This document shows, piece after piece, positions 1 through 64,000 of a stretch of 64,000 nucleotides of DNA. Positions within the stretch are counted from its first letter, which is position 1. Each line of letters starts with the position of its first letter. The DNA is from Planctomycetaceae bacterium (GTDB taxonomy: Bacteria; Planctomycetota; Planctomycetia; Pirellulales; Pirellulaceae): contig PAQH01000056.1 in assembly GCA_002709225.1 (NCBI GenBank), positions 1 to 64,000 of the forward strand, in the 5' to 3' direction. The notes beneath the pieces were generated by a model. It saw nothing but the letters and a program-made list of their open reading frames with translations. It had not been told where the DNA came from and made no database searches. The translations under genes and the position numbers were made by a program.

Positions 1-1169
1 CGAACATACTCGACCGTCAAATCACTTGTCCAGAAGCGGGCCGCAGCAGACCCTTCGGCAAAAGTCAATTCCACCATTGTTTCCCGTTGTTCACGCATCG
101 ACTGGCTGACAACTGCAGCATCGAATTCCACGGGAGCACCATTCTGAAACAAGCAAAAACCGTTCAACACCAAACCTAAGTTATCCCTGTCAAAGGGCAC
201 CCCGGCGTAGCCAACCGCCGAGACAATTCTGCCCCAATTGGGATCTGCACCGGCAATTCCTGTTTTGACCAGATTGCTGTGCGCAACCGTTTCTGCAATC
301 CGACGGGCATCGGCCTCAGTGGCACAACCGGAAACCTGGATGTTGATCAAGTGGCTGGCGCCTTCGCCATCGTCGGCAATCTGGCGTGCCAACTCAATGC
401 AAACCTCTTGCACAGCGCTGCCAAAGGAATTGAGGTCATCTCTTTCAAGCGGCGCGTCCATGGCCGCGCCACTTGCCAGCAACAATACCGTGTCATTGGT
501 ACTCATGTGCCCTTCAACGCTAATACAATTAAAGCTCGCGTCGGTGCAAGCTTGCAGCGTCGATTGCGCGGTCTCGGGAGTCAGCCTTGCATCGGTCGCA
601 ATGACGGCCAGCATCGTCGCCATCCGCGGCCCAATCATTCCCGCGCCTTTACACATACCTAGTATCCGAACTGTCTTCCCGTCCAACACAATTTCCCGCT
701 GCGCTGTCTTCGGACCTTTGTCCGTGGTAGTAATCCCTTCTGCCGCAGCCAACCAATCTACCTCCCCATTTCCGAGGCAGGACGCCGCAGAAGCAATGCC
801 ACTGGCAATCTGGCTCATTGGCAAATACTCACCAATGATACCTGTTGACATAACCAAGACCTGTTCCTGGTCGGCTTGAATTGCCTCCGCCGTGAGTCGG
901 GCCATCTCATGTGCATCAGACAATCCCTTGGGGCCGGTGCAAGCATTCGCATTTCCTGAATTAACAACGACTGCGCGCACATCCTGACTGGGGGTTCGGG
1001 CCCGATCCAGCTCTACCGGCGCTGCGTACATCAGGTTTTCCGTATAGACGCCTGCCGCCACGCTCGCTGGCGAGCAGGTCACCAATACCAAATCTCGTTT
1101 TTGTGGATCGGACTTGAGCCCGCAGTGAACCCCTGAAAACTGAAATCCAGCGGGAATACAAAAAGCCAT
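1..1169 (-). CDS. argJ: Bifunctional glutamate N-acetyltransferase / amino-acid N-acetyltransferase ArgJ (3' end cut by window)
   Basis: ArgJ moves the acetyl group from N-acetylornithine to glutamate in the cyclic arginine pathway and may also make N-acetylglutamate from acetyl-CoA. Reading the minus strand from an ATG at 1169 gives 389 codons without a stop, so only the last 10-20 residues of a roughly 400-residue protein are missing. Family marks are the N-terminal IPAGFQFSGVHCGLK, the VVVNSGNANACTG block near residue 70, and KGAGMIGPRMATM near residues 174-186. In that last block the Ala-Thr bond (Thr185) is the autoproteolysis site that creates the beta subunit and its nucleophile. DPNWGRIVSAVGYAG near the C-terminus is also typical. 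AGGTGA lies about 8 bases before the ATG. The moaB-like gene lies upstream on the same strand, about 150 bp away. Open frames on the opposite strand here are shadows. Confidence 0.96.
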   Translation of the reverse strand, partial: MAFCIPAGFQFSGVHCGLKSDPQKRDLVLVTCSPASVAAGVYTENLMYAAPVELDRARTPSQDVRAVVVNSGNANACTGPKGLSDAHEMARLTAEAIQADQEQVLVMSTGIIGEYLPMSQIASGIASAASCLGNGEVDWLAAAEGITTTDKGPKTAQREIVLDGKTVRILGMCKGAGMIGPRMATMLAVIATDARLTPETAQSTLQACTDASFNCISVEGHMSTNDTVLLLASGAAMDAPLERDDLNSFGSAVQEVCIELARQIADDGEGASHLINIQVSGCATEADARRIAETVAHSNLVKTGIAGADPNWGRIVSAVGYAGVPFDRDNLGLVLNGFCLFQNGAPVEFDAAVVSQSMREQRETMVELTFAEGSAAARFWTSDLTVEYV

Positions 1170-1323
1170 AAGTCACTTCACCTGACGAGAGCGGTTACGA
1201 TCCGAAGTACGAAATGCCGATTCTGGCTTTCACGGCCCTGACTTGCAAGCCGCCAATCCTGGCCACTCCAGGTGCTTCACTCGCTGGCACCGATCGTGAC
1301 AGCTGCAAAACAACATCGTGCCA

Positions 1324-1833
1324 TCAACGTCTCGCTTCCCGAACCAAGTGGGATAGTTCGGGCAAAATCACACGGTCCAGAGCGAGTGATACAGCGGCTC
1401 GAGAGCCAGGCATGGTCAGCAACAGAGTCCTCTTCATTAAACCTCCCGTCGCGCGGCTCAACATTGCAGCCGGTCCAATCTCCTGGTAGCTGAGCATACG
1501 AAACAACTCTCCGTAACCTGGTAATGAGCGTGTCAGCAGCTCAGACACGGTTTCAAAAGTCTGATCGCGTGCGCTGATTCCTGTCCCGCCGGTCAGCAAC
1601 ACACAATCGATGTCTGACTGGTCACGAAACTGCTCTAGTAAACAACGTAGTTGCTCAGGTTCGTCGGGAATGATGTCACGATAAACCACCTCATGACCCG
1701 CTGCAGACAGTCGATCCACAACCGTTTGACCACCTGTGTCCGTTTCCACAGTTCGGGTGTCGCTCAGTGTAATCACTGCACAGTGAACACTGTCAGGCGC
1801 ATCCGCCTTGTGTTGATCTGGTGTTGTAGCCAT
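1324..1833 (-). CDS. moaB: MoaB/MogA-family molybdenum cofactor protein
   Basis: The protein (169 aa) is of the MoaB/MogA type, which adenylylates molybdopterin before molybdenum insertion. The fold signature is clear: a first strand AVITLSDTR, then LLTGGTGIS near residues 80-88, which is the conserved TGGTG loop that binds molybdopterin, then GYGELFRMLSYQEIGPAAMLSRA and a C-terminal MPGSRAAV segment. The length fits the family (about 160-180 aa). No other molybdenum cofactor genes are adjacent, so the exact role (MoaB against MogA) cannot be fixed from context. argJ follows on the same strand about 155 bp downstream. Start at ATG 1833. Confidence 0.93.
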   Translation of the reverse strand: MATTPDQHKADAPDSVHCAVITLSDTRTVETDTGGQTVVDRLSAAGHEVVYRDIIPDEPEQLRCLLEQFRDQSDIDCVLLTGGTGISARDQTFETVSELLTRSLPGYGELFRMLSYQEIGPAAMLSRATGGLMKRTLLLTMPGSRAAVSLALDRVILPELSHLVREARR

Positions 1834-1896
1834 AGCAACCCATTAACGAAGACATACATTTAGTCGGTGCTACCACAATCGCAACCGCGCAAAAAA

Positions 1897-1919
1897 AAAG
1901 CGCCGCACAGCGGCGCTTT
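1897..1919 (-). terminator. Rho-independent terminator of the Gly/Met-repeat protein gene
   Basis: Perfect 10-bp inverted repeat, AAAGCGCCGC (1897-1906) and GCGGCGCTTT (1910-1919), with a 3-base loop. Read on the minus strand the stem is followed by a run of nine T. It lies 37 bases past the stop of the minus-strand gene at 1956-2885, the expected place for its terminator. Confidence 0.88.
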
Positions 1920-1955
1920 GGGTAATTCTACCGAGCTAATCAACTTCTGACGAGG

Positions 1956-2885
1956 TTACTGATTACTGAGCGACTCTAGTTTGGCCACATCATCACTGGC
2001 CAGGCTACTGCGTTGCGATTGCTGACCGCGACGTACTGCCTCGTTAGCAATTCGGATGGCATACCCGATCTCTCGGGGAGAAAAATACCTGCGAAAATAG
2101 CCGTTGCTCAGACGAATACGATCCTTGTTAGCCAGTTCCCACCAACTCAGTTTGTCGGTTAGATGCCAGGCAGCGGCTTGGGCCGAGTTACGGGGCACCT
2201 GACCGTTACCTACCATTTTACAAAGCTCGATAACATCCTGCTGCTTGGTGAAGCGTTCAATCGGAATCATTGTGTACTTCATACGAGGCGTTGGATCTTT
2301 CTTGCCTTCTTCCAGACAGAGCGTCTCTACTTTGATCTTGCGTTCGCGGGATGGTTCGAGATTGAACATACCACCGCCGCCACCACCCATGCCGCCACCA
2401 CCCATGCCGCCGCCACCCATGCCGCCGCCACCCATACCGCCGCCGCCCATGCCGCCACCGCCCATGCCGCCACCCATACCTTGACCGCCACCGCCACCGC
2501 CGCCCATGCCGCCGCCACCCATGCCGCCCATGCCACCGCCACCCATGCCGCCGCCACCCATGCCGCCGCCCATGCCGCCCATCTGAGCGAGCACAGCGGT
2601 GGGAACAGCTGCAAAAGCTTCCGGTAACTTGATGCTGATCGGTTTATCAGTCTTGTTCTTGATCTTCACCGTGGCCTGGCGGGCGTTCTTCGGTATGAAC
2701 TGGACTTCAATCTTGCCCGCATTGCGTCCCGCAAAAAAATCAACCACTTGAGCATGGACTTGCGGAGCCCTCTTGGATCGCGTGCTGCGACGCACTTTCG
2801 CAGCCGAGAGCAACGCAGGTGACAACACAAGCGCTGTCATTGCGGAAAGTGTGACCGCGCGGCGTGCAAAACCCATAGCCTTCAT
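1956..2885 (-). CDS. Exported protein with a glycine/methionine repeat tract
   Basis: A 309-residue protein that I do not recognise by function. Residues 1-28 form a Sec-type signal peptide (basic start, hydrophobic stretch, LLSAAK). Residues about 30-100 are basic, then a small beta-rich region follows. Residues about 101-172 are almost only Gly and Met, in units of GGGMG or GGGGM. The C-terminal third (about 175-309) looks like an ordered domain with LEEGKKDPTP, YTMIPIERF and a Trp-rich stretch (WHLTDKLSWWELANKDRIR). AGGAG sits 7 bases before the ATG at 2885. A terminator follows. Regularly spaced methionines could bind Cu(I) or serve as an oxidation sink, but this is inference. The C-terminal domain suggests a secreted structural or wall-associated protein. 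Confidence 0.8.
   Translation of the reverse strand: MKAMGFARRAVTLSAMTALVLSPALLSAAKVRRSTRSKRAPQVHAQVVDFFAGRNAGKIEVQFIPKNARQATVKIKNKTDKPISIKLPEAFAAVPTAVLAQMGGMGGGMGGGGMGGGGMGGMGGGGMGGGGGGGQGMGGGMGGGGMGGGGMGGGGMGGGGMGGGGMGGGGGGMFNLEPSRERKIKVETLCLEEGKKDPTPRMKYTMIPIERFTKQQDVIELCKMVGNGQVPRNSAQAAAWHLTDKLSWWELANKDRIRLSNGYFRRYFSPREIGYAIRIANEAVRRGQQSQRSSLASDDVAKLESLSNQ
2371..2583 (-). repeat. In-frame short tandem repeats coding for the Gly/Met tract
   Basis: Imperfect 12- and 15-bp units such as CCGCCGCCACCCATG (plus-strand sense) repeat across about 210 bp inside the gene at 1956-2885. Unit length stays a multiple of three, so changes in copy number keep the reading frame. It resembles a coding minisatellite, not a CRISPR array: there are no unique spacers. 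Confidence 0.9.
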
Positions 2886-3372
2886 TGGTATTCTCCTACC
2901 TGCTTCAAATATCCCAGACAGTCTAACCTAAGCTGTCTAGTCAGGTCACCCAGGCAAACAGGACGCCCGATTGATTCCCCGTGCCGTTAGGACGACCTGC
3001 AGCTGCGCAGCCCGTCAATCGGAGGTTACTCCTTAACTCTACAATACTAGACTGCGATTAGCATTCCAAGAAAAAAAATTGGGAAAGCCATTCGAGAAAA
3101 AAAGCAGTTCCCCTCAATCGGGGGAATTGGGGGGATGATCTCGACTACACGGACTGGGTTTTACCCGGCCAAACACACGCTCTACGCGGCCCGACCCCTA
3201 TGATCCGGACGATCTGTCTCGATTCTGCAAACGACGCCACCCCACCCGCCCCGACACGATGCCCGCTGGTGCTAAAATACTAGGATCGAAACACCCCTCG
3301 GCAAGAATCCTGGTGACAACACGAACTGCTTTGCATGTTTGTATCTGAGACCTGTATCTGGACCAAGAACCG
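2886..3372. other. Intergenic region between divergent genes, with inverted repeats
   Basis: 487 bases between the minus-strand Gly/Met-repeat gene and the plus-strand GTPase gene; it must carry both promoters. I see no gene. It holds a 6-bp inverted repeat (AGACAG 2916-2921, CTGTCT 2933-2938) in the likely leader of the Gly/Met gene, an 8-bp inverted repeat (CCGATTGA 2967-2974, TCAATCGG 3015-3022), A-rich runs near 3070-3105 and a short TTCCCC/GGGGAA hairpin near 3110-3127. Confidence 0.5.
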
Positions 3373-4938
3373 ATGACATTCCGCCGAGCTACTACCGGGT
3401 TAGGACTCCTGGCGCTGCTCGCGTTTTGTGGTTGGCTGTTGGTTACCATACCCCCCACACTAGTGTCACAATATCAAAAAGTGCAAGCAGCCAGTCATAC
3501 GGTACGCCTGGTTTACTTGGTCTCGGTGGGTGCCGGTGGGGTATTGTTGATCATCAGTATCTGTGGCTGCCTCTGGTTCGTCTGGAGTCGCACACGTCAA
3601 AAACACCAACAACAGCGGCAAGCCCAAGAAACCCCTGAAAATCTCAGCCCGCAACAGCGACAGCAGGAAATCGAACAAAATCTAGCACAGGTTCAGGACC
3701 TCAGCGGGGACCCTTCCGTTTCACCACCGCTGCAACGCGAACTGGATTCTCTAATCCACAATTTGGAAGCGAAACGAAAAAACCAGGAATTGCAGATTGC
3801 TGCATTTGGAACCGTATCGAGTGGCAAATCCTCTGTTCTCAATGCGCTTGCCGGCCGGGAGGTATTCGCCACTGACGCGCGCGGCGGCACAACGGTTCAT
3901 CGAAATCAGATTCCCTGGCCAGGCACCGACCGGTTGACACTGGTCGACACGCCCGGGATCGACGAAATCGACGGTGCCGAGCACGTACACATCGCCACGA
4001 CCGCAGCGGAGGATGCTGATTTGGTACTGCTGGTCGTCGATGGCGCGCTACGGTCATCCGAGTTCCAATTGCTCCAACGCCTGGAAGAGATGGAAAAAAA
4101 GATCCTGGTATGTCTCAATAAAGAGGATTGGTTCAGTGAGGACGACCGCAACTTGCTACTCAACCAAATTGGCCAACAGCTGAGTTCGCAGGTCGCGCGT
4201 GAAGACATCGTCGTCGTCCAAGCGAAAACTTCCCAGCGTGCTCGCACGAGACTAACCAGCGCCGGCCAGGAAGTCGAAGAATTCGTCGAGTTACCCGTTG
4301 ACATCGAGGACCTGGCCAGCCGCATGATGGAAGTCGTAGAGCAAGATGGTCGCGATCTGTTGCTGGCCAACTTGCTGTTGCAATCGCGAGGAATGGTAGA
4401 CCAGGCACGAGACCGGATCCGTCACGCCCTTGAAAACCGGGCGCGCAATACCGTCGACGGAGCGATGTGGGCGGCCGGAGGTGCAGCAGCTCTCAGCCCT
4501 TTGCCGTTAGTCGACCTGGCAGCCGGAAGTGCGATTGTAGTCAAGATGGTCATCGATCTGGCCCGTATCTTTCGCCAAGATATTGACGTCCAAACGGCTC
4601 TGAAACTGCTGGGAGAACTCGGCAAGAATCTCGTCGCCATCTTAGGGGTCAGCGCTGCGACACCTGCCGCCGCAAGCGCTGTGGCAACGATCTTGAAAAC
4701 GGTTCCCGGAGCAGGCACCCTCGCGGGTGGAATGCTGCAGGGTGTCGTCCAGGCGCTTGTAACGCGCTGGATCGGCATGGTCTTCATCGAATATTTTCAG
4801 AACGAAATGCAGCAACCTGCTCCTGACCTTGCTTCTCTCGCACGTCGTGAATGGCAGCGTCTGACGACAATCAATGAACTGCGCAAAGTAGTTCAATCAG
4901 CCCGCATGAAAATGCACACTCCTGACACCCCCGATTGA
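3373..4938 (+). CDS. Membrane-anchored GTPase with DUF697-type C-terminal domain (first of an overlapping pair)
   Basis: A 521-residue protein. Two hydrophobic segments (about 7-29 and 47-71) anchor the N-terminus, followed by a charged, coiled-coil-like linker rich in Gln and Glu (about 72-140). The Era/TRAFAC-type G domain follows: P-loop GTVSSGKS 146-153, switch-I GGTT 171-174, G3 DTPG 192-195 and G4 NKED 249-252. The C-terminal half (from about 365) has Ala/Gly-rich amphipathic helices (LSPLPLVDLAAGSAI and following) like DUF697, a helical membrane-associating domain found behind such GTPases. The next gene starts inside this stop codon and encodes a second GTPase of the same design, so the two are probably translated together and may form a heteromer. 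Substrate process unknown. No strong Shine-Dalgarno precedes ATG 3373. Confidence 0.85.
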   Translation: MTFRRATTGLGLLALLAFCGWLLVTIPPTLVSQYQKVQAASHTVRLVYLVSVGAGGVLLIISICGCLWFVWSRTRQKHQQQRQAQETPENLSPQQRQQEIEQNLAQVQDLSGDPSVSPPLQRELDSLIHNLEAKRKNQELQIAAFGTVSSGKSSVLNALAGREVFATDARGGTTVHRNQIPWPGTDRLTLVDTPGIDEIDGAEHVHIATTAAEDADLVLLVVDGALRSSEFQLLQRLEEMEKKILVCLNKEDWFSEDDRNLLLNQIGQQLSSQVAREDIVVVQAKTSQRARTRLTSAGQEVEEFVELPVDIEDLASRMMEVVEQDGRDLLLANLLLQSRGMVDQARDRIRHALENRARNTVDGAMWAAGGAAALSPLPLVDLAAGSAIVVKMVIDLARIFRQDIDVQTALKLLGELGKNLVAILGVSAATPAAASAVATILKTVPGAGTLAGGMLQGVVQALVTRWIGMVFIEYFQNEMQQPAPDLASLARREWQRLTTINELRKVVQSARMKMHTPDTPD

Positions 4939-6332
4939 CGACGGGTAACCGTCAACCTCTTCATACACTCCGCTCCCGACCAACGGATACTGTCATTGTG
5001 AACGATGCGCCGCTCTCCGCCGACGATCATTACAGCCAGGCAATGGCTTCCATCGAACGGACGATTGACAAACTCCGTCGCTGTTCTGACGCCGAACGAA
5101 AGCAGCTCAAGGGAGATCTTTCGCAGCTACAGGAAATGGTCAGCAAATTAACGAGTGGTCGAATCGAAATTGTCGTATTCGGTGAAATCAGCACAGGAAA
5201 GTCGGCATTGATTAATGCCCTGGTGGGAGAATCGGTCGTCGAAGTCGACGTACAAGGTGGCTGGACACGCGACATCTGGAAGATCCCCTGGGATGGAGCC
5301 GGTTATTGCCTACCCGGGCTGGCCGAGTCACAGGTCGTACTCATCGATACACCAGGCTTAAACGAGGTTGGTGGTGATCAAAGAACCGACCTGTCCATCA
5401 GTGCCGCGCGGCAGGCCGATCTGATTCTGTTCGTCACGGACTCGGACTTGAACGAAACTGAATATGTCGCGCTGAGCAATCTGGCGGGTACGCATAAACC
5501 AATCCTGGTGGTGCTGAACAAGATCGACCAATACTCCCCCGAACAACAATCGCGTCTCCTCGAAGTGCTGCGTTCCGAGCGACTTCTCGACCTGGTCCCG
5601 TCAGAACATCTTGTCGCAACCGCCGCAGATCCCCGGGAACGTGAATATATTATCGAATCGGAACATGGCGCCCGTCGTAGTGAGTGGCGCAAACCGGAAC
5701 CACAAATCGAGGACCTCAAGGTCTCCATTCTCTCGGTACTTGAGAAAGACGGGCTGGCTTTGTTGGCTTTGAATGCGGCACTCTACGCCGCCGACAAATC
5801 GGATCGCATCGCTTCCCTACGAGTCCGCTTGCGACTCAAACAGGCCAATCAGACGATTCTTAGTTTCGCAACCATCAAATCCATAGCTGTTGCCACTAAT
5901 CGGATCCCGGTACTCGATACTGTGGGCGGGCTGGCTGTAGACATCACCATGGTCGTCACACTCGCCCACATCTATGGGCTGGAACTCTCCTGGATGCACG
6001 CACGTCAATTGGTGCGCTCAATCGGTAAAGCAGCAGGATTTGCAATGCTCGCGGAAACCGGCACACACCTGGCCAGCTGGGCCTTTACGATACTCACCGC
6101 GGGTGTCGGCGCGGTACTCACGGCAGTCCCACAAGGAGCCGCCGCTGGCTATGGTTCCTTTATCGTTGGGCAGGCTGCCAAGTATTATTTTGAACACGGC
6201 GCATCCTGGGGGGGCGAATCACCCAAAGTCGTAATTCGCCGTATTCTCGAAGAGACCGATAAACAGTCGATACTGAACCAGATGAAGGAAGAGATTCACA
6301 AGAAACTCACGTGGAACCGGCACGCTCCCTGA
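4935..6332 (+). CDS. GTPase with DUF697-type C-terminal domain (second of the pair)
   Basis: A 465-residue paralogue-like partner of the preceding GTPase but without N-terminal membrane segments. A helical region (about 30-75) precedes the G domain: P-loop GEISTGKS 83-90, G3 DTPG 138-141, G4 NKID 195-198. The C-terminal region contains IPVLDTVGGLAVDITMV and two hydrophobic stretches, matching the DUF697-like part of its neighbour. The chosen start is TTG 4935, giving a TTGA overlap of four bases with the upstream stop. GTG 4998 or ATG 5043 are alternatives that would shorten only a low-complexity N-terminus. No clear Shine-Dalgarno lies before any of them, which favours translational coupling. 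A gamma-glutamylcyclotransferase-like gene follows 32 bases later. Confidence 0.83.
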   Translation: MTTGNRQPLHTLRSRPTDTVIVNDAPLSADDHYSQAMASIERTIDKLRRCSDAERKQLKGDLSQLQEMVSKLTSGRIEIVVFGEISTGKSALINALVGESVVEVDVQGGWTRDIWKIPWDGAGYCLPGLAESQVVLIDTPGLNEVGGDQRTDLSISAARQADLILFVTDSDLNETEYVALSNLAGTHKPILVVLNKIDQYSPEQQSRLLEVLRSERLLDLVPSEHLVATAADPREREYIIESEHGARRSEWRKPEPQIEDLKVSILSVLEKDGLALLALNAALYAADKSDRIASLRVRLRLKQANQTILSFATIKSIAVATNRIPVLDTVGGLAVDITMVVTLAHIYGLELSWMHARQLVRSIGKAAGFAMLAETGTHLASWAFTILTAGVGAVLTAVPQGAAAGYGSFIVGQAAKYYFEHGASWGGESPKVVIRRILEETDKQSILNQMKEEIHKKLTWNRHAP

Positions 6333-6364
6333 CCGGACCAGAGAAGCTCCAACAAGGCCTGCCC

Positions 6365-6823
6365 ATGGCAATCTCAAACCGCGTTGGCAACGTCAGTTCT
6401 TCACCCGAGGGGGTGTTTGTCTACGGCACACTGCAACAAGGCGAACAGCGCGAGCAGAATTGGCCGCGAACTCCACGTTCGCGTCAGTGTGCCACAGTTC
6501 GCGGGACCTTGTTTGACCTGGGAGCCTATCCAGCGCTGCTGCCTGGCAAGGACCTCATCGGCGGCGAGTTCTGGGAAATCGCGGCTGCCGATATGCCAGT
6601 CACACTCCAGGTGCTGGACGGCATCGAAGGTTACAACCAAGGCCACGAGAATCTCTACGAAAGACGGGTCATCTTCTGTCGACTGGAAACCGGGATCACA
6701 GTGTCCGCCTACACTTATTTTTGGGCCCAAGCTAACGCAACCCACTTGCTGGAAAAAATGACCGCGGGGCCAGATGGTGTTCATCTGTGGAGACGTGGCC
6801 CCGGGAGTCATCCCACCCCGTAA
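6365..6823 (+). CDS. Gamma-glutamylcyclotransferase (AIG2/YtfP-like) family protein
   Basis: The protein (152 aa from ATG 6365) has the GGCT/AIG2 fold signature: FVYGTLQQGEQRE at the start of the domain, a central ALLPGKDLIGGEFWEI that carries the conserved glycine and likely catalytic glutamate, and LDGIEGY before a Tyr-rich end. Family members release 5-oxoproline from gamma-glutamyl amines or peptides; the substrate here is unknown. AAGG lies about 8 bases before ATG 6365; an in-frame GTG at 6311 would overlap the upstream GTPase by 22 bases and add residues with no domain value. The tight spacing suggests co-transcription with the GTPase pair. Confidence 0.85.
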   Translation: MAISNRVGNVSSSPEGVFVYGTLQQGEQREQNWPRTPRSRQCATVRGTLFDLGAYPALLPGKDLIGGEFWEIAAADMPVTLQVLDGIEGYNQGHENLYERRVIFCRLETGITVSAYTYFWAQANATHLLEKMTAGPDGVHLWRRGPGSHPTP

Positions 6824-7066
6824 TGCGAATCACGAGCCGGAGCCCGCAATGGGTCGTGGCATTACTCGCGGCATTGCTCACGATGAACAGCGTGCCCGGG
6901 CATCTCTACCAGCCTCTCCTGTAGATTCCACTTCTTTTTCTTGCCAAAATGGATGGGGCGTTGGGTAACCACAGGTTGCCGCGCGCGTCACCATCTGTGC
7001 TGCAAGTCGCAAGGTCTTCTGGTCCCCGGCTACTTCCAACCCAAACCCGAGCAAGGACACACGGTC

Positions 7067-8113
7067 ATGAGCTATCGACTCTCTCTACTATTGCTGGCCC
7101 TCAGTGGCCTGATTGTTCAACCACTGGCCGCTGGGGAGGCTGACGGGCACCTCGATATTTACTGGGTCGATGTTGAGGGCGGTGGTGGCACGTTGATTGT
7201 CACACCCCAGAACGAGTCGATACTGATCGATACCGGAAACCCAGGTGTGCGCGATCCCGGCAGAATCTCGCAAGCTGTCACCAAGGTTGCCGGCCTGAAA
7301 CAAATCGATCACGTCATCGTCACTCACTATCATCGCGATCATTACGGTGGTGCCGAAGCCCTTTCAAGAATGCTCCCGATCGGATCCCTGTATGACAATG
7401 GCAAGTTTGAAGGAATGCCGGATAACCCCGGTAAAGCCTACTTCGAACTCGAATGCGAAAAGAGAGTCGTCATTCACCCCGGATACCTTGTCCCACTCAA
7501 GTCCAACAGCCCCACCAAACCGGCAGTGAAGCTGCAATGCCTGGCAACGCGCAAAACATTCATTAAACCGGAAGCTGTTAATGCCCAACGCAACAACGGC
7601 GCAGAGAAGTTGCACCGACCCAAAGAACGCGATGGATCCGACAACGCCAACAGTGTTGTCATGCTACTACAGTTTGGCCCATTTCGATTTCTGGACGCTG
7701 GTGACCTGACCTGGAATCAGGAAAAACGACTGGTCCATCCTTTCAACCTGGCGGGCGAAGTCGATGTCTACCAAGTCACGCACCACGGGCTGGACAGTAG
7801 TAACAACCCCATCCTACTACAGTCAGTAAAACCGCGCGTGGCCGTCATGAACAACGGCGTTACCAAAGGCTGTGCGCCCGAAGTGTTCGCGAACCTGCAA
7901 GCAGTACCGTCAATACAGGCCATTTACCAGCTCCACAAGAACTTGCGGCCGGACGGAAAAACAAACAACACCAAGAACGAATTCATTGCCAACTCAGAGC
8001 GAGAATGCAACGGACACTACATCAAGTTATCCGTGGCCCCCGACGGCTCCACTTATACGGTCAGTATTCCCGCACATGGTCATCAGCGCACCTATCAAAC
8101 CAGAGGCAAGTGA
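7067..8113 (+). CDS. Secreted metallo-beta-lactamase-fold hydrolase (ComEC/Rec2 C-terminal-like)
   Basis: A 348-residue protein starting at ATG 7067, preceded at 9 bases by AAGGA. Residues 1-24 form a signal peptide ending near PLAAGEA. The mature part begins LDIYWVDVEGGGGTLIV, followed by ILIDTG and the zinc motif HYHRDH, then FLDAGDLTWNQE and VTHHGLDSSNNP near residue 240, in the order of beta-lactamase-fold hydrolases. The arrangement is closest to the stand-alone relatives of the ComEC/Rec2 C-terminal domain. Substrate unknown. A DUF1501 gene follows after 34 bases, so the two exported proteins may be co-expressed. A longer in-frame reading from 6941 was rejected because it would bury the signal peptide. 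Confidence 0.87.
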   Translation: MSYRLSLLLLALSGLIVQPLAAGEADGHLDIYWVDVEGGGGTLIVTPQNESILIDTGNPGVRDPGRISQAVTKVAGLKQIDHVIVTHYHRDHYGGAEALSRMLPIGSLYDNGKFEGMPDNPGKAYFELECEKRVVIHPGYLVPLKSNSPTKPAVKLQCLATRKTFIKPEAVNAQRNNGAEKLHRPKERDGSDNANSVVMLLQFGPFRFLDAGDLTWNQEKRLVHPFNLAGEVDVYQVTHHGLDSSNNPILLQSVKPRVAVMNNGVTKGCAPEVFANLQAVPSIQAIYQLHKNLRPDGKTNNTKNEFIANSERECNGHYIKLSVAPDGSTYTVSIPAHGHQRTYQTRGK

Positions 8114-8147
8114 CTCGTCTCCTGTTGGGACAAATTCACATAATCGC

Positions 8148-9539
8148 ATGAGCATCCATTCACGCTCCCGCGGATTCGCAGAGCTACGGCGGAGTCGTCG
8201 GCAGTGCCTCAAAGTGGGCGGAGCCGGCATGCTCGGACTGTGCCATCCTCAGTGGCTGCAGGCCCGCGAATCAAGACCGACACTTCCGGTCCGCGCCAAG
8301 TCGGTGATCTTTCTGTTCCAATGGGGTGGCCCCAGCCATCTCGACACCTTCGACATGAAGCCAGCTGCGCCGGACACCGTGCGTAGCCCCTACACTTCCA
8401 TCGCGTCGTCGGCACCCGACATTCGAGTGGTTGAGATGCTCCCAGAAATGGCCAAACGGATGGATCGTGTGACGCTGATTCGCAGTCTCCACCACAAGAT
8501 GAAAAACCACGCGTCCGCCGGCTATTACGCGCTCAGTGGACATGAGCCGCCTAGTGACGACCAACGGCTGCGCGACTCGCTTGATCTGTACCCTGCCTAC
8601 GGCAGTGTGGTCGACCATTTGAGCCCTAATCGCGCAGGTCTGCCCACCTTTGTCTCATTTCCACACGTAATTCGAGATGGTTCCATCGTGCCAGCCCAGC
8701 ACGCCAGCTTCCTGGGCAAGGCACATGACCCTCTGTTCTTTCCAGAAGACCCCAATCGACCTGGTTTTCAGCTTCCCGAATTGACTCTGCCCAAAAACCT
8801 CTCCCCAGACCGCCTGCAGCGCCGCCGGGAAATGCAGCGTTTCGTCGATCGTCAAACGCGACTGCTGGAATTCTCTGCAGCAGCGCGTGGTTTCGATCAG
8901 TACTATCAAAAAGCGCTCGCCATGCTAACTTCGAACAAGGTGCGTCAGGCCTTTGATGTTTCCCAGGAAACGGACGCGGTACGGGCCAGATATGGGCGCA
9001 CAACATATGGCCAAAGTTGTCTGCTGGCTCGTCGATTAGTGGAAAGCGGTGTCAAATTCGTAACCGTTTACTTTTCCAACAGCATCGGTGGCCGCAAGAT
9101 CGGAGCTGGCGGATGGGACACGCACGGCTTCGATAACACACGCATGTACAAGATCGTTAACAAATATCAACTGCCTATCACCGATCAAACGCTGCCCACC
9201 TTACTCGACGATCTTGAGGACCGCGGCCTGCTCGACGAAACGCTGGTGTTGTGGATGGGTGAATTCGGCCGCACGCCCAAAATCAACAAGAATGAGAGTC
9301 GCGACCATTGGCCTCAGTGCTACACCGTATTGATGGCCGGTGGTGGTGTAAAACGAGGTTACACCTACGGGTCATCGGACGCGCACGGCATGTATCCGGA
9401 TGAAAACGGTGTGAAGCCGGAAGATCTGGCAGCCACGCTCTATTACCTGATGGGCATTCCACCCGACACAGAAATTCGTGACCGCAGTGACCGGCCACTG
9501 GCGATTGCCAGCAGCCCTATTCTTGACGTCATTGCCTGA
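8148..9539 (+). CDS. DUF1501 family exported protein
   Basis: A 463-residue member of DUF1501, a planctomycete-expanded family within the alkaline-phosphatase/sulfatase-like fold. The N-terminus carries a Tat-type signal (RRSRRQCLKVGGAGMLG). Family blocks follow: SVIFLFQWGGPSHLDTFDMK, LPEMAKRMDRVTLIRSLHH, GWDTHGFDN, LDETLVLWMGEFGRTPK and the C-terminal DRSDRPL. These usually pair with PSCyt1/DUF1549/DUF1553 proteins, but no such gene is adjacent here. The reading frame is open well upstream (from 7872) across the preceding gene; ATG 8148 is chosen because it places the twin arginines near the start. The Shine-Dalgarno is weak. Enzymatic role not established. Confidence 0.9.
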   Translation: MSIHSRSRGFAELRRSRRQCLKVGGAGMLGLCHPQWLQARESRPTLPVRAKSVIFLFQWGGPSHLDTFDMKPAAPDTVRSPYTSIASSAPDIRVVEMLPEMAKRMDRVTLIRSLHHKMKNHASAGYYALSGHEPPSDDQRLRDSLDLYPAYGSVVDHLSPNRAGLPTFVSFPHVIRDGSIVPAQHASFLGKAHDPLFFPEDPNRPGFQLPELTLPKNLSPDRLQRRREMQRFVDRQTRLLEFSAAARGFDQYYQKALAMLTSNKVRQAFDVSQETDAVRARYGRTTYGQSCLLARRLVESGVKFVTVYFSNSIGGRKIGAGGWDTHGFDNTRMYKIVNKYQLPITDQTLPTLLDDLEDRGLLDETLVLWMGEFGRTPKINKNESRDHWPQCYTVLMAGGGVKRGYTYGSSDAHGMYPDENGVKPEDLAATLYYLMGIPPDTEIRDRSDRPLAIASSPILDVIA

Positions 9540-9581
9540 ATCAGATCACTTCTGAATGGACTTAACGGATCGTCATCGCAA

Positions 9582-10181
9582 TCAGCCCGTGGCATGTTCC
9601 TGCCGTTCTTCGTACGCCGCAATCTTGTCAGCATGGGCGAGCGTCAAACCGATGTCATCGAGTCCGTCCAGCAGGCACTGGCGACGAAATGAATCCACTT
9701 CAAACGACAACCGCAGATCCTCTCCATCGGTGATGATACCTTCCACCAGATCGACCGTGATCTTGTATCCAGGCTCGCCACTTGTGTTGTGGAATAACTG
9801 CTCAACCTGTGATTCCTCAAGACAGATCGGCAGCACGCCATTCTTGAAGCAGTTATTGAAGAAAATATCCGCGAATGATGGCGCGATGACCGCACGAAAC
9901 CCATAATCCGCCAGTGCCCATACCGCGTGTTCGCGACTGCTACCACAACCAAAATTCCGCTTTGCCACCAGTATGGATGCGCCCTGGTAATCAGGTCGAT
10001 TCAGCTCGAAATCCGGATTCTCCTGCGAATCTTCGAGATAGCGCCAATCGAAAAACAGGAACTGGCCAAAACCGGTTCGCTCAATGCGTTTGAGGAACTG
10101 CTTGGGAATGATCTGGTCGGTATCGACATTGATTCGATCAAGCGTCGCGACCAGACCCGTGTGCTGTGTAAATGGTTGCAT
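9582..10181 (-). CDS. leuD: 3-isopropylmalate dehydratase small subunit
   Basis: LeuD (199 aa) is the swivel-domain subunit of isopropylmalate isomerase in leucine synthesis and needs LeuC, which is not in this window. Typical features are the N-terminal [24 protein letters not shown], the FDWRY segment, [21 protein letters not shown] near residues 90-110, which positions the substrate loop, and [16 protein letters not shown]. Length matches the family (about 190-205). It is convergent with the DUF1501 gene, with 42 bases between stops. Start ATG 10181. Confidence 0.96.
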
Positions 10182-10445
10182 GTTTCAATTGCGTTCAAAC
10201 AGAAGAGAAAAATCAAACTGAATCCAGAAATCCGACCATCGCACCTGCCGCCATCCTGGGCGTGACCCTGCGGCGTCCCAGAAACCTCGATCCTCCAGAA
10301 TTATTGCGTCTCCTGATTGTAGCGGGCGGGAAGTAACGGCTAAAGCCATCCAACCCCTTAGACAATTGGCTGATAAATCGCGTCGACAGAAAAACCTGGC
10401 CAGGCCATATCAGCCCCCACCGAATCCTGGCCTGGGTCGCCAAGA

Positions 10446-11981
10446 CTATGGTGATGTATCCACCACACGGACAACAACACGGTTCCCTTCCATCTTGAGG
10501 ATGCGCACCTGGTGCCCTGAGTCGACGAAATCCCCCTCGGTCACAACATCGACAGACCGGTCACCGATCATAATCTTGCCGGCGGGTCGAAGCGGTGAGA
10601 TGGTAATCCCGTACGACCCGACTTCCAGTGGATCCACCGCCTCCTCAGACGCTTCGGACAACAAACCAGCAGGTTCACTCGCAATCGATGTCACAGTACC
10701 ACCCGTGAATCGCTCGAGCACTGGAATACGTCCCGTGTAACGAACAAACAAAACACCGCTGACGAGCAGTCCCACACTCGCCGCCAACAAACTCCAAAAC
10801 GAACTCGTGGCTGATTGCCAGGAGAATCCATCCAACGGAGCATAATCTTGATTGGCCAGTACCACGGAAATTCCCAACAACAACACGCCAGAGATTCCTG
10901 CGACGCCAACCCCGGGAATCAAGAATATTTCTGCGAGTAAGAAAAGCAGCCCGGCGACAAACAAGAGCACCTCTAACCAGCCTGATGTTCCCCCCAGAAA
11001 GCGACTCCAAAAAAACAACGTAAAGCAAAGACCTGCCACCAGCCCGCCGAGGCTGACTCCAGGTGCACTGAACTCGATCGCTAACGCGATCAGGCCCACC
11101 ACAAAGAGCAGTCCGGAAACCCAAGGGTTATTCAGGATCAAAACCGCCACATCAACTGCACTGGTCTCGAGAATGATCGGGTCCTCTGTCAATTGGTACC
11201 GGTCGATCAAATCGATTTGATCGGCAGCCAACCCTTCGGACAATTTCAGTTCCAACGCCCGACGACCGTTAAGTGTCAGAAACAGGTCCTTGCGGGTCTC
11301 CGGAACGAGAGGCCCTTGTTCCCAGAGTGCGGCGCCTCCCTGGTTCTCAAGATCATACGTAGACATCAACCGTGCTTCGCCCGACTCGCGCTGTGTGCAT
11401 TGAAAAATCTCTAACTTGGCATCGACCATCGCCTCTGCCAGTACCTCAGGGCGTTCGGTGGCGGCCGCTAACTTGCGCACTTCAGCGGCCAGGATGCTAC
11501 GAATCTTTTCCGGAGCATGCCGAAACATTCCATTCTCATCTTGAAAGATAGGACCTGCGTCTCCGATCAACGCGTCCGGGGCCATGATAATTTCATCGCA
11601 TCCCAAAGCCATGATTGCGGCGCCACTGATCGCCTGTTTGCGCACGAAAGCAACCGTCCTGGCATCCTTTAAAGTCAACAGGCGGTTCGCGAGGGCCAGA
11701 CTGGAATCGACGGTTCCACCCGGACTGTCGATTTCAACGATCACGAGATCGGCACCCGCCGCGCGAGCCCGCTCAAGATGCCGGTAGAAGGCGTGTTCTG
11801 ATAAGGGCATGATCACGCCCTCAAAGTGAATCAACACCGCCTTCTTGTATTTGGCTACCGGATCCGCCGCTGTGACCTCGACCAAATTCAGCCCGAAAAC
11901 CAACGCCACTACCCACCACAGCGTCATCGGAACCACAGCTGGTTGCCGAGAAAGCCAATGTAGTGAACACCGCTGCAACAT
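10446..11981 (-). CDS. NfeD-type membrane protein with ClpP-class serine protease domain
   Basis: A 511-residue membrane-bound ClpP-class protease of the long NfeD type. An N-terminal signal/anchor (about 15-37) precedes the periplasmic protease domain: VIVEIDSPGG, then the nucleophile Ser119 in QAISGAAIM, then MAPDALIGDAGPI. A Lys about 40 residues downstream (PEKIRS) matches the Ser/Lys dyad of this family. Four to five hydrophobic segments follow (about 280-420), and a C-terminal OB-fold NfeD domain ends in EGNRVVVR. The ATG at 11981 lies 8 bases behind GGAGG; the frame also opens at TTG 11996 and ATG 11987 but these sit on the ribosome site. The role is probably membrane-protein quality control with a stomatin-like partner, which is not seen nearby. 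Confidence 0.9.
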   Translation of the reverse strand: MLQRCSLHWLSRQPAVVPMTLWWVVALVFGLNLVEVTAADPVAKYKKAVLIHFEGVIMPLSEHAFYRHLERARAAGADLVIVEIDSPGGTVDSSLALANRLLTLKDARTVAFVRKQAISGAAIMALGCDEIIMAPDALIGDAGPIFQDENGMFRHAPEKIRSILAAEVRKLAAATERPEVLAEAMVDAKLEIFQCTQRESGEARLMSTYDLENQGGAALWEQGPLVPETRKDLFLTLNGRRALELKLSEGLAADQIDLIDRYQLTEDPIILETSAVDVAVLILNNPWVSGLLFVVGLIALAIEFSAPGVSLGGLVAGLCFTLFFWSRFLGGTSGWLEVLLFVAGLLFLLAEIFLIPGVGVAGISGVLLLGISVVLANQDYAPLDGFSWQSATSSFWSLLAASVGLLVSGVLFVRYTGRIPVLERFTGGTVTSIASEPAGLLSEASEEAVDPLEVGSYGITISPLRPAGKIMIGDRSVDVVTEGDFVDSGHQVRILKMEGNRVVVRVVDTSP

Positions 11982-12170
11982 GGTCATCGCCTCCAAACGA
12001 AAGAGGTTTTCCGGTCCCTTTGATCCTAAGAACCGGCATCAAGCCGGTCAATTCACTCTGTGGACGGCTTTTCTTGACGTCCTCTTTCCGGATCCCCAAG
12101 ACTCCGGCAACCAGATAGAATAGGTAAAGTACTCACTGGCCACTGGTCCTCTTAGATCTGGGTACCTGCG

Positions 12171-15100
12171 ATGCCTACTTTACAGATACGGTTGACAATC
12201 CTCTTGCTCACGCTTGGACTAGCCTCGCTGTGGGTTGAGGCGGCAGCCACAGAACGTATGCCACGGGCAGTCCGCTTGTTGCTGGAACGCAGGTGTGTTG
12301 CCTGCCACAACGAACACGAACCCAAGGGGCAGTTATCGCTCACGCAGTTCACTGCGGCCCGACGTGGTGGCGATAGCGGGCCGGCCATTGTTGCCGGAAA
12401 ACCGAGCGAGAGCCTGATACTGAATTACGTCAGTGGTGCCGACCCGGAAATGCCAAAAGAAGGACCGCCGCTTTCCGACAAAGAAATTGCTCAACTGCGC
12501 GACTGGATTCGCAGCGGCGCACCCTGGCCCAAGAATACGATTTTGACAGAGCGTAGTCTGGCAGACCTGAATTGGTGGTCGCTGCAACCGCTTCACCAAC
12601 CTCCTCTTCCCCGACTCCGTACTACCACCAGAACAAACCAGTTCCGCACACCGATCGATGCGTTCGTGTTGGCGCAGCTCGAACGGCGCGATCTAGGTTT
12701 CTCGCCAGAAGCGGATCGCCGCACGCTCATCCGCCGTCTGTACTTCGATCTGCTCGGCCTGCCACCGACAGGCAAAGAAATCCAGCGTTTTCTCCAGGAT
12801 CCTGATCCACATGCCTATGAAAAACTGCTGGATCGATTGCTCGCTTCTCCTCGATATGGGGAGCGCTGGGCACGGCATTGGTTAGACCTGGTGCACTACG
12901 GAGACACACACGGCTATGACAAAGACAAACCCAGACCCAACGCCTGGCCCTACCGGGACTACGTGATCTCTGCATTCAATACGGATAAGCCTTATCGGCG
13001 ATTCGTCCACGAGCAAATCGCCGGTGACGTGCTCTGGCCCAACACGACAGACGGGCTTACTGCCACCGGATTCCTGGCAGCAGGACCCTGGGATTTTATT
13101 GGGCACGCCGAAGTACCAGAAACGAAAATTGATGGACAGGTCGCCAGACATCTAGACCGGGACGACATGGTGACGACGACCATCTCGACTTTTCTGAGCA
13201 CAACAGTCCAATGTGCCCAATGCCATCAGCATAAATTCGACCCCATTTCGCAACACGATTACTACAGCCTGCAAGCGGTGTTCGCAGCATTAGACCGCGC
13301 AGACCGACCTTATGACGCCGACCCTCAGGTCGAGCATCGCCGGCGCCAGCTGGCGACCCGCCAAACAGAGCTGCAGCGGCGGCAAACAGCACTGCAAGAA
13401 CAAATCGAGCAAAAGAAAACCGACTCCATTCGCAAACTTGAGAAACAGCAACAAGAACTGCAAAAGCGACTCCGGAAGTCGTCTGGAAAGGATATGGTGA
13501 GAAGCGCACCGGCAATGGGTTATCACAGCCAGGTCGCCCAATCAAATACGACCCACAAGTGGGTGCAGGTCGACCTAGGGCAAAGTCTGCCGCTCGACCA
13601 GATCGTTCTGTTTGGCGCGCATGAGTACGGCTGGTCCGATTTCGGCTTCCCACATCGCTTTAAGATCGAGGCCGCCAACGACCCGTCTTTCCAGCAGCCT
13701 CACATGCTGGCAGACCACACAACGGCCGACCAACCACGGCCCGGGGCGCGCGCCTTACGATTCACAGGTCAAGGCCACCAGGCCCGCTATCTCCGAGTCA
13801 CCGCCACCCAACTCTGGAATCGTCGCCGTCAGGGAAGTCCCAAAACAAAAGATTGGATCTTCGCGATCGGCGAACTGGCCATTCTCAGCAACGGACAGCT
13901 GGCGAAGATTCACAGTGTCACCGCGCGAGACAGTATTGAAGCGCTTCCCGGCTGGGGGCGACAAAACCTCATCGACGGTGTCTATGGGAGATTTGATCTG
14001 CCCGACCTGGCCGAAATCGAATATGGAGTAACCAGTGCGACGAACGGGTATCACAGTCAACTGGCTCCCGAGGCCAACACCCTCAAGTGGGTACAAGTCG
14101 ATCTCGGTAAACGCCATCCCTTGCAACGGATCGAGCTGGTCCCTGCCCGTCCTACCGATTGGAAAGAAACTCCAGGATTTGGATTTCCAGTCCGCTTCCG
14201 TCTGGAAGTCGATAACAACCCGGAGTTTGCCAATCCCCAGATCATCTTCAATCAACAACAACGTGATTTTGCCAATCCCGGCAATCGGTCCGTCGTCATC
14301 CACCTACAAGATGTGACCGCCCGCTATGTGCGACTGACCGCCTCCCGACTGTGGGATCGCGGAGGCAAACGACACGCGTTAGCGATCGCCGAGATAACTG
14401 TGTTTTCCGGCGACCAGAACATTGCCCTGGGAGCCCCCGTGACGGCGCTCGATTCGATCGAGTCGGGCCGTTGGCAAAGCAAGTCCATTACCGATGGTTT
14501 TACCAGTCGAACGCCCCTCTGGAACGCGGAAGAACTACTGCTGGCGCGCACCTCAGTGCCCAAGGATCAGCAGACACTACAAACACTGACGCGCCAACTC
14601 GAAGACCAGCTGAGGGGTATTGTCACACCTGCCATGCGCGATCAGCAGGAAAAACTCCAAGCGGAGTTGACGGAGATCCAGTCCGCCCAGCAGGCACTCC
14701 CCGCACAACAAATGGTCTACGCGGGTACGATCCATCATGGTAGTGGGGCTTTTCGCGGGACCGGACACACCGGTGGCAAACCACGCGACATCCACGTTCT
14801 GACGCGTGGAGACGTCACACGACCGGGCGCGCTGGTAGAGCCGGGAACCCTGGGAATCATCAACCAGGTACCAGCACAGTTTTCGCTAAAACCTGACCAC
14901 TCGGAAGGCGATCGACGGGTCGCCCTGGCGGAATGGATCACCCACCACGAGAATCCGTTGGTCTGGCGTTCCCTCGCGAATCGTATCTGGCAACACCATT
15001 TTGGGCGAGGCATTGTGGATACCCCTAATGACCTGGGAAGAATGGGGAAATTGCCTACCCATCCTCAGTTGCTCGACTGGCTCGCAGTTGAATTGCGAGA

Positions 15101-15752
15101 CCGTGGCCAATCGCTCAAACGTTTGCACTGGCTGATCTGCAATAGCCGCACCTACCGCCAGATCTCAAACCGCCACCCCCGCGGACTACGGACCGACCGT
15201 GAAAACCACTACCTATGGCGCATGAACAGACGGAAGCTCGAAGCCGAGGCAATCCGTGACACGGTACTTTGGGTTGCGGGACGATTAAACCTGCAAATGG
15301 GTGGCCCTGGATTTCGTGATTTTGTCTTGGAAAAACCAGAACACTCTCCCCATTATGAATATGACAAATACGATCCTGCGAACCCCACGGGACATCGCCG
15401 AGCCGTGTACCGTTTCTTGGTCCGCTCGCAACCACAACCTTTCATGGACACCCTCGACTGCGCAGATCCATCACTGCGGGTAGACAAGCGGAATGAAACA
15501 TTGACGGCCTTACAAGCCTTATCCATGTGGAACAATAAATTCATGGTGCAGATGGCACATGAATTTGCCGCAAATCTGTCAGCTCAGTACGAGGGCACCC
15601 AAGACCAAGTCAACGCGGCGCTACAACGATTGCTGGGACGATCGATGCGCCCCGACGAAGCCGAGGCGCTCACTGCGTATACGCAGCAACATGGACTGGC
15701 AAATACGTGCCGGCTACTGTTTAACCTCAGTGAATTTCTGTTTGTTGATTAG
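12171..15752 (+). CDS. PSCyt1/DUF1549/DUF1553 protein with two discoidin-like modules
   Basis: A large (1193 aa) exported protein. A signal peptide (1-26) is followed by the PSCyt1 cytochrome-like domain with CVACH near residue 43. DUF1549 runs from about 160 to 370 and contains a second haem-type motif, CAQCH. A Gln/Lys-rich coiled coil (about 395-440) leads to two discoidin (F5/8 type C)-like modules, one starting at GYHSQVAQSNTTHKWVQVDLG and one at GYHSQLAPEANTLKWVQVDLG. DUF1553 fills the C-terminus from about 910 and ends in LSEFLFVD. Discoidin modules usually bind glycans, so the protein may act on or attach to surface polysaccharide. The following DUF1501 gene starts 23 bases downstream, the standard pairing. 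Whether the CxxCH motifs carry haem is not shown by sequence alone. Confidence 0.92.
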   Translation: MPTLQIRLTILLLTLGLASLWVEAAATERMPRAVRLLLERRCVACHNEHEPKGQLSLTQFTAARRGGDSGPAIVAGKPSESLILNYVSGADPEMPKEGPPLSDKEIAQLRDWIRSGAPWPKNTILTERSLADLNWWSLQPLHQPPLPRLRTTTRTNQFRTPIDAFVLAQLERRDLGFSPEADRRTLIRRLYFDLLGLPPTGKEIQRFLQDPDPHAYEKLLDRLLASPRYGERWARHWLDLVHYGDTHGYDKDKPRPNAWPYRDYVISAFNTDKPYRRFVHEQIAGDVLWPNTTDGLTATGFLAAGPWDFIGHAEVPETKIDGQVARHLDRDDMVTTTISTFLSTTVQCAQCHQHKFDPISQHDYYSLQAVFAALDRADRPYDADPQVEHRRRQLATRQTELQRRQTALQEQIEQKKTDSIRKLEKQQQELQKRLRKSSGKDMVRSAPAMGYHSQVAQSNTTHKWVQVDLGQSLPLDQIVLFGAHEYGWSDFGFPHRFKIEAANDPSFQQPHMLADHTTADQPRPGARALRFTGQGHQARYLRVTATQLWNRRRQGSPKTKDWIFAIGELAILSNGQLAKIHSVTARDSIEALPGWGRQNLIDGVYGRFDLPDLAEIEYGVTSATNGYHSQLAPEANTLKWVQVDLGKRHPLQRIELVPARPTDWKETPGFGFPVRFRLEVDNNPEFANPQIIFNQQQRDFANPGNRSVVIHLQDVTARYVRLTASRLWDRGGKRHALAIAEITVFSGDQNIALGAPVTALDSIESGRWQSKSITDGFTSRTPLWNAEELLLARTSVPKDQQTLQTLTRQLEDQLRGIVTPAMRDQQEKLQAELTEIQSAQQALPAQQMVYAGTIHHGSGAFRGTGHTGGKPRDIHVLTRGDVTRPGALVEPGTLGIINQVPAQFSLKPDHSEGDRRVALAEWITHHENPLVWRSLANRIWQHHFGRGIVDTPNDLGRMGKLPTHPQLLDWLAVELRDRGQSLKRLHWLICNSRTYRQISNRHPRGLRTDRENHYLWRMNRRKLEAEAIRDTVLWVAGRLNLQMGGPGFRDFVLEKPEHSPHYEYDKYDPANPTGHRRAVYRFLVRSQPQPFMDTLDCADPSLRVDKRNETLTALQALSMWNNKFMVQMAHEFAANLSAQYEGTQDQVNAALQRLLGRSMRPDEAEALTAYTQQHGLANTCRLLFNLSEFLFVD

Positions 15753-15775
15753 ATCGACTCGACGAGGATTACGGC

Positions 15776-17287
15776 ATGCGTTCGCGGCTTGACCACAACA
15801 CCGCCACAGCCCCCCTTTCCAGACGTGCCCTACTCTCGCAAGTCGGTCAGGGTTTTGGCGGCCTGGCTTTGGCAAGCTGGTTGCAGCAGTCTTCAGGCAC
15901 AGCAGCAGTCACCGGACCCGCTCAGCCTGGAGCCGGGTCGGCAATGCCCAACCTACATTATCCGGCGCGCGCCAAACGCGTGATTCAACTCTTCATGGCC
16001 GGGGCCGCCAGTCATCTCGATCTCTGGGACTACAAACCGGCGTTGGAAAAATTCCACGGCAAGCCGTCAGATTTTGGTGAGCATGTCGAGGCCTTCCAGA
16101 ATGGCCTGGGGCCCTGGATGAAGTCACCCTTTCGATTCCGACCTTACGGTGAATCGGGAAAATACCTCAGTGATGCCGTGGCCCCATTGGGTGCCTGCGT
16201 CGATGACATTGCCTTCGTCCACAACATGGTGGGAAAAACAGGCGTACACAGTCAGGCCACCTACCTGCAAGCAACCGGATTTCAGCAGCCAGGCTTTCCG
16301 GGCATGGGTGCGTGGATCAACTATGCGTTAGGCAGTCTGAACGAAAATTTGCCAGCGTTTGTCGTACTCCCAGACCACCGCGGCTATGCCTCTAACGGCC
16401 CGAAGAACTGGCACGCGGCCTTTCTTCCCACTCACTCTCAAGGGACCATCATGCGGCCCGGTACGGTGAATCCCATCGCTGATCTATTTCCGCCGAACGT
16501 CGAATTCATCAACCAAGCCAGTGATCAAGTCGGTCTGGCATTATTGGGTCGACTCAATCGCCAATATGCCTCCCAGCGAACCGCCGACGCACGTCTGGAA
16601 GCGCGTATCCGGACTTATGAACTGGCCGCTCAAATGCAATTGAGCGCCCCGGATGCACTTGATCTGTCCAAAGAACCACGCCACATTCTGCGCATGTACG
16701 GCCTGGACCACGGACAGAGTTCGTTCTCCAAAACAATCAATCCTCTGGAAGAAGCCGATTATTTCGGTCGCAAGTGCTTGGTCGCCCGACGATTGATCGA
16801 GCGCGGTGTGCGGTTTGTGCAGATCTGGTCCGGAAATGACAATGGTTTTCCGCGGCGAAATTGGGATAGCCATGAAGATATCCGTCGCGACCACGGCCCA
16901 CTGGCGATGGGTATGGCGCAGGGTACCGCGGCATTGATCTTGGACCTCAAGCAACGAGGTCTGCTGGAAGATACTGTTCTTCTGTGGACCACTGAATTTG
17001 GTCGCATGCCGTCAACCCAGGGAACAAAGGGGCGGGACCACAACCCGTATGTGTTTACCAACTGGTTGTGTGGAGGTGGCATTCGCGGCGGTACGACTTA
17101 TGGCCCCAGTGATGAATGGGGATACAAGCCACTGGATCGCGAACGACCCACACGCGTCTACGACATCCACGCGACAATCCTGCGTTTACTGGGGATCAAT
17201 CACGAGCGATTAACCGTTCGACACAATGGCATCGATCGACGCTTGACAGATGTGCACGGCGAGGTCATACCCGAACTGCTGGCGTAA
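15776..17287 (+). CDS. DUF1501 family exported protein (partner of the DUF1549/DUF1553 protein)
   Basis: A 503-residue DUF1501 protein. The N-terminus has a Tat-like signal (SRRALLSQVGQGFGGLALASWL). Core blocks are VIQLFMAGAASHLDLWDYKP, VDDIAFVHNMVGKTGVHS, NWDSHEDIRRDHG, LEDTVLLWTTEFGRMPSTQG and GRDHNPYVFTNWLCGGG, then DIHATILRLLGINHERLT near the end, typical of the longer subgroup. ATG 15776 is preceded by AGGA at a good distance and by only 23 bases after the upstream stop, so the two genes form an operon. The molecular function of DUF1501 is unknown; its fold relation to sulfatases suggests hydrolysis or binding of an anionic polymer (inference). Confidence 0.93.
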   Translation: MRSRLDHNTATAPLSRRALLSQVGQGFGGLALASWLQQSSGTAAVTGPAQPGAGSAMPNLHYPARAKRVIQLFMAGAASHLDLWDYKPALEKFHGKPSDFGEHVEAFQNGLGPWMKSPFRFRPYGESGKYLSDAVAPLGACVDDIAFVHNMVGKTGVHSQATYLQATGFQQPGFPGMGAWINYALGSLNENLPAFVVLPDHRGYASNGPKNWHAAFLPTHSQGTIMRPGTVNPIADLFPPNVEFINQASDQVGLALLGRLNRQYASQRTADARLEARIRTYELAAQMQLSAPDALDLSKEPRHILRMYGLDHGQSSFSKTINPLEEADYFGRKCLVARRLIERGVRFVQIWSGNDNGFPRRNWDSHEDIRRDHGPLAMGMAQGTAALILDLKQRGLLEDTVLLWTTEFGRMPSTQGTKGRDHNPYVFTNWLCGGGIRGGTTYGPSDEWGYKPLDRERPTRVYDIHATILRLLGINHERLTVRHNGIDRRLTDVHGEVIPELLA

Positions 17288-17471
17288 CCCACCAACCACG
17301 AAGCCAGTCGGTCCAATTGTCAGTGCCAGCGAAGCCGCACCACCCGACCAACCAAATGGCTCCAAGCCAAGTGGTTCCAAGATGGCGCACTCCAACGTCA
17401 CACTCGCAGGCTTTCAGAAGCCGGTACCACTGGCACGACAGGCAGGGCGTAGAATCTGTCGCCACGTCGCA

Positions 17472-17876
17472 TCAGTTGACATCCGGTAGCTTGCGACGCA
17501 CCTGCTCAGCAAAGCGGCCGACGCGAATCACCTGGCGACGATGAACTCCACGGGCAACCCGTTCATGTGAGTCGTGGGCTTCAATCTGGAATGTTGCCTG
17601 CCGGCCTTGCACATGAATCACCCGTGCTCGACACAACACGCGAGATCCCAAAGGGGTAGCCGCCAGGTGCTGAACATCGACCTGGACACCTACGGTTCGT
17701 TCATCCTCGTCGAGAACCTCTTCCATTGCTGTCCGTGCCGCCTGCTCCAAGAACGCAATCAACTGCGGCGTCGAAAGAACAGCCGGCATTTGATGATCAC
17801 TGAAGGGAATCACATGCTCTGGAGCTACCACAAACTCAACTTCCGCTGTCGCGCCAACTTTCAGGGTTGCTCGCAT
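17472..17876 (-). CDS. FlK-like hot-dog thioesterase
   Basis: A 134-residue single hot-dog domain that resembles fluoroacetyl-CoA thioesterase FlK. The candidate catalytic residues are Thr36, Glu44 and His70. Their spacing (8 and 26 residues) equals that of the Thr42/Glu50/His76 triad of FlK, which is strong support for an active acyl-CoA thioesterase. The substrate need not be fluoroacetyl-CoA; most homologues are uncharacterised. ATG 17876 has AGG 9 bases upstream and gives the usual length; the frame continues upstream to 18002 but that would overlap the preceding gene and add an unrelated N-terminus. It follows the isochorismatase/ThuA gene on the same strand at 95 bases. Confidence 0.82.
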   Translation of the reverse strand: MRATLKVGATAEVEFVVAPEHVIPFSDHQMPAVLSTPQLIAFLEQAARTAMEEVLDEDERTVGVQVDVQHLAATPLGSRVLCRARVIHVQGRQATFQIEAHDSHERVARGVHRRQVIRVGRFAEQVRRKLPDVN

Positions 17877-17971
17877 GGGAGGAAACCTACTGGGCGATGA
17901 CAATTCGACCGTCCACCGCATCGAGAAGCGGATGACAATACAAAGACAGTAACCCTTACCAGAAACCGTAC

Positions 17972-19603
17972 TTAATCCGCACTGACCATCGTCGCCGCCC
18001 AATAAATTCCATTCTTCAACAACTGGTTGAAGGCGGGCTGGCTGAAATCATTCGGATGTCCCAGCGCTGTGTAAAACACTCGGCCACCATACTTGGAAGT
18101 ATTCGTCCAGGCCAAGGGTTCAGGATCTTTTCCTGGCACCGCCCCAATCAAGAGCGGTGTCGCCGAAGTGACCAGCGGGCCCGCTTTGTACAACGAACCA
18201 TAACCTTGTAGTTGATCGGTCTGAACACCGGCCAGCAAAGGGTGACCGCTGCCAGAGGCAGAAACTTGGACGGAAACCGCAACGCCCGCGCCATGATGTC
18301 CGGTGTAATTACCGCCCAAGATATCATGGTCAAACGATTCCCAGGCCAAGTAGCCGGCAGGTGGCTCCTTTCCATTCAGAGAAAAAGGGTGACTGGCGGT
18401 GCGGATTCCGACCACCGGCTTACCACCTTCAATAAAGTTGCGAATCAGGGCCATCTGGTTGGGAGGCAGGACACGTCGCCGGACGCTCAGCAGTAAGACA
18501 TCTGCATCCTGTAACACTTCGATACCCGGCAAGTCATTCCGCTCATCGGCATTCGCGAAAATGTGACTCACTCGAAAATCCTTGCCGAGTTGTTCCAGGC
18601 AGAACTTCGGCAGTGTGCGATTGGTTTCGTATTCTCGCTCAGCCGTTACCACGACCAGGTGAGGGCGCGTGTCTTTCTTGAATTGAAACGGTTGACCACC
18701 CAGAATTTGATCACTGGTAATCGTCGGACAGACCCATTTTTCAATGTGCTCGACGATCAAATCAGTCCCCGTGAAGTGACTCACGTAGGGTGCTCGAGCG
18801 GGATTGTACATGGTATCAGTCATATCTCTTACGAGAACGACTTGCTTGCCATTTCTTGCCATTTGCCGCAAACCAAATGGACGCCCTAGTACACACATGT
18901 TGGTATGAACGCCCACCAGCATGACACGAGCGATACCCTTCATCTCCAGGACACTCCAAATTTCTTCGCCGTTGTCACTAACGTAATCATCGTTACGAAT
19001 CTCCAGCAGGTCGGTCTGGGCTTTCCATGGCGCTCCGGGATTGCGCCCCATGGCCTTTAACTTGGCGGCCCACCGTTGGTGTTCCTCGAGATCGTCGTCC
19101 TCACCACCGTCCGACTGGTCAATTGGGTATTTCCCGTTTTCCTCCGCAGGAATCTTGTAACACCACTGGCCGATATCTTTCGGTATGTTTGTTGCCCGCG
19201 GAATCGTCTGCGCCCGCTTCCTGGCGGGGTGATCACGGTAGCGTTCCATACAACTACTCGGCGCATGAATAATGGTGGCGCCTCGCGACCGCATGTGATT
19301 GAGCAACGCATTCATGCGTGGCGCCATCTCGGCGCCCCGGCGCGTCGCGTTCAAGCAATGGTGCAGATCCCACATGTCGCAAACAATGACGGCAACTTGA
19401 CCCGGATCCCACTGGGCCGACTTCACTACGGCGTGAAAACGGCCCGTTTGGGGCGCCGTTTCCTGCCGACTGCGCAGTTGCAGTGTGAGCATTGCGGACT
19501 CTTTGTCATCCGCCTGTAGAGATCCCGGCAAGCCACATGCCACCAGCGTGAAAATACCTGCCAACCGCCACATCACTTCGTTCGGATGCTTGTCCATCGC
19601 CAT
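17972..19603 (-). CDS. Exported two-domain protein: isochorismatase-like hydrolase fused to a ThuA-like domain
   Basis: A 543-residue protein with a signal peptide (MWRLAGIFTLVACGLPGSLQA). The first domain (about 55-290) is a cysteine hydrolase of the isochorismatase type: VAVIVCDMWDLHHC supplies the acidic residue and MLVGVHTNMCVLGRP carries the likely nucleophilic cysteine. It is followed by a ThuA-like, class I amidotransferase-fold domain (about 310-540) with LVVVTAEREYETN, DVLLLSVRRR, GKPVVGIRTASHPF and GRVFYTALGHPNDF. ThuA relatives are linked to sugar use in other bacteria. A secreted fusion of the two suggests a periplasmic catabolic role, substrate unknown. GGAG lies 4 bases before ATG 19603 and 10 before ATG 19597; either may be used. 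Confidence 0.84.
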   Translation of the reverse strand: MAMDKHPNEVMWRLAGIFTLVACGLPGSLQADDKESAMLTLQLRSRQETAPQTGRFHAVVKSAQWDPGQVAVIVCDMWDLHHCLNATRRGAEMAPRMNALLNHMRSRGATIIHAPSSCMERYRDHPARKRAQTIPRATNIPKDIGQWCYKIPAEENGKYPIDQSDGGEDDDLEEHQRWAAKLKAMGRNPGAPWKAQTDLLEIRNDDYVSDNGEEIWSVLEMKGIARVMLVGVHTNMCVLGRPFGLRQMARNGKQVVLVRDMTDTMYNPARAPYVSHFTGTDLIVEHIEKWVCPTITSDQILGGQPFQFKKDTRPHLVVVTAEREYETNRTLPKFCLEQLGKDFRVSHIFANADERNDLPGIEVLQDADVLLLSVRRRVLPPNQMALIRNFIEGGKPVVGIRTASHPFSLNGKEPPAGYLAWESFDHDILGGNYTGHHGAGVAVSVQVSASGSGHPLLAGVQTDQLQGYGSLYKAGPLVTSATPLLIGAVPGKDPEPLAWTNTSKYGGRVFYTALGHPNDFSQPAFNQLLKNGIYWAATMVSAD

Positions 19604-19812
19604 CGGTCTCCTGCCAGAAGCCACTCGTCATTCGCAAACCCATTCGCTGCGTCGCCAACATAGTCCCTGTAAGCAACGTTTGCAATGTTTTCAGCACAAC
19701 TGTTGCAGCGGAGAACACCCAGCCAACACAATCGGTTGCTATCTCGCGACAGCATGCGATGATATCCGCACTCTTCAATACACGCATCAATCGTCCGCAG
19801 CGAGAAATCACC

Positions 19813-21444
19813 ATGCAAGGCGGTCAGGCTATCGCTCAGATACTCAAATCCGAAGGCATCCAGCATGTCTTCTGCTTTCCGTTCACACCAATTCTGGAAG
19901 CGTTGTCGGACGCCGAAATTCGGCCAATTGTGGCGCGCCAGGAACGCGTTGCAGAAAACATGGCAGACGGGTTTTCAAGAGCCAGTAACGGACAACAACT
20001 GGGAGTTGTCACCGTCCAACAAGCGGCCGGCGCAGAAAATGCATTTGCTGGAATTGCCCACGCCTGGACGGACTCCAGTCCACTACTATTCCTACCCGGT
20101 CATCCCGGTCGAGACTTGCTGGGGGTCCCGCCGACTTTCGATGCGATCAATAGCTTTCGCGCGGTCACCAAATGGTCCGACTGGGTACCCTCGGCTGACG
20201 CCATCGAACAACGCATGAGGCGAGCCTTCACGCTGCTCAGGTCAGGCCGACCGGGACCTGTGATGCTGGAAATCCCAGCGGACATCGCGCAGCATTCCTT
20301 GAGCCACCCGTTGAATTATCAGCCAGTCACACCAGCGATCAGCAGTGGTGATCCAGACGCAATTCAAGATGCAGTTCGGCTGCTGCGTGGTGCCGAACGC
20401 CCCATGATCTGGGCCGGACAAGGAGTACTCTACGCCGGCGGTAGCCCCGCCTTGACCACCTTAGCGGAACAACTCGCGGCGCCGGTGATGACAACGCTGC
20501 TGGGTAAGAGTGCGTTTAATGAAACCCATCCCTTGTCACTGGGTACGGGCGCCTACGCGAGCACGGATATGGTACGGGACTACCTGCGACAGAGTGACGC
20601 AATCCTCGCCATTGGAGCCAGCCTTTCCAAGACGATCTTTGCGCCAGACTTGCCGGCAGGTAAACGGATTGTCCACGCGACAGTCGATCCACGCGATCTC
20701 AACAAAGACTACCAGGCAGATGTTTCAATTCTCGGAGATGCCCGGTTGATCCTTGAACAACTCGTAGCAGAAGTCCGTTTGCAAGGCCCGACAGATGCGG
20801 ACCAGCAACAGCGCGTTCGTGACCACCTGGACCGAGTGCGCGCACCCTGGAAACAACGATGGCAACCCAAACTCACTGCGGACGAAGTGCCCATCAATCC
20901 CTATCGCGTCATCGGTGAACTGATCCGAGCAACGGATCCTGCGAAGACCATTGTCACGCATGATTCCGGCAATCCCCGTGATCAATTACTGCCAATCTAT
21001 GAATCGGTGGTCCCCCGTGGGTACCTCGGCTGGGGACATTCCACGCAACTTGGATTTTCCTTAGGGGTTTCAATGGGAGCGAAGCTGGCGCAGCCCGAAA
21101 AACTGGTTGTCCATTTTCTCGGGGATGCCGCGTTTGGGATGGTCGGAATGGACATCGAAACCGCCGTCCGCGAAGAAATCCCGATTCTGACGATGCTGCT
21201 AAACAACTCCGCTATGGGAAACTACGAAAAAAACATTCCCATCTCTTGTGAGCGTTTCGGCACCAAACAACTCAGTGGTAACTACGCTGAGGTGGCCCGT
21301 GGTTTGGGCGCCCATGCAGAACGAGTCGAAGCCCCTCAGGAAATTGCAGCGGCAATTCAGCGCGGCATCAACGCCACACGTGAAGGACGTCCCGCTGTCC
21401 TCGAATTCATCACCCGCGAAGAACCTGACATGGCGATCGGATGA
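19813..21444 (+). CDS. Thiamine-diphosphate-dependent enzyme (acetolactate synthase / benzoylformate decarboxylase superfamily)
   Basis: A 543-residue three-domain ThDP enzyme. The N-terminal PYR domain has VARQERVAENMADGFSRA, with Glu44 in the position of the cofactor-activating glutamate. The central domain (about 190-330) begins LLRGAERPMIWAGQGVLYAGG. The C-terminal PP domain has the ThDP/magnesium motif from GDAAFGM (437-443) to LLNNSAMG. It ends near the domain boundary without the tail of IlvB, and no IlvN-like subunit is adjacent, so it is more likely a 2-keto-acid decarboxylase, carboligase or oxalyl-CoA-decarboxylase-like enzyme than the biosynthetic synthase. ATG 19813 is chosen over an in-frame start at 19759 because the PYR domain begins at once. 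Confidence 0.86.
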   Translation: MQGGQAIAQILKSEGIQHVFCFPFTPILEALSDAEIRPIVARQERVAENMADGFSRASNGQQLGVVTVQQAAGAENAFAGIAHAWTDSSPLLFLPGHPGRDLLGVPPTFDAINSFRAVTKWSDWVPSADAIEQRMRRAFTLLRSGRPGPVMLEIPADIAQHSLSHPLNYQPVTPAISSGDPDAIQDAVRLLRGAERPMIWAGQGVLYAGGSPALTTLAEQLAAPVMTTLLGKSAFNETHPLSLGTGAYASTDMVRDYLRQSDAILAIGASLSKTIFAPDLPAGKRIVHATVDPRDLNKDYQADVSILGDARLILEQLVAEVRLQGPTDADQQQRVRDHLDRVRAPWKQRWQPKLTADEVPINPYRVIGELIRATDPAKTIVTHDSGNPRDQLLPIYESVVPRGYLGWGHSTQLGFSLGVSMGAKLAQPEKLVVHFLGDAAFGMVGMDIETAVREEIPILTMLLNNSAMGNYEKNIPISCERFGTKQLSGNYAEVARGLGAHAERVEAPQEIAAAIQRGINATREGRPAVLEFITREEPDMAIG

Positions 21445-21504
21445 TCTCGACAGTTCGCCACCCATGAAAATACGTCATGCTGGTGTGTGCCTGAAACAAT
21501 ACCA

Positions 21505-23898
21505 CTAGGGCGATTCAAGCAGAACAGTGGCCTCGCTAATGATGTCGACCCCACTTTCCATTTTACCAGTCGCGCGGAAGGTCAGTTGAAATTCCCGACC
21601 AGGCATCACCACTTCGGTCAGCCGCAGGGGAATCACAACATCAGTCTGACCTGCCGGAATCAAAGTCGGTTCTATCTGTAGTGGCAATCCCTGAGGCGGA
21701 TCCACCAGTTCGATCCGCATCGGTCCGGTCAAATTGGATGTACGCTTCAACTTCAAATGACAGCGTAGCACGTTCTCTGCGCCTAAAACGATGCGGGGGG
21801 TCGCCGCAATGAGTTTTACCACTGGTGGCAATGTCCGCAGCATATTGCGTTTTTCGCTGACCACCAGGAATGACTGACGGCGCCCGTGTTTATCGATAAA
21901 GCTCGCATAGGCCTGAGTGTAGAGCTGAGACTGCGACTGCACATTAATATGCATCGTCTCCGGGAGATAGATAGGCATGTGGAACTCCGCCTCTGCCTGC
22001 GGCAAGGTGAAATCGAGCATCCGCACACCATCCAAATCGCGATTCTGTCGATCGCCCGTCTGAAAAAAGATTTCACCCTGAAAATCACCCAAACGTTCGA
22101 CGGTCATCGGATAGGGAAACACCGACCCGCGGTGGGCATAAAGATAAGCTTCGGAACAAAACAATCTGAAAACCGGCGGATGTCGGACCGTTAAGTTGAG
22201 TACCGGTATGGTCGGTGCGCCAATGCTGACGCCTTCCGCATCTCGACCCAAGTGGGGAGCGTGGGCGTGTCGAGTCATCGCACTGCCGCCGATCTGCGAT
22301 GTGCCAATCACCCGCAGGGTATAACTGGTCGCCACGGTCTGGTCACTGGCCTGGATCTTGAGTTTACCATTGTTACTCCCGGCAGGGACGTCTACGGGTT
22401 CCGCCGTCACACCCTCAGGAGGCTCCAACAACGCAAGTTTCACGGCACCGGAAAATCCTCCCGTGCGAACCACGTCCACCGCCAACTCCAGCCCACTTCC
22501 CTGCAATACACTGGCACTATCAGCACCCAAAGCGAGTGTGAAGTCAGGCTCTGCCGGCACCACAGACAACCGGTAGATAAACTCCGGCCCCCCCCGTGCA
22601 CCAAAACGCAGGTCCCTTAACCGTATTCGAAACACCCCATCTGCCGGTGCCTTCCAATCGGCCCGACAAATGCCCGCCGACGATTCGACACCGCGTGCCT
22701 GGACAAGTACCTTCCCCGCCGCATCGGTTAACTGCATACTGGGAAACACTACCGTTTGTGCAGGTAAGGCGCTGCAAGAAACCGTATACAACTGCCCTTG
22801 TTGGGCCACAAATTCAAACCAGTCTGTATCGCGCGCCGTGAGGAACTGGCCACTGGCACTTCCTGGCACCGACAGCGGCGTACTCTGAGCAGGTAACTCG
22901 TTTGGTTCCTGCTCGCGCCGGTGAGGATGTGGCAAGCTGGCTAGTTGAATACCGTTGGATGCAAATTGTGGATCCTTCCAAAGAAACGCCTCCGCCGTCT
23001 CGGGAAATGCAATGCGTTTACGCACGACTTGCCAATCGGTGTCACCCGACAATTGGTAGAGTTCAATCTCTTGTTCGGTCCCCGCCTGGCCACTCGATGG
23101 AAAAGCAAACTGCGTTGCAGCCGAAGTGGTCAGATTCACGCGATAGACATACGACGGATCACCGCGAAACGAAACATTTGCCATCCGCATCAGATACTCG
23201 CCATCCTGTTCAACGCGCAAAGCCAGGATCGGATCACTACCCCGATAAACAGATTGCACAGGCAGCGGCCGGGCATCGCTATCAAGAATCTCCACGATCG
23301 GATCCAGTCGCGATCCCAAGCGACGGGCCAAAACTTCACAAATAATGACCTGCCCTCTGGTCGCTGTGAAGCGAAAATAGTCCAGATCTCGTTCACCGTG
23401 GATCTGGCCATTGATCGTCACCGGCAGTGTGATCTGCTCTGCTCGGTCCGAGCTGGAATTGGACTCCGACTCGATGAACTCGGGGAGTTCTCCAATTACA
23501 AACGGCCGGGATTGAGTTCCGCCCTGCGCGCAACCCAATCGCCAGAAAATAGTCCCCAGTGGCGCCGTTTCAGAAATAGCAATCTCAGAACGCCACTGCT
23601 TCGGATAGCTGACTGGGATTTCGGTCGGTTTGCGGCGCGGGGAAGGCTCACCTTCATCGGTAACACGCGTCCCCAAAGTCTGTGGAACTTGAACGCCCTC
23701 ACCGAAAACAAACAGATTGGCACCCGGGGGAAGACACTCCGCGCCCACACGGACCATCACCTTCGTACCACGCTGTCCTCCTGCGGGAAAAATATGCGTG
23801 CTGGTAGGATCACGTGAAGGAACAGGCTGTGCCGATGCCATCGCAACACAAAACAACGCACTGGCAACACCCGAGCAGACCGAAAGTCGGCTGAACAT
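21505..23898 (-). CDS. Secreted PPC-domain protein
   Basis: A 797-residue exported protein: signal peptide 1-23 (ALFCVAMASAQ) and then a string of beta-rich modules. The first (about 35-140) reads IFPAGGQRGTKVMVRVGAECLPPG and is common in planctomycete secreted proteins. Two pre-peptidase C-terminal (PPC) modules follow, marked by ERDLDYFRFTATRGQ (about 170-250) and ARDTDWFEFVAQQGQLY (about 360-450). The remainder is Ig-like beta-sheet with no catalytic motif visible. It is probably a binding or surface-display protein. GGAG is 8 bases before ATG 23898. It is convergent with the ThDP enzyme gene (60 bases between stops). Confidence 0.84.
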   Translation of the reverse strand: MFSRLSVCSGVASALFCVAMASAQPVPSRDPTSTHIFPAGGQRGTKVMVRVGAECLPPGANLFVFGEGVQVPQTLGTRVTDEGEPSPRRKPTEIPVSYPKQWRSEIAISETAPLGTIFWRLGCAQGGTQSRPFVIGELPEFIESESNSSSDRAEQITLPVTINGQIHGERDLDYFRFTATRGQVIICEVLARRLGSRLDPIVEILDSDARPLPVQSVYRGSDPILALRVEQDGEYLMRMANVSFRGDPSYVYRVNLTTSAATQFAFPSSGQAGTEQEIELYQLSGDTDWQVVRKRIAFPETAEAFLWKDPQFASNGIQLASLPHPHRREQEPNELPAQSTPLSVPGSASGQFLTARDTDWFEFVAQQGQLYTVSCSALPAQTVVFPSMQLTDAAGKVLVQARGVESSAGICRADWKAPADGVFRIRLRDLRFGARGGPEFIYRLSVVPAEPDFTLALGADSASVLQGSGLELAVDVVRTGGFSGAVKLALLEPPEGVTAEPVDVPAGSNNGKLKIQASDQTVATSYTLRVIGTSQIGGSAMTRHAHAPHLGRDAEGVSIGAPTIPVLNLTVRHPPVFRLFCSEAYLYAHRGSVFPYPMTVERLGDFQGEIFFQTGDRQNRDLDGVRMLDFTLPQAEAEFHMPIYLPETMHINVQSQSQLYTQAYASFIDKHGRRQSFLVVSEKRNMLRTLPPVVKLIAATPRIVLGAENVLRCHLKLKRTSNLTGPMRIELVDPPQGLPLQIEPTLIPAGQTDVVIPLRLTEVVMPGREFQLTFRATGKMESGVDIISEATVLLESP

Positions 23899-24056
23899 AG
23901 CATGCTCTCCACAGGTGGTTTCTAAACGTGACTCGGTGATTCTGACTTACTTGGCGATTCTAACAGACCAGTTCCCGAGAAGCCAAAAGAACCGGCCTGC
24001 ATTCAGTCGCGGCGGGAAAATCGCGTGGTCATTAGCGATTCAGCTTACCTTTGCGG

Positions 24057-24500
24057 TCAGCGGACAGTCGCCTGGCCGTCATGTTCGGTAAGCACAATCT
24101 CGAGTTTGGTGCTCTCTACGATCGAAACCAATTCAGCGCGTTCACCCGACGGCAATTCAAACTGATCAAACGTAGTTGCAAGATCTTCCATGAAAACGTC
24201 CCACTCGGACTCCGTGATCTCCAGGTGGGCATGGGAATCATACATCGAGCGTCCCGTGTAGGTTTGGGGCCCTCCACTTGCCCAACAGACCATTTCCGTG
24301 ACCAGGTACTTGAATCCAGAACGCGAAACGCGATGGTGAGCCTCGTCAACCCGTGGATTGGCGTTCAAACGTGGATCATCCATGATGCGATCAATGAAAT
24401 CATCGACTACCGGAGCGATCGAATAGACGCCACCGAGTCGCTCATACAGAGACGGCGGTGAATCTGCGGAGCTGTTGGAATGATCATTTTCCGAACACAC
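24057..24500 (-). CDS. Group I truncated haemoglobin
   Basis: A 147-residue globin of the 2-over-2 type. The start SLYERLGGVYSIAPVVDDFIDRIMDDP is the A/B-helix signature of truncated globins. MYDSHAHLEITESEWDVF contains the candidate proximal (F8) histidine, followed by the H-helix region. Such proteins bind O2 or NO and often take part in NO detoxification or redox sensing; which applies here is unknown. The GTG start at 24500 is backed by GGGGGA 5 bases upstream. The N-terminal 16 residues are a polar extension. No partner reductase is adjacent. Confidence 0.9.
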   Translation of the reverse strand: MCSENDHSNSSADSPPSLYERLGGVYSIAPVVDDFIDRIMDDPRLNANPRVDEAHHRVSRSGFKYLVTEMVCWASGGPQTYTGRSMYDSHAHLEITESEWDVFMEDLATTFDQFELPSGERAELVSIVESTKLEIVLTEHDGQATVR

Positions 24501-24711
24501 GATGTTCCCCCTAAACCGGTTTCTTGTGATTTGAATCGACCTGTTTGGTGGCCGGCTAGCAAATTAAGAGAAGCGTGGATTGTAACGAGAAGGCGGCACC
24601 TGTTCCATGAGCGCCGCCACCTGAGACGTTGCCCAGCAGCGGCCAACCCAGCGTGCCTCGGTTGACTTCGTCCGCCGGCGGCAAGGCGTCACAGACTCCA
24701 CAGTGGGCTCT

Positions 24712-26349
24712 TCACGGTAGTTGCCGCTTGACAACAGCGCTCGGTTTCCAGCCCAGCCGATGCGCTCGAATCCAGATCGAAGTTTTCGGTGGAACAAGTA
24801 CTGGCGTACTGTAGATTCGCCAGGGCGCGTCACGACGCAAACGAAACGCGATCGACGCGCCTGGTGTGGAAGAGTCGATTGCCACACGTACATCATTATC
24901 GCCTTGCCGAACGATCGTCATTCTTGGAGCAGCTGTGGTTGGCTGCACCCCCAGAGGTGGCCACAGTTTTCGCACCAACTCCGCTTCGGGAAGATGGCCG
25001 AGATCCTCGACACGGCGAGTCCAGCGCTCGTGCGTTGCGCGCAATTCTGCCAATTTAGGGTAGTACTTGGGATCCGCGGCCAAATTTCGGATTTCGTGCG
25101 GATCTGTTTGCGTGTCATACAGCTCTTCCAACGGTTTTCGGGTCGCGGTGAATTGCCACTGCCGCTCTCCCAGTCGATTGTCCTTGATTAACCTCAGTAG
25201 TTCCTGCATCCCCGCAGCGCGGTCACGATACGGAATGAACCCGATGTAGGGTAAATCCGGCCGGTAGTTCCGAACATATTTGAACCGTTTATCACGGACA
25301 GCGCGAATGGTCTCAGGGGCTGGGTCCATCCGATCGCGCGCGGCGAATACGTAACTCCGTTCAGGTCCTCTTTGCGACCCCAGGAAAGCCCGGCCCTGCA
25401 TGTGCTTTGGTATCGGGACACCCAATAAAGAAAGCATTGTGGGAGCAAAATCGACAAAACTCACCAGTTGTCCAGAAACCTCACCTCCACGATCTGCATT
25501 CGGCCAACGAATAATCAAAGGGACGTGAATACCTGAGTCATAAACCCAGCGTTTCATCCGCGGCAAACCGTCTCCATGATCACTAAAAAAGAACACGATG
25601 GTCTCATTCAGCAATCCGTCTTTAGTCAATTCCTTAAGTAACCGGCCAACCTTCCGATCCATGGCCGCGATGTTGTCATAATGTCGTGTTAGATCGTCTC
25701 TCAGTGCGGCGGTGTCGGGGTAATAGGGGGGGAGAGCAACCGTTGTCCGGTCGGTGACACGTGGCGAACGCTGTTGAAAAATACCGCTTTCGTGAGTCAC
25801 CGTGAGATTGAATACCGCGAAGAACGGCGTTTTCGCGGATGGGCGATTGCGCCAATGTGCCTGTTTGCCGCTCTCGTCCCAGGCGGTTACGGGCGCTCGA
25901 AACTGATAATCGGTCTTGGCGTTGTTGGTGCAATAATAACCTGCGACTCTGAGATACTCCGTGAAGCAACGGGCTGCAGGCGGCGGGGTTGCTTCATACG
26001 TAGGGATGGCCAGCAATTCCGGATCTGTAATCTGATCCAGCGCCGCGGTGCGTTTCCAGGTACGCATCGCCATTCCCCCAGTGGAATGGGGGTACATACC
26101 CAGAATCAACGTATGCCGATTCGGTGCGCAAACACCATAAACACCAAACGTCCGGGTAAAACGTACTCCCTGCTGCGCCAACCGATCGACGTTCGGTGTC
26201 GGTACGGTCGGGTCGCCATAGCAACCCAAACGAGGACTCATGTCCTCCACCGTAATCCACAGAACATTCAACTTGCGGGCCGCTGCTGCGGAGACTCCAA
26301 CAGGAGTTCCCAGGCAAACAGCAAACAGCATACAAAGCAGGCGTGACAC
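24712..26349 (-). CDS. Exported formylglycine-type sulfatase with a C-terminal beta module
   Basis: A 545-residue sulfatase. The signal peptide (MSRLLCMLFAVCLGTPVGVSA) follows GTG 26349, which has GAGGAG 9 bases upstream. The frame opens earlier (26409), but that start would place 20 extra residues before the signal. NVLWITVEDMSP provides the metal-binding acidic residues and CAPNR (Cys74) is the C-x-P-x-R signature whose cysteine becomes formylglycine. FFFSDHGDGLPRMKRWVYDSG carries the second metal site and a conserved Lys. The last 70 residues (ATP/DNDV to end) resemble a chitobiase/hexosaminidase C-terminal beta-sandwich. Target is probably a sulfated polysaccharide. No sulfatase-maturing enzyme is adjacent. 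Confidence 0.93.
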   Translation of the reverse strand: MSRLLCMLFAVCLGTPVGVSAAAARKLNVLWITVEDMSPRLGCYGDPTVPTPNVDRLAQQGVRFTRTFGVYGVCAPNRHTLILGMYPHSTGGMAMRTWKRTAALDQITDPELLAIPTYEATPPPAARCFTEYLRVAGYYCTNNAKTDYQFRAPVTAWDESGKQAHWRNRPSAKTPFFAVFNLTVTHESGIFQQRSPRVTDRTTVALPPYYPDTAALRDDLTRHYDNIAAMDRKVGRLLKELTKDGLLNETIVFFFSDHGDGLPRMKRWVYDSGIHVPLIIRWPNADRGGEVSGQLVSFVDFAPTMLSLLGVPIPKHMQGRAFLGSQRGPERSYVFAARDRMDPAPETIRAVRDKRFKYVRNYRPDLPYIGFIPYRDRAAGMQELLRLIKDNRLGERQWQFTATRKPLEELYDTQTDPHEIRNLAADPKYYPKLAELRATHERWTRRVEDLGHLPEAELVRKLWPPLGVQPTTAAPRMTIVRQGDNDVRVAIDSSTPGASIAFRLRRDAPWRIYSTPVLVPPKTSIWIRAHRLGWKPSAVVKRQLP

Positions 26350-26412
26350 GATCTGATTCTCCTCGCACGATCGGACATTCAAACCGCCTAGAACCAACCA
26401 GACAGACAACCG

Positions 26413-26775
26413 TCAGCTAACGAGCTCGATGGGCAACTGGTCGATCTTCGCCGCCAGAATGAAATCGTTTTCGCTAAGTCCTCCGATGGCGTGCGTCCAT
26501 AATTCGATCGCCACATTGCGATATCCGGACACATGCAAATCGGGGTGGTGTCCATCATCTTCGGCAACTTCGGCAACACGGTTGAAAAACTCCATCGCCG
26601 ACATAAAGTTCTTGACCTGCCATTCTTTCCGAATGCGCTGGCCATCTTCCGTAAGGAACCAACCGTTGAGATCCACTAACTGTCGGCGCGAGTCTTCAAG
26701 TGTGTAAGGTTCGACACCTCCTTCGCACGGTCGACAGCGTTTTCCAACAAGTTCTTCGATAGCTTGTGCACGCAT
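26413..26775 (-). CDS. 4a-hydroxytetrahydrobiopterin dehydratase (pterin-4a-carbinolamine dehydratase)
   Basis: A 120-residue PCD/DCoH protein, which recycles the 4a-hydroxy-pterin formed by aromatic amino acid hydroxylases. The active-site segment HHPDLH (76-81) and the following VAIELWTHAIGGLSENDF are diagnostic. The first 25 residues contain CRPCEGG, common in bacterial PCDs. AGGAGG lies 9 bases before ATG 26775. It is 60 bases upstream of the sulfatase gene on the same strand, but no phenylalanine hydroxylase is seen in the window. The protein may instead serve molybdopterin or folate metabolism. Confidence 0.94.
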   Translation of the reverse strand: MRAQAIEELVGKRCRPCEGGVEPYTLEDSRRQLVDLNGWFLTEDGQRIRKEWQVKNFMSAMEFFNRVAEVAEDDGHHPDLHVSGYRNVAIELWTHAIGGLSENDFILAAKIDQLPIELVS

Positions 26776-27303
26776 CAGTGCAACCCTCCTGTATCAACGT
26801 TTCGCGCCTCGGAAATCTGTAATGACGACGTACCGCATTCCGCGACCGTATCCATTCCACGGCTCGCATCCGCGCACCCTGCTCCGACACATCGAATTCC
26901 GTGGAACGGGTTGTCCCGATAGCTGGTATTTCACGGTTGCTCGCTCGTACTGGAACAGCGGTCCCACTAAAGAGACGCTCCCGGCGAACGAGAACCGTCT
27001 AGTGAAACTGCGGTTTTGCAGACAAATTGTACACCAATTGCCGACCGCGAAGCGGGCATCCAGCAACCTCATCGGTACGTTTCCAGGAGGCCTGCCGGGA
27101 ATCTCAGGCGGCCAGGTTCACGGCAGCGAATCATCCGCCCCAATGTCCAGATCTACCAGATCCCAGACACGCTGAGCTGCAGACAGCACAGCGCATCGCG
27201 ATGAGGATGCTCGCCGAACAGGTCCAGAACACATAGGATGATGATCACCCGGTACCAGGTAACACCGTTAACCCCGTCCAGATTTGTTCCCACTCCAGCC
27301 ACT
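26776..27303. other. Intergenic stretch with no supported gene
   Basis: 528 bases between divergent genes. Several short open frames run on both strands but none has a good ribosome site or a composition I trust. Promoters for the pterin dehydratase and permease genes must be here. I see no tRNA, riboswitch or repeat. Confidence 0.4.
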
Positions 27304-28872
27304 ATGCCGTCAGAAAACTCGCCCATTCCTGCAACCGCACGCAACGAGCCTCGTTTGGTGCGTGCCTTGGGACCGTGGATTGCGATCGCCGTTGTTGTCG
27401 GTAACGTGATCGGATCCGGTATTTTCCTTAAGCCAGGTGCGATCGCCGACGCGGCCGGCGATTTTCGTGTGATTCTGGCGATGTGGATCACCGGCGGAGC
27501 GCTTTGCATCCTGGGTGGTTTGTGCTTCGCTGAACTGGCTGCCATGTTTCCCCAGGCAGGAGGACTCTATGTCTACCTGCGCGAAGCCTACGGCAAACCG
27601 GTTGCCTTTCTTTGTGGCTGGAACATCGTCTTGTTTGGTACACCCGCTTCCTGCGCCGCGCTCGCTGTGGCCTTCATCGGTTCCTTTGCCAACGCGATCG
27701 GCTGGCACCCCTCGTTGTTTGCAGAGATCGGCATGGCCGCCATGATGATCGGCAGTATGGCACTGGTCAACATTCTGGGTGTTGTCTGGGGTGGCCGACT
27801 GCAAATGATGTTTACGCTAGTCAAGGCTGGATTTCTTGGTCTTGTGGCCCTGACTCCCTTTGTGCTATTGCCGGTTCTCGAAACTTCTGTGGATTGGACC
27901 AATTACGGTTCACGAATAGAACCTCATCAGCCGAGTCTGGCTGGCCAGATAGGTACTGTGTTATTGGCCGTGATGTGGGCCTACAACGGTTGGCATGGTG
28001 TCACACCCCTGGCAGAAGAAGTTCGCGAACCTCAACGCAACATCCCCTTCGCGCTGCTGGGCGGCATCGGGATTCTGATCACACTTTATCTCGCAGCCAA
28101 TCTCGCCTATCACGGCGTGTTGTCCATGGAAGAAATGCGAGCAGCCGGAGATCATGTGGCCGAGCGGATGGTCGGTAAACTGCTCGGCCCTTCTGGCGCC
28201 GCCGCGATTTCTGTGGTGATCATGTGCAGCACCTTCGGTGCCATCAATACCAACCTGCTGACGGTGCCGCGGACTTCCTTTGCCATGGGGCGCGATCGCG
28301 TTTTTTTTTCGGCCCTGGGACGAGTTCATGAAAAGTTCCACACTCCCGCCGCCGCGATCGCGGTGATGGCCGGTATGGCAATCTTGTTGATCGTCTGCGC
28401 CGGCGTCGGCAAGCACTGGGTCAGCGGAGCGCAAGCAACTCCTGCTAATTCCTCTTCTGCAGCCGACAACTCGGAGCGAATGGAATCCGGACCAGATGTG
28501 GCAAAATCAACTGCGAAATCGCGCAACGAAAACCTCTGGGCCCGGATTCTTGACAGCTTGCGGAACGATTCATTGTTCGCGTTGTTCACAAATTTCGTGA
28601 TTTTCTCCGCCAGCATTTTTTATGCCCTGGGTGTTGCTGCCGTAGTGGTATTGAGAATCCGTAGACCCGATTTAGCACGCCCCTATCGCACGTTTGCTTA
28701 TCCCTGGGTTCCTCTGGCGTTCCTACTGGTATACATCTGGTTCTTGGGGCAGATCTACCTGACCAAGCCGTTGGAATCCCGCATGGGTCTGGTCATTATC
28801 GCCTTGGGCGTCCCCGTCTATTGGATGTATCGAAAACTCCAATCACCAACACCAAAACACGCGGACACTTAG
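27304..28872 (+). CDS. APC-superfamily amino-acid permease
   Basis: A 522-residue inner-membrane transporter of the APC superfamily (LAT-like group). About twelve hydrophobic segments are visible. Segment 1 holds VVVGNVIGSGIFLKPG, the unwound-helix substrate motif GSGI; segment 3 has FAELAAMFPQAGGLYVYLREAYG; segment 6 contains WAYNGWHGVTPLAEEVREPQRNIP, characteristic of cationic/neutral amino-acid exchangers. A Ser/Glu-rich loop (about 375-425) is longer than usual. No accessory gene lies next to it. ATG 27304 is preferred to an upstream in-frame ATG at 27238 because the leader adds no membrane sequence; the ribosome site is weak in both cases. Confidence 0.9.
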   Translation: MPSENSPIPATARNEPRLVRALGPWIAIAVVVGNVIGSGIFLKPGAIADAAGDFRVILAMWITGGALCILGGLCFAELAAMFPQAGGLYVYLREAYGKPVAFLCGWNIVLFGTPASCAALAVAFIGSFANAIGWHPSLFAEIGMAAMMIGSMALVNILGVVWGGRLQMMFTLVKAGFLGLVALTPFVLLPVLETSVDWTNYGSRIEPHQPSLAGQIGTVLLAVMWAYNGWHGVTPLAEEVREPQRNIPFALLGGIGILITLYLAANLAYHGVLSMEEMRAAGDHVAERMVGKLLGPSGAAAISVVIMCSTFGAINTNLLTVPRTSFAMGRDRVFFSALGRVHEKFHTPAAAIAVMAGMAILLIVCAGVGKHWVSGAQATPANSSSAADNSERMESGPDVAKSTAKSRNENLWARILDSLRNDSLFALFTNFVIFSASIFYALGVAAVVVLRIRRPDLARPYRTFAYPWVPLAFLLVYIWFLGQIYLTKPLESRMGLVIIALGVPVYWMYRKLQSPTPKHADT

Positions 28873-28906
28873 CCGCTTTTTCTGTTTCCTTGTGGGGGAT
28901 TTTACA

Positions 28907-30658
28907 ATGGCACCGTCAGCTCTTCTTCTCTGTGCAACCCTCATGCACCAATCACCACTGGATACTCGCTTCGAGGATCTCGCCAAACGCTATGTCCGCG
29001 AATCTCCCGCACTGTCTCCGGTTCACGCCACAACGCTGGGTGACCATCGTTTCGATAGCCAGTTGGACGACCTCAGTGCTGCAGCGCGCAATCGGTCGAG
29101 AAGTTTCCATCGACAATTGCTGGATGCCCTGGAGAAGATCGATCGCAAACAACTCTCGCGGGCTCATCAAGTCGACTACGCACTGCTCCAGCATAGGCTA
29201 CAAACCGTTCTGTGGCAGACGGACCAGCTGGCCGATTGGGCATGGAATCCCCTGCTCTACACCGAATTGGCCGGCAGCTCGATATACGGACTGATGGCGC
29301 GAGACTTTGCGCCTCTGCCTCAACGTCTGTCACATGTGGCCGATCGTCTCGAGAAATTTCCCAAGCTGTTTGAACAAATCCAGGCAACACTACAACCACA
29401 GCGTGTCCCCAGAATCCATGCCGAAACTGCGGTCAAACAAAATCGCGGGGTATTGAGCATTCTAGACAATCTGGTTCGACCACAGCTGCAACAGCTGACT
29501 CGGTTAGAGCGCAACCGACTTCAGCAAGCAATGCAACGGGCACAGGAAGTGGTTGAACAACATCAGCAGTGGTTGGAAAATCGCTTACTTCCCAACGCCA
29601 ACGGTGAATTTCGTCTCGGTCCAGCACGCTACGACGAAAAACTGCGTTTCACTCTGCAAACACGGTTGTCACGAACTGAAATTCGCCAGCGCGCCGAGTC
29701 TGAGTTAGCGCGGGTGCGCGAGGAAATGTATCAGATCGCCAAACCGCTGTACTTGAAACAGTACCCTTTTACACAATTCCCTAAGCAACCCACCGCTGCC
29801 TATCGCCAGGCAATCATTCGGGCCGGCCTGGAAATGGCATATCAGGATGTACCTCAGCGCGACCAGATCGTCGCCGTCGCCAAGAAGTCCCTGCACATCA
29901 CAACCGAGTTCGTCAAGTCCAAGGATTTGGTCACCGTCCTGCCAGATCCCCTGGAAATTATCGTGATGCCTGAATTTCAACGTGGCATCGCCTTGGCCTA
30001 TTGTGACTCACCAGGGCCGCTGGATGTCGGTGAAAAGACCTTCTATGCCGTGGCACCCCTGCCAGCACATTGGACAGATGTGCAGGTCAAATCCTTCTTG
30101 CGTGAATACAACATCCGCTCGATTCATGATCTCACGGTACATGAAGCAATGCCGGGACATTTTCTACAGCTGGCACATTCGAACCGTTATCCTGGCCAAT
30201 TACGGGCAATGCTGGCTTCAGGTGTGTTCATCGAGGGCTGGGCTGTCTACGCCGAACAGCTGATGGCCAATGAGGGGTTTCTGGACGGTGATCCCCTGAT
30301 GCGATTGATCGCATTGAAGTGGTACCTGCGGGGTATCGCCAACGCCATCTTGGACCAAGCGATTCACACCGAAGGTATTACACGCGAACAGGCAATGCGG
30401 CTAATGATGCACGACACGTTTCAAGAAGAACGTGAAGCCGCTGGAAAATGGGTACGAGCACAACTCACCTCGGCACAGCTGTCCACCTATTTTGTCGGCT
30501 ATTTGGAACACATCGATCTGCGACGAGAGGCCGAACAGCTCTGGGGAGCGGAGTTTCGCTTGCGCGACTATCACGACCGGCTGCTCTCCTTTGGTTCACC
30601 ACCTGTCCAGTATGCCCGCGCTTTGTTGCTGAAAAAAAAGATCCCGCAGGATCCTTGA
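28907..30658 (+). CDS. DUF885 family protein, putative zinc metallopeptidase
   Basis: A 583-residue protein with the DUF885 layout. The HEAMPGHFLQ motif (HExxxGH, about residue 413) and EGWAVYAEQLM about 30 residues later form the probable zinc site. An N-terminal hydrophobic stretch (about 1-15, MAPSALLLCATLMHQ) could be a short signal peptide, so it is likely secreted. YDEKLRFTLQTRLSRTEIRQRAESEL is a further family block. ATG 28907 sits 9 bases behind GGGGG. The permease gene ends 34 bases upstream, so peptide hydrolysis and amino-acid uptake may be linked, although this is inference. Confidence 0.88.
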   Translation: MAPSALLLCATLMHQSPLDTRFEDLAKRYVRESPALSPVHATTLGDHRFDSQLDDLSAAARNRSRSFHRQLLDALEKIDRKQLSRAHQVDYALLQHRLQTVLWQTDQLADWAWNPLLYTELAGSSIYGLMARDFAPLPQRLSHVADRLEKFPKLFEQIQATLQPQRVPRIHAETAVKQNRGVLSILDNLVRPQLQQLTRLERNRLQQAMQRAQEVVEQHQQWLENRLLPNANGEFRLGPARYDEKLRFTLQTRLSRTEIRQRAESELARVREEMYQIAKPLYLKQYPFTQFPKQPTAAYRQAIIRAGLEMAYQDVPQRDQIVAVAKKSLHITTEFVKSKDLVTVLPDPLEIIVMPEFQRGIALAYCDSPGPLDVGEKTFYAVAPLPAHWTDVQVKSFLREYNIRSIHDLTVHEAMPGHFLQLAHSNRYPGQLRAMLASGVFIEGWAVYAEQLMANEGFLDGDPLMRLIALKWYLRGIANAILDQAIHTEGITREQAMRLMMHDTFQEEREAAGKWVRAQLTSAQLSTYFVGYLEHIDLRREAEQLWGAEFRLRDYHDRLLSFGSPPVQYARALLLKKKIPQDP

Positions 30659-30939
30659 GGCAAACCTCTCGGCAGCTCGATCCACCCACAAACGCGTGGT
30701 GGTTGGCACCTCCCCCCGCTTAGACAAGGGCGTTTCTGTCGTACCCGAGATTGCCAAACCAACATGGTCCGGTACTATCCAACCAGCATCAGATAGCAGC
30801 CCCCCTCTGGGCGGGTCACTGAGCGATGTCAGCCGCAGCGCGGCCGTACTCCAAGTTTGATCGTCTTTGGCCAGTCCTCCCATCAGTTGTCCTCCATCGC
30901 TCGTGGTTGCGCCAAGTTTTCGCAGCGCAGCAACATGTT

Positions 30940-32478
30940 TTAGTACTCCGCTCTCAACGAGCCCCAAATGGCAAATTCAGACCGCTGCTCGCGCTGGCTC
31001 CCCACTTCAGCAGCGTATTTCACCCGCCCAGCAAATCGCAGCCGGTCAGTAAGTGTCCCGGCGGTCAACGGCAACGGCCCACTACCCGATAAACCAACCG
31101 AGAGCTGCCCCACACCGTCGGCGAAACCAGGCCCATCTCCGTACGAACCCGAAACCACCAAGTCAATCTGTGCTCGATTCTCAATAAACGAGCCAGACAG
31201 ATCAAAGTTCCCTGCTTGAATTCCCGTCCTGTCAAAACCCAGGGTAATGTCACTTGTCCATTGAACATGACGCTGGTCTGAGAGGTAGCGGGCGTGTCCA
31301 GAAAATCCAAGAGCCGCCAAGTTTTCCTGGCCGCGGATGCCATTGGCCCCAAAGGGCCAGTACTCGCCGTTTAGCCGCCAACTCAGAGAACCCGCTTCCC
31401 CACCGTCAAGAGTCGTGGGTAATTCGATCCGAGAGCCAGCCAGAATTTCGGCACAATCCACGGCGAGAGAACCTGTGACCGGCAGATGCTCCCACTCTGG
31501 AACTCCATACCAAATCGTGGTCCCGATTGCCGCCATGCCACCCGCCAGCGCTCCCACCTGTAACCAAGATGGTATCCAGTCCCCATCCAACCAGTCGGCA
31601 ACTTCCGGCTGCTCGAGAACTTCCTCCGCCTGCTGAAAAATGAGCTCTGCGAACTCACTAGCCGTGTGTGGATCACAACTGGAAAACTGCTCGAAATCCT
31701 CAACCAAACTAGCCTCCAACAGCAGCCGATCGGGAATCTCCCAGACTGGCAGGTCGGCGTAGCACCGCGCAAACGCCCTCGCCCAATCATCCGGTGCAAC
31801 CGGTGCCAGTGGCGCAGCCAACCTCGGTAGAGACGGCGCAAACCAGGGCGCAAGTGAAATCGGCTCCAGTTGACTCAGCTCCTGCAATGAGAGATCTAAA
31901 CTCCCCCCGGCCTGGGCTGGGTCTGCACAGTTTCTCCACAGCGATTCGATTGCCGCGGTGTTCCACAGCGGGTGAAAAACCGTATCCAAGGACGCCAGCT
32001 CAGTCGCCGGCAGCGGTCCAATCGTGGGGAGCGGCTTGCATCCCGCGTCAGGGCTGGGACAACCCTGCCATCGGCACGGGCGGGGCGGGGTTTCGCCAAC
32101 CACGTATTCACCTGCCACACCACTGGTTTCGTCCAGAGACAGGAGTGCCACCTCCGCGGGCCATCGATCGGCTTCGCAAAGCACCGCTGCGGACTCACGC
32201 GGTACTTGCCCACCCAGAGAAACCGCGTCAGCGGCCAGCAAATCACGCCCTGCCAGTCGCTCCAACTCAAGTAGCCGTTGAGGGCGTGAACAGGACGGCC
32301 GCCCCTTCGCGCACGACAACTTCACACGGCGCGATCCCCGATATCCGTTGTCACAGTGCGTCCTCGTACGCCAACACCGATCAGTGCCCTGATCCCGCAT
32401 CACCTCTCGGCGACCACTGCCAGTCGGTCCGGGCCTCGTTTGCCCCTTGGCTGAATTCGTGAACAAGTATGCGCTCAT
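30940..32478 (-). CDS. Unrecognised exported planctomycete protein, possible surface-anchored beta-structure protein
   Basis: A 512-residue protein with no family I can name. Residues 1-66 are basic and Arg/Cys-rich, then LLELERLAGRDLLAAD (about 68-83) matches the planctomycete motif of the type LExLExRxLLA that often precedes exported domains. A Pro-rich linker (about 150-230) is followed by a helical part with QFSSCDPHT and EEVLEQPEVADWLDGDW (about 255-300). A single hydrophobic segment (about 303-322) comes next. The C-terminal 180 residues alternate polar and aromatic residues in beta-strands and end in a terminal Tyr, like an outer-membrane strand. GGGGGGT lies near the ATG at 32478. It is divergent from the HTH-like gene with 172 bases between. 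Confidence 0.65.
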   Translation of the reverse strand: MSAYLFTNSAKGQTRPGPTGSGRREVMRDQGTDRCWRTRTHCDNGYRGSRRVKLSCAKGRPSCSRPQRLLELERLAGRDLLAADAVSLGGQVPRESAAVLCEADRWPAEVALLSLDETSGVAGEYVVGETPPRPCRWQGCPSPDAGCKPLPTIGPLPATELASLDTVFHPLWNTAAIESLWRNCADPAQAGGSLDLSLQELSQLEPISLAPWFAPSLPRLAAPLAPVAPDDWARAFARCYADLPVWEIPDRLLLEASLVEDFEQFSSCDPHTASEFAELIFQQAEEVLEQPEVADWLDGDWIPSWLQVGALAGGMAAIGTTIWYGVPEWEHLPVTGSLAVDCAEILAGSRIELPTTLDGGEAGSLSWRLNGEYWPFGANGIRGQENLAALGFSGHARYLSDQRHVQWTSDITLGFDRTGIQAGNFDLSGSFIENRAQIDLVVSGSYGDGPGFADGVGQLSVGLSGSGPLPLTAGTLTDRLRFAGRVKYAAEVGSQREQRSEFAIWGSLRAEY

Positions 32479-32650
32479 TTTACTTTACCCCCCAAAAGAA
32501 CTACGTTTAGTTATACGCCGATTTGCAGCGTGCGCACGCGATACCACCAAGAACTCCCGTTCCCTGCTGCCATTTTGAGGACCCACCGAAACTCCATCTA
32601 TTGGCGCACGCCGGCGCGGAGCGCCAACGACCTTAGACAAGGAACCAGCC

Positions 32651-33385
32651 ATGAACGCACGACGCCCCATGGACGATTGCCTGGCGCTGCTGGAAGCCCT
32701 CCTCTGGAATCACTTCCTGCCCGCCTCGAGCAACACGACAATCAGCACGCAAGCTGGTTTTCTACAAACCACTCCAATTCGCGACAGACAGATTATCTGC
32801 ACCTATCTGGACTGGCTCGCCACGCGCGGATACCTGGCCGGGCAACAACTTTCCGGCAGCGGCCGCCGGGATCTTCCGCGCCGGAGCACCGACTGGAGCA
32901 GTTACCGCCAACTGACACTCACCGAGTCAGGCGCACGATTCGCGGTTGAAGCGCTGCGTCAACAGGGTCGCTGGGAGCAAATGGCCACCTTGTTGGCAAT
33001 CCGTAAACCGACCACACGCATGACCGACCGCAAGCACAGCGATCATCTGCTCAGCGAGCTTCCTACAGACTCACCGATGACAGCCGCGCGCAGGCTGCAA
33101 CCATACTGGGATTCCCATCACCGTGAACTCTGGCTGGGCCGTGGCTTAGTGAAAAAGATCAGGACTTCAGCGACCAACCAGGAGCGTCTTCTGGCCGCCT
33201 TTCAAGAAGAGAACTGGCCAAACTGTGTTTACGATCCACTGCCCCCGGTTGGTGATGTCGATCCCAAGCAACGCCTCTTGGACACGGTTCGTCGATTGAA
33301 CGGACACCAACTGTCCTCCCGCATCCATTTCTTGACTACACATCACGGTGAGCAGGTCGCCTGGCAGCATCAAGAGACCAACTAG
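32651..33385 (+). CDS. Planctomycete protein with winged-helix-like N-terminus and a conserved C-terminal domain of unknown role
   Basis: A 244-residue cytosolic protein. Residues about 1-90 look like a winged helix-turn-helix (LLEALLWNHF, DRQIICTYLDWLATRGYLAG, LTLTESGARF). Residues about 160-244 match a block I recall from many planctomycete proteins: FQEENWPNCVYDPLPP, KQRLLDTVRRLNGHQLSSRIHF and a Gly/Trp-rich end. The sequence suggests a DNA- or RNA-binding regulator but no target can be deduced. AAGGA sits 8 bases before ATG 32651. Neighbours are the divergent unrecognised exported protein and, downstream, selD. Confidence 0.7.
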   Translation: MNARRPMDDCLALLEALLWNHFLPASSNTTISTQAGFLQTTPIRDRQIICTYLDWLATRGYLAGQQLSGSGRRDLPRRSTDWSSYRQLTLTESGARFAVEALRQQGRWEQMATLLAIRKPTTRMTDRKHSDHLLSELPTDSPMTAARRLQPYWDSHHRELWLGRGLVKKIRTSATNQERLLAAFQEENWPNCVYDPLPPVGDVDPKQRLLDTVRRLNGHQLSSRIHFLTTHHGEQVAWQHQETN

Positions 33386-33399
33386 CGTGCGCCTAGCGC

Positions 33400-33546
33400 A
33401 TGGAGATCCTGCCCAAATCCCCCCGCGGTCAAACCGATCCACGCTGTGTCGCTGCTGCTGCCGTGTGGCGTCGCTGGCCAGTGCAGGATACAAAGGATGT
33501 GGTAGCACGACTCTTCGAGGAAAAACATGATGCGATTATTTGGTAA
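33400..33546 (+). CDS. Possible 48-residue small open frame overlapping the selD start
   Basis: ATG 33400 opens a 48-codon frame that ends at TAA 33544-33546, 19 bases inside selD. The end DVVARLFEEKHDAIIW looks protein-like, but there is no ribosome site before the ATG and no family resemblance. It could be a leader peptide or chance. Confidence 0.2.
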   Translation: MEILPKSPRGQTDPRCVAAAAVWRRWPVQDTKDVVARLFEEKHDAIIW

Positions 33547-34585
33547 GAAAAAACGTCTGGTCGATTATGCGAGTTGCGCAGGCTGAGCTGGCAAATTGCC
33601 TCAACAGGGGACTGCACAGGTTGTGCAGGGACTGCCTCAGTTTGACGATCCTGACCTGGTAATCGGCGCGGAAGACTTTAGTGACGCCGGAGTTTACCGA
33701 TTGCGGGACGATCTTTTGATCGTCCAGTCCCTCGATTTTTTCCCTCCGCTGGTCGACGACCCATTCTGTTTTGGCCAGATTGCTGCCGCCAACTCGTTGA
33801 GCGATATTTTCGCTATGGGAGCCCAGCCCAAGACCGCACTCAACATCGTCGGGTTTCCTGACGACCGGCTCGATTTAAGTACCCTGGCCGATATTCTCCG
33901 CGGCGGCGCAGACCGTGTCGCTGCTGCCGGTGCTGTGATCAGCGGTGGACATACAGTGCGCGACACGGAAATTAAATACGGACTGTCCGCTACAGGAATT
34001 GTCCACCCGGACCAGCTACTCACCAACCAGAAAGCGCAGCCTGGTGACCGGCTGGTACTGACCAAGGCATTGGGAACCGGATTTATAACGACGGCTTTCA
34101 AGGCGCAAAAATGCCCGGAAGACGTCATCACGGCTGCCAGTCATAGCATGGCGATGTTGAACGCCGCCGCCAGTGCAGCGGCACAAGCAGTGAACGCCCA
34201 CGCGGCGACTGATATCACCGGTTTCGGTTTGGCAGGCCACGCCAGCGAAATGGCACAGGCAAGTCATGTCACCGTGGCATTACAGTTGCCAGATCTGCCC
34301 CTCTTGGCAGGCGCAAGATCACTCGCGCAACAGGGCTACAAAACAAGGGCGACCTCCACCAACCGTGCGTTTGTTGAACCGATCATCCAGCTCGAGGGGT
34401 CCCCAGACCCACAGCTCCTCGAATTCGTGTTTGACGCACAAACCTCAGGCGGCTTGTTGATCAGCGTCTCAGCAGAGCGGGCGCATGAACTGGTCGACCG
34501 GGCCCGGGAAGGGGGCGCCGTTGCGAGCTGTATCGTGGGCGAAGTCCTACCCTACGAAGAACGCTGCTTGCGACTAAGAGGTTGA
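33527..34585 (+). CDS. selD: Selenide, water dikinase SelD with in-frame UGA (selenocysteine)
   Basis: SelD makes selenophosphate from selenide and ATP for selenocysteine and selenouridine synthesis. The gene begins at ATG 33527 (GAGG 6 bases upstream) and reads through an in-frame TGA at 33584-33586, giving 352 residues with selenocysteine at position 20. The local sequence is Y-A-S-C-A-G-U-A-G-K, so U20 and Lys23 align with the essential Cys17 and Lys20 of E. coli SelD. The rest is typical: DFFPPLVDDPFCFGQIAAAN, NSLSDIFAMGAQPK, ISGGHTVRDTEIKYGLSATG and ITGFGLAGHASEM. A hairpin with a GGT loop starts 25 bases after the TGA. Standard gene callers would start at TTG 33596 and lose the catalytic residue. 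selA, selB and the selenocysteine tRNA are not visible here. Confidence 0.95.
33587..33640 (+). promoter_or_regulatory. Bacterial SECIS-like hairpin in selD
   Basis: Directly after the TGA codon, CTGCACA (33612-33618) and TGTGCAG (33622-33628) form a perfect 7-bp stem closing a GGT loop. The first loop G lies 33 bases after the TGA, within the usual distance for SelB recognition of bacterial SECIS elements, which also present an apical G. The CAG/CTG pairs flanking the stem could extend it. Function inferred from position and shape. Confidence 0.75.
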
Positions 34586-34679
34586 TGTCTTCAAACACCC
34601 GTGAAAACCTGGCGGCCTCCCGTTCGATCACGGCATTCCCTGGCAGCGTCGCCGCCGGAAGTCGGCTTTCTGAGCGCAC

Positions 34680-35822
34680 TTAAACGCTCCGCAAGATCAC
34701 CAGGTTGTCACGGTGGATTACCTCTTCATACGACCGATAACCCAACCGCTGGACAATCGCCTCGGAACGCAACCCTTGAATCATCCGAATTTCGTCAATC
34801 GGGTAGTTGGACAATCCACGAGCCAATTCGACACCAGGGGCCGTTCGTAGAGAAACCACATCACCTTTGTCAAAGTCACCCTCCGCGTCGACGATCCCAA
34901 TCGCCAGCAAACTTCGACCTTCCTTAGTCAACGCACGACACGCACCAGCATCCAGGAAAATACTACCCCGGGTTTGCGCCGAAAGTCCGATCCACCGTTT
35001 GCGGGAACTGATTGACTTGCCCTGCGCCAAGATCAGGGTACCGATTTGCTTGCCGGCCATGATGTCCGCCAGGACACCCGGTTTGTGGCCACTGGCAATG
35101 ATGACGTTTTCCCCGGCCGTCGACACCAGACGCGCCGCCTCCAGCTTACTCGACATGCCCCCTCGACCCGGCCCTTCATCGTGATCCTGGACGAGTGCCA
35201 TGATGGAGTCATTCACTTCACTGACCGTCGCAATCGTGCGCACCTCGGCCCCATCGGGATCTGCGTCATACAAACCTTCGACATCCGACAAGATCACCAG
35301 TAGTGCATCCTGCAACAAATTGGTAACGAGTGCGGCCAGACGATCGTTGTCACCGAATGTCACCATCAGCTCGTCGACTGCCACGGTGTCATTTTCGTTA
35401 ATGATGGGAATCACGCCCCACTCCAACAGCGACAACAGTGTGTTGCGAACGTTGAGATAGCGTCCTCGATCGTTTAGGTCTTCACCGGTCAGTAGCACCT
35501 GTGCTGCGTGACGTCCGTGCTCTCGCAATGTACGATCGTAGGCCTCAATCAAACTGGCTTGCCCCACTGCGGCGACCGCCTGAAGTTGTGCCAGGCCGAC
35601 GGGGCGCTGCTGGAATCCCAGCTGACTCATGCCAGCTGCCACCGCTCCGGAACTTACCAATACGACGCGACGTCCGGTCTCACAAATCGCGCTAAGTTCT
35701 TGCGCCAGCTGGGTAATGCGTTCGTGATTCAGTGTTCCGCAATCCCGCGACACAACACGGGTACCGACCTTGACCACCAGAGTACCTGTTGCCGAGATCG
35801 CCTGTCGCAACACGTCCGTCAT
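34680..35822 (-). CDS. proB: Glutamate 5-kinase
   Basis: ProB (380 aa) phosphorylates glutamate in the first step of proline synthesis. The amino-acid-kinase domain starts LVVKVGTRVVS and has LVSSGAVAAGMSQLG, then IINENDTVAVDEL and FGDNDRLAALVTNLLQ for nucleotide and substrate binding. GGMSSKLEAARLVSTAG is the conserved regulatory segment. The C-terminal PUA domain begins near residue 285 (RGSIFLDAGACRAL). ATG 35822 is chosen; the frame continues upstream to 36023 but adds an Arg-rich stretch that is not part of the family. It is convergent with selD (94 bases between stops). proA is not nearby. Confidence 0.95.
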   Translation of the reverse strand: MTDVLRQAISATGTLVVKVGTRVVSRDCGTLNHERITQLAQELSAICETGRRVVLVSSGAVAAGMSQLGFQQRPVGLAQLQAVAAVGQASLIEAYDRTLREHGRHAAQVLLTGEDLNDRGRYLNVRNTLLSLLEWGVIPIINENDTVAVDELMVTFGDNDRLAALVTNLLQDALLVILSDVEGLYDADPDGAEVRTIATVSEVNDSIMALVQDHDEGPGRGGMSSKLEAARLVSTAGENVIIASGHKPGVLADIMAGKQIGTLILAQGKSISSRKRWIGLSAQTRGSIFLDAGACRALTKEGRSLLAIGIVDAEGDFDKGDVVSLRTAPGVELARGLSNYPIDEIRMIQGLRSEAIVQRLGYRSYEEVIHRDNLVILRSV

Positions 35823-36413
35823 CAGATTGCAATCCCGGGAGTAAGCGCGCCCGGTGACCCTGCCGACCCCGGACTCTGAAACACGTATTCTACCAGGGAC
35901 TTCGCGAAACCCATCACCCGCGGACCATGGCCGTACAGGCCGGGCTGCCCCGACGCGGTCGCATCGCCAGTCCGAGCGCGATTTGTGGGCTTCTGTGAAA
36001 GCGCGCCACCTGAACCGGCTCACCCGTTGTACGGCAACCGAACGTAGCTACAAATCACCTTCCGCACAAGATTGGCAGCCACGCAATCCGCGTAGGCAAC
36101 CCGTTACTCCACCGCCCGCGAAACAAGTGAAATCTCACCCAAGGCCGTTTCGATCGGGTACCTTTTGGACCGCTGCGCGCGGCACCCATGGCGCAGACTC
36201 CCTTTGTATCGCTTGAGAAATCAATCGGCATCGATAGAATGACCGTGCTAAAGCGCATTCCGGTGAAGGGCCTGATGTGGTCGCAATTGCCGGAAGGTGC
36301 AATTCCCAGCCGTGCACCACTTTCTGATCGCGTTCGCTACCCGGTTACATCAGGCGAGTGTGGCCGCTTGGTGAACGCGAATCATGCTGCGAGAAAGGCT
36401 CCCACCTGCCGTA
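35823..36413. other. Long intergenic region between proB and purF
   Basis: 591 bases between divergent genes. Plus-strand open frames (for example 35854-36216) are Arg/Ser/Thr-rich and look like shadows. A sigma-70-like promoter candidate for purF lies at 36213-36240; otherwise I find no RNA gene or repeat. The purine riboswitch pattern is not apparent. Confidence 0.4.
36213..36240 (+). promoter_or_regulatory. Candidate promoter of purF
   Basis: TTGAGA (36213-36218) and TAGAAT (36235-36240) separated by 16 bases resemble a sigma-70 promoter. It would leave a leader of about 165 bases before the purF ATG. Identified by eye only. Confidence 0.3.
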
Positions 36414-38015
36414 ATGAGTGAACTACGCGATGAATGCGGCGTAGCCGCGATCTACCATCTTCCCAGCGATAAACTCAGCCCCTTGTGTGAAGGATTTGGT
36501 GCCGATCAAGCATCGCAACTGATCCCGCGGATGTTGTTGGACATACAAAATCGTGGCCAGCTTTCCGCCGGTATGACGTCTTTCGACCCCACCCGAGATC
36601 AGCTGATCGACACACACAAGGACATTGGCAGCGTCAGTGAGGTCTTTCGTCTCTCCCATCGACGCGCAGCGCAAGAACTGATGCAAGAGTACGCCGGCCG
36701 GGCCGCGATCGGTCATGTGCGTTATGCAACCTGTGGTCTCGATGACCGCAGCTACGCACAGCCTTTCGAGCGACATCACCTCCAACGACGTAAGTGGTTC
36801 AGCTTTGCTTTTAATGGCCAACTGGCAAATTTTCGCGAGTTGCGCGAGCGCTTATTGAGTGACAATGACCATCACCTTGCTCGGGAAACGGACACCGAGA
36901 TCATCATGCACGAGATCAGCCGTGAGGTTTCGGGCGATCGAGAGCCAGAACTGATCGAGTTGATGCACAATATCAGCCAGAGGTTTGACGGCGCGTATAG
37001 CCTCGTCCTCTTGAACTCTCGTGGCGATATGCTCGTCGCTCGCGACCCCTTGGGGATTAAACCGCTCTGTTATGCCAAAGAAGGGCCTCTGTTTGCCGCC
37101 GCCAGCGAAAGTGTGGCACTCCTGAACCTAGGTTTTCAAGCAGAGAATATCCACTCTCTCGAGCCGGGCTGCGCTGTAACCATAAGCAATGGGGAATTTC
37201 GTTTGGAGCGGTTTGCCAACAGTGGTCGCAGAGCCCATTGTTTCTTTGAATGGATCTACTTTGCCAATGTCGCCAGCACGCTCGATCAACAAAGTGTCTA
37301 TCTGTCCAGAACAGCGCTCGGCGTAGAACTTGCCCAATTGGAACAGAAATCCGGACAAGTCACCCTGGACGCAGACACGATTGTGGTCCCTGTTCCCGAT
37401 ACCAGTAAAGCCGCCGCCGACTCGATGGCCTTTGAACTAGGTATACCATCGCGGGAAGGATTGATTCGCAACCGCTATAGTGGACGTACCTTCATCGAAG
37501 GCGGCAGTAGCCGTCGGAATAAGGCCAAGGCCAAGTACACACCTCTCCCTGAAGTGCTCGCGGGCAAACGGATTTTCCTGGTGGAAGACTCGATCGTCCG
37601 CTCGACCACCATGAAAGCCCTGCTGGGAAGAATTCGAGAAATCGGCCAGGTCAAAGAAATCCATGTACGCGTCGCCTGTCCACCGATCATCGCCCCCTGT
37701 TTTTACGGTATCGATATGTCGACAGTCGACGAACTGTTCGCGCCCAGTTTTCTCAAACAAGGTAATTTGACCCAGGAAGTACAGCAAGAAATGGCGAATG
37801 CCCTGGGCGCCGACTCACTTCACTATCTACCCGTGCCAGCGATCGCGCGGGCCATTGGCTACGGTCGCGAAGATCTTTGCCAGGCATGTATCACAGGTGA
37901 TTATCCGACCGAATTCGGTCAGCGCTTGTTCAAGATTGCATTGGAACAATCAGGGCAAGCTGGCGGCGGACAGAGAACCTATGAACCGCTTCCACTGACG
38001 GGCTCGGCGCGCTGA
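36414..38015 (+). CDS. purF: Amidophosphoribosyltransferase
   Basis: PurF (533 aa) makes phosphoribosylamine from PRPP and glutamine, the first purine step. The glutaminase half has the N-terminal nucleophile Cys8 in [15 protein letters not shown] (exposed after removal of a short propeptide), then [10 protein letters not shown] and [14 protein letters not shown]. The phosphoribosyltransferase half has [17 protein letters not shown] for PRPP binding. Cysteines in HCFFEW, VACPP and [12 protein letters not shown] match the four ligands of the iron-sulfur cluster in the Bacillus-type enzyme. ATG 36414 is chosen over an upstream ATG at 36384. The stop TGA at 38013-38015 directly abuts the stop of trmB, with no gap. 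Confidence 0.96.
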
Positions 38016-38678
38016 TCAATCACGCGGGGGACCCATTCCAGGCGCGACGAATTCTGCGCGGTAAACCGGCAATTTCTGCAACCGTGTCCGCCGCTCAAAA
38101 TGGGTGCGGTAATCCAAATCATGCGTCACCGGACGCTCACGCACTTGCTCCGGTCCCTGGAGCGAGGTAGCCGCCGCGATCCGCTCCACTGTGCGCTCAT
38201 AATAGTCCTGTACATCCGTCCAAAAATGTAGCCGTCCCGCTGGTGCCAACACGCGCTGAACGTTGCGCAGGAAGCGGTCGTTCATGACCCGCCGCTTGTG
38301 GTGGCGTTTTTTCCACCATGGATCCGGAAAATAGACATGGACCGCGTGCACTTGATCCGATTCCAGAAACTGCTCGAAAAGCTGTTCGGCATCCCCCTCC
38401 AATATCCGGGCGTTGGACCGCTGCCCGCGGGCCAAGCGCGCAGCAGTGTACCTGGCATACCGCCGGGCCATCTCAATACCCAGGTAGTTGTGACCGGGAA
38501 ACTGTGCTGCAGCAGTGTCCAAAAACAATCCTTTGCCACTGCCTACTTCAATCTCTAAAGGTGCCAAATGATCAAATAGCGAAGTCATGTCGTATGGCAC
38601 AGCGAACTGTTCCAACACATGAAGATATCCTCGCAAGTCGATGCGAGGGTCGATTCGACGCAGAGTGCGGCGTCCCAT
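38016..38678 (-). CDS. trmB: tRNA (guanine-N7)-methyltransferase
   Basis: TrmB (220 aa) methylates G46 of tRNA using S-adenosylmethionine. The SAM-binding start is LEIEVGSGKGLFLDTAA (about 41-57), followed by YLGIEMARRYARY. VYFPDPWWKKRHHKRR near residues 115-130 is the diagnostic substrate block, and WTDVQDYYE precedes the end. Length matches the family. It is convergent with purF, the two stop codons forming TGATCA. Start ATG 38678. Confidence 0.96.
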   Translation of the reverse strand: MGRRTLRRIDPRIDLRGYLHVLEQFAVPYDMTSLFDHLAPLEIEVGSGKGLFLDTAAAQFPGHNYLGIEMARRYARYTAARLARGQRSNARILEGDAEQLFEQFLESDQVHAVHVYFPDPWWKKRHHKRRVMNDRFLRNVQRVLAPAGRLHFWTDVQDYYERTVERIAAATSLQGPEQVRERPVTHDLDYRTHFERRTRLQKLPVYRAEFVAPGMGPPRD

Positions 38679-38922
38679 AACTGCAGCTTTCTGTACAAAT
38701 GTTGCGTAACTGATGCCTTTCTAGCGAGCGCGCTCAGGACCGTCCAGTGAGTTGCCGATGACTTCCCGGGCCGCACGCACAAATCGAAATTTCGGCGCCT
38801 CAGGGATTGCATTTCAGGTACGGTTCATGGCTAATAGACGTTGGACCGGTTTACCACCACTCCGAGTACGGAAAACGCACGCTTTGTTACTTGCGCCTTT
38901 ACTCCTCCCTGCCGAGGTATTC

Positions 38923-41469
38923 ATGCCGCGACGTTGTGCTCAGTTGTCTGTCCTACTTTGCGCCGCCTGTTGTCTGCTCACACTGCCCGTGTTTTCGCAG
39001 GAAGAGGAAAAGGCGGACACACCGCTCGTAAAGCTAGGGATGCCCGCAGGCACATTCCGCTACTGGGCCGACACATGGGGCATGGTCGGCGTCACTCTCA
39101 GCAACAGAGATACCCAGCCGCGCACACTGAAATCGTCTGTGTACTTCGAAGAAAACGCCAACCTGCAATTCGCCAGGGAATTCTGGATACCCGCGATGGC
39201 TCGGCGACGGGGATGGTGTCCAGTAAAACTCCCTGCCACGTACGCCACCGGGGGCAGTGGAACCAGCAACACGACAACTATTCCCATCAAGGGAATGGTG
39301 TTTGATGTGTCCGCCGGAACCGAACGACTGCTACCCACTCCGGCGGGAAAACAACTCTATTCGGATCGTCTTGAGTTTGGCAGAGAAACGCGGGTCACTG
39401 GTATTATCGAACACCACATAACAGGTGCCTCGACAGGACCTGCAAAAGACAGTTTGCAGGTCAAAGCAATTGGAGACAGCGAGTTTGATTACGCCTACGA
39501 AGGCGCTGTGGCGATGCACAATTTCCTGGAAGGCCAATCGGCCAACCCAACGCGCCGCGTACAACAAATATCTGACTCTTTCTTACCTGCATTCGAAGAA
39601 GGGCTGGATGGTCTCGACCGTCTGGTAATCTGCAATGACCGATTATCTAAAGACGTGGCAGCCGCAATGGCCGTCCGTCGCTGGGTACATCGGGGCGGAC
39701 TATTGTGGGTGATGCTAGATCGGGTAGACGAGCGAAGCGTTTCGCTGCTCTTAGGAGAAGCCTTTGATTTCGAGATCGTCGACAAGGTTAATGTTGCACG
39801 TATTGCAATCCGCAACACCGCCACAGAACAAACCTGGCAACACCCCAAGTATTTTGAAGACCCTCTTCCGTTTGTTCGAATCTTAGCTTCCTCCGGTCGT
39901 GTCGATCATACGTTGAATGGCTGGCCCGCTTCATTACTGGTCTCTGCGGGAAAAGGCAAAGTCTTGTTTACGACGGTGGCCAGCGAAGCCTGGATTGTCG
40001 CCGGCGCCGGCCCACAGGCAGAAAACTCGCGAGCCGAGCAACAACCCAACCACCACGCCGGATTACCGCTCCGGCAACTCGCCGAAGAGTTCATGGATGT
40101 ACCACGGGATTCGCTTGTGGACGCGGCGGACCTGAAGCCCTTCCTTATCGATCAAATCGGTTATCGTATCGTGCAAAAAAATCTGGTCGTACTCGTCCTG
40201 AGTTTGTTTTGTCTGAGTCTACCGATAGCGGGAATTGTGCTGTGGAGATCCGGGAAACTGGAGCAGCTCGTTTGGCTAGGCCCCGTGTTTGCGTTGGCGG
40301 CAACCCTGGTACTTCTGGAGTTGGGCCGACAGCATAAACAGGGTGTTCAACCTACCGTCGCTATGGCCCAGATTGTCGAAGCGACAGCCGGTACCAGCGA
40401 ATTGGCTGTGAGCGGATTATTGGCGATCTACAATCCCGATTCCTCCACAGCGCAGTTGGGAAGCGCGGAGGGCGGCACGTTTATTCCCGACCTGGATGAT
40501 CAGCAACAAACACGTCGCATGGTATGGACGGGCCTCAATACTTGGCACTGGGAAAATGTTACCCTTCCGCAGGGTATTCGCACGGCAGAATTCCAGGCTT
40601 CGGTCTCGACGCCGCAGAGCGTGGAATTCCAAGCGTCATTTGGCCCAGACGGGGTCATTGGCAAACTCACGGGAAAATCGCCTTCCGAAATCAATGACCC
40701 GCTGTTGGCATTACCTAGCGGAAGCCGGTTAACCATGCGTATTCAGGAGGACGGCAGTTGGATTTCAGGGCCCGCAGACTTGCTTGCTCCCGACACGTTC
40801 ACCCGCGCGGAACTGGTCACCGACGCCATGAACCGGCGCAAGGCAATCTATCAAAGCTTGTTTGAACAAAATCGTGGGACCTTCCCACTTCAACCGTACT
40901 GGGTCGGCTGGACCACCCCCTACCTGACGGGATTCACGTTCGGCCAGAAAATGGAACGAACGGGTGAAGCATTGCTGCTGGTCCCCATCCTCTGGACTCC
41001 GACACCTCCCGGTACCAAGGTCACGGTACCCTCTGCATTCTCAACTTGTCGGTCAGTAGCCGGACCCGGGCGAACCGGTATCAGCTCGCTGTTTCGCGCC
41101 AGTGGACCCTGGATCGAGTCGCCGTTGGAATCAAGTTCCTGGCTCCGCTTTCAATTACCCGATCAGGTACTACCTCTCAGGCAAGTCAGTGGTACGCTGC
41201 AACTTGACATCAAGGCCCCCGGATGGCAAATCAAGGTATCCCAATTAGCTGGCGAAAAAGTCCTTCCGATCGCCACCAAATCTGGGACGGCAAAATACCG
41301 TTTCGAGATCGCCGCCGATGGATCGTGGGAACCTGATGCGGGCGGTGGCCTGACAATTGGCATCCAGGTGGTGCCCGAGGTAGTCCCCGCAGACGGAAAT
41401 CTCGAGGAACAGACACCCTGGCAAATCCAATCCACTGGGTTGGACATCCGTGGAACAACATCACCGTAA
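38923..41469 (+). CDS. Large exported/membrane protein of unknown function next to an ABC ATPase
   Basis: An 848-residue protein. ATG 38923 follows GAGG by 5 bases and starts a signal peptide (SVLLCAACCLLTLPVFSQ); the frame opens earlier at 38752 but that would bury the signal. The N-terminal half (about 20-390) is extracytoplasmic and contains DRLVICNDRLSKDVAAAMAVRRWVHRGGLLWVM, which resembles the glutamine-amidotransferase-like fold of GldG/DUF4350-type proteins. Two close hydrophobic segments (about 420-440 and 450-470) follow, then a second beta-rich extracytoplasmic part (about 480-848). The ABC ATPase gene 105 bases downstream makes an accessory transport or gliding-type complex possible. 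No permease is adjacent. Confidence 0.72.
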   Translation: MPRRCAQLSVLLCAACCLLTLPVFSQEEEKADTPLVKLGMPAGTFRYWADTWGMVGVTLSNRDTQPRTLKSSVYFEENANLQFAREFWIPAMARRRGWCPVKLPATYATGGSGTSNTTTIPIKGMVFDVSAGTERLLPTPAGKQLYSDRLEFGRETRVTGIIEHHITGASTGPAKDSLQVKAIGDSEFDYAYEGAVAMHNFLEGQSANPTRRVQQISDSFLPAFEEGLDGLDRLVICNDRLSKDVAAAMAVRRWVHRGGLLWVMLDRVDERSVSLLLGEAFDFEIVDKVNVARIAIRNTATEQTWQHPKYFEDPLPFVRILASSGRVDHTLNGWPASLLVSAGKGKVLFTTVASEAWIVAGAGPQAENSRAEQQPNHHAGLPLRQLAEEFMDVPRDSLVDAADLKPFLIDQIGYRIVQKNLVVLVLSLFCLSLPIAGIVLWRSGKLEQLVWLGPVFALAATLVLLELGRQHKQGVQPTVAMAQIVEATAGTSELAVSGLLAIYNPDSSTAQLGSAEGGTFIPDLDDQQQTRRMVWTGLNTWHWENVTLPQGIRTAEFQASVSTPQSVEFQASFGPDGVIGKLTGKSPSEINDPLLALPSGSRLTMRIQEDGSWISGPADLLAPDTFTRAELVTDAMNRRKAIYQSLFEQNRGTFPLQPYWVGWTTPYLTGFTFGQKMERTGEALLLVPILWTPTPPGTKVTVPSAFSTCRSVAGPGRTGISSLFRASGPWIESPLESSSWLRFQLPDQVLPLRQVSGTLQLDIKAPGWQIKVSQLAGEKVLPIATKSGTAKYRFEIAADGSWEPDAGGGLTIGIQVVPEVVPADGNLEEQTPWQIQSTGLDIRGTTSP

Positions 41470-41574
41470 ATCTGGAATATCAAACCGAAGCGGCGACCAT
41501 GTTCGGCTAACCCCTGTGGTCGCCGCAACCAATGAACACCCCACACAGCAGTTATCCGCCAGCGGGAGATTCAC

Positions 41575-42564
<990 letters not shown>

Positions 42565-42612
42565 GCCCACGAACACCTGCCACTCACAGACTGGCAAATC
42601 GACACCCTTCCA

Positions 42613-43005
42613 CTACTCGTTGTTGGAGCGGTGAAAGTGGACGTGCTGCCATTCTCCTTGCTGACGCTCCCAAACACGCGTTTCATCGTAGCGTTCGGTC
42701 CGCGGAGTACCGTCCCCTAAGGTCCGTTGCACAAGTCGCACATAACTGACTACTGCAACATCTGGTCCCAACATGCGCACATGGGGTGCCACCATAGTAT
42801 TAACATGCTTTCCCAAATGTCCCCCCAGTTCAAAATAAAAACGGTGGAACTCCATTCCTTCGACCAATTGACCTCGGGCTTCGGGTTCAAACGCAGTCAA
42901 ACCGGGGTCACAGATTGCCTCATAAGTCTGCCAATCGCCGGCACAAATGGCCTCCAACAATACACCTGTACGTTGGATCAGTTCGCGCTGTAAACTGTCG
43001 CTCAT
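42613..43005 (-). CDS. SnoaL-like / CaMKII association-domain-like protein
   Basis: A 130-residue single-domain protein of the NTF2-like fold, closest to the association domain of calcium/calmodulin-dependent kinase II. Typical parts are LQRELIQRTGVLLEAICAGDWQTYEAICDPGLTAFEPEA at the N-terminus (helix then first strand) and VSYVRLVQRTL, ETRVWERQQGEWQHVHFHRS at the end. In bacteria these usually occur alone and assemble into rings; the role is unknown. ATG 43005 follows a G-rich ribosome site; the frame runs upstream to 43101 without a recognisable extension. It is convergent with the ABC ATPase gene (48 bases). Confidence 0.85.
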   Translation of the reverse strand: MSDSLQRELIQRTGVLLEAICAGDWQTYEAICDPGLTAFEPEARGQLVEGMEFHRFYFELGGHLGKHVNTMVAPHVRMLGPDVAVVSYVRLVQRTLGDGTPRTERYDETRVWERQQGEWQHVHFHRSNNE

Positions 43006-43266
43006 CTTGCGCCCACCCTCTCTATTCCAAGAACCCGCGCAGCTCCGGGCTGTGTCACACGCACAATCACGGTCGTAGCGAATACCGACTTCCCAACTCA
43101 CACTGCAAAAGTGACCTTTCTTGTTGGATTTGGCAACCTCAAGTAGACTGAAAACTGGCCTATTGAGGACTCCTGCAAGGCTCCTCCCGTGCCCCCCTGG
43201 TAAATGGGGCCCGGCTAAATCGACAGACCATCCTTCCGCTTACCTCGCCACCTGGCAATCGGTGCT

Positions 43267-43758
43267 ATGGCCTCATCCGACTATCCTGCTGAACGTTATT
43301 ACAACAATTGCGATTACAGCAACACCCAAGAGTACCGTAGCGCTCGGCAATGCCTATTACTGGTTCTCAGCATAGGCTTGACAATCTGTTGCGCCTGCCA
43401 GCACGAAAATCAAGTCCCTCTGTACCCAGTCCAAGGAGAAGTCTACCTCGACTCGCAACCGGCCGAGGGGGCACTCGTGGTACTTCACCCACTACACGAA
43501 AACCCTGCGCACGCTGCGCAACCGCGAGGATTTGTCGACAAGAATGCGCATTACCAACTCAGCACCCGCTCACGACACGACGGAGCACCGGCAGGAAAAT
43601 ACGCCGTGACCGTCCTGTGGCGCAAGCAAAGCGACGAAGACGATCCGGGAGAATTGCTGGTACCCCGTCACTACCTGGATCCCAAACAATCTGGATTGCA
43701 GGCTACGATTGTTGCTGGTAACAACACCTTGAAAGCCTTTCATCTCACCAGCGAATAG
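43267..43758 (+). CDS. Small planctomycete lipoprotein-like protein with carboxypeptidase-regulatory-like domain
   Basis: A 163-residue protein. After a polar 28-residue start, a hydrophobic segment (about 29-43) ends in a Cys-rich stretch (LTICCACQ), resembling a lipoprotein signal with acylation at Cys44. The mature part begins VPLYPVQGEVYLDSQPAEGALVVLHP, a beta-sandwich start common in proteins encoded beside DUF1559 genes in planctomycetes. GKYAVTVLW is the typical closing strand. Only 6 bases separate it from the DUF1559 gene, so they are co-transcribed. Start ATG 43267, ribosome site weak. Confidence 0.72.
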   Translation: MASSDYPAERYYNNCDYSNTQEYRSARQCLLLVLSIGLTICCACQHENQVPLYPVQGEVYLDSQPAEGALVVLHPLHENPAHAAQPRGFVDKNAHYQLSTRSRHDGAPAGKYAVTVLWRKQSDEDDPGELLVPRHYLDPKQSGLQATIVAGNNTLKAFHLTSE

Positions 43759-43764
43759 GCGCCT

Positions 43765-44694
43765 ATGGACAAGCGACCTACCTGTCGACGCGCTGCTTTT
43801 ACTCTCGTCGAGTTACTCGTGGTCATTGCGATCATCGGACTGCTCACCGCACTGCTGTTGCCTGCAGTACAAATGGCGCGGGAGAGTGGGCGACGGGCGA
43901 CGTGTGCCAACAACTTGCGGAACCTTGCATTGGGACTTCACCAGTTCCACAACTCGTTTCGCGCACTGCCACCGGCGCGAGTGCTGGGACCATTCCCGCG
44001 GCTAAAAATCCGTCACCGAGTCGAACACAGCTGGGCCATCTTCAACCTCCCCTATCTCGAGCAAGACAATCTGTACAAGCAATACTCCTTGCATCACGAC
44101 TTTCGAGACCCGGTCAATGCGGGTGTAGTGCAAACCAGCCTGTCGATCTTTTTATGCGCCTCTGCTCCGGTGCGCCACCACGACCAATTTTCCAGCGGGA
44201 GTTACCAAAATTGGCAAACCGCACCCGGGGACTACGTGCCGATTATGCGAGTCGACCGCAGCCTGGCCCAGAGTGGATTATGCGATAAGATCTCGAATTT
44301 CCGCGGTGCCATGAGTAGTAATCAGATGACGCGTTTCAGCGATATCAAAGATGGGCTGTCCTACTCTTTACTGCTCACCGAAGCAGCCGGCCGACCGCAT
44401 CTCTGGGTGGGCGGTCGATTCCTTCCACAAGTGCGGATTCGCGGCGCCGGATGGGGTGACTCACGTAACGCTTTCAGTATTCACGGGGTAACCGAGGACG
44501 GCTCCTTTTCACCGGGGAGATGCGGTGTGAACTGTACCAATAATCGGGAGATCTTTGCCTTTCATCCAGGCGGTGCCAATGTCGCCATGGCGGATGGTTC
44601 ACTCCGCTTTCTTCCCAAACACCTGGGAATTCGCGAAACTTGTAGAATGGTCACCATTCGAGGTAACGAGCCCATATCCGACGCTGGTCTTTAA
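43765..44694 (+). CDS. DUF1559 family protein with prepilin-type N-terminus
   Basis: A 309-residue DUF1559 protein, a very common planctomycete family. The type IV pilin-like signal [20 protein letters not shown] (about 8-27) has the expected Phe and Glu5 after the cleavage site. It is followed by [34 protein letters not shown]. The C-terminus has [17 protein letters not shown], the second family block. The protein is probably a pseudopilin-like component of an extracellular fibre or secretion device. The stop TAA overlaps the next start as TAATG. Confidence 0.95.
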
Positions 44695-45650
44695 TGCGTA
44701 CAAAACACAAACAACTTTTCGCCCTGGGCGTTTTGGCAATCGGCCTGATCGCAGTCTGGTTGGAGCCTGGCGGGCGTTTACGCGGCCGCCTGCAGGGAGA
44801 AGCATTCTTTCAAGGTTACCCAGTCCACTATTGGCAACGCCAACTGCAAAGTAGCGATCCCGTCGTGGTGGAAACCACCCGTGCGGAATTAGCCGCTGGT
44901 CGCCGATCTGCAACCGAAGTGTTACGCGCCTTGCTCATAGCGCGCTCAACGGGCAATTGGGACACTTCTTCCAGTCGCTGCACCGCAGCCGAAATTCTAA
45001 CCGCTATCGGTGAAGAAGCTGCCGCAGCAGGTGACGATGTTGTCAGTACCCTGACAGACTCGGATACCTACTTACGACGGATTGCCGCCGGCGCAGTCCC
45101 TGCCGTAGGAGTCCCCGCGTCCCGGGGAGTCCCCGCCCTGCTGGAATTGCTGAAACGCGAACGCTCCGTGGAAGTCTTGCGGGCCTTAAGCGAATACGGT
45201 GGTCAGGCACAGCCAGCGCTGACAGAACTCGGGAAAGTGCTGCGCGATCGATCAATAGACACGGAAGTGCGCTGGAACGCCGCCCGCACCATCGGAAAAG
45301 TACGTGAAAAAGCCGTCAGTGAAGTGGCCCTGCTAGTCGAACACCTCCAGGATGAAGAGGCGACTGTACGTGAACACTCAGCAGAAGCGCTTGGCGATAT
45401 CGGTCCGGGAGCCGCGACATCGGTCCCGGCACTGGTCGCCGTGCTGACGGACAAGGCCACACGGGTACGCCGCGACGCAGTCCGATCACTGGGGCAAATT
45501 GGTCCCGCTGCGCAAGCGGCAGTACCAGACATCCTCAAATTACTGAAAGACCCCGAACCGATCGTGCAGCAGGCAGCGCGGACCGCGTTGGAGACACTTG
45601 CCCCCGATCAATTGCCCAAAGCCAAAAGCGATCATTCCGACGTTCCCTGA
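44694..45650 (+). CDS. Membrane-anchored HEAT-repeat protein
   Basis: A 318-residue protein with one N-terminal membrane segment (about 8-23) followed by alpha-helical HEAT/armadillo-type repeats. From about residue 130 each repeat contains a VPALxxLL-type helix then a conserved Arg and Asp/Gly turn (for example VREHSAEALGDIGPGAATSVPALVAVL and VRRDAVRSLGQIGPAAQAAVPDILKLL). Such proteins usually scaffold protein-protein contacts. The start codon overlaps the DUF1559 stop (TAATG), so it belongs to the same operon. Confidence 0.88.
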   Translation: MRTKHKQLFALGVLAIGLIAVWLEPGGRLRGRLQGEAFFQGYPVHYWQRQLQSSDPVVVETTRAELAAGRRSATEVLRALLIARSTGNWDTSSSRCTAAEILTAIGEEAAAAGDDVVSTLTDSDTYLRRIAAGAVPAVGVPASRGVPALLELLKRERSVEVLRALSEYGGQAQPALTELGKVLRDRSIDTEVRWNAARTIGKVREKAVSEVALLVEHLQDEEATVREHSAEALGDIGPGAATSVPALVAVLTDKATRVRRDAVRSLGQIGPAAQAAVPDILKLLKDPEPIVQQAARTALETLAPDQLPKAKSDHSDVP

Positions 45651-45698
45651 CCATCCCCAGATTCCCAGGCTGAGGGATCGCGATTTCGCGCCAATTGC

Positions 45699-46901
45699 AT
45701 GTCATTGTCGGAACCAGCGCAGCGACACGCTCAAGTCCAGCAAGCACCTTATTGGGGCGTGATTGCCGACGACTTGACTGGCGCGTGCGACTGTGGTGGT
45801 GCCTTCACACGTTATGGCTTCACGACCGGCGTTTATTGCGATGGAAGATATTCCGGCAAAAGCGCCAATGACGTTCTAGTCATCCCCACCTACAGCCGTG
45901 GGAGCCCAGAGAACATCGCGTTTACACGCGTACTTGAAACAGCACAACAACTGGTAAACCGCCAAGTACAAGGGTTCTACAAGAAAATCGATTCGACACT
46001 TAAGGGAAACCTGCGAATTGAAATCGAAGCCGCCCTCAGCGGCTTGCCACAGACGCTGGCAGTTATTGCTCCCGCTTTTCCAGAAATGGGCCGCCGCATC
46101 ATCAACGGCGAATTGCGCATCGGAGAACAGCGCGAAGCAACCGGAAGTCATTTGCCCAGTCTGCTGACTACCGATTCTCACTCCACAATCGAAACGATCG
46201 ATAGTCGGCACGTTGCAGGCGGTGTACCAGCCCTACTCAACACCTTGCAGGAATGTATCCGCCGGGGTGTTCAGTTTGCCGTAGTCGATGCAGTCGACGA
46301 CGAGGATCTGGTCATAATTGGCAAGACCTGTCACTACCTAAGAGACTCTGTTCTCGGTGTCGGATCTGCAGGACTCGCCTATTGTTTGGCCCGGGAATCA
46401 GCCCCCACGCAACCACAAACAACCTGCCTGAAACACACATCCAATCAGCACAAAGGCGTATTACTGTTTATTGGGTCGACGAACCCGGTAACGCATCATC
46501 AACTGCAAAACGTACTTGCAGATGGGACAACTGCGACCCCTGAGTCAGAGGTATGGCAGCCGCCCGAACTGAAAGACGCGCTGCGCCGTGGCCGACACTT
46601 GATCGTCCCGATCCGCTGGCAGGGCAGCCAGGAACACGATTACCTGCGCAGCTTACTGAAAACCGCTGTAAACTGGAAACCTGCCGGGGTCCTGTTTTCT
46701 GGTGGGGACACGGCGCAACTGATTTGTGAGCTGGCTACCGTTGAGAAAATCGAGTTACAGCGAGAAGTCACACCTGGCATGCCTAGGGGGATCCTGTGTG
46801 GTGGAATGCTGGACGGCACACCCGTCATCACCAAGGCAGGGGGATTTGGTGACAGTCAGGCACTACAAAGAGCGATCGATAATCTCACCCAGTTCTCTTG
46901 A
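45699..46901 (+). CDS. Four-carbon acid sugar kinase (DUF1537 family)
   Basis: A 400-residue DUF1537 kinase, which phosphorylates C4 sugar acids such as D-threonate, L-threonate or D-erythronate. IADDLTGACDCG near the N-terminus and FYKKIDSTLKGNLR are diagnostic of the substrate domain. FSGGDTAQLICE, TPGMPRGI and ITKAGGFGDSQAL at the C-terminus bind the nucleotide. Length matches the family (about 400-430). The next plus-strand gene (pdxA family) supplies the expected second enzyme of the pathway, after 330 bases. Start ATG 45699. Confidence 0.92.
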   Translation: MSLSEPAQRHAQVQQAPYWGVIADDLTGACDCGGAFTRYGFTTGVYCDGRYSGKSANDVLVIPTYSRGSPENIAFTRVLETAQQLVNRQVQGFYKKIDSTLKGNLRIEIEAALSGLPQTLAVIAPAFPEMGRRIINGELRIGEQREATGSHLPSLLTTDSHSTIETIDSRHVAGGVPALLNTLQECIRRGVQFAVVDAVDDEDLVIIGKTCHYLRDSVLGVGSAGLAYCLARESAPTQPQTTCLKHTSNQHKGVLLFIGSTNPVTHHQLQNVLADGTTATPESEVWQPPELKDALRRGRHLIVPIRWQGSQEHDYLRSLLKTAVNWKPAGVLFSGGDTAQLICELATVEKIELQREVTPGMPRGILCGGMLDGTPVITKAGGFGDSQALQRAIDNLTQFS

Positions 46902-47231
46902 AAGCCGGTGGGAACCAACATCCAGGCCCAGCCAGCAAGAATCCCACTTACCGAATTGCCGCCAGGCAGGCCCAATCCGGGTGCCGGGTTCCGTTACCGA
47001 GAGAAGCAGACAATATTAGTGTAAAGAAACCTGCTCTATGGAACGTCGGTCGCGCCGTGAGCAAACGACCTTGGTCTGACAACTACGCGGGCGAGCGCTC
47101 CAGGACAAGGCGCGACAAAACGTGTCCACCAGACATCATGACAGCCCTACCGAAATCAACGACTGCGTCCGCTTTAGATTTCGGCTGGTTTACGAACACC
47201 CGCGTCATTCTGTATTGAAATCTGAGAGAAA
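46902..47231. other. Intergenic stretch between the kinase and pdxA-family genes
   Basis: 330 bases with no supported gene. Open frames exist on both strands but lack ribosome sites and look like random Arg/Ser/Pro-rich readings. No hairpin followed by a T tract is apparent. The length leaves open whether the two enzyme genes share one transcript. Confidence 0.4.
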
Positions 47232-48251
47232 ATGGTTGATTCGAAATTGCCAACGATCGCCCTGTCAATGGGTGACCCCGCCGGCATTGGACCTGAGGTC
47301 ACATTCAAGGCACTTAGCGACCCGAGCATTCGCTCCCTGGCGCGCTGCGTCGTTGTGGGGGAAGGCTGGCTGGCGACATCACTGGGATCAGACCTGGCAT
47401 TCCAGCCCGATGCAATCGTGACCGATTTGGACGCTGCGCCCGCCGCGGCAAAGGTCGTCGTTCTGGATACACAATTCCTGGACCCCTCTGAATGGAAGAT
47501 CGCGGAAGTCAACGTCAAAAGTGGGCAGGCGGCGGTCGAATATATTCGTCGCGGAACCGAACTCTGCCAACAAGGCTCTGCCGTTGCGATCGTCACCGCG
47601 CCGATCAATAAAGAAGCGGTCGCGCTTAGCGATCCCACTTTTGTGGGTCACACCGAGTACATCGCGGAACAGTGTGGGGTCGATCAGTCGCGGATGCTGC
47701 TTGTCAATGACCGCTTGCGGGTGGTACATGTCTCCACGCATTGCAGCTTGTCTCGAGCTACCCAACTAAGCACCCGGCGGATTCTTGACACCATCGTTCT
47801 CGGTTCCGAGGCGGTTCGCGCACTCGGTTTCCCCACGCCGCGCATCGCAGTCTGCGGACTTAATCCACACGCCGGCGAAAACGGGATGTTTGGGCTCGAA
47901 GAGAGTGAGTTCATCCAACCAGCAATCGAGGCGGCCCACCAACAGGGGATCGTATGCGACGGTCCCTTACCGGCCGATACGCTGTTCGTACAGGCAGTAC
48001 GCGGCAAATACGATCTGGTCGTCGCGATGTATCACGATCAGGGTCACATTCCGATGAAGGTTCTGGACTTCGAGCACACCGTAAATGTGACTCTCGGTTT
48101 ACCAATCATACGGACGTCGGTTGATCACGGTACGGCCTTTGACATCGCCGGAAAGAATCTGGCAGATCCGGAAGATATGAAGACTGCGATTCGGCTCGCG
48201 GTATCGATGTCAGAGCAGTACCAGCAGGTCACTCCCTCTGAGACACCGTAA
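47232..48251 (+). CDS. pdxA: PdxA-family dehydrogenase (4-hydroxythreonine-4-phosphate or 4-phosphothreonate/erythronate dehydrogenase)
   Basis: A 339-residue NAD-dependent metal enzyme. The N-terminal IALSMGDPAGIGPEV, TAPINKEAV, HTEYIAEQCG, CGLNPHAGENGMFG and MYHDQGHIPMK carry the substrate and metal-binding residues, including the conserved histidines. PdxA proper acts in pyridoxal phosphate synthesis, but PdxA2 forms catabolise phosphorylated C4 sugar acids when encoded beside a DUF1537 kinase, as here. I therefore favour the catabolic role, which would yield dihydroxyacetone phosphate. Sequence alone does not exclude pyridoxine synthesis. GAGAG is close to ATG 47232. Confidence 0.88.
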   Translation: MVDSKLPTIALSMGDPAGIGPEVTFKALSDPSIRSLARCVVVGEGWLATSLGSDLAFQPDAIVTDLDAAPAAAKVVVLDTQFLDPSEWKIAEVNVKSGQAAVEYIRRGTELCQQGSAVAIVTAPINKEAVALSDPTFVGHTEYIAEQCGVDQSRMLLVNDRLRVVHVSTHCSLSRATQLSTRRILDTIVLGSEAVRALGFPTPRIAVCGLNPHAGENGMFGLEESEFIQPAIEAAHQQGIVCDGPLPADTLFVQAVRGKYDLVVAMYHDQGHIPMKVLDFEHTVNVTLGLPIIRTSVDHGTAFDIAGKNLADPEDMKTAIRLAVSMSEQYQQVTPSETP

Positions 48252-48290
48252 ATACAACGAGGCACCATGAGCCACGACAAATGAGTCGGT

Positions 48291-48671
48291 TCATTCCTCC
48301 ATAAGTTCAAGCCGAATCGTCACGCCATCAGGAACACTGCTGAGTTGTGAACAGTCGCCCAGCACTTTTCCCACCGGGTTCACAGGACTCGCCGCGCGCG
48401 GTTCCGCGCCATGCGATGCGGGAGTCGGCCCGAAAAAAATGCAAAATGCGCGACCGGGAGCCCAGTAGGCAAGTTCACCTACCGTCATTTCGGCACGTGC
48501 GTCAGGCGCCACGTCTTGATTCACCGGGACAGAAAAATAGATTTCCTGGCCCCAGCGGTTTCCAGAAGCTGCCAGCGGCAATGCCGCCAACAACGCCAAG
48601 GCGGTCTCCGACTCGGTAAATTCAGCCACCAGGCGCACTTCCCCGGCTGTGATTTGGATTCGCTGCGTCAT
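48291..48671 (-). CDS. Cyclophilin-like fold protein (TM1367 type)
   Basis: A 126-residue protein with the prokaryotic cyclophilin-like fold. The central block VGELAYWAPGRAFCIFFGPTPAS and the following VNPVGKVLGD are diagnostic. The first strand IQITAGEVRLVAEF and the last VTIRLELMEE close the barrel. The protein lacks the usual eukaryotic cyclophilin active-site Arg segment, so prolyl isomerase activity is doubtful; relatives have unknown function. It is convergent with the pdxA-family gene (39 bases between stops). Start ATG 48671. Confidence 0.85.
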   Translation of the reverse strand: MTQRIQITAGEVRLVAEFTESETALALLAALPLAASGNRWGQEIYFSVPVNQDVAPDARAEMTVGELAYWAPGRAFCIFFGPTPASHGAEPRAASPVNPVGKVLGDCSQLSSVPDGVTIRLELMEE

Positions 48672-48935
48672 CGCCAGTCAACTCAGTTCAGGTGATTCCC
48701 CGCTGGAACGCCACAACCACACCAGGGCGCACGAGCGATCAGCAGTCTTCAACGGGCATACGCTCCCAGCACGGACCATTCTAGAATCCAATCGAGTGAG
48801 CCTGAAGTAAGCGCTGGTCGATTTTCTCCACTGCCAAAGTGCGGTATGCTGGCAGACTTGAAAACCCGTCGTAATTGGGAAATCCTGACCCTGGAAACAC
48901 CGATTTGGTTCAAGCTTCTTAACAAGGAATGAAAC

Positions 48936-51305
48936 ATGCTCGCTGTACGATTTCTTGTCGGCGTTGCGATCTCACTCGGGTCTTATACTTTTTTGAGAGC
49001 GGCAGATTTGCCGATCCTTGAAGTCGAAGCGCAACCTCTGAAAGCGCAAGCCAAGCGTGTGGCTGCGGCGCTCCAGTTTCTCGGGCAACCACTGACGCAA
49101 CAACAACAGCAAACGCTTGACGCAGCAGTGGCCGAAAGCGATGACAACCTGGCCACCAATGCGATCCAGAAACTGTTCGACTCGATGGCGTTGGCGATGG
49201 TACACATCAACCCCGAGCAGCGCGTCAAGGTGGACCGAGGTCCTGCAGCCGCACAACTCCACCAGAGCGGCTGGACTCTATTCCTGCTCAAAGTACACAA
49301 CGAGCCAGGTATTAATCCCCAGCTGAATGCCACCAGCCCCAACGCGGTGCCCGTGGTTCGTCGTTCCACAGGATCCAAGAGCCCCAAACAGGATGTCAAA
49401 CCACAAGACATCGCTGACCGTTGGCTGGACCTGATGACTTTTGATCAGAAGCCTTTGACGAAAACACTCACCGGTCTAACGGTCGAATATCGCATCCTGC
49501 AACTCTATAGCCGTGACGCCGGAAAACGAGAAGCAAAACTCTCCTTTAACGTCGGACAAGGCTCGCAGGACCTCGGATTTCGCAACGAGCTCAACGTCCT
49601 CTTCGATTGCCAACCTGCTGTCCGCGTCACGCTGGAAGTCATTGATGATGATGGGCAACCCACCACAGGACAATTCGTCTTTCGAGATTCTAATGGTCGA
49701 GTTTACCCAGCCCGGACGCGCCGCTTAGCCCCCGATTTTTTCTTTCATGACCAGATTTACCGTGACAGCGGGGAAACGGTCTTGCTACCACCCGGCACGT
49801 TCCAAGTAACCTATTCAAGAGGACCCGAATACCGCATCCTGCAGCGCCAAATCACCATCCCCAATGCGCCCACCAACCAACAGACGTTTCGCCTTAAACG
49901 CTGGATTAAGCTGGCAGATAAAGGCTGGTTCTCGGGTGACCATCACGTCCATGCAGCCGGCTGCTCGCACTACGAAGCGCCGACTCAAGGAGTTGATCCT
50001 GCCGCGATGATGCGCCACATTCGCGGCGAAGATCTCAACGTAGGCTGCGTGCTGACTTGGGGTCCCTGCTGGTATTTCCAGAAAGATTTTTTTGAGGGCA
50101 AAACCCACGCGTTATCGACACCCAACAACCTGATGCGTTACGACGTTGAAGTTTCTGGATTTCCCAGCGATCATTGTGGACACCTCTGCCTGTTGCGTTT
50201 GTCGGAGGACGATTACCCGGGAACCAAACGTGTCGAAGACTGGCCGAGTTGGGATCTGCCGATCCTCAAATGGGGTAAGGAACAAGGGGGGGTAGTAGGT
50301 TTCTCCCACAGTGGCTGGGGGCTCCAGTTGCCCGACTATCTTCCCGATGGCACACGCGCGTTCCCCAATCGCCGTTACGGCGGTAGCGACCCTAGCTGGA
50401 AAGGCAAAGCACCCGCTAAGCTGCCCGACTACGCCATGCCCCGGTTCGATGGGATTGGCGCCAATGAATATGTTGTCGATGTCGTCCACGGGGTATGCGA
50501 TTTCATTTCTGCCGTCGATACACCAATTACCTGGGAGTTGAATGTCTGGTATCACACGCTTAATTGTGGCTACACATGTCGCATCAGCGGCGAAACAGAT
50601 TTTCCCTGTATCTACGGAGAACGCGTAGGGCTGGGACGCGCCTATGTGAAACTCGGAGAAGACCAGGAACTCAGCTACGACAACTGGGTCTTCGCGTTGC
50701 GAGACGGTCGCAGCTACTGTAGTGATGGCTTGTCACATCTGTACGATTTTCAGGTCAATGGACTCGGTGTCGGCGAACGGGGCGAGGCGGGGCGTCCCAG
50801 CCTCCTGGCCGTCAAGAACAATCAGAAATTGACAATCGGTGTCAACGCCGCGGCACTGCTCGCGGAAACCCCCCGAGACGACATCCGCAATCGTCGGCTG
50901 GACGTGAAGCCGTATTGGCATGTTGAACGAGCACGCGTTGCCAATACACGAAGAGTGCCCGTGGAACTGATTGTCAATGGTCAGTCGGTGGCGAGGCAAG
51001 AAATCAACGCCGACGGAAGCATCCAGAATCTCTCTTTCGATTACGCCCTGGAACGATCTGGTTGGGTCGCGCTGCGGATCTTTCCTAGCGCGCACACCAA
51101 CCCAATTTTCGTCGAAGTCGACGGCCAGCCGATTCGAGCCAGCAAGCGGAGTGCAAAGTGGTGCCTGGAAGCCACCGAGACCTGCTGGAATTCGAAGAAG
51201 AAAGGGATTCGTGAAACCGAGCGGGCCGCAGCGATCAAGGCTTATGACAAGGCACGTGAGGCTTACTCGCGGATTCTCGAGGAATCGTTTGACGACGAAA
51301 ACTAA
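48936..51305 (+). CDS. CehA/McbA-type metallohydrolase with N-terminal beta-rich region
   Basis: A 789-residue exported protein. The N-terminal signal (about 1-24, VGVAISLGSYTFLRAAD) precedes helical and then beta-rich extracytoplasmic regions (25-320). The PHP-like domain starts GWFSGDHHVHAAGCSHY near residue 330, giving the HxH metal site, and continues through VLTWGPCW, GGVVGFSHSGWG and GANEYVVDVVHGVCDF, typical of CehA/McbA hydrolases. RSYCSDGLSHLYDF follows. Substrate unknown; relatives split phosphate or carbamate bonds. AAGGA is 7 bases before ATG 48936. Confidence 0.87.
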   Translation: MLAVRFLVGVAISLGSYTFLRAADLPILEVEAQPLKAQAKRVAAALQFLGQPLTQQQQQTLDAAVAESDDNLATNAIQKLFDSMALAMVHINPEQRVKVDRGPAAAQLHQSGWTLFLLKVHNEPGINPQLNATSPNAVPVVRRSTGSKSPKQDVKPQDIADRWLDLMTFDQKPLTKTLTGLTVEYRILQLYSRDAGKREAKLSFNVGQGSQDLGFRNELNVLFDCQPAVRVTLEVIDDDGQPTTGQFVFRDSNGRVYPARTRRLAPDFFFHDQIYRDSGETVLLPPGTFQVTYSRGPEYRILQRQITIPNAPTNQQTFRLKRWIKLADKGWFSGDHHVHAAGCSHYEAPTQGVDPAAMMRHIRGEDLNVGCVLTWGPCWYFQKDFFEGKTHALSTPNNLMRYDVEVSGFPSDHCGHLCLLRLSEDDYPGTKRVEDWPSWDLPILKWGKEQGGVVGFSHSGWGLQLPDYLPDGTRAFPNRRYGGSDPSWKGKAPAKLPDYAMPRFDGIGANEYVVDVVHGVCDFISAVDTPITWELNVWYHTLNCGYTCRISGETDFPCIYGERVGLGRAYVKLGEDQELSYDNWVFALRDGRSYCSDGLSHLYDFQVNGLGVGERGEAGRPSLLAVKNNQKLTIGVNAAALLAETPRDDIRNRRLDVKPYWHVERARVANTRRVPVELIVNGQSVARQEINADGSIQNLSFDYALERSGWVALRIFPSAHTNPIFVEVDGQPIRASKRSAKWCLEATETCWNSKKKGIRETERAAAIKAYDKAREAYSRILEESFDDEN

Positions 51306-51387
51306 CCGCCTGGATATCCTTAACCCGGCTGCTTTGCAGGATTGCCACAGCGTGGCCGCTGCTGGCAGGGGGGATGTTGCAAAGCTT

Positions 51388-52374
51388 TCATGCTGATGGC
51401 GTGTCTGCGCCCAGTGGCAACCGCTGCAGGTCTACATTACCACCGGAAAGCAACACGCCTACGCGTTTGTGCGCCCGACTAAATTCCCCGTCCGACCGCT
51501 CCGGTTCCTCGAGCAAGCCTGCCAGGGGGACCGCTGCCGACGGTTCCACAACCAATTTGGCACGCTCCAGAATTAACTGCAGCGCGCGCAAGATCGTGGC
51601 CTCTTCAACGCGCCAAATAAGATCGACCAGCTCCTGAATAATCTTGAAATTGATAGCACCCAAACTGGTCAACAGTCCATCCGCAATGGTCTGGGGCTCA
51701 ATGGACGGCACCCAGGTGCCGGATTTCCAGCTGCGATACGCGTCGTCGGCGCCACGCGGTTCGACCGCAATGATCTGAATCGCGGGATTGAGCGCTTTGG
51801 CGGCAACTAATGTTCCGGCGAGCAAGCCACCACCGCCAACTGGTACGACAATGGCGTCCAAATCGGGAACTTGCTCCAACAATTCCAGTGCCGCAGTTCC
51901 CTGACCCGCGACAATCAACTCCGCATCGTAGGGATGGATTAAGGACCCTCCGGTAGTTTCCAGGATCTTGTCCGCCGCCGCCTCACGCGCAACCAGGTTG
52001 GGCTCACAAAACGTAATCACACCCCCATACCCTTGCACAGCAGCAACCTTCACTGCAGAGGAATTCGATGGCATCACGATCTGCGCAGCAACACCCCGCC
52101 GCGCTGCAGCTCTGGACAGTGCTGCGGCATGATTACCTGACGAATGTGTCACAAAGCCACGCTCCGCTGTCGCATCTGAGGCGGCAAACACCGCGTTGCA
52201 GGCGCCACGCGACTTGAACGCGCCTGCCTTTTGCAAGTTTTCACACTTAAGGAACAGACGCGTTCCGGCCTGCAAATCCAATTGGCGACAGGTGACCACC
52301 GGCGTCCGATGAATATGTGGGCGAATACGCTGGTGCGCCTGTTCGACATCCTGCAGGTCAACCGGAAGTATCAT
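51388..52374 (-). CDS. PLP-dependent threonine dehydratase / serine-threonine racemase family enzyme
   Basis: A 328-residue fold-type II PLP enzyme. The Schiff-base lysine lies in LQKAGAFKSRGACNA (about Lys52), THSSGNHAAALSRAA binds the phosphate/substrate, and the Gly-rich PVGGGGLLAG loop (about residue 185) cradles the cofactor. The C-terminus has VVEPSAAVPLAGLL and ends LLSGGNVDLQ. There is no ACT domain, so it is the catabolic-dehydratase or racemase type, not biosynthetic IlvA. ATG 52374 (GGTGAG just upstream) is chosen; the open frame runs upstream to 52428 and would overlap the next gene. The PhyH gene precedes it on the same strand (46 bases). Confidence 0.92.
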   Translation of the reverse strand: MILPVDLQDVEQAHQRIRPHIHRTPVVTCRQLDLQAGTRLFLKCENLQKAGAFKSRGACNAVFAASDATAERGFVTHSSGNHAAALSRAAARRGVAAQIVMPSNSSAVKVAAVQGYGGVITFCEPNLVAREAAADKILETTGGSLIHPYDAELIVAGQGTAALELLEQVPDLDAIVVPVGGGGLLAGTLVAAKALNPAIQIIAVEPRGADDAYRSWKSGTWVPSIEPQTIADGLLTSLGAINFKIIQELVDLIWRVEEATILRALQLILERAKLVVEPSAAVPLAGLLEEPERSDGEFSRAHKRVGVLLSGGNVDLQRLPLGADTPSA

Positions 52375-52420
52375 TCGCTCACCAGATCTGGGGCCAGTGC
52401 TACGCAGCCAGGTCTCATCG

Positions 52421-53263
52421 TCAAACACGTTCCCAGCGGTTGAGATTCATCCCTGGCGCCACATTCGGCATATGCGCTGGCTTGTTCGCACCAAAAAAAT
52501 CACCTTCGCGATGATTGGGACTCTGAAACAGCTTACGGACTGCTGCCGGCAATTGCTGCAGTTCTGTTGCCGGCCACTCGTCGACAGGTTGCACTGGACC
52601 TGCCCACGCTGGTCGGTAAGAAATGGCCAGCATTCCACGTGATCGGGTCCCCGTGTTGGGATAATTCCCGTGAAACACCTTGTGGTTAATGAGCACCGCC
52701 GAACCGGCTTTCAACGTCACCATTAATTCGTCCGGGTGTGACGAAAATCGCTGATAGGGGTTCGCGTCAGCATGCATACACAAGTGGGAACGCGGCACGA
52801 CTCGAAAGGGGGATACTTCAGGTGTCAAATCATCCAGGTAATACAAGACGCGCACAGTCCAGGGACAACTTCCTTCGTAACCAAAAATCTCCGAGCCGTA
52901 CGGCTGGCCGTCGGTGTGCAGGCTGATTCCGGGATGACCTGGCTCGCTGCGCGCATAGCCATATGTCATGAAAACTACCTCCTGGCCAAACAGCTCGTGG
53001 AGAAATGACAGCGTAGGTCGGTGGGCAATCAACTCGGTAATGGCGCCACCGCGGAACTGGATCGATGCGCACCCTCGCTGATGTTCGCTGTAATCGACAG
53101 GAGTCGTCTCTAACTCAGCAACTTCGGTCTGAAGGCGCGCTATTTCGGAATCAGATAACAGGTCCGGAAGAACCAGATATCCCTCGAGTTCAATCTGCCG
53201 GATCCGCTCTCCCAATGACAACATCGACCAGTCCCGATCATCGATCTGTTTCGCCTCAACCAT
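52421..53263 (-). CDS. Phytanoyl-CoA dioxygenase family protein
   Basis: A 280-residue Fe(II)/2-oxoglutarate dioxygenase of the PhyH family. The HxD iron motif is in SLHTDGQPYG, and the distal His and 2-oxoglutarate Arg are in NHKVFHGNYPNTGTRSRGMLAISYRP. LGERIRQIELEGYLVLPDLLSDSEIARLQ is the common N-terminal helix region. Bacterial members hydroxylate varied small molecules, so substrate is open. ATG 53263 has AGGAG 8 bases upstream; an in-frame TTG at 53269 is too close to that site. The gene is followed by the PLP enzyme gene on the same strand. Confidence 0.9.
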   Translation of the reverse strand: MVEAKQIDDRDWSMLSLGERIRQIELEGYLVLPDLLSDSEIARLQTEVAELETTPVDYSEHQRGCASIQFRGGAITELIAHRPTLSFLHELFGQEVVFMTYGYARSEPGHPGISLHTDGQPYGSEIFGYEGSCPWTVRVLYYLDDLTPEVSPFRVVPRSHLCMHADANPYQRFSSHPDELMVTLKAGSAVLINHKVFHGNYPNTGTRSRGMLAISYRPAWAGPVQPVDEWPATELQQLPAAVRKLFQSPNHREGDFFGANKPAHMPNVAPGMNLNRWERV

Positions 53264-53374
53264 CTCCAACGCTCCTATTCACCAGGACACAACCGCCGCA
53301 GCGTTGCAACCTATCTTATGCTGTCGCTTGAAACAAAACCTTGATTTACGACGTCGCTTTACCCACCTGTTCGT

Positions 53375-54745
53375 TCACTCGCCTCCGGGTTGGACAGCCC
53401 GAAATTTCTCTGCCAGCTGTGCCAACTGTTCATCCAATTCCTGCCGTTCGACGAGCAGCTCCCGCACTTCCGCGCTCTTGGAAAACCAGCGCAATAAACT
53501 GATCGTGTTTCCGGTCCAGTGCGGCCAGGCGCGCCAGTAATGCAGGCTCGCGATGCCTAGCGGCGGCATGGCCGTGATCAGTGGCAGCGCACCGGCGGGC
53601 CAGAAGAACTGCAACCCAGCAAAGCCCAGCAGGTACCAGCCCAGATAACCGGGTATGCCAACCAGCAAGCGGTACATGCTCACAGTGGTTCGACCGGGTG
53701 CCGTAAACCGCCTGGCGATCCAACGAACTGTAGTAAACGGCACCAGATGAAACAGCGTAACCGCCAATACAGGCAGCAACGCCACCATACCAATCACGGC
53801 CAACAGGAAAGTCACTAGGACCGAGGCCATACTGTGGCCTTGTGGCGCGATCGTACCCATGCGCAATCCCATCCCGCGTGCGCGATCCCGAAATTGCTTG
53901 ATCCTGGCAGCCAGTTGTTCGACCAACGAACGATCGGCAGCCGCAAAATAATTGATCGCTTCGGCAATCCGTTTACGTCGGTACAGAAAAGGGATTTTGC
54001 TGGCAGGGTCGATACGTACAGGAGGCGCCAGCGATTCAAGATCTTCCAGCCAATCTGACCATTCTGGTTCAGCCAGGTGAATCGTGACCTGCTGCATCCG
54101 CGTCTGCAGTTCCTCGGTTAGCTGACGAGCCAACCGGCGTGGATCTTCTTCACCCTCAGCCTGCCGCTCAGTCATCCAAGCAGCGACCGACAGCGGCGCA
54201 CCCACTTGGATCCAAATTGGGCTGCGGAAACGCTCTTTCCAACGGTAATTGATCCCGACAGGGACCAGCTGCAATTGACCAGCTCCCTGGCGGACCGCTT
54301 CTAACGCCATCCGGGCGGCTCCACCCCGAACCATTTCCACACGCAGATGATCGTGACTCTTTCCCTCGGGAAAAATACCGACGGCAGCACCCTGAGCGAG
54401 CGCGTTCACACCCTTATCAAGACTCTGCTGATTGTTCCTTACCTGCCGTCGGTCATCCTGGCCACGAAACGCGGGAATCATGCCCAGGGCATTCAGCAGA
54501 GGACCAAGAACAGGTGTCTTGAACAACGGGGCCTTGGCGAAGAAGCGCACCGGCCGACGTGCTGTCACGCCAACCAACACGGGATCCAACAGAGAGTTTG
54601 CGTGATTGGCACAAACCAACACAGGTCCCTTGGATGGGAAATGTTCGCGACCGGTAAATTCAATCCGCGGATAATAGAAACGAACTGCCAATCGGCCCAA
54701 ACGGCGGACAAGTTGTCCTGCCAGGCCGGGCTTATGTGCCTTCAT
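53375..54745 (-). CDS. 1-acyl-glycerol-3-phosphate acyltransferase-like membrane protein
   Basis: A 456-residue acyltransferase of the PlsC type. The catalytic NHANSLLDP (HX4D) is near residue 47 and IFPEGKSHD near residue 124 binds the glycerol phosphate. The acyltransferase domain ends about residue 220. The C-terminal half is longer than PlsC and carries at least two pairs of hydrophobic segments (about 310-345 and 370-410) that anchor it in the membrane. It probably transfers acyl groups to a phospholipid or related polyol. Start ATG 54745, weak ribosome site. It is divergent from the sodium symporter gene. Confidence 0.87.
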   Translation of the reverse strand: MKAHKPGLAGQLVRRLGRLAVRFYYPRIEFTGREHFPSKGPVLVCANHANSLLDPVLVGVTARRPVRFFAKAPLFKTPVLGPLLNALGMIPAFRGQDDRRQVRNNQQSLDKGVNALAQGAAVGIFPEGKSHDHLRVEMVRGGAARMALEAVRQGAGQLQLVPVGINYRWKERFRSPIWIQVGAPLSVAAWMTERQAEGEEDPRRLARQLTEELQTRMQQVTIHLAEPEWSDWLEDLESLAPPVRIDPASKIPFLYRRKRIAEAINYFAAADRSLVEQLAARIKQFRDRARGMGLRMGTIAPQGHSMASVLVTFLLAVIGMVALLPVLAVTLFHLVPFTTVRWIARRFTAPGRTTVSMYRLLVGIPGYLGWYLLGFAGLQFFWPAGALPLITAMPPLGIASLHYWRAWPHWTGNTISLLRWFSKSAEVRELLVERQELDEQLAQLAEKFRAVQPGGE

Positions 54746-54886
54746 AGCGTCTCTCGATTCGTATCAGAGCGCGACGCATTGGTTTGACTTGTGCCATCTG
54801 CCTTCTCACTGCCAGTGGAGTATACTCAATGTCTATCGGTGCTGCGACTCGCGGCGGACCGCTTCCTCTCGTCCTCAGATCGACTG

Positions 54887-56782
54887 ATGAAGAACACCGA
54901 TTCAACTCGTACAGGAAACCTATCGAACCACGGCCGGCACATCGGCAGTGCTCTGCTTGCCACTGCGAACGTGCTGACGTCGGGAAGTAATGCAAGCGGT
55001 GCCGAAGCAATCTCGAATCCAGCTGCAAACTCCCTCTCAGCGGGTGGTCTGACGGGCCTCGATTGGGTACTGATCGGTCTCTACGCACTGACCACGATCC
55101 TCCTGGGATGGTATTTCGGGCGCCGCCGACAGTCGCAGCAAGAGTACTTTGTCGGCAGTGGCCAAATGAACCCACTGCTGATCGGTGTATCTCTATTCGC
55201 AACACTATTGAGCACCATCTCTTACTTATCCATCCCGGGAGAAGCTGCCGGTAAAGGCCCGATCAATATGACGGCGATGCTCGCATTGCCCCTAGTCTAT
55301 CTGACCGTCGGCTACCTTCTGCTACCTGTTTATATGCGACAAAAAGTAACCAGCGCCTACGAATTACTCGAAGACCGTTTGGGGCTGGGTATCCGCTTGC
55401 TGGGCGCATCCATGTTTCTCTTGCTGCGCCTGGTATGGATGTCGCTCTTGATTTACGTCGCGGCCAAAGCAGTCACTGTCATGTTGGCGATTGACTACTG
55501 GATCGTACATTACGGCGGCGCACAACAATGGGTCACTGGTGTCCCCCAGAAAATCGACTGGCTCATCCAATTTCATGAGGGAGAAGTCTGGATTTCCTGC
55601 GTCCCCGTGATTGTCCTGTTCACGGGATTCGTGGCCTTGATTTACACTACGTTGGGCGGTCTCCGTGCTGTCGTCATCACCGATTTCATGCAAACGGCGT
55701 TGTTATTCGGCGGCGCTCTGCTGGTCGTGATTTATGTCACTGTAGATCGTGGCGGATTGCGGTGGTTTCCTACCGCTTGGGAAGCGAACTGGGACACTCA
55801 GCCACTTTTCAGCTGGGACCCCCGTGTGCGCATCACCATGGTGGGTACGATCGTCAACGCGTTTGTCTGGTATGTCGCTACGGCAGGTGGTGACCAGACC
55901 TCGGTACAACGTTTCATGGCCACCAGGGATGCCCGCGCCGCACGGCTTGCATTGGGCAGCCAGATGTGCGTCAACGCGCTGGTGGGTGTCACCCTATACA
56001 TCGTGGGCTTTGCACTACTGGGCTTTTTTCGCGATCACCCGGAATATCTGGCCGGACTGGACCTGAAGCAGGATGCGGATGATCTTTTTTCTCGATTCAT
56101 CGCCAACCACCTCGGACCGGGAATCTCAGGACTGGTTGTGGCCGCGATGTTCGCTGCGGCCATGTCGAGCATCGACTCCGGTGTCAATTCGATTACCGCC
56201 GTGGTCAGCACCGATTTTCTCGGCCGCTTCGGCTGGCAACCTCGCAGTGAACGTGGCCAGGCCAGGCTCTCGCAGGGACTGGCCTTCAGCATCGGCGTCA
56301 CAGTCGTCGTCGGCAGTGCCTTCATGAAATTTATTGAAGGGAATATCACAGAGGTGACGAACAAGACAGTCAACCTGTTGACGACCCCTATTTTTGCCTT
56401 GTTCTGTTTTGCGCTGTTCATTCGATTCTCACGTCCACTGGGCGTCCTGGTCGGCTGGATTTGTGGTACGAGTGTCGCCGCATTCATTGCATTCTCATCC
56501 AGCAGCATCATTTTTCTGGCAGGTTGGTTTCCATCGGTACCGGGCTTCTTCGGTGTCGAACTAATCACCATCTACGATCCAGAAATTGGCGAGGTGCTGG
56601 CTACCGCAATCGCCGAAATAGATCCAGAAACAGGAATCGAGCGTCTGGTACAACGCGCTCCCATCAGCTTCCAATGGGTTGGACTTGCCAGCCTGGCAGT
56701 GAATCTTGTCACCGGATCGATCGCCAGTCTGCTGATCAACCGACTCTGGCCACCAACAGCCAACGACACCCTCCGTTCCTGA
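54887..56782 (+). CDS. Sodium:solute symporter (SSS family)
   Basis: A 631-residue sodium-coupled transporter with about 13 hydrophobic segments. LDWVLIGLYALTTILLGWYFG is the first core helix, followed by YFVGSGQMNPLLIGVSLFATLLSTISYLSIPGEAAGKG, a family signature. GGLRAVVITDFMQTALLF and GDQTSVQRFMATRDARAAR are further SSS blocks, then AAMSSIDSGVNSITAVVSTDF near residue 430. A periplasmic/cytosolic loop of about 50 residues near the C-terminus holds ATAIAEIDPETGIERL. ATG 54887 is chosen; the frame opens from 54791, adding residues of unclear value. Substrate unknown. A cupin gene follows after 124 bases. Confidence 0.92.
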   Translation: MKNTDSTRTGNLSNHGRHIGSALLATANVLTSGSNASGAEAISNPAANSLSAGGLTGLDWVLIGLYALTTILLGWYFGRRRQSQQEYFVGSGQMNPLLIGVSLFATLLSTISYLSIPGEAAGKGPINMTAMLALPLVYLTVGYLLLPVYMRQKVTSAYELLEDRLGLGIRLLGASMFLLLRLVWMSLLIYVAAKAVTVMLAIDYWIVHYGGAQQWVTGVPQKIDWLIQFHEGEVWISCVPVIVLFTGFVALIYTTLGGLRAVVITDFMQTALLFGGALLVVIYVTVDRGGLRWFPTAWEANWDTQPLFSWDPRVRITMVGTIVNAFVWYVATAGGDQTSVQRFMATRDARAARLALGSQMCVNALVGVTLYIVGFALLGFFRDHPEYLAGLDLKQDADDLFSRFIANHLGPGISGLVVAAMFAAAMSSIDSGVNSITAVVSTDFLGRFGWQPRSERGQARLSQGLAFSIGVTVVVGSAFMKFIEGNITEVTNKTVNLLTTPIFALFCFALFIRFSRPLGVLVGWICGTSVAAFIAFSSSSIIFLAGWFPSVPGFFGVELITIYDPEIGEVLATAIAEIDPETGIERLVQRAPISFQWVGLASLAVNLVTGSIASLLINRLWPPTANDTLRS

Positions 56783-56906
56783 GTCCAGCTGGTGGGCACG
56801 GTTTAGGGCCAGGCCAGCCCCAAGTAATGAGGCCCGCCAGAGACCATCGGGTAAGACCGGCTACTTTTTGTTTCAGATAATAACCCTTCACACTGGGAAT
56901 GCTACT

Positions 56907-57314
56907 GTGTCAAAGCTACCCATCAGTCCCACTCCCTTGATTCGTCACGAAGACGAATGCCCTAGCGAACGCAGCACATGTGGCTGGCGGCATCTATTGA
57001 TCAGCCGCCAGGATCGCGACGTTGCCGCCTGGGTACACGCTGTCGATATCGACGGCGCACAGGAACACTACCATCGCCAGGCCACCGAACTCTACTACGT
57101 CCTAGACGGCGCGGGCAGCGTGACGTTAGATGGAGAAACACACGACGTGCGCACCGGTAGCCTGGTCCACATTCCCCCCGGTGTGGTGCACGGCGCACAA
57201 GGCCGGATGCGCGTTCTGGTTGTGGGTATTCCCGACATCAGTGACGGCGACCTCTTCTTTCCCGAAGCGGGTGGCTCCGCGGCTACCGATCCGAGCCGTA
57301 TCAATCCCGCTTGA
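56907..57314 (+). CDS. Single-domain cupin protein
   Basis: A 135-residue cupin. The metal-binding motif HYHRQATELYYVLDGAGSV (His-x-His ... Glu) is followed by GETHDVRTGSLVHIPPGVVHGAQG with the second His. The start is GTG 56907, placed 8 bases behind GGGA; the frame runs from 56868 but without a ribosome site. Such small cupins are often sugar-binding isomerases or dioxygenases; the role here is unknown. It lies on the same strand as the symporter and may be co-expressed. Confidence 0.87.
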   Translation: MSKLPISPTPLIRHEDECPSERSTCGWRHLLISRQDRDVAAWVHAVDIDGAQEHYHRQATELYYVLDGAGSVTLDGETHDVRTGSLVHIPPGVVHGAQGRMRVLVVGIPDISDGDLFFPEAGGSAATDPSRINPA

Positions 57315-57433
57315 CAGGCCTGGGGGAGGATTTTCTTTAGCGGTTCCCCGGGGGCAATTCTCTCAGCCAGCGCTACCCCACGGCAATCAACTCAGAATCG
57401 CCTGCTTTCGCTACAAAGCCGTGGCCAGCGTGT

Positions 57434-57460
57434 TATAATCCCGTGATTCAATCCGGGATT
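57434..57460 (+). promoter_or_regulatory. TATAAT box overlapping an inverted repeat upstream of the WD40 gene
   Basis: TATAAT at 57434-57439 is a perfect -10 hexamer, though the region 17 bases upstream matches a -35 box poorly. It overlaps the left arm of AATCCCG (57437-57443) / CGGGATT (57454-57460), a perfect 7-bp inverted repeat that could be an operator or a 5' leader hairpin. Confidence 0.35.
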
Positions 57461-57472
57461 TGAATGCACTAT

Positions 57473-57521
57473 GATACTACCCAGGATACTACCCAGGACA
57501 CAACGCAGGGATACAACGCAG
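57473..57521 (+). repeat. Four tandem 12-13-bp units upstream of the WD40 gene
   Basis: GATACTACCCAG occurs twice exactly (57473-57484, 57485-57496), then GACACAACGCAG and GGATACAACGCAG follow without spacing. They lie between the candidate promoter and the ribosome site of the WD40 gene, thus probably in its leader. Confidence 0.8.
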
Positions 57522-57569
57522 GATCCGAACGCGAACCAAGTTGCCCTATCGCCCCCAAAGGAGATTTCC

Positions 57570-59201
57570 ATGACCTGGAATCGTACGTTCTTGACACTTA
57601 CCACCGCCTTCCTGCTGGCTTGTTGCCCAGTTGCAATGACCATGGCCCAGGACGAAGAAGCCGCAGCGGAGGAAGACGCGGCGGCAGAAGACGCAGGAAC
57701 CGCCCTGGCCAAATACGATCGCTGGGTCACCTCACTGGGATTCTCACCGGCAAATAACATGTTGGTCACCGCTGGCGGCCAAAGCCTGCAATACCGACCC
57801 GGTGACGTCAAGATCTGGGATGCGACCAGTGGCAACCTGGTGGCCTCATTTGAAGGTCACTCCAGTAATGTCTGGTCGGTCGCGATCTCCGCCGACGGGA
57901 AAACACTGGTCACCAGTGGCTACGATGGCAAGGTCATCGTCTTTGATGTCGAAAGCAAGAAAGCAAAAGCGACCCTCGCCAAACACAAGGGATGGTGCCG
58001 TAGCGTAGCCATCACTCCCGATGGCAAGCACTTTGCCTCCGCTGGTGAAGATGGGTCCGTTCTAATCTGGGATCTGACAGCCGCTCCCCAGGCCGCCGAG
58101 CAACCGCCCGCACCTGGCAAAGCCGAAGAAGCTCCGGCGTTGAACATCGTCAAGACGATCAAAGCCCACGAACAAGCGGTCTACCAGGTCGCATTTTCCC
58201 GCGACGGTAAGACGCTCGCCACGGCCAGTACAGACAAAACGGTCAAACTTTGGGCCTGGCAGGAAGCAGAACCAAAAGAGACAGCCAAACTGGAAGGTCA
58301 CAGTGACGCTGTCTGGGATGTCAAGTTTTCCGCAGACGGTAGCCAAATCGCGACCGCCAGCGCCGATCGCTCGATCAAGCTCTGGGACGCAGCCGGAAAA
58401 GAACTGGCGACGCTCGTGGGACATAAGGACTGGGTCAGCAACGTAGCTTTCTCACCTGACGGAAAGACCATTGCAAGTACCAGCCATGACCGGTCCACGA
58501 AGCTCTGGAATGTCGAACTGGCAATGAAATTGTCAGCCGAAGTCAAAGCTACGCTCACGAAACTTACCGACAATCAAGCGGCTTCACAGAAAGCCACCGA
58601 TGAGCTAGGTCCCGCTCAAACTGCAGCCGACCAGGCACAGAAAAAAGCGGAAGCCATTACCGCGATCGTCGATTCGCGACGGCTGCCCGAAGAACTCAAA
58701 CAAGTCGAAGCCGCACTATTACTGGCCAAGGACAACCAGATTCTCAAGGAGGCGCGTGACGCCGCTAAGAAAGCAGCGGAAGCAGCCACCAAGGCGGCTG
58801 CCGAAAAGACCAAGGCTTTCGAGGGAGACAAGGATTTCTCGGCCAAATTAAAGACAATCACCGAGGGGCCATTGGCAGACTCCCAAAAGGAAAAACAGAC
58901 CGCGGACAAGGCGGCCACTGACGGGGTCGCTAAGGTCAAAGCGCTCACCGATCAGAAAACGGCTGCCGACAAGGCAATCACCGAGGCGAAAGCCAAACGT
59001 GATGAGCTGTCTGAGCAACAAGCCAAGACCGTAAGCGGCTACAAAGGCAGTGTGTGGACCGTAGCGTTCTCCAACGACGGAAAGTTGTTTGCCACCGGTA
59101 GCCACAAAGATACGTTACGGATCTTCGCGCTCGGAGACGAAGTCCAGGAACTGCATCCGTCACCAGCCGAAGAGGAGGCTGGCGAAGAGGAGGCTGAATA
59201 G
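57570..59201 (+). CDS. Exported WD40 protein with a coiled coil inserted between blades 6 and 7
   Basis: A 543-residue exported protein. The signal peptide (1-27, TTAFLLACCPVAMTMAQ) is followed by an Ala/Glu-rich linker (28-47). Six WD40 blades occupy about 49-318, each with a GH...V...FSPDGK...S.D..V.LWD pattern. Residues about 318-489 are a Lys/Glu/Ala-rich coiled coil with no WD features. A seventh blade (YKGSVWTVAFSNDGKLFATGS, about 490-521) then completes the ring, so the coiled coil is an insertion, not a tail. The C-terminus is acidic. AAAGGAG is 6 bases before ATG 57570. A strong terminator follows. It is probably a periplasmic or surface scaffold. Confidence 0.92.
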   Translation: MTWNRTFLTLTTAFLLACCPVAMTMAQDEEAAAEEDAAAEDAGTALAKYDRWVTSLGFSPANNMLVTAGGQSLQYRPGDVKIWDATSGNLVASFEGHSSNVWSVAISADGKTLVTSGYDGKVIVFDVESKKAKATLAKHKGWCRSVAITPDGKHFASAGEDGSVLIWDLTAAPQAAEQPPAPGKAEEAPALNIVKTIKAHEQAVYQVAFSRDGKTLATASTDKTVKLWAWQEAEPKETAKLEGHSDAVWDVKFSADGSQIATASADRSIKLWDAAGKELATLVGHKDWVSNVAFSPDGKTIASTSHDRSTKLWNVELAMKLSAEVKATLTKLTDNQAASQKATDELGPAQTAADQAQKKAEAITAIVDSRRLPEELKQVEAALLLAKDNQILKEARDAAKKAAEAATKAAAEKTKAFEGDKDFSAKLKTITEGPLADSQKEKQTADKAATDGVAKVKALTDQKTAADKAITEAKAKRDELSEQQAKTVSGYKGSVWTVAFSNDGKLFATGSHKDTLRIFALGDEVQELHPSPAEEEAGEEEAE

Positions 59202-59239
59202 ACTCTTACCGTCTCAACGGCGATGTCTTAACCATCCAG

Positions 59240-59284
59240 CGCCTCACGGAGTCTTGTCAACCACGACTCCGTGAGGCGTTTTCT
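59240..59284 (+). terminator. Rho-independent terminator of the WD40 gene
   Basis: Perfect 14-bp inverted repeat CGCCTCACGGAGTC (59240-59253) and GACTCCGTGAGGCG (59265-59278), loop of 11 bases, followed on the plus strand by TTTTC. It lies 38 bases after the WD40 stop codon. Confidence 0.92.
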
Positions 59285-59358
59285 ATTGATCCCGCAAACG
59301 GCCGCTGTCCTACCGACGTCTGCCGGTCTATTGAGACCGCTCTCTATCTTGACGCGCA

Positions 59359-60480
59359 TCACGTCCCCAATGACGATTGGATCTCAGCGCGGACTGCAGG
59401 CTCTGACTCCTCGGCCAAACGCGCTCGTAATGCTTCGGTAGCTGCCACCTGCCGATGACGGCCGAGCGCCCACGCCACTGCGGCGCGGACGATCATCTCC
59501 TGGTCATGCAAACCTTTCAAGAGTGCATCCAGACCTCTCGCCGACGGTCGATTACCCAATACGATTGCGGCATTCCTCAACAAGCCTCGGCGTTTTGAAC
59601 GCCATAAAGGCGTTTTCCGAAAGCGTTGGCGAAACCCCGCTTCATCCAAATCAAATAGTCGTACAACATCCAATGGATACTGCTGAGAATCCGCCGCGAA
59701 TTGGCTTTCTTGCGCAGCTGGAGCAGCGCGATTCCAGGGGCAGACTTCCTGGCAGACATCACAACCAAATACCCAATTGTCGATCCCGTCGCGTAATTCC
59801 GCAGGGACCGAATCCCGTAATTCGATCGTCAGGTAACTGATGCAACGCGTAGCATCGAGGACGTACGGCTCCGGAAACGCGGCCGTTGGACACGCATCCA
59901 AACAGGCGCGACAGCTCCCACAATAGTCACTTTCGTAAGGAGTGTCGTATTCGAGTAGCTGGTCACTGAGTAGCGCAGCCAAAAAGAACCAGCTCCCTTG
60001 TTGCCGGTTCAGCAATAGCGTGTGTTTACCTACCCAGCCCAATCCGGCAAGCTGCGCAAACTCGCGTTCTAGAAGAGGCGCTGTATCAACCACACCCCGC
60101 AACCGGGCCCCGGGATCCTGCTGATGGTACCAGCGCACCAGCTCTTTCAATCGCTCATGGATCAAGTCGTGATAGTCGATTGTGCCCCACGCGTAACATG
60201 AGACCCGACCTTCAGACTGCTCCGCGGCAACCGATTCTCCAGAACGATAGTTCATACCCAGCATCAGAATACTGCGAACCCCATCGAGCACCGATCGAGG
60301 ATGGGTATATGCTGCCTGCCGGTCAATCAGATAACGCATTTCTCCAGCGTAGCCGGCCGCGAGCCAATCGTGAAAGCGACTGAGACCCTGTGGTGAAACT
60401 GCCGGACACACGCCGGTCAATTGAAAACCCAGTTCTCCGGCGCGTCGTTTCAAAAGACGGGTAAATCCAGGCAGCTTCAT
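59359..60480 (-). CDS. queG: Epoxyqueuosine reductase
   Basis: QueG (373 aa) reduces epoxyqueuosine to queuosine in tRNA using cobalamin and two iron-sulfur clusters. MRYLIDRQ, VVDTAPLLEREFAQLAGLGWVGKHTLLL (with the catalytic Asp) and the ferredoxin-like blocks CGSCRACLDACP and CDVCQEVCPWNR are all present. The C-terminal 80 residues form HEAT-like repeats (DALLKGLHDQEMIVRAAVAWALG), as in other long QueG proteins. Length matches the long form. It is convergent with the WD40 gene. Other queuosine genes are not in the window. Confidence 0.96.
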   Translation of the reverse strand: MKLPGFTRLLKRRAGELGFQLTGVCPAVSPQGLSRFHDWLAAGYAGEMRYLIDRQAAYTHPRSVLDGVRSILMLGMNYRSGESVAAEQSEGRVSCYAWGTIDYHDLIHERLKELVRWYHQQDPGARLRGVVDTAPLLEREFAQLAGLGWVGKHTLLLNRQQGSWFFLAALLSDQLLEYDTPYESDYCGSCRACLDACPTAAFPEPYVLDATRCISYLTIELRDSVPAELRDGIDNWVFGCDVCQEVCPWNRAAPAAQESQFAADSQQYPLDVVRLFDLDEAGFRQRFRKTPLWRSKRRGLLRNAAIVLGNRPSARGLDALLKGLHDQEMIVRAAVAWALGRHRQVAATEALRARLAEESEPAVRAEIQSSLGT

Positions 60481-60577
60481 GCCAGTTGCTCGTTACGGTT
60501 GTAATCGACGGGCGGGCAATTACCGTGAAAGAATACCAAGGTCTCTCGTGAACACCACCATTGCAAGGAACTCAATC

Positions 60578-61057
60578 ATGAATGCCATCCTGCGCAAGGC
60601 AATCTATGGCATCATCGCCACCCTGGGCGTGGCATCAACACTACCAGCGGAGGCTCCCAGCGATCGATGGTTTTCGTCGGACTCGTGGCTGTATAGCCGT
60701 TCGCTCTACAGTCTGGGACGACTACCCTTGCCACCCTATTTCGCACTGCATCCTCCGGTCTACTATGGAATTCGTTATCAACGACCCTACGGAGTGAGCC
60801 CCTTTGCCTCCCCCTCACAATTGCAGGCACCGCAACCGGGCTATGCAGCCGTTCCCTGGCCAACCGAAATCTCCGGCAACCCATCGTCCGGTCGACCTCA
60901 GCCTCACACTCCGCCAGCAAAAACAGCGCGCACGACAGACCGATCTCGAATCATCATCAACCCGTATTATCAACCTGTAGAAAAGTCCGCCGCCGAGGAC
61001 AGCAATCCGACAACGCACCCGTCCACAGATAAGTCACGCGCACTACTCGATTCGTGA
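60578..61057 (+). CDS. Small secreted Pro/Tyr-rich protein
   Basis: A 159-residue protein with a signal peptide (KAIYGIIATLGVASTLPAEA). The mature part contains LPLPPYFALHPPVYYGIRYQ then RPYGVSPFASP, a Tyr/Pro-rich block that I recall from many planctomycete secreted proteins. The remainder is a Pro/Ser/Thr-rich tail without structure. AAGGA is 8 bases before ATG 60578. Function unknown; wall or matrix association is a guess. It is divergent from queG with 97 bases between starts. Confidence 0.78.
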   Translation: MNAILRKAIYGIIATLGVASTLPAEAPSDRWFSSDSWLYSRSLYSLGRLPLPPYFALHPPVYYGIRYQRPYGVSPFASPSQLQAPQPGYAAVPWPTEISGNPSSGRPQPHTPPAKTARTTDRSRIIINPYYQPVEKSAAEDSNPTTHPSTDKSRALLDS

Positions 61058-61139
61058 ACCACACAAAGCTGCTCCTGAACGCCGCGCCCCCATCTGCGCG
61101 GTCAGACCGTCTGGCAGGACTCCAGCTGGTGCCAGGGAC

Positions 61140-62624
61140 TCAGGCCAACACACCTCGCAGGACGCGCCCGTGTACATCGGTCAGGCTTTCTTCACGGCCC
61201 TGGTGAAAATAAGTCAAGTGCTCGTGATTGAGCCCCATCAAGTGCAATGCCGTGGCATGAACATCATGAACGTGCGCTTTGTCCTCAACCGCCGCAAACC
61301 CAAATTCGTCGGTAGCACCATACTGCATCCCGCCGCGCACACCGCCACCGGCTAACCACATCGAAAAACCATACGGGTTGTGATTTCTTCCGGGTGCATT
61401 TTTGCCTTCACTGAACGGCATGCGGCCAAATTCGCCACCCCAGATCACCAGGGTTGTTTCCAATAACCCGCGCTGTTCAAGATCTGTCAGCAGCGCACTG
61501 ATCGGCAAGTCAACTTCGGCACCGTGCTTGCCGTGGTTTGTTTCAATGCTTTCATGCGCATCCCAAGTATCTTCCAGGTGACCACCCCCCGAATACAGTT
61601 GAATAAACCGAACTCCCCGTTCCACAAGTCGACGGGCGATCAAGCAATTCCGACCGAACTCGTCAGTCGGCTGTTTACCGACGCCATAGGCTTCAAGAGT
61701 ACGGGCAGATTCGCGCGCTAAATCAACCGCTTCGGGAGCTTCTGACTGCATTCGAAATGCCAATTCATAAGACTGCATGCGAGCCAGCAATTCCTGGCCC
61801 CCCGGTCGTGCACGCAAATGGCGCTGGTTCAGTTTCTCCAATAAATCCAACTGCCGGCGCTGGGAAGTGCGGTCGAGGTACTTGGGGCCTTGCAAATCCA
61901 GAATTGGGTTACCGACAGGACGGAACAGGGTGCCCTGAAAGGTCGAGGGCATGAAGCCACTCGACCAATTGGGTTGCCCTGAAATCGGGCCTCCGCGTTT
62001 ATCCAACATTACGACATAACCTGGCAGGCTCTGATTCAACGTCCCCAAACCATAAACACACCAACTCCCCAGAGAGGGCCTGCCAATAAAGGTGCTGCCG
62101 GTGTTCATGGCAACCAATGCCGAACCGTGGGCGTGGCTATCCGCCTGGCACGAATTAATAACCGCCAGTTTGTCGGCGTGCTTGCGGACGTTGGGAAAGT
62201 AGTCGGAGATCATCAATCCACTTTCCCCGCCCGGCCGAAAGGGACGCCAATTGGCCGTTAGAAAACCAACTTTGCGCCCTCCAGAATTGATGTACTCCTT
62301 GTCCTTCGGCAACTCCATGCCAGAGTACCTTTTGAGCTCTGGCTTGTAATCAAACGTATCGACCTGACTTGGCGCTCCATTCATTGTCAAAAAGATACAA
62401 CTCTTCACTTGTGTGGGATGCTGAGGCGGCTTTGGGGCCAGCGGGCCAGCGGGTGTGGGACGCTCCGCGGCCACGCCATGACGGGCGAAAAAACCATCGT
62501 TTGCCAGTTCTGCAGCCAGGGCCATCCCAGTAAAACCGGCACCCATTTCCCAAACAAATTCACGTCTTGTCTGGCCACACGGAAACATCTGCGCGTGGGG
62601 AGACTCTCGGTTGAACATGTTCAT
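61140..62624 (-). CDS. DUF1501 family exported protein (partner of the DUF1553 protein)
   Basis: A 494-residue DUF1501 protein. The N-terminus carries a Tat-type signal (QTRREFVWEMGAGFTGMALA). Blocks SCIFLTMNGAPSQVDTFDYKP, KLAVINSCQADSHAHGSAL, DTWDAHESIETNHGKHG, LETTLVIWGGEFGRMPFSEG and GRNHNPYGFSMWLAGGG are typical, as is the ending DVHATALHLMGLNHEHLTYFHQGREESLTDVHG. ATG 62624 is backed by GGTGA 5 bases upstream; the frame opens slightly earlier at 62657. It follows the DUF1553 gene by 40 bases on the same strand, so the two are an operon. Compared with the copy at 15776 the core is conserved but the central region differs. Confidence 0.93.
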   Translation of the reverse strand: MNMFNRESPHAQMFPCGQTRREFVWEMGAGFTGMALAAELANDGFFARHGVAAERPTPAGPLAPKPPQHPTQVKSCIFLTMNGAPSQVDTFDYKPELKRYSGMELPKDKEYINSGGRKVGFLTANWRPFRPGGESGLMISDYFPNVRKHADKLAVINSCQADSHAHGSALVAMNTGSTFIGRPSLGSWCVYGLGTLNQSLPGYVVMLDKRGGPISGQPNWSSGFMPSTFQGTLFRPVGNPILDLQGPKYLDRTSQRRQLDLLEKLNQRHLRARPGGQELLARMQSYELAFRMQSEAPEAVDLARESARTLEAYGVGKQPTDEFGRNCLIARRLVERGVRFIQLYSGGGHLEDTWDAHESIETNHGKHGAEVDLPISALLTDLEQRGLLETTLVIWGGEFGRMPFSEGKNAPGRNHNPYGFSMWLAGGGVRGGMQYGATDEFGFAAVEDKAHVHDVHATALHLMGLNHEHLTYFHQGREESLTDVHGRVLRGVLA

Positions 62625-62664
62625 TTGTTTCACCGTCTTTTGTTTCAGCGTTGGCAAGCTGATT

Positions 62665-64000
62665 TCAGTCTACAAAAATGAACTCGTTGGTATTCAGTAG
62701 CACATGGCAAAGCGAAGCCAATGCCAAACGCTGAGGATCCGGTTGCGTCGGTGTGATCTGAATTCCGTATCGGGATGCCAGATAACCCCACACCTGCTCA
62801 CGCTCTGACTGCGGCAGTGCTCGATCAAATACCAGTAACTCAGCGATGTCGCCGTGCCAGTATTCTCCATTAATGTTACCCTGCGTTCCGATGACGTACG
62901 GAGAATTCAATACGCGTGCTGACAATGATTGGTCCTGCCGCGCTAGCGGCTCAGAATTCTGAAACGTAACAGCTTCTCGACTTCCATTGATCGCTGTGAT
63001 TACAAACACCTGTTGGGGATTCTTAATCACGCCCGCCGGATTGAAAGCATCGGTAAAACGAACACGCCCGTTTCCAGTAGTTCCCAGGAACAGTGAAGTG
63101 GTACTATTCCCGTTGCGACTGTTCCAGTTGGAAATCACCTCGCGATGTCCAGAAGCTCCCAAATCGGTCACCACGGCAAACAGACTGAACTGCGGGGATC
63201 GAACCACCTGTCCGGCAAGTTGCAAGAACGTGCCGCGACCACTGAACCGCACGGCCGGTTTGCCTCCCAGTGCGGCAACCACCAGCTGAGGCCGGCGTTC
63301 TGGATTCGCCTGTGAGGCGTGATGCGCATCGGCCGGAACCCGCTCAGAATTGGCAACATCGCGCCAAACAAGTACCCGACCCTGGTCATCGGACTCCACC
63401 CCCCGATCAGCACGCAACCATAGCTCCAGGGACGTCCGCACAGGTAGTTGTTTCGCCTCCACGATCGTTGGCACTCGTTCCTCCTGGCGGGTCCGCAACT
63501 GGACCAACTGCTGTTGCAAATGTGCTTCCGCAAACTCGACTTCCGGCCGTGTGGGTGACCGTCCAAGCACCAGCTGCCAAGCACGGCGAATCGTCGACCT
63601 TGTTGCCTGCTGCGAACCGGTTTCACGTAGTAACCTATCCGCCATCGCACGCGATTGCGCGTGTACAAAGTGGTTATTCAATAGGGCCAGAGCCTGGGGA
63701 GCGACAACTGTCACCTCACGCTGCGCGCAGGACGAAGTCGTGTCCGCAAAGTCAAAGGTCGTCATAAAGGGTAGCAAACGAGATCTCTTGGTCATCATGT
63801 AAACACTGCGGCGTGATCGCTGAGAAGCGGTCGAGACGGTCCACGCTCGCGCTTTTCTCGACAAACCTTCCAACGCATCCGCGCTCATCTTGGGGAAGAA
63901 GCTCGGACCTTGCATCTGTACATTAAGCTGCCCACTGACGGTTAACATCGCATCGCGCAACGCCTCTGCATCCAATCGGATACGGTTCTGACGCCACCAG
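62665..64000 (-). CDS. DUF1553 protein with an inserted LamG/concanavalin-like domain (5' end cut by window)
   Basis: The C-terminal 445 residues of a PSCyt1/DUF1549/DUF1553 protein; the start lies beyond the right edge. The visible part begins WWRQNRIRLDAEALRDAMLTVSGQLN, the classic DUF1553 core, and continues FDFADTTSSCAQREVTVVAPQALALLNN. After an AWQLVLGRSPTRPEVEF block a beta-sandwich of about 210 residues is inserted, starting SLELWLRADRGVES and ending EYWHGDIAELLVFDRALPQSEREQVWGYLASRYGI, which is a LamG/concanavalin-like lectin fold. Only then does the family end LASLCHVLLNTNEFIFVD appear. The DUF1501 partner gene follows after 40 bases. Confidence 0.9.
   Translation of the reverse strand, partial: WWRQNRIRLDAEALRDAMLTVSGQLNVQMQGPSFFPKMSADALEGLSRKARAWTVSTASQRSRRSVYMMTKRSRLLPFMTTFDFADTTSSCAQREVTVVAPQALALLNNHFVHAQSRAMADRLLRETGSQQATRSTIRRAWQLVLGRSPTRPEVEFAEAHLQQQLVQLRTRQEERVPTIVEAKQLPVRTSLELWLRADRGVESDDQGRVLVWRDVANSERVPADAHHASQANPERRPQLVVAALGGKPAVRFSGRGTFLQLAGQVVRSPQFSLFAVVTDLGASGHREVISNWNSRNGNSTTSLFLGTTGNGRVRFTDAFNPAGVIKNPQQVFVITAINGSREAVTFQNSEPLARQDQSLSARVLNSPYVIGTQGNINGEYWHGDIAELLVFDRALPQSEREQVWGYLASRYGIQITPTQPDPQRLALASLCHVLLNTNEFIFVD

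Follow-up and report, generated by a model that had tools for sequence, protein, structure and literature searches.

Here, we find that two genes at positions 3373 to 6332 of the window (by which we mean the whole 64,000-nucleotide stretch of DNA analyzed, from a Planctomycetaceae bacterium) encode a pair of related GTPases, A and B, of which only A carries N-terminal membrane segments, and that this asymmetric anchored and unanchored pair is kept as a unit in the Pirellulales and in one sampled genome from another class, as the comparisons with relatives support. The features of the locus are as follows.

3373..4938, + strand: gene A, membrane-anchored GTPase with DUF697, 521 aa (ORF and domain profiles)
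3394..3450, + strand: hydrophobic segment 1 of A, residues 8-26 (Kyte-Doolittle 2.14 over 19 residues)
3508..3564, + strand: hydrophobic segment 2 of A, residues 46-64 (Kyte-Doolittle 2.41), followed by an Arg/Lys-rich stretch
3808..3831, + strand: P-loop of A, GTVSSGKS, residues 146-153 (pattern in 68/68 A rows)
4378..4857, + strand: DUF697 of A (PF05128, 4.3e-26)
4935..4938, + strand: TTGA, the overlap reported initially; probably no start, and not conserved in congeners
4939..4997, + strand: probable A-B intergenic gap of 59 nt (60 nt in the congener sequences G001 and C39, 66 nt in G002)
4998..6332, + strand: gene B, GTPase with DUF697 and no N-terminal membrane segment, 444 aa from GTG
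5181..5204, + strand: P-loop of B, GEISTGKS, residues 62-69 (GEISTGKS in 68/71 and GEIDTGKS in 3/71 B rows)
5709..5897, + strand: 63-residue helix of B after the G domain, model residues 238-300 (structure model)
5784..6260, + strand: DUF697 of B (PF05128, 1.6e-28)

Both proteins match the MMR_HSR1 profile of P-loop GTPases (8.9e-18 for A and 3.9e-16 for B) with DUF697 lying C-terminal to the GTPase in each, and the two are collinear, sharing 29% identity over 384 aa and 398 columns in a profile-profile alignment. The identical domain order described in the initial annotation is thus borne out by the Pfam profiles and the collinear alignment, and its report of intact G motifs holds for G1, G3, and G4, both in the window copies of A and B and among their relatives. 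There, simple patterns place the G1 motif GxxSxGKS in 68/68 A rows and GEISTGKS or GEIDTGKS in 71/71 B rows, DTPG in 67 of the 68 A rows and all 71 B rows, and NKxD in all 68 A rows and 67 of the 71 B rows. The ATG start of A at 3373 and its full length are, moreover, common to congeners.

The restriction of two N-terminal membrane segments to A was likewise confirmed, both in the window and in relatives, since 60/68 A relatives have two hydrophobic segments ahead of the P-loop, while any such segment is found in 0/71 for B. In a model of a congener A (from the fusion described below), predicted helices 4-37 and 42-84 cover its two N-terminal segments. Basic residues, as read from the sequence, lie at the extreme N-terminus of A and right after the second segment, which fits the positive-inside rule, and from this we infer that the A N-terminus would form a hairpin whose two ends both lie on the cytoplasmic side. 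As for the description of B as soluble, the lack of an N-terminal anchor agrees with it, but the DUF697 parts of A and of B hold further hydrophobic stretches, and B thus need not be strictly soluble.

A different picture emerged for the start of B, which the initial annotation had placed at TTG 4935, such that the four bases TTGA were shared with the end of A and translation of the two genes would be coupled at a fixed ratio. While these letters are indeed present at 4935-4938, they are absent as a gene feature from congeners. In G001 and C39, A stops with TAA and the first possible start of B is a GTG 60 nt further on, and in G002 the two genes are separated by 66 nt with an in-frame stop inside. 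The GTG that matches window position 4998 (59 nt past A) is kept in G001, C39, and G002, and because of this conservation we consider B to start most likely at GTG 4998 and not at TTG 4935, giving a predicted protein of 444 aa rather than 465 aa. By eye, no obvious Shine-Dalgarno sequence precedes either TTG 4935 or GTG 4998. After the congener comparison, the TTGA overlap was dropped as a sign of coupling; with gaps of 60 and 66 nt in congeners, translation coupled through it is not borne out, nor is a fixed ratio of A and B supported. Elsewhere in the lineage, an ATG or GTG sits at exactly -4 in 25 of the 73 adjacent A-B pairs (from the best 80 of 391 B loci), against about 8.4/73 expected from the observed stop codons, last bases, and random phase (binomial tail 3e-7, a statistic that ignores relatedness among the 73 pairs). 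Gaps at the chosen starts range from -11 to 896 nt and are at most 70 nt in 62/73 adjacent pairs. Co-expression of A and B was therefore a correct suggestion for the lineage, given these -4 overlaps, although the evidence cited for it at this locus was wrong.

Regarding C39, this contig is 98.0% identical to the G001 contig over 4,685 nt and 81% identical to the window, so that C39 and G001 are effectively one species. The second A-B pair on C39 had been considered as a genome-specific duplication, an explanation that we rejected; C39 is, judging from these identities, most likely a co-binned contig from another species of the genus.

A search of 60 genomes (the window's own and 59 relatives) at E-values up to 1e-15 found A and B both in the same 29 genomes and neither in the other 31, the pair being present in 24/37 genomes of the same family and 5/23 from other families of the order. 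In a phylum sample searched at 1e-40, the A and B profiles match the same 10/244 genomes and no others, and there were 0 genomes with A or B alone in either the 60- or the 244-genome search, though these counts are not independent events because some genomes belong to both sets and presence tracks ancestry. Conservation across the Planctomycetota, which the initial annotation had proposed to check, is accordingly not phylum-wide (10/244 sampled genomes). The DUF697 profile itself matches 40/244 genomes of this sample, which, compared with the 10 that have the pair, points to single, different DUF697 proteins elsewhere in the phylum. With respect to plasmids, no match to A was found in plasmid records at 1e-10.

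For gene order, we took as B loci the best 80 of 391 candidate B relatives from a scan of the genome collection, all of which are labelled as planctomycetes or planctomycete genera except for one, L084, labelled only "bacterium". In 73 of these 80 loci, the gene immediately upstream of B, and on its strand, is A. Among the seven remaining loci, four (L086, L124, L129, and L150) start at most 304 nt from a contig end, and these stay in the denominator of 80, while in the other three (L099, L118, and L119) some 7 kb upstream of B are without A. Nine genomes behind loci of this kind were searched whole and A was found in eight, the ninth (G303) having its B cut by a contig end; in the genomes of L099 and L119, A is present elsewhere, unlinked from B. 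The pair is likewise split in G021 and G059, each a single-contig genome, and in G047, where A sits within a 92-kb contig and no B adjoins it. The initial annotation had reasoned that genes lying apart in most relatives would speak against the pair; in most of them A and B are together. At the same time, its term "obligate" is too strong for the gene order, given G021, G059, G047, L099, L118, and L119.

A scan of neighboring genes (non-overlapping ORFs of at least 90 aa with ATG or GTG starts) revealed no conserved third gene near the pair in the best 80 of 391 loci, the next family reaching only 18/80 loci, upstream of A, and the unit is hence A and B alone. In a distant family (G286 and L176) the order is A, then a gene that we take from its sequence to be amidase-like, then B, and in another class (G194 and L177) the gap between A and B is 2 nt; by eye, hydrophobic segments are found at the N-terminus of A and none in B in both cases. 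Strict co-occurrence and adjacency (73 of the best 80 of 391 loci) together favor a joint function of A and B, a conclusion that we regard as well supported. In a FastTree phylogeny of 67 A and 67 B proteins with midpoint rooting, all A split from all B (support 1.0 and 0.74), and as these are separate clades the duplication is older than the sampled lineages, with A and B best explained as anciently diverged sister GTPases. A mirror-tree correlation (r 0.80) was given no weight, as it is accounted for by the species history that A and B have in common.

To describe the likely shape of the two proteins, we turn to their predicted structures. For B, an AlphaFold2 model built on 71 sequences (mean pLDDT 81.1, pTM 0.65) first shows helices 7-27 and 38-53, which are followed by the G domain, the long helix 238-300, and further helices as far as the C-terminus; confidence is low at 352-361, a stretch that lies between helices. 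A was modelled within a natural read-through fusion from a sister species, in which a residue stands in for the stop codon of A and 20 further codons lead into B. With 10 paired rows and 32 rows of A alone, this gave a pLDDT of 78.2 and a pTM of 0.55; having no error matrix beside it, this pTM speaks neither for nor against contact between A and B. Here, A is predicted to contain helices 93-111 and 118-137, the G domain, and helix 312-374, i.e., the same layout as B, and a helical neck before and after the G domain appears in the models of both. A Foldseek search with B gave mitofusin 2 and 1 on top (3.7e-8; below 1e-6), followed by Cj-DLP1/2 (5owv, 3.2e-7), LeoA, BDLP, IIGP1, Fzo1, and IniA, with the bacterial dynamin structures 4aur (6.3e-7) and 6j72 (5.5e-6) among the matches, though whole-model TM-scores were only 0.26-0.36. 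In VIA comparisons, where we treat Z differences under 1 as ties and do not count families absent from its list as excluded, B superposed on Era with a Z of 20.1 (162 residues, 2.3 Å; G domain only), on Fzo1 with 19.3 (249 residues, 4.9 Å), and on mitofusin 1 with 18.6 (254 residues, 6.1 Å), while A gave 18.5 with mitofusin 1 (240 residues, 6.1 Å). The Fzo1 and mitofusin 1 alignments of B extend to both sides of the G domain, the helical part being barely covered, and outside the G domain the structures fit only loosely (rmsd of 5-6 Å or more).

At the sequence level, the Dynamin_N profile, whose cut-off is 27 bits, scores 49 and 52.6 bits, with MMR_HSR1 higher in both A and B, and EngA/Era models outscore dynamin models, the best PDB sequence matches also being EngA/Era. 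On the other hand, A lies below the equivalog cut-offs for EngA (66 of 306.7 bits) and Era (55.5 of 237 bits). At 521 and 444 aa, the proteins are smaller than the solved bacterial dynamins that were matched (about 560-700 residues), though size alone does not define a family. Several observations run against the dynamin-pair reading proposed below, namely that Era gives the best superposition of the G domain, that EngA/Era models score higher by sequence, that the fit outside the G domain is loose and whole-model TM-scores are low, that A and B are small for dynamins, and that the genes are unlinked in some genomes. In the predicted folds, the G domain is Era-like and the surrounding arrangement dynamin-like, which makes the "dynamin-like or Era-like" of the initial annotation a fair guess.

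With these observations, we tentatively propose, as a reading with a real though not a prevailing chance of being right, that A and B form a hetero-oligomeric, membrane-attached GTPase machine working like the paired bacterial dynamin-like proteins. In such a machine, the N-terminal helical hairpin would hold A in the cytoplasmic membrane with its GTPase towards the cytoplasm, and B, which has no N-terminal anchor, would be recruited through A. The G domain of A would then make a GTP-dependent contact with the G domain of B, probably also along the long DUF697 helices, and this contact would set the helical parts in motion, such that the pair would tether, bend, or reorganize the membrane. The hydrophobic stretches of these helical parts may touch the membrane at a second place. 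Direct contact between A and B seems likely, and membrane remodeling is a reasoned guess, while the orientation of A, the GTP-driven movement, and the cellular process served are inferred. We also considered that A and B form an as yet undescribed, minimal heteromeric machine of the dynamin-like kind, driven by an Era-like engine and with DUF697 serving as both compact stalk and membrane paddle, which would tether or remodel internal membranes in the Pirellulales; this we judge to be unlikely.

The main rival to membrane remodeling is a regulatory, Era-like role, in which A and B would cooperate as regulators of the TrmE-Era-EngA type. One would be a membrane-bound switch and the other its partner, and together they would act on a transporter, on membrane-protein assembly, or on another client and reshape no membrane. 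We consider this possible, if somewhat doubtful. The EngA/Era matches, best both by sequence and for the G domain, speak for it, as does the slr1306_fam model (NCBIfam NF049994), which A matches over nearly its whole length (197.3 bits, 3.6e-58). With B scoring 134.7 bits, A is the nearer of the two to this cyanobacterial family. The title of a 2008 paper by Zhang et al., cited in PMC5472144, puts slr1306 forward as a putative component of CO2 concentration, and a relation of A to this family would fit a regulatory pair. However, neither A nor B reaches the slr1306_fam cut-off, both being far under its 490 bits, and neither contains a KH or other RNA-binding domain recognized by Pfam, whereas Era for its part is without the long helical part and the N-terminal helices.

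A rather improbable explanation is that A and B are non-touching GTPases with separate jobs, whose operon was inherited from a tandem duplication. The two are paralogues in constant order, which agrees with such a history, and they lie apart in G021, G059, and G047 and in 3/80 loci with full upstream sequence (from the best 80 of 391). Nonetheless, mere history would leave some singletons, and there are none despite loss or absence of the pair in 31/60 and 234/244 genomes; moreover, where the genes are unlinked, A is still in the genome (in 8/9 searched, with the B of G303 cut by the contig end). As a last and very improbable option, A and B could be the planctomycete form of the enterobacterial envelope-stress pair YcjX/YcjF (a GTPase and a DUF697 membrane protein), where the DUF697 protein YcjF likewise lies beside a GTPase-like gene and DUF697 was indeed found in our E. 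coli control genome, except that DUF463 (YcjX) has no Pfam match in A or B at E-values up to 0.01 and both domains occur in each protein.

Paired dynamin-like GTPases are already known, and A and B are not a proven member of the dynamin family; our search of the literature on DUF697 and on planctomycete dynamin-like GTPases found no description of an A/B DUF697 pair. DUF697 is seldom mentioned there, and a fixed, co-inherited unit of anchored and unanchored proteins offers a clean system for its study, with cultured carriers available (Blastopirellula marina DSM 3645, Lacipirellula limnantheis, Bythopirellula polymerisocia, and Aeoliella straminimaris). Should the pair remodel membrane, it would be a compact new paired bacterial dynamin in a phylum with poorly explained internal membranes, and should it not, a partner and a likely site of action would still have been named for the widespread DUF697. 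If the minimal machine were true, DUF697 would gain a function, and the pair would be an intermediate form, with Era-type GTPases on one side and mitofusin-type dynamins on the other.

Among known systems, YcjX/YcjF is a two-gene unit in which the domains are split between the partners, unlike A and B, each of which carries GTPase and DUF697, with no DUF463. The likeness to the slr1306 family lies in the almost full-length match of A, and the difference in scores far below 490 bits for both proteins. Era and EngA are approached most closely in the G domain (Z 20.1 for B) and in the best PDB sequence matches, but A and B are without a KH domain or second G domain and possess a long helical DUF697 part and a membrane anchor. 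Mitofusin and Fzo1 resemble the pair as the top Foldseek matches of B and by VIA Z values of 18-19 over about 250 residues (B) and 18.5 over 240 (A), yet identity is only about 15-20%, and the membrane segments of A are N-terminal, whereas those of mitofusin are C-terminal. In comparison with the paired bacterial dynamin-like proteins (DLPs), A and B are smaller, have a G domain closest to Era and a helical part that is DUF697, carry the N-terminal double membrane segment in A only, and superpose loosely outside the G domain. What they share with Cj-DLP1/Cj-DLP2, LeoA, IniA/IniC, and the cyanobacterial BDLPs are GTPase genes side by side, a helix-flanked G domain, and a helical bundle. In PMC6104087, bacterial DLPs are described as usually encoded in operon pairs, and the Campylobacter pair as forming a 2:2 heterotetramer, with both the GTPase activity and the binding of lipid being triggered when it assembles. 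Similarly, the cyanobacterial BDLPs occur as a tandem A/B arrangement (excerpt of PMC5827413), and IniA is built on the same neck-trunk plan, in which two helices precede the G domain and the trunk ends in a loop that interacts with lipid (PMC6715688).

The genes flanking the two GTPase genes, A (3373-4938, plus strand) and B (plus strand, ending at 6332), include one (window 1956-2885) whose product is a repeat protein rich in glycine and methionine; its N-terminus is signal-like, and it has no Pfam match. Inside this gene, a 15-bp unit is repeated in about 13.6 copies (window 2376-2570), and the protein also occurs in the congener, there with a different repeat number. Immediately 3' of B lies an AIG2-like gamma-glutamylcyclotransferase gene (window 6311-6823), whose longest open reading frame overlaps the end of B, with the real start probably located further inside.

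A second copy of the region, syntenic with window 1-7146, was observed in the window's own assembly (contig C39, 98000-107619). Here, this copy is 98% identical to a contig of G001, a different species of the same genus, as against 81% identical to the window, and from these identities the assembly bin thus appears to be a mixture of two species.

Among the other loci, A and B in L105, L111, L141, and L080 are on the same strand and about 560-900 nt apart. In the genome of L080 (G305), the A gene (C1131:15915-17453) carries a single in-frame stop, which may reflect either decay of the pair there or an error in the contig. As for the distant planctomycete locus L176 (2557-7313), an amidase-like gene sits between A and B on the same strand, its start overlapping the end of A by four bases.

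Follow-up and report, generated by a model that had tools for sequence, protein, structure and literature searches.

A putatively exported planctomycete WD40 protein family with a long helical arm predicted inside blade 6 of the propeller

In Nup120, a helical bundle is found between blades 6 and 7. Helical domains can also interrupt a single blade, as described for the CNH domain propeller of Rom2 from Aspergillus, where they are placed between strands C and D (PMC8488606). In the BBSome, the beta-propeller of BBS1 carries a helical insertion that likely touches BBS4 (PMC7018513). In the PVC membrane-coat-like proteins, a C-terminal stacked-helix (SPAH) domain comes after the beta-propeller (PMC2799638). 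The case described here is encoded at 57570..59201 of the window, the whole stretch of 64,000 nucleotides that was analysed. The open reading frame, Pfam matches and genome comparison identify its product as a WD40 propeller protein of 543 aa with a helical arm, probably exported from the cytoplasm; the gene and all the elements annotated with it lie on the forward strand. The original prediction had described six WD40 blades, a helical stretch and one last blade, with the helices sitting between blades 6 and 7. The order of these parts holds, but the AlphaFold2 model moves the helical stretch into blade 6 itself.

The start of the gene is marked by an AAAGGAG ribosome-binding site (57557..57563) which is identical across sister species in the leader alignment and lies 6 nt from the ATG at 57570. 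An upstream ATG at 57471 is unlikely to be the true start, since it is not preceded by a ribosome site and its frame is broken in the leaders of the sister species. Inspected by eye, residues 1-26 (57570..57647) form a signal peptide, in which a hydrophobic N-terminal signal ahead of the propeller is closed by the signal-peptidase-I-like end AMTMA/QDEE, with probable cleavage after AMTMA. Signal peptides of typical form are likewise recognized by eye across family members. A lipoprotein reading of the segment 'LLAC' was considered less likely given the ordinary signal-peptidase-I-type sites seen by eye in relatives. The sequence therefore speaks for a 543-aa WD40 protein that would be exported via Sec. 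In the leader, a TATAAT -10-like element (57434..57439) belongs to a block that is identical in the aligned leaders of three congeneric genomes; a consensus promoter scan reported no promoter at these positions. The tandem repeats that had been noticed in this leader are real, as a repeat search locates them at 57473..57521 with units of 12-13 bp, although comparison of the sister leaders reveals that they are not conserved between species. One sister species presents an unrelated 14-bp tandem repeat between the TTATAAT block and the ribosome site (L029:3879-3962), and no repeat family is found in the leader of the other sister species. The leader repeats turn over fast and are probably neutral, because they differ between sisters whereas all three congeners have an identical TTATAAT block and an identical ribosome site. 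At the opposite end of the gene, a strong terminator had been proposed, and folding energy and sister comparison agree with it: an intrinsic terminator hairpin followed by TTTTC (59238..59280) reaches -32 kcal/mol (z -7.2), and a sister species keeps a 16-pair hairpin and a T tract with a changed stem sequence. On the strength of these signals, the gene may form an independent and well-expressed unit, as had been suggested.

The propeller is recognized by the Pfam WD40 model PF00400 in 6 stretches, with 219.7 bits against a cut-off of 27. The match to TolB (TIGR02800) stays below threshold (27.1 bits against a cut-off of 343), and CNH is absent among the best 25 of the 53 Pfam families matched by the 543-aa protein. 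Seven WD40 repeats can be counted in total, six of them contiguous and the last one separated from the others by about 170 residues rich in A/K/E/D/Q/L. The full protein was modelled with AlphaFold2 using an input that included two close relatives, which resulted in a mean pLDDT of 77.5. Blades 1-5 together with strands a-c of blade 6 span residues 53-314 (57726..58511), as delimited by Pfam and AlphaFold2. In the model, strand d of blade 6 is formed past the arm by residues 486-490 (59025..59039), and strands a-c of blade 7 occupy residues 495-520 (59052..59129), namely 495-500, 506-511 and 517-520, in accordance with structural alignment. Only blade 7 and an acidic tail are left C-terminal to the helices. 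Residues 43-523 of the model align with nvWRAP-T over 285/286 residues (rmsd 1.6, Z 42.6) and with residues 38-334 of WDR5 with a Z of about 39. The outer strand of blade 7 is unformed in the model, where residues 45-48 appear as a helix of low confidence. Nevertheless, the start of WDR5, residue 38, aligns from residue 43, and we infer that this strand should be provided by residues about 43-50, as in other N-terminally closed WD40 rings; a probable 'velcro' strand was accordingly annotated at residues 43-52 (57696..57725).

The unformed outer strand and the location of blade 7 far off in the sequence could be taken as signs of a six-bladed or open ring in which the last repeat packs elsewhere, for instance against the coil. 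Such an arrangement is scarcely credible in view of a structural alignment that spans the full seven-bladed ring, of orthologs that have seven contiguous blades, and of residues W496 and G510 of blade 7, which are invariant with and without the arm. In the predicted structure the last repeat takes the place of blade 7 in the ring, and the ring is not closed by blade 6 against blade 1, so that neither of the two outcomes named beforehand as contradicting the original prediction is seen. The model is thus that of a seven-bladed ring closed by blade 7, and the closed propeller with a long helical arm leaving it that was originally envisaged is recovered by structure prediction and by alignment to complete rings.

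In the WD40 topology, c-d loops lie on the bottom face of the ring, and the top face bears the d-a and b-c loops. The arm is located in the c-d loop of blade 6, at residues 315-484 (58512..59021), as established by AlphaFold2, ortholog alignment, periodicity and a register test. Strand c of blade 6 is at residues 309-314 of the model, and it is followed by helices at 315-385, 390-417, 421-432 and 435-484 before strand d is reached. The model, together with the alignment to relatives, places the helical stretch between strands c and d, splitting blade 6, and the fold tolerates this insertion. Hydrophobic residues and alanines recur with a period of 3.4 in the first long helix and of 3.5 in the last one, a strength equalled by 1/1000 shuffles in each case. 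This periodicity is more in keeping with coiled-coil packing than with an isolated charged helix. Comparison of the arm sequence with solved structures and Pfam gave no match. The arm is not a chance low-complexity run, judging from its sequence, because it combines the hydrophobic/alanine periodicity with an in-register match among relatives that exceeds shuffles and cyclic shifts.

How the arm is folded is suggested mostly by topology. Strands c and d lie side by side in the same sheet. The chain therefore has to come back to where it left, and a simple antiparallel hairpin is likely on this ground. Within the full model, the pLDDT of the arm is 71-90; when folded alone, the arm yields a pLDDT of 50 and a pTM of 0.23, and the first helix break shifts between models. 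This weak monomer model, as well as the heptad periodicity, would also be compatible with a dimerisation or oligomerisation coil in which the arms of at least two molecules pair, instead of building only an intramolecular hairpin. The intermolecular coil is a possible alternative that we consider doubtful, as the neighbourhood of strands c and d in one sheet and the forced return of the chain favour an intramolecular antiparallel pair. The antiparallel hairpin is accordingly retained as the likely form of the arm. Symmetrical shortening of the arm in family f9 was also considered as proof of a hairpin and discarded, given that only the last 48 residues are in register and the first half is ambiguous.

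The distribution of the arm was traced in a family gathered by searches across the source genus, family, order and class. A single family member was seen in the source genome, where other WD40 matches cover partial length with at best 32% identity. Most family members possess these seven blades and lack an insertion in blade 6. The arm-less orthologs share about 50-64% identity over blades 1-6, display seven contiguous blades and have zero extra residues at the arm site. Relative to them, 164 extra residues are present in 8/9 arm-bearing sequences and 163 in the ninth. These nine sequences come from six genera of the source family: the source genus and those labelled G003, G018, G024, G036 and G339/G340. 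The order of propeller, inserted arm and last blade is therefore present in other planctomycetes, as had been anticipated. By the same token, the rarity that was claimed for this architecture can be upheld only in part, since it is recurrent within the source family and helical c-d insertions are known elsewhere (PMC8488606). The 164-residue arms align gap-free and in register with 22-40% identity between most genera, rising to 57-60% for G018 and G339/G340, which are closely related. When compared with the reference arm of the 543-aa protein, in-register scores lie at z 8 to 13 over shuffles and above every cyclic shift. That the length is held constant while identity falls so low is, at the sequence level, the strongest indication of selection acting on the arm.

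Against selection, the insert could be seen as a neutral, easily gained Ala/Lys/Glu-rich helix without a specific role, merely tolerated by the c-d loop. In line with this possibility, the arm is less conserved than the propeller among members outside the source genus (27-40% versus 41-65% identity), it is missing in most members, and some arm-less relatives bear long A/K/E/P-rich tails elsewhere in the protein. However, neutral helices of this kind vary freely in length, and the arm keeps 164 extra residues (once 163) across six genera, together with its heptad periodicity. Its gap-free register is preserved even where identity is only 22%, with scores clearly exceeding those of shuffled and cyclically shifted arms. 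A neutral insert is for these reasons unlikely, and an arm under selection for its length is the reading followed below. Because most members of the wider family lack it, the arm is dispensable for the core function of that family.

A shorter version of the arm is found at the same site in a genus of another family (G044, G061), with 92 extra residues. Its last 48 residues correspond in register to the final 48 of the longer version and the remainder is ambiguous, which gives a hint in the sequences of a common origin of the 92- and 164-residue arms. In a tree built from the propeller only, the presence of the arm needs 4-5 changes over the whole tree. A single group for eight of the 164-type forms, and with it one origin of the 164-residue arm, is neither demonstrated nor rejected when the long-branched L020 is left out (p-AU 0.30). 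Among arm-less relatives, long repeat tails of the (K/E)AAA type or rich in K/E are present C-terminally in L015, L057, L060 and L062 and ahead of the propeller in L054. It is as if one end of the ring or the other could take up a helical element. An exchange of the inner arm against long tails is only suggested: the comparison gives 0/8 versus 8/16 (Fisher p 0.02) with rows that are related to each other. Other additions to the propeller have also been observed. The ortholog L046 is extended by a C-terminal SMP-30/gluconolactonase-type domain (PF08450, 143.8 bits). In family f8 (L041, L043, L047-L051, L053 and L054), a C-terminal domain of about 175 residues carries the motif GPGRAGNGNFVLS and has no Pfam match; by eye, this domain resembles part of L002, which is a haem-type/WD40 protein encoded in the source genome. 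None of the fusions found among family members explains the function.

The part of the protein that all members have in common is best defined by conservation among 47 of them. Near-invariant positions comprise W52, Y75, R76, G78, Y118, W142, E160, D161, D222, K223, D266, R267, W288 and W496, with W142, D161, W288 and W496 conserved in 47/47 members each and E160 in 45/47. Those positions that fall outside the ordinary WD40 framework cluster mostly in top-face loops. A family signature, GG-x-SL-x-YRPG, was delimited in the b-c loop of blade 1 on the top face (residues 70-78; 57777..57803). An Asp in b-c loops and a Trp in d-a loops are common across bacterial WD40 repeats. The YRPG loop is accordingly the clearest mark of the family, because some of the other conserved residues belong to that common set. 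Defined by GG-x-SL-x-YRPG plus the equivalents of W142, D161, W288 and W496, the family includes the 543-aa protein. With the conserved residues in top-face loops and the c-d arm on the bottom, the strongly conserved face is thus opposite the arm.

The genomic context of the gene varies among lineages. In the source genus, the WD40 gene is flanked on one side by an SSS transporter plus cupin gene and on the other by a convergent queG-like gene. The latter, at 59359-60480, would encode an epoxyqueuosine reductase with C-terminal HEAT repeats, and the terminator lies between both genes. At 12 other loci from several planctomycete genera (L011, L013, L014, L017-L019, L035, L037, L038, L057, L059 and L060), the WD40 gene is placed 25-330 bases upstream of ricT on the same strand, often followed by a gene of the Minf_1886 family. 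A DUF1614 gene is directly upstream of the WD40 gene in five other loci. ricT is not directly downstream in the source genus, and the same genome has it on contig C43. RicT is a cytosolic protein, and the ricT linkage therefore says little about a physical partner of the WD40 protein.

Taken together, the reading that we consider reasonably probable is that of an exported, closed seven-bladed scaffold with a conserved top face for a shared partner and a length-critical bottom arm. According to it, a single-copy WD40 scaffold would be exported via Sec, and its top face, where the d-a and b-c loops display aromatic and charged residues, would most likely bind a family-wide partner, probably a protein or peptide. 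The coiled-coil arm would leave the bottom face at the c-d loop of blade 6 and come back to the same point, so that the ring still closes. Most likely, the arm would provide a second, length-critical contact for partner docking, oligomerisation or envelope spacing, so that it resembles an attachment arm of fixed length mounted on a binding ring that is conserved. A more specific proposal, in which the protein acts as a molecular ruler, is a long shot: the top face would bind a conserved envelope target and the rigid arm of fixed length on the opposite face would hold or sense a second layer or partner at a set distance, and lineages would exchange it for a shorter arm or for tails. Irrespective of its role, the family offers a natural series with, without and with a shorter arm, in which a closed beta-propeller carries a long helical element inside one blade and keeps the ring. 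This series may be used to learn how scaffolds gain accessory arms and may help in protein design. Attention is also drawn to a well conserved, putatively exported and uncharacterised family in planctomycetes, a group with a poorly understood cell envelope, and the exact residues and the exact arm are defined for testing.

In the literature covered, which comprises few of the subscription journals, no paper on this planctomycete architecture or family was found, and comparison has to be made with systems that share single features with it. The closest relatives are the arm-less planctomycete orthologs, which have in common the seven blades, the YRPG loop, W142, D161, W288 and W496 and the signal peptide, and which are often found upstream of ricT and a Minf_1886-family gene. 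They differ in a blade 6 without insertion, in the A/K/E/P-rich C-terminal tails of some of them and, in one family, in the extra C-terminal domain. A possible relative in design is L118 from the source genome (G000:C34:49000-55000), a 1104-residue open frame for a haem-type protein in which about 14 WD40 blades are interrupted by a long A/K/E-rich coil. In this case, the coil of about 300 residues follows blade 7 and separates two blocks of about 7 blades, and the N-terminal region bears a CxxCH motif. Many WD40 blades separated by other segments are also seen on the Nitrospirae contigs L030 and L032, in frames of more than 2100 residues with a kinase-like start. The PVC membrane-coat-like proteins resemble the present one in that they, too, occur in planctomycetes and contain both a beta-propeller and helices (PMC2799638); the 543-aa protein is not of this type, as its helices are inside the propeller and are followed by a blade. 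BBS1 is similar in that its propeller has a helical insertion for which contact with a further subunit has been proposed, although it belongs to a eukaryotic complex and there is no sign that the inserts are related (PMC7018513). The CNH domain of Rom2 has the c-d helical insertion as a shared feature rather than as a mark of membership, and it differs in that its helical domains are short, lie in blades 2 and 5 of a eukaryotic Rho1 scaffold and form no long coil (PMC8488606). Helical c-d insertions in propellers were hence known already, and what is new is a variant with a long arm in a putatively exported planctomycete family.
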